DNA from: Deltaproteobacteria bacterium RIFOXYA12_FULL_61_11
Lineage (GTDB): Bacteria > Bdellovibrionota_F > JAHFAK01 > YA12-FULL-61-11
Direction: 5' to 3'
NCBI GenBank assembly: GCA_001799195.1
Contig: MGSU01000334.1
Span: 1 to 10,319, forward strand
DNA length: 10,319 nucleotides
Position 1 is the stretch's first letter; the number at the start of each line of letters is the position of its first letter. The translations under genes were made by a program, and so were the position numbers. The notes under the pieces are model-generated. The model was not told the origin of the DNA. It searched no databases and was given only the letters and a program-made list of their open reading frames with translations. This document shows, in pieces, positions 1-10,319 of the stretch.

Positions 1-582
1 GCTGGAGCATGGCTCGCCTTCCTCGACGACGACGATCGATGGTACCCTCGTAAACTCCTCGGCCAAGCCCGGCTGCTCAGCGAACTCCCCGACGTCGCCC
101 TGGTGGGGGAAGTTCGCGACTCCTCGTGCCGGACCGGCTTCCTGACCCTGCGCGATCTCCTGCTCGATTGTTCTCTGGTTACCTCCTCGGTCGTGATCCG
201 GCGAACTGCCTTGCCCGGCACTCGGCCGTTCGATCCACGTCTGCCCATCGTGGATGACTACGATCTCTGGCTCAGGTTAGCGGCTAGACACCTCGTGTGG
301 GCCACTCCCCCGGCCGAGGTGGAGCGAGGCAGGCCTGACGGGGAGTCGACGCTGAGCGACGACCTCGCTCTGAATTTCTCCGCCTCGGCGCAGGTGGTGG
401 CGAAATATCGGAACCTCGCCCACGCCGATGAGGAACTGGCAGACCGGCTGCTCAGTCTGAACAGAACAGCCACCGGACTGGCGCTGCGCGAAGGTCGGCC
501 GCGACTCGCCCTCGAGGCTTGCTGGCACACCCTCGAGGAGCGGGGACGATATATGCTCGGGAAAAGGCTGTTCGGGTTCTGA
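1..582 (+). CDS. Family 2 (GT-A) glycosyltransferase, 5'-truncated by window edge
   Basis: The frame is open from base 1 to the TGA at 580-582, giving 193 residues of a C-terminal portion; the true start lies outside the window. Residues 4-19 of the fragment read WLAFLDDDDRWYPRKL, the classic GT2 'FLDDDDxWxPxKL' block whose Asp residues (DXD) bind the nucleotide-sugar and divalent metal. Residues 85-92, DDYDLWLR, match the '(E/D)DYDLWLR' block found near the catalytic base and acceptor site. The family transfers sugars from activated donors to glycan, lipid or protein acceptors at the cytoplasmic face of the membrane; the substrate cannot be inferred here. The last 80 or so residues are helical and Arg-rich with no obvious membrane segment. 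A GTG at 103 falls inside the conserved domain, so it is not the start. The gene ends at tandem hairpins and appears unrelated to the ribosomal operon. Confidence 0.88.
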   Translation, partial: AGAWLAFLDDDDRWYPRKLLGQARLLSELPDVALVGEVRDSSCRTGFLTLRDLLLDCSLVTSSVVIRRTALPGTRPFDPRLPIVDDYDLWLRLAARHLVWATPPAEVERGRPDGESTLSDDLALNFSASAQVVAKYRNLAHADEELADRLLSLNRTATGLALREGRPRLALEACWHTLEERGRYMLGKRLFGF

Positions 583-626
583 ACCCGGGTTTCGCTCTCT
601 TCTCTATCATTAATATAGAGAGAGAG
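573..626 (+). terminator. Tandem hairpins after the glycosyltransferase gene, possible terminator
   Basis: Two inverted repeats lie at and just beyond the stop codon. The first is CGGGTT (573-578) pairing with AACCCG (582-587) around a 3-nt loop that includes part of the stop. The second pairs 595-607 with 615-626, giving 12 base pairs with one bulged T and a 7-nt AT-rich loop. There is no U-tract downstream of the second stem, so this is not a textbook intrinsic terminator. It could also act as a 3'-end stabiliser or a block to read-through into the next operon. Position at the end of one gene and before a new promoter supports a 3'-end role. Confidence 0.4.
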
Positions 627-663
627 GAACACCTCCACCTTCTCACTCGACTCGTCGACGTGG

Positions 664-692
664 TTGCGCCTCTTCGTTGCGATTGCTATGAT
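664..692 (+). promoter_or_regulatory. Predicted sigma70-type promoter for the two-gene hypothetical operon
   Basis: TTGCGC (664-669) serves as a -35 with 3 of 6 consensus bases, separated by exactly 17 nt from TATGAT (687-692), a -10 with 5 of 6 consensus bases. Transcription would begin near 699, leaving a short leader that carries the GAGGGG ribosome-binding site before the ATG at 722. It lies just downstream of the hairpins that end the previous gene. This is prediction from motif and spacing only. Confidence 0.5.
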
Positions 693-721
693 TTCGCTTC
701 CAACCGTACCAGAGGGGGGCG

Positions 722-1267
722 ATGCGAGTCGAAGTCTACGGTCCCATACGGAAATATCGGCTTTTCAATGCCTTCATGGTGGCCATCATTGCGAGCTTGA
801 TCGGCCTCGGTTTCCTTCACTATCGCCGGACCGAGAGCGAGGTTGAGGAGGTCCTTCGCCGGGAGCACGAGCTGCAGCAGCGGTACTTCACCCTGCGCAC
901 GCTCCATGACCAGCTATCCTCCCGGCTCAAAGCCTTTGAGAGCCCCCCGGCCACTGCTGCCGGCACCGGCCAACCGAATACCCCCGAATTGCTCTTCGGA
1001 CAAGATGGGTTCCTCGTCCGTGAGCAACTGCACGAGGGTAAGACCGTCTCCCTCCAAGACAAGATCATGCTCGAACTCAAGAAGGTACTCGGCCAGAAAT
1101 GTCAGCTCCAACTCCAAGTACCCGCCTCGAACTTCGTGCAGACTTTCTGGATCGAGGCAGAGAAAAACTTCGATTTCAATTACCTGGGCACCGTCTTGCG
1201 CCTACAGATCAGGACGGTCAACCCCTATGATCGGATGATCGAATACGCAGTGTTTCGACTCGACTGA
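722..1267 (+). CDS. Hypothetical bitopic membrane protein with coiled coil
   Basis: This 181-aa protein is not recognised. It has a short basic N-terminus (residues 1-13), one hydrophobic segment at about residues 15-32, and then a charged heptad-like helical stretch (about 37-70) likely to form a coiled coil. A Pro/Gly/Thr-rich linker follows (75-88), and the C-terminal part (90-181) has alternating beta-like segments. This layout predicts an N-in membrane anchor with the bulk outside the cytoplasm. It resembles small anchored coiled-coil proteins such as PilO-like or FtsL-like factors in topology only; no family motif is visible. The ATG at 722 is chosen because a GAGGGG Shine-Dalgarno lies just upstream and a promoter sits at 664-692. 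The next gene is 64 nt downstream and probably co-transcribed. Confidence 0.72.
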   Translation: MRVEVYGPIRKYRLFNAFMVAIIASLIGLGFLHYRRTESEVEEVLRREHELQQRYFTLRTLHDQLSSRLKAFESPPATAAGTGQPNTPELLFGQDGFLVREQLHEGKTVSLQDKIMLELKKVLGQKCQLQLQVPASNFVQTFWIEAEKNFDFNYLGTVLRLQIRTVNPYDRMIEYAVFRLD

Positions 1268-1331
1268 GGAAGGGCTTGCCCTAGAACCCTGGCGAAACAG
1301 TCCGGTCCAGAGCCGGAGAAAAGGACGCATC

Positions 1332-2258
1332 ATGGCTTCGATCAGACGGCACTGTCCCATCTTGAAGGCGCTTCCCCCGGTACTCGTCCTGCTCCTCGTC
1401 ACCAGCGGACTGCTGGGGAATACGGCAGGCGGGGCTCCGGCCAGTGCTCGTGACAACGAACTCAAAAACTTGCGCAAACAGATCACCGATCTCGAGAACC
1501 AGGTTCGAACCAAGCGGGACAAACTCGAGCGACTGCTCTTCCCGATGGACGAGCGATTACCCGGGGCCTATCGGGACATGCTTCAGGCGCTCAAGGTCAT
1601 GCATCACGACGAAGTAGAGACCTATTTCTCCCTCTTGGGCGAAATCGCGTTCTCGAGCGATCCAGTCTACCGTAAGTTCTTGAAAATAGCGGTCATCTAT
1701 TATCGGGGGCGCATCCTCGCGGATAGATATGCCAGCAATTATCTCTTTGAAATCCAAGCGTACGAGCACCCTGAGGATACCGAACAACAACGTCTGAACA
1801 AGCAGATCGTCAAGGAGAGGCACCGTCGCCTCAATCACGAGGCCGACGAGCGCTTTCCCGTACTGGTGCGCTTGGCCAGGATCTACCTCGACAACGTGTC
1901 GTCAATGCATGGCCTGCGCGTACTTCCCTCCCTCCCGTCACCCGAACGCTGCAAGCTCAAGAAAGAGTTCGAGTTGACCCTCCTCGACTTCAACCCTTCT
2001 TATATGGAGAAGAAACTCGATTCCATCGCGTGCGAATCGTTGCTCACCTCCATGGGTTCGGATCTTCGGGCTTCAGACATAGACCTGCTCTTCGACCTCG
2101 GAGACATGTTGGCCAACAAATATGTCACCGAGCCGTCCCAGAAAACCTACCGCCAACTCGCTCGGGTGTGCTTCGAGCGGGTCATTGAACTCACAAAACT
2201 CAAGCAATACCATCGCTTGCTCTTGCTCAGCCGACAAAGACTCACCTCGTTGCGCTAA
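1332..2258 (+). CDS. Hypothetical exported helical protein with N-terminal coiled coil
   Basis: This 308-aa protein is not recognised. The first 39 residues look like a signal peptide: a basic n-region (RRH, residues 5-7), a Leu/Val-rich core (about 13-28) and an A-S-A motif at 37-39, a plausible signal peptidase I site. The mature N-terminus shows a clean heptad pattern (L47, I51, L54, V58, then L65, L68), so a coiled coil is likely. The remainder is charged, leucine-rich and mostly helical, with paired-helix stretches reminiscent of TPR-type solenoids, but no consensus repeat is clear. No lipobox cysteine is present near the predicted cleavage site. The start has an AAGGA Shine-Dalgarno at 1320-1324, 7 nt upstream. 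It lies 64 nt after the anchored coiled-coil gene; the two may act together at the cell envelope, which is inference from position and topology. Confidence 0.72.
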   Translation: MASIRRHCPILKALPPVLVLLLVTSGLLGNTAGGAPASARDNELKNLRKQITDLENQVRTKRDKLERLLFPMDERLPGAYRDMLQALKVMHHDEVETYFSLLGEIAFSSDPVYRKFLKIAVIYYRGRILADRYASNYLFEIQAYEHPEDTEQQRLNKQIVKERHRRLNHEADERFPVLVRLARIYLDNVSSMHGLRVLPSLPSPERCKLKKEFELTLLDFNPSYMEKKLDSIACESLLTSMGSDLRASDIDLLFDLGDMLANKYVTEPSQKTYRQLARVCFERVIELTKLKQYHRLLLLSRQRLTSLR

Positions 2259-2385
2259 GGCAGTCCGAGAATACAGGGGGAGATGACAGCCTGCGGGACC
2301 CCGAACCGGTGCGGGCGAGTTTAGCAAGATCCGCGCCCGATACCCACACAATCGCGCTAATCGGTCCACAAGAGGGCGAATTTCC
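2259..2385. other. Intergenic spacer between the hypothetical gene and the ribosomal operon promoter
   Basis: I see no coding potential here. An imperfectly supported inverted repeat, CGGGCG (2312-2317) with CGCCCG (2334-2339), has a 16-nt loop and no following U-tract. It could be a weak 3'-end structure for the upstream gene, but it is not a convincing intrinsic terminator. Confidence 0.4.
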
Positions 2386-2414
2386 TTGACAGGACTCCGT
2401 TCCTCTGGTAGGTT
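2386..2414 (+). promoter_or_regulatory. Predicted main promoter of the ribosomal-protein operon
   Basis: A perfect -35 hexamer TTGACA (2386-2391) is followed after 17 nt by TAGGTT (2409-2414), a -10 that keeps T1, A2 and T6 of the consensus. Transcription would start near 2421, giving a leader of about 105 nt before rpsL. This is the only strong promoter-like match seen upstream of the operon, and all ribosomal genes to the right edge are closely packed, so it likely drives them all. The call rests on motif and spacing. Confidence 0.62.
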
Positions 2415-2420
2415 CCGCGT

Positions 2421-2526
2421 CCTGGTATTGCGAGCCGGATGCGAAAGTATTTCCAACCGGTCGATAATACAAGCAAAATTGTCTGGCCGCAAGGCCGGGT
2501 GACCCGGTCGAGCGAGGAGGAACGGT
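2421..2526 (+). promoter_or_regulatory. Structured 5' leader of the rpsL operon, candidate autoregulatory RNA
   Basis: The predicted transcript begins with a long stem: 2425-2438 pairs with 2457-2470 (GTATTG-CGA-CCGG against CCGG-TCG-TAATAC) with single-base bulges at G2434 and A2464, about 13 pairs including one G-U. Its 18-nt apical loop can form a further GAAA/TTTC mini-stem (2443-2446 with 2450-2453). After a single-stranded A-rich linker come two overlapping hairpins: GGCC-GCAA-GGCC (2485-2496), with a GNRA tetraloop, and GGCCGGG-TGA-CCCGGTC (2493-2509). They share 2493-2496 and cannot both form. A perfect AGGAGG (2515-2520) follows, 6 nt before the rpsL ATG. Bacterial ribosomal operons are often controlled by a protein product binding the leader; which protein would bind here is not apparent. 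Confidence 0.5.
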
Positions 2527-2898
2527 ATGCCGACCATCAACCAACTGGTGCGCCACGGGAGATCGCAGGTCAAAGCGAAGACCTCGGCTCCAGCATTACG
2601 TGCTTGTCCTCAGAAGCGCGGTGTCTGCACCAGGGTCTACACCACCACGCCCAAGAAGCCTAACTCCGCCTTGCGCAAAGTCGCTCGCGTTCGACTGGTC
2701 AACGGCTTCGAAGTCACCAGTTACATCCCCGGAGTCGGGCACAACCTCCAAGAGCACTCCGTGGTTCTCATCCGTGGCGGTCGCGTGAAGGACCTCCCGG
2801 GTGTTCGGTATCATATCATCCGTGGCGTTCTCGACACCGTCGGGGTCGAAGGTCGCCGACAGAGCCGCTCCAAGTACGGCGCCAAGCGGCCCAAGTAA
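2527..2898 (+). CDS. rpsL: 30S ribosomal protein S12 (uS12)
   Basis: S12 sits at the decoding centre of the 30S subunit and monitors codon-anticodon pairing. The 123-residue product matches the family over its full length. It has the N-terminal [25 protein letters not shown] at 26-45, NSALRK at 46-51 and the loop [14 protein letters not shown] at 83-96. The streptomycin-related residues K43, K88 and P91 are wild-type, so no classical resistance substitution is present. D89, the residue methylthiolated by RimO in some bacteria, is conserved. The ATG at 2527 follows a perfect AGGAGG at 2515-2520. It is the first gene of the fused str-S10-spc operon, 28 nt before rpsG. Confidence 0.98.
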
Positions 2899-2926
2899 GA
2901 CTGGTTACGCGAAGGGGTAACGAACC

Positions 2927-3400
2927 ATGCCGAGAAGAAGGGAAGTCCAGAAACGGAAGATCCTGCCGGATCCCAAGTACCATGACGTGATGGTCACCAA
3001 ATTCGTCAATGGGTTGATGAAGCAGGGCAAGAAGAGTGTCGCCGAGAGCATCATGTACGGCGCCCTTGATTTCATCGCCGAACACGAACGTCGCGAAGGC
3101 CCCCTGACGGTCTTCAAGACCGCCATGGAGAATGCCAAACCGGTCATCGAGGTCAAGTCCCGCAGAGTCGGCGGTTCCACCTATCAGGTTCCGGTCGAGA
3201 TCCGGGCGAACCGTCGAGAGTCCTTGGCGGTACGCTGGTTGATCGATTTCGCTTCCAAGCGTCCCGGCAAGAATTTCGGTGAGAAATTGGCCGGTGAGTT
3301 GTTGGACGCTTACGACAAGAAGGGCATGACGATTAAGAAGCGCGAGGATGTGCACAAAATGGCCGAAGCGAACAAGGCCTTTGCGCACTACCGTTGGTGA
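2927..3400 (+). CDS. rpsG: 30S ribosomal protein S7 (uS7)
   Basis: S7 is a primary 16S rRNA-binding protein that nucleates assembly of the 30S head and contacts the E-site tRNA. The 157-aa product has the usual short-form length, begins MPRRRE, and carries [18 protein letters not shown] at 76-93, which includes the RNA-binding beta-hairpin. It ends with the typical helix [15 protein letters not shown] (143-157). In enterobacteria S7 represses its own operon by binding the rpsL-rpsG spacer. Here that spacer is only 28 nt with no evident extended structure, so control of that kind would have to act elsewhere. Downstream, fusA and tuf are missing and rpsJ starts 10 nt after the stop. Confidence 0.98.
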
Positions 3401-3410
3401 GGCTGGTACC

Positions 3411-3719
3411 ATGAACAACGACAAGATCAGGATCAAGCTCAAGGCTTACGACCATAAGCTGCTCGACCAGTCGACCAAGTCGATTACCGACACGGCGAGA
3501 CTGACCGGAGCGAAAGTGGTCGGACCAATCCCTTTACCGACCTCGATCAATCGGTACACCGTGTTGCGCTCGCCGCACATCGACAAGAAGTCCCGCGAGC
3601 AGTTCGAAATGCGAACTCATAAACGTCTCATCGAGATCCAGGAGCCCAACCAACAGACCGTGGACTCCCTGATGAAGCTCGACCTCTCGGCGGGCGTGGA
3701 TGTAGAGATCAAGCTCTGA
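3411..3719 (+). CDS. rpsJ: 30S ribosomal protein S10 (uS10)
   Basis: S10 is a 30S head protein and, as NusE, also a component of transcription antitermination complexes. The 102-aa product shows the family core [19 protein letters not shown] (39-57) followed by [19 protein letters not shown] (58-76). The ATG at 3411 is chosen over an in-frame ATG at 3348, which lies inside rpsG. GAGG, formed by the last two bases of the rpsG stop plus GG (3399-3402), is an 8-nt-spaced Shine-Dalgarno. Because rpsG precedes it by 10 nt there is no room for an S10 leader of the enterobacterial kind that L4 uses for attenuation. The next gene is rplD, not the expected rplC. Confidence 0.98.
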
Positions 3720-3751
3720 GCCGGCTGAGCAGTAGAAGGAAGGAGATCGGT

Positions 3752-4369
3752 ATGGACAAGCTTCCGATGTACAATGCCCAGGGGCAGCTCATGGGTGAAC
3801 TCGAGGTCAAGGATGGTTTCATCCTCGACGAGCCAAAGACTCACCTCTTCCATGAGGTAGTCCGGGCGAAATTGGCAGATCGCCGCCAGGGCACGGCCGA
3901 CACGAAAGAACGCTCCGATGTGCGCGGCGGCGGCAAGAAACCCTACCGACAGAAAGGCACCGGACAAGCTCGCCGGGGCACCTCTCGCTCTCCGATCATG
4001 CCCGGCGGCGGAACGACCTTCGGACCGCACCCTCGCAGTTACCACTTCAAGATCAATAAGAAGGTCCGCGGGTTGGCTGTACAATCAGCACTTTCGTTGA
4101 AGCTTCTGGAAGAAAAGCTCATCGTCGTCGATTCGCTGAACTTAACCGAACCCAAGACCAAGAAGGTCGTCGAACTCCTCGCGAATTTCAAGGTCCAGAA
4201 GGCCCTGTTCATTGATCAGGCGAATGACCTCCTGATGTTGTCGGTGCGCAACCTCCCGCGCAGCCGCTACCTCGATTGCAGGGCTCTCAACGTCTACGAC
4301 CTCCTCGCGTTCGACCATGTCATCATGTCTTCCAACGCCTACAAAGCGTTGGAAGAACGTTTTTGCTGA
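3752..4369 (+). CDS. rplD: 50S ribosomal protein L4 (uL4)
   Basis: L4 is an early-assembly 50S protein whose extended loop lines the peptide exit tunnel next to L22. The 205-aa product has normal length. The tunnel loop is visible at residues 59-81, with GGGKKPYRQKGTGQARRG and then TSRSP, followed by GGGTTFGPHPRSY. The C-terminal Rossmann-like half (about 110-205) contains RNLPRSRYLDCRALNVYDLL. The ATG at 3752 has a strong AAGGAAGGAG site just upstream. Only 32 nt separate it from rpsJ, with no space for the usual rplC. In enterobacteria L4 represses the S10 operon through the S10 leader; that leader is absent here. Confidence 0.97.
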   Translation: MDKLPMYNAQGQLMGELEVKDGFILDEPKTHLFHEVVRAKLADRRQGTADTKERSDVRGGGKKPYRQKGTGQARRGTSRSPIMPGGGTTFGPHPRSYHFKINKKVRGLAVQSALSLKLLEEKLIVVDSLNLTEPKTKKVVELLANFKVQKALFIDQANDLLMLSVRNLPRSRYLDCRALNVYDLLAFDHVIMSSNAYKALEERFC

Positions 4370-4378
4370 GGTAGGATC

Positions 4379-4675
4379 ATGCAGAGCGACATCTACCGCA
4401 GAATCGTCAGACCTATCCTCACCGAGAAGTCGCACGATCTCACCGACCTGCACAACAAGGTCGTTTTTGAGGTCGATCCGAACGCGAACGTTCTCGAGGT
4501 GAAGAAGGCCATCGAACAGATCTTCAAGGTCAAAGTCATCAAGATCAATTCGATGAATTTCCGTGGCAAAATCAAGCGCATCGGACGATTTGCCGGACAG
4601 CGCAGGAATTGGAAGAAAGTCATCGCCACCCTGAAGGAAGGAGACGCCATCAACTTCTTCCTCGAGGGTGTATAA
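4379..4675 (+). CDS. rplW: 50S ribosomal protein L23 (uL23)
   Basis: L23 lies at the tunnel exit and is the docking site for trigger factor and SRP. The 98-aa product begins with the family segment IVRPILTEKS (9-18); E16 aligns with E. coli E18, the trigger-factor contact. The long basic loop FRGKIKRIGRFAGQRRNWKK (about 61-80) enters 23S rRNA, and the end is LKEGDAINFF. The rplD stop TGA plus GG supplies the GAGG Shine-Dalgarno, with the start 9 nt after the stop, which suggests translational coupling. The stop is TAA. Confidence 0.97.
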   Translation: MQSDIYRRIVRPILTEKSHDLTDLHNKVVFEVDPNANVLEVKKAIEQIFKVKVIKINSMNFRGKIKRIGRFAGQRRNWKKVIATLKEGDAINFFLEGV

Positions 4676-4690
4676 GAACGGGGGCTCGTC

Positions 4691-5515
4691 ATGAAGAAGT
4701 TCAAGCCGACCTCACCGGGTCAGCGCTTCAAGACCATGTTGGATTTCGGGAGTTTGAGCAAGAAGCGTCCCGAGAAGGCCCTGACCGAGGGTCTCTGCAA
4801 GAAGTCCGGCAGGAACGTCAACGGTCGCATCACCTGTCGGCACCACGGCGGAGGGCATAAGCGACTCTATCGGATCATCGATTTCCGGCGCGACAAGCTC
4901 GACGTCCCGGGCAAGGTCACGGCGATTGAGTACGATCCCAACCGCAGCGCGAACATCGCGCTCATCACCTATGTCGACGGTGAGAAGCGCTATATTCTCG
5001 CTCCCGAAGGTCTCAAGGTTGGGGACAAAGTCATGTCCGGCGAGAATGCCGACATCGCCATCGGGAATGCCCTGCCGCTCAAGCGTTTACCGCTCGGTTC
5101 GATCATTCATGCGGTCGAACTCAAGCGAGGCAAGGGAGCCCAGATTGCCCGCGGTGCGGGAACGCAATGCCAACTCCTGACCAAGGAAGAAAAATACTGC
5201 CATGTCAAGTTGCCTTCCGGGGAGGTCAGGCTGGTACTCGCAGAGTGCTATGCCACCCTTGGCCAGGTTGGCAATCTCGAACACGGTATCGTCAGCATCG
5301 GCAAGGCCGGGCGGAGCCGCTGGATGGGTATCCGGCCGAGCGTCCGCGGAGTGGCAATGAACCCAGTCGACCATCCGCTCGGCGGTGGCGAAGGCAAAAC
5401 CTCGGGCGGCAGACATCCCTGCACTCCCTGGGGCAAACCGACCAAGGGGTACAAGACCAGGTCCAATCTCAGGACGGACCGGTTCATCGTCCAACGGTCC
5501 AAGAAGAAGAGATGA
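4691..5515 (+). CDS. rplB: 50S ribosomal protein L2 (uL2)
   Basis: L2 binds 23S rRNA domain IV, is needed for subunit joining and lies close to the peptidyl-transferase centre. The 274-aa product is full length: KPTSPGQRF (5-13), [20 protein letters not shown] (45-64), [13 protein letters not shown] (80-92), the C-terminal [20 protein letters not shown] (207-226) and a basic tail. The functionally critical His of the DHP motif (H228, equal to E. coli H229 in mature numbering) is kept. The following position, normally the second His of HPHGGGEG, is Leu (L230). The linker [15 protein letters not shown] follows, a form with the short TSGG insertion seen in several bacterial groups. It lies between rplW (15 nt gap) and rpsS (9 nt gap). 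Confidence 0.98.
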
Positions 5516-5524
5516 GGTGGCAGC

Positions 5525-5803
5525 GTGGCTAGGTCTGTAAAGAAAGGTCCGTTCATCGACGATCATCTGTTGAAGAAGGTCGGCGTGGCAAATGATAACA
5601 AGAGCAAGACACCGATCAAGACGTGGTCACGTCGCTCTACAATAGTGCCCGATATGGTCGGTCTGACCTTCGCGGTGCACAACGGCAAGAAGTTCGTGCC
5701 CGTATACGTGACCGAGCAACTGGTCGGTCACAAATTGGGTGAATTCTCGCCGACTAGGCAGTTCCACGGTCATTCCGGGGACCGCAAAACCAAGGCTAAG
5801 TGA
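5525..5803 (+). CDS. rpsS: 30S ribosomal protein S19 (uS19), GTG start
   Basis: S19 is a 30S head protein that contacts S13 and the A-site finger of 23S rRNA. The 92-aa product begins with the universal [10 protein letters not shown] and contains [26 protein letters not shown] and [13 protein letters not shown]. The GTG at 5525 is the only start that gives the conserved N-terminus. GAGGTGG (5514-5520), overlapping the rplB stop, provides the ribosome-binding site. The gene follows rplB by 9 nt and precedes rplV by 8 nt. Confidence 0.98.
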
Positions 5804-5811
5804 GGAAGACC

Positions 5812-6144
5812 ATGGAAGCCAAGGCAACGCTTCGACATGTGCTGATGTCCCCGCAGAAGGTCAGGCTGGTTGCCGACCTGGTTCGCGGCAAACACCTCGA
5901 TGAAGCCCTGAACCAGCTCCGTTTCAGCAACAAGAAGGCCGCACGGTTCCTCAGCAAGGTCATCCGTTCGGCCATGGCCAATGCCGAGCGTGACGGTAAA
6001 ATGGACTTGGACAACGTCTACGTGAAAACCCTGATGGTGGACGGCGGAGCGGTGATGAAACGTTTCATGCCCCGCGCCATGGGCAGGGCGACAAAGATCC
6101 ACAAGCGCACGAGTCATATTTTCGTGTCGCTCGAGGAGAAATGA
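5812..6144 (+). CDS. rplV: 50S ribosomal protein L22 (uL22)
   Basis: L22 contacts all 23S rRNA domains and its beta-hairpin lines the exit tunnel at the macrolide constriction. The 110-aa product is typical in length, with [20 protein letters not shown] (8-27), and the hairpin region around [20 protein letters not shown]. No deletion or insertion of the type linked with macrolide resistance is evident in the hairpin. The ATG at 5812 is preferred over an in-frame GTG at 5800. The GTG overlaps the end of rpsS and would only add four residues, while the ATG has GAGGAAG at the proper distance, formed with the rpsS stop codon. Confidence 0.97.
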
Positions 6145-6180
6145 GTACAGTAGTCCTTTTTCGGTGAGTGGAGGAGAGCT

Positions 6181-6831
6181 TTGGGTCAGAAGGTTCATCC
6201 AACAGGATTTCGGCTGGGCATCATCCGGACTTGGGATTCCAAGTGGTTCGCTGAGAAGGATTATCGCACCCTGCTCCACGAGGACCTGATGTTGCGGCGA
6301 TACTTCAAGGCACAGCTCGGACATGCGGGCATTGCCAAGGTGGATATCGAGCGACCCGCGCTCAAACACCTGAAGATCAACCTGCACACCTCGAAGCCGG
6401 GGCTGATCATCGGTAAACGCGGTGCAGAGATAGAGGTCCTCAAGGACAAAATCCAGCGTAAGCTGAATCGAGAGGTCTTCATCAATATCCGCGAGATCCG
6501 GAAACCGGAGATCGACAGTCAACTCGTGGCCGAGAACATTGCCTCGCAACTCTCGCGGAGGGTCAGTTTCCGCCGCGTGATGAAGAAGGCCGTCTCCATG
6601 GCCATGAAGATGGGCGCGGAAGGCATCAAGATCAACTGCGCCGGACGATTGGGTGGGGCTGAAATGTCCCGCCGTGAGAATTACAAGGAAGGCAAGATCC
6701 CCCTGCACACCCTGCGCGCCGACATCGATTACGCTTTGGCGGAAGCCAAGACGACCTACGGCGTCATCGGAGTAAAGGTATGGATCTACAAGGGCGAAGT
6801 GCTGCCTCCCCAGAAGAACAGAACGGCTTGA
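6181..6831 (+). CDS. rpsC: 30S ribosomal protein S3 (uS3), TTG start
   Basis: S3 lies at the mRNA entry channel of the 30S subunit and has mRNA helicase activity together with S4. The 216-aa product starts with the universal [14 protein letters not shown] and has a KH domain with GLIIGKRG at 74-81 (the GxxG loop). It continues with the C-terminal domain [20 protein letters not shown] and ends with the segment [14 protein letters not shown] plus a short tail. The TTG at 6181 is the only codon that gives the conserved N-terminus; GGAGGAGAG just upstream is a strong ribosome-binding site. The 36-nt gap from rplV is among the longer ones in the operon and contains a TTTTT run but no stem. Confidence 0.97.
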
Positions 6832-6844
6832 GTGGGGTCTGATC

Positions 6845-7264
6845 ATGCTGCAGCCAAATAAAGTAAAACACAGGAAAGTGCAGAAGGGCCGCATGAAGCG
6901 GGCAGCCATGCGCGGCAACACCCTGAACTTCGGGGACTTCGGTCTGCAAGCTCTCGAGTGTGGTTTTATTACCGCCCGGCAGATCGAGGCAGCTCGTATC
7001 GCGCTGACCCGCCACATCAAACGCGGCGGCAAGGTTTGGATCCGCATTTTCCCGGACAAGCCTATGACCAAGAAGCCTGCCGAGACCCGCATGGGCAAGG
7101 GTAAAGGCGCTCCAGAGTACTGGGTAGCCAAGGTACGGCCCGGGCGAATCCTCTATGAATTAGAGGGGATCACTCCAGAGGTGGCCAAGGAGGCCCTGCG
7201 TTTGGCCTCCCACAAGCTGGCTCTCCATACCAAGACCATCTGGCGGGAGGACACCATCCGATGA
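6845..7264 (+). CDS. rplP: 50S ribosomal protein L16 (uL16)
   Basis: L16 organises the A-site tRNA-binding region of the 50S subunit. The 139-aa product has the usual length. It begins [18 protein letters not shown] and contains [18 protein letters not shown], then [20 protein letters not shown] and [20 protein letters not shown], all family signatures. The stop codon TGA overlaps the rpmC start ATG by 4 nt (ATGA at 7261-7264), a classic translational coupling. rpsC ends 13 nt upstream. Confidence 0.98.
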
Positions 7265-7449
7265 AATCGAAGCAATTGCGTGAGATGGAAATCCCCGAAC
7301 TCCTCCTCAAAGAGCGCGAGGTCGGCGAACGGTTCTTCCAGAATCGGATGAAACATTCCCTCGGCCAGTTGGATAAGAGCCATCAACTCAAGCACGACCG
7401 GCGACTCCTGGCCAGAATCCAGACCGTCATCGCCGAGAAGCGCGCCTGA
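7261..7449 (+). CDS. rpmC: 50S ribosomal protein L29 (uL29)
   Basis: L29 is a small two-helix protein at the tunnel exit next to L23, contributing to the chaperone docking site. The 62-aa product begins [14 protein letters not shown] and has the pattern [14 protein letters not shown] at its C-terminus, matching the family 'K(D/E)IARIKTVLxER' end. It overlaps rplP by 4 nt. Divergence in the centre is normal for this small protein, and position between rplP and rpsQ confirms the call. Confidence 0.95.
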
Positions 7450-7493
7450 AGAGCATTATGGGACGTCCCTCACGAGGACGAGGAGAGGGTGAG

Positions 7494-7760
7494 ATGGAAA
7501 GCGTGAGCAAGAAGAAAACGTTGATCGGTACGGTCACCAGCAACAAGATGGACAAGTCCTGCGTGGTGACCATCAGCCGCAAGTTCAAACATGCGCGGTA
7601 CGGGAAGTTCATTACCCGGAGCCGGAGCTTCATGGCCCATGATGAGGCCAACCAGGTGCAGGTCGGCGATGTGGTCGAGATCATCGAGACTCGCCCGTTG
7701 AGCAAGTGCAAGACTTGGCGCGTGACCAAGGTCGTGAAGAAGAACGAGTTGCCCCTGTGA
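7494..7760 (+). CDS. rpsQ: 30S ribosomal protein S17 (uS17)
   Basis: S17 is a primary 16S rRNA-binding OB-fold protein. With the ATG at 7494 the product is 88 aa, the usual length, with the core [16 protein letters not shown], the loop [20 protein letters not shown] and [20 protein letters not shown]. An in-frame ATG at 7458 would add 12 Gly/Arg-rich residues ([12 protein letters not shown]) that have no counterpart in the family. AGGAGAGGG (7481-7489) sits correctly for 7494, whereas 7458 has only a weak GAAG site. A GTG at 7503 is a third possibility. The upstream 44 nt contain a small inverted repeat, CGTCC (7464-7468) with GGACG (7476-7480). Confidence 0.96.
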
Positions 7761-7773
7761 GGGAGGATACACC

Positions 7774-8142
7774 ATGATTCAGACCCAGACCATCTTACAG
7801 GCGGCCGATAACTCGGGAGCGAAGAAACTCTTCTGCATTCGGGTCATGGGTGGCTCTCGGCGCAAGTACGCGACCCTCGGTGACGTGATCATTGTCTCGG
7901 TGAAGGAGGCCATCCCTCACTCCAAGGTCAAGAAAGGAGAGGTAAAACGAGCGGTTATAGTCCGCTGTAAGCGGAATATCCGGCGGGCCGATGGTTCCTA
8001 TATCCGCTTCGACGACAATTCCGCGGTCATCATCAGCGATGACAACGAACCGGTGGGAACCCGCATCTTCGGGCCTGTAGCCCGGGAGCTGCGCGCGAAG
8101 AAGTACATGAAAATCGTCTCTCTGGCTCCAGAAGTGCTCTGA
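7774..8142 (+). CDS. rplN: 50S ribosomal protein L14 (uL14)
   Basis: L14 is a beta-barrel protein at the subunit interface that forms bridge B8 with 16S rRNA and is the target of silencing factor RsfS in many bacteria. The 122-aa product has the exact family length and the motifs [52 protein letters not shown] and [10 protein letters not shown]. It is conventionally the first gene of the spc operon. Here it follows rpsQ by 13 nt with no separate promoter visible, so the S10 and spc blocks look continuous. GGGAGGA, beginning in the rpsQ stop, is the ribosome-binding site. Confidence 0.98.
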
Positions 8143-8149
8143 GGTAGAT

Positions 8150-8494
8150 ATGGCAACCAACAGTTTCTCCATCAAGAAGAACGACCTGGTGAAAGTCATC
8201 GCCGGCAAGGAGAAGGGCAAGACCGGTCGGGTACTCAAGATCCTGCGCGAGAAGCAACGCGCCCTCGTCGAGAGGGTCAACATGCAGAAGCGCCATACCA
8301 AGCCCTCGCAACGCAATCGCCTTGGCGGGATCGTCGAGAAAGAAGGCAGCATCCACATCTCCAACCTGATGGTGATCTGCCCACAGACCCACAAACCGAC
8401 CAGGATCAAGTACTCCTTCATCAAGGGTGACGGCAAAGGCTTGAAAAAGGTCCGTCTGAGCGTGAAGAGCGGCGAGATCATCGACAAGAAGTAA
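8150..8494 (+). CDS. rplX: 50S ribosomal protein L24 (uL24)
   Basis: L24 is an assembly-initiating protein near the tunnel exit. The 114-aa product has the KOW motif in the region [20 protein letters not shown] (8-27), followed by [13 protein letters not shown] and [20 protein letters not shown]. It is slightly longer than the common form of about 102-105 aa, owing to a few extra N-terminal residues and a longer C-terminal tail ([19 protein letters not shown]). The start is 7 nt after the rplN stop, with GAGG formed by that stop as the ribosome-binding site. The stop is TAA. Confidence 0.97.
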
Positions 8495-8513
8495 GGACCG
8501 AGGAGTAGTAGAC

Positions 8514-9065
8514 ATGGCTAAGCAGTGCTTGATGCGCGCGAAGTACGAGCAGGAGGTAATGCCTCAAATGCTCAAGACCTTCGGCTACAAGAACGTAATG
8601 CAAATCCCCCGCTTGACCAAAATCGTGGTCAACATGGGGCTGGGTGAAGCGATCGCCAATAACAAGGTCCTCGATACCTCGGTCGAGGAACTCAAGCTCA
8701 TCACCGGTCAGAAGCCAGTGATCACCAAGTCTACCAAGTCGATCGCCGCCTTCAAGCTGCGTCAGGGTATGTCCGTCGGGGCGATGGTAACCTTGCGCCG
8801 CAGCACCATGTACGAATTCTTCAATCGTTTGGTCAACATCTCCCTCCCCCGGGTACGCGATTTCCAGGGTCTTCCGCGCAAGGGGTTCGATGGGAAGGGG
8901 AACTACACCCTGGGTCTGCGCGAACAGATCATCTTCCCCGAGATCGACTACGACAAGGTCGAGAAGATCCGTGGTATGAATATCAGCTTCGTGACCACGG
9001 CAAGAACAGACGAGGAGTGCCTGGAAATGCTGCTCGCCTTCGGAATGCCGTTCAAGAAGAAGTGA
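8514..9065 (+). CDS. rplE: 50S ribosomal protein L5 (uL5)
   Basis: L5 binds 5S rRNA and helps attach the 5S particle to the central protuberance; it also contacts S13 and P-site tRNA. The 183-aa product is of standard length with [52 protein letters not shown] and the strongly conserved [15 protein letters not shown] plus [20 protein letters not shown]. In E. coli S8 represses the spc operon by binding RNA around the rplE start. The 19-nt gap here has no clear stem that I can match to that site. A GAGGAG ribosome-binding site precedes the ATG. Confidence 0.98.
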
Positions 9066-9109
9066 TCAGCGCCCAGCATGGGCCCCGAGCCTAGGAGGAG
9101 AAGGATACC

Positions 9110-9295
9110 GTGGCCAAGAAGTCGTTGATAGCAAAAGCCAAGAGACCGAACAAGTTCCCGGTGAGGGACTATAATCGTTGCCCGCAGTGCGGACGTCCGC
9201 GTGCCTATCTGCGCAAGTTCGACATGTGCAGAATCTGCTTCCGGAGCCTCGCTCTGAAAGGGGAGATTCCGGGTGTGATCAAGGCAAGCTGGTAA
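9110..9295 (+). CDS. rpsN: 30S ribosomal protein S14, short zinc-binding form (uS14), GTG start
   Basis: S14 is a 30S head protein. The 61-aa product is the short, zinc-ribbon (C+) form, often annotated rpsZ/rpsN type Z. C24 and C27 (CPQC) and C40 and C43 (CRIC) make the four-cysteine site, and the end [11 protein letters not shown] is typical. The zinc-free form is about 100 aa, so no alternative is likely. The GTG at 9110 gives the conserved [10 protein letters not shown] start and is preceded by the strong AGGAGGAGAAGGA. The 44-nt upstream gap has a small hairpin, GCCCA (9071-9075) with TGGGC (9079-9083). Confidence 0.98.
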
Positions 9296-9310
9296 GGGGA
9301 GGAGCGTACT

Positions 9311-9709
9311 ATGTCCATGACCGATCCTATCGCCGATCTCCTGACCAGGATCAGGAACGCGACCATCGCACGGCACCAGAACACGTATTGCCCGCGCTCT
9401 AATCTCAAGGAGAGCATTGTCCGCATCCTGCGCGACGAGGGCTACCTCCGAGATTATGGGGTCGAGGAAGTCGACGGCAAACCTTACTTGAACATTGCAC
9501 TCAAGTATTACGGCCACAACAAAAACGTGATTTCCACCATCCAGCGCGAGAGCAAGCCGGGTCGTCGGGTGTATATCTCGGCGAAGGATATACCCACGGT
9601 TCGCAACGGGTACGGGATTGCCATCCTCTCCACACCGAAAGGGCTGATGACCAATAAACAGGCCATGGCCGAGAATGTGGGTGGCGAACTCCTATTGACG
9701 GTGTGGTGA
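9311..9709 (+). CDS. rpsH: 30S ribosomal protein S8 (uS8)
   Basis: S8 binds the central domain of 16S rRNA and is essential for platform assembly; in enterobacteria it is the translational repressor of the spc operon. The 132-aa product has DPIADLLTRIRNA at the N-terminus, the central SKPGRRVYISAKDIPTVRNG and the C-terminal signature ILSTPKGLMTNKQAMAENVG ending in GGELLLTVW. Two close starts exist, ATG at 9311 and 9317. GGGGAGGAG (9296-9304) is better spaced for 9311. rpsN ends 15 nt upstream. Confidence 0.97.
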   Translation: MSMTDPIADLLTRIRNATIARHQNTYCPRSNLKESIVRILRDEGYLRDYGVEEVDGKPYLNIALKYYGHNKNVISTIQRESKPGRRVYISAKDIPTVRNGYGIAILSTPKGLMTNKQAMAENVGGELLLTVW

Positions 9710-9728
9710 GGAACCAGGGGAGAGAACC

Positions 9729-10268
9729 ATGTCCAGAGTGGGTAGGAATCCTATTCAGATCCCAAAGGGTGTCAAGATCGCCGTGGTTGGGAACTCCGTG
9801 ACCGTCGAAGGTCCGAAAGGGACCCTGTCGCGGAACATCGTACCCGAATGCACGGTCGAGCACGAGGGTGCCACCGTGGTCGTCAAACGACAGGTCGAGG
9901 GTATTCGCGGTAGGTCCATGCACGGTTTGACCAGAGCACTGCTCGCCAATATGGTCAAAGGCGTGTCCGATGGTTTCACCCGAGAACTGCTCATTACCGG
10001 GGTCGGGTACAAAGCAGAGGCCCAGGGTACGAAATTGACCCTCAACCTCGGCTTCTCCCAACCCATCGAATTGGTCCTACCCAAAGAGGTCAAGGCCAAG
10101 GTCGAAGACAAGAATACTCGCATTATTCTTGAAAGTTATGACAAAGAGGTGCTTGGACAGATCGCGGCCAAGATCCGCGCGTACCGTCCACCGGAGCCCT
10201 ACAAGGGCAAGGGTGTGAAGTATGCCGAGGAGCGCATCCTGCGCAAGGCCGGCAAGACCGGCGCCTGA
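9729..10268 (+). CDS. rplF: 50S ribosomal protein L6 (uL6)
   Basis: L6 lies near the factor-binding site and sarcin-ricin loop of the 50S subunit and is needed for late 50S assembly. The 179-aa product has the usual length and two repeated L6 domains. It starts MSRVGRNPIQIPKGV, contains TVEGPKGTLSR and GVGYKAEAQGTKLTLNLGFS in the middle, and ends with the signature YRPPEPYKGKGVKYAEERIL and RKAGK. GGGGAGAG before the ATG is the ribosome-binding site, and the rpsH stop reads TGAGG. The next gene is rplR, as expected in the spc order. Confidence 0.98.
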   Translation: MSRVGRNPIQIPKGVKIAVVGNSVTVEGPKGTLSRNIVPECTVEHEGATVVVKRQVEGIRGRSMHGLTRALLANMVKGVSDGFTRELLITGVGYKAEAQGTKLTLNLGFSQPIELVLPKEVKAKVEDKNTRIILESYDKEVLGQIAAKIRAYRPPEPYKGKGVKYAEERILRKAGKTGA

Positions 10269-10299
10269 TACCAGCATCACTAGTTGCAGGGGACGAGAA

Positions 10300-10319
10300 A
10301 TGATACGTTCGAAAAAGGA
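10300..10319 (+). CDS. rplR: Start of 50S ribosomal protein L18 (uL18), truncated by window edge
   Basis: An ATG at 10300 opens a frame reading MIRSKK up to the window edge, preceded by AGGGGACGAG as ribosome-binding site and 31 nt after the rplF stop. Many bacterial L18 proteins begin with a short MI-(K/S/R) basic start, and rplR follows rplF in nearly all bacterial spc operons. The identification rests mainly on gene order, because only six codons are visible. Confidence 0.65.

Follow-up and report, generated by a model that had tools for sequence, protein, structure and literature searches.

An S10 operon without rplC: the gene for ribosomal protein L3 lies elsewhere in the genome, in a recurrent and lineage-linked arrangement

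The stretch of DNA analysed here (the window, 10,319 nucleotides; G000:C334:1-10319) carries a series of ribosomal protein genes, all on one strand, with rpsL starting at 2527, rpsG at 2927, rpsJ at 3411, rplD at 3752, rplW at 4379, rplB at 4691 and rpsS at 5525. Behind rpsS come rplV-rpsC-rplP-rpmC-rpsQ-rplN-rplX-rplE-rpsN-rpsH-rplF, the order from rplW to rplF being canonical, as the first-pass annotation of this DNA had it for the rest of the operon. The identities of rpsJ and rplD were established by profile, and the remaining operon genes were read from their translations. Upstream of rpsL there are three open frames (1-579, 722-1267 and 1332-2258) with no Pfam match. Between rpsG and rpsJ lie 10 nt (3401..3410, + strand), without the fusA and tuf genes that many bacteria carry at this position; the genome has them on other contigs, with two EF-G genes that score over cut-off, on C111 and on C105, and one gene for EF-Tu on C332.

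The last gene 5' of the junction under study is rpsJ (ribosomal protein S10; 3411..3719, + strand), which matches PF00338 with 131.7 bits, and TIGR01049 and NF001861 over their full length. Its likely start is the ATG at 3411, giving a protein of 102 aa that is full-length to NF001861 (the mechanical ORF start is at 3348), and its stop codon, TGA, was read at 3717-3719. On the other side, rplD (ribosomal protein L4; 3752..4369, + strand) starts with the ATG at 3752 and codes for 205 aa that match PF00573 (221 bits) and TIGR03953 (234 bits), and with rplW (L23; 4379..4675, + strand, from the ORF list, with homologues that were found and used in the tree) the canonical order resumes. The usual slot of rplC is thus reduced to an intergenic junction of 32 nt (3720..3751, + strand), whose sequence was read as gccggctgagcagtagaaggaaggagatcggt and which includes a Shine-Dalgarno motif, AAGGAAGGAG, ahead of the rplD ATG. 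The first-pass annotation, which had reported rplC missing between a stop at 3719 and a start at 3752, with an intact ribosome-binding site and no L3 remnant, was right to the base: there is no remnant of L3 in 3720-3751, since 32 nt are too short for a coding one. Such a junction is more than chance, because the gap between rpsJ and rplD spans 617-991 nt in the controls, which have rplC in between, versus 32 nt in the window.

Where is L3 encoded, then? It had been expected elsewhere in the genome, and a search of the whole draft (4.64 Mb in 342 contigs, 87% complete, 1.23% contamination) with the Pfam L3 profile gave a single match, on contig C12, in a frame open without stops. The gene (L002:9030-9674, + strand, contig G000:C12) codes for 214 aa, and its product matches the bacterial uL3 equivalog model TIGR03625 over residues 5-209 of 214 with 271.6 bits (cut-off, 142.9). 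This intact gene rules out that L3 has been lost, so that of the "targeted loss or relocation" suggested at first, the relocation stands and the targeted loss falls. The gene stands outside any ribosomal operon, among non-ribosomal neighbours: upstream, on the opposite strand, a gene for a Kazal-domain protein (L002:7710-8630), and downstream, a gene for an M50 peptidase that starts 12 nt after L3 and, beyond it, a gene for a MauG-type peroxidase. The first of these proteins has several Kazal-type inhibitor domains, and another protein encoded near L3 (L002:13498-16950) contains cysteine-rich repeats, as read from its translation; both are unusual beside a ribosomal protein gene. A scan for the sigma-70 consensus upstream of the relocated gene gave no promoter-like site, which is weak evidence either way.

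The quality of the draft (its fragmentation, its incompleteness and its contamination) speaks for an artefact, namely that rplC was dropped between rpsJ and rplD in the assembly and that the L3 gene on C12 comes from a contaminant. The GC content of C12, which exceeds the window's (0.625 and 0.569, respectively), and an L3 tree that does not place the L3 of this genome with that of its class relative, G001, would fit the same explanation. However, C12 is the nearest to the window in tetranucleotide usage among 61 long loci (r = 0.888; next, 0.813), and the junction has clean flanking genes besides its ribosome-binding site. Furthermore, the best pairwise score of the C12 protein, among the loci compared, is with the L3 of G001. 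Taken together, the tetranucleotide match and this best score argue that the C12 gene is most likely the organism's own and only L3 gene, and it is predicted to be the working one.

The sole other genome of the window's phylum in the comparison is G001, in which S10 and L4 adjoin on one contig, 70 nt apart in profile coordinates. Its L3 is on a different contig, where it lies next to a gene for a pseudouridine synthase and faces a relA/spoT gene, and no conserved new L3 neighbourhood common to G000 and G001 was found. The rplC-less junction is therefore common to both genomes of the class, and the new site of L3 differs between them. The same junction in this independent genome, together with the rplC-less arrangement in dozens of others, some of them in a single contig, leaves an assembly or binning artefact with hardly any credibility. 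An engineered deletion, which the first-pass annotation had also considered, is rejected in view of the class relative and of the many independent genomes with the same junction.

How widespread is this arrangement? The prevalence was taken from a sample in which most families are represented by a single genome, with 121 genomes having both S10 and L4 among the matches listed, a set that leans to better-scoring S10/L4 matches. Among these, rpsJ abuts rplD in 18 of 121 genomes (~15%; 66-230 nt in profile coordinates), a gene-sized insert of 665-1035 nt separates S10 from L4 in 102, and in one the operon is split, rpsJ itself being elsewhere. Eighty named loci were retrieved through the similarity of their L4, and in six of them the junction is without rplC (L032, L037, L058, L062, L075 and L096); all six are labelled Myxococcota or Deltaproteobacteria, and each of their genomes has one L3 elsewhere. 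The state is even more common in the phylum of G253, which is probably Myxococcota, judging from the tree, where it groups with named Myxococcota: rplC is missing from 29 of its 30 junctions and, by position comparison, 53 of 54 genomes have L3 and L4 apart, the exception being G303, where they are adjacent. In G302, a single contig, L4 is at 0.287 Mb and L3 at 1.958 Mb, i.e., 1.67 Mb apart in record coordinates. The statement that "nearly all" bacterial S10 operons contain rplC was, given the 18 of 121 genomes without it (among the matches listed), too strong. The order rpsJ-rplC-rplD is not nearly fixed in bacteria, as L3 is encoded elsewhere in some 15% of the genomes sampled and in almost every genome of one phylum.

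The history of the rplC-less state was followed on a tree of eight S10-operon proteins (116 genomes, 1194 columns), in which the window's genome and G001 pair (SH-aLRT 97) inside a 13-row group (SH-aLRT 97) with three named Myxococcota. The state occurs in 25 rows, all of them among the 58 rows of one tree half and none among the other 58. It takes ~14 changes on the tree, at least 7 of which are forced by well-supported branches, and ~14 is below the number reached in each of 500 shuffles (mean 23); with fewer changes than the shuffles, yet several, the state is clustered but not single. When all 25 rplC-less rows are held as a single clade, the resulting tree is rejected (p-AU 4.35e-6). The relocation of rplC is recurrent and lineage-linked. 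The idea of the first-pass annotation that it could serve as a lineage marker holds insofar as both genomes of the phylum share the state and it is near-universal in the neighbouring phylum of G253, but, since the state has changed several times, the rplC-less junction alone is a noisy marker with a loose signal.

The confinement of all 25 cases to one tree half would also agree with a single ancient relocation, common to all rplC-less lineages, after which rplC returned to the operon in some of them. The weakly supported grouping of several relocated L3 in the L3 tree, and the recurrence of an L3 gene followed by a gene for an FtsJ/RlmE-like methyltransferase, would fit it as well. Nonetheless, the changes forced on supported branches and the rejection of the single clade speak against it, the neighbours of relocated L3 differ between lineages, and, operon replacement by transfer apart, it seems more likely that the gene left several times than that it came back to precisely its ancestral slot. 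We regard a single relocation as unlikely, and favour repeated exit.

The L3 tree itself is poorly resolved, with 8 of its 47 inner branches well supported. In it, the L3 of the window's genome belongs to a group of five with the relocated L3 of three Myxococcota genomes (SH-aLRT 84, modest), and is not paired with the L3 of G001. That the two are unpaired here, while the concatenated operon proteins of the same genomes are paired with a support of 97, might indicate that an L3 gene transferred horizontally from another lineage has taken the place of the native rplC, the latter having been lost. Against such a replacement stand the few well-supported branches of the L3 tree, the grouping with Myxococcota, which is the same neighbourhood as that of the operon proteins, and the best pairwise match to the class relative among the loci compared, all of which make it improbable.

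Some of the new neighbourhoods of rplC in other genomes have features of their own. An FtsJ-family methyltransferase gene (Pfam) lies directly 3' of the relocated rplC in three named Myxococcota genomes, G041, G043 and G044 (pairs at L132:6906-8238, L135:6601-8082 and L137:6306-7668), and the methyltransferase of G041 has its best NCBIfam relatives in the RrmJ/RlmE models, without reaching their cut-offs. The pair of rplC and an FtsJ/RlmE-like methyltransferase gene is also present in 10 of the 30 L3 loci from the phylum of G253 (L226, L228, L232-L234, L238, L239, L241, L246 and L251). In G045 and G046, a conserved gene run precedes the relocated rplC (L134:314-5290 and L136:1893-7269; 72, 66, 61 and 29% identity), and the new site is therefore old in that lineage. 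Could rplC have left the operon repeatedly, as sampled on one tree half only, and have settled in part beside the gene for an RlmE-like 23S rRNA methyltransferase? We consider this combined proposition unlikely; if true, it would point to an L3 supply that is under a control separate from that of L4 and L23 and is linked instead to a step of 50S maturation.

For the window, the explanation is almost certainly that rplC left the S10 operon at some point in this lineage's ancestry and is kept intact at an unrelated chromosomal site as a normal L3 gene, its transcription unit alone having changed. The gene would have been duplicated or transposed to a new site, after which the operon copy would have been deleted. 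The operon would then have closed up, with rpsJ and rplD read in tandem and rplD preceded by its own Shine-Dalgarno motif, so that what remains of the operon could be translated independently of rplC. The relocated gene is probably transcribed alone or together with the M50 peptidase gene that follows it after 12 nt. In E. coli, the S10 operon as a whole, L3 included, is under the control of L4 through the S10 leader RNA; once relocated, L3 needs a control of its own, and it would now be regulated separately from L4. An Rfam scan for leader RNA gave no family over threshold in the window or in L002, which, this far from E. coli, is not counter-evidence to such control. The case is one of ordinary genome rearrangement, and neither of protein loss nor of artefact.

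In the open-access literature searched, no paper was found to report an rplC gene that lies outside the S10 operon; the main survey, by Coenye and Vandamme (2005; cited in PMC2837039), which reportedly deals with the organisation of S10/spc/alpha, lay outside that search. The rplC-less arrangement is widespread, and we do not claim that it is unreported. It has consequences for operon-based annotation and for phylogenies that take the order of operon genes as a character, as well as for those models that require the co-transcription of L3, L4 and L23 for a balanced early 50S assembly. As for published accounts, a paper on the unusual S10 locus of Leptospira lists rplC in place (PMC2481283), and, according to a study of 113 genomes, most of these conserve the S10 region (PMC2837039).

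Compared with the canonical S10 operon (rpsJ-rplC-rplD-rplW-rplB-rpsS-rplV-rpsC-rplP-rpmC-rpsQ), the window has every gene except rplC, ordered and co-directional, and differs in the slot without rplC and in the location of rplC on another contig. In the genome G005, rpsJ is at C20:2087-2371 and rplC-rplD are together at C49:74927-75909. This split operon resembles the window in that linkage was lost at the operon 5' end but, unlike in the window, it is rpsJ that stands apart while rplC and rplD stayed joined. The pair of rplC and a methyltransferase gene, seen in G041, G043, G044 and the G253 phylum, is absent in the window's genome, where the M50 peptidase gene is found instead. The closest likeness is with the rplC-less loci of Myxococcota and Deltaproteobacteria and with the G253 phylum, in which, as in the window, rpsJ is followed directly by rplD and L3 is encoded elsewhere.
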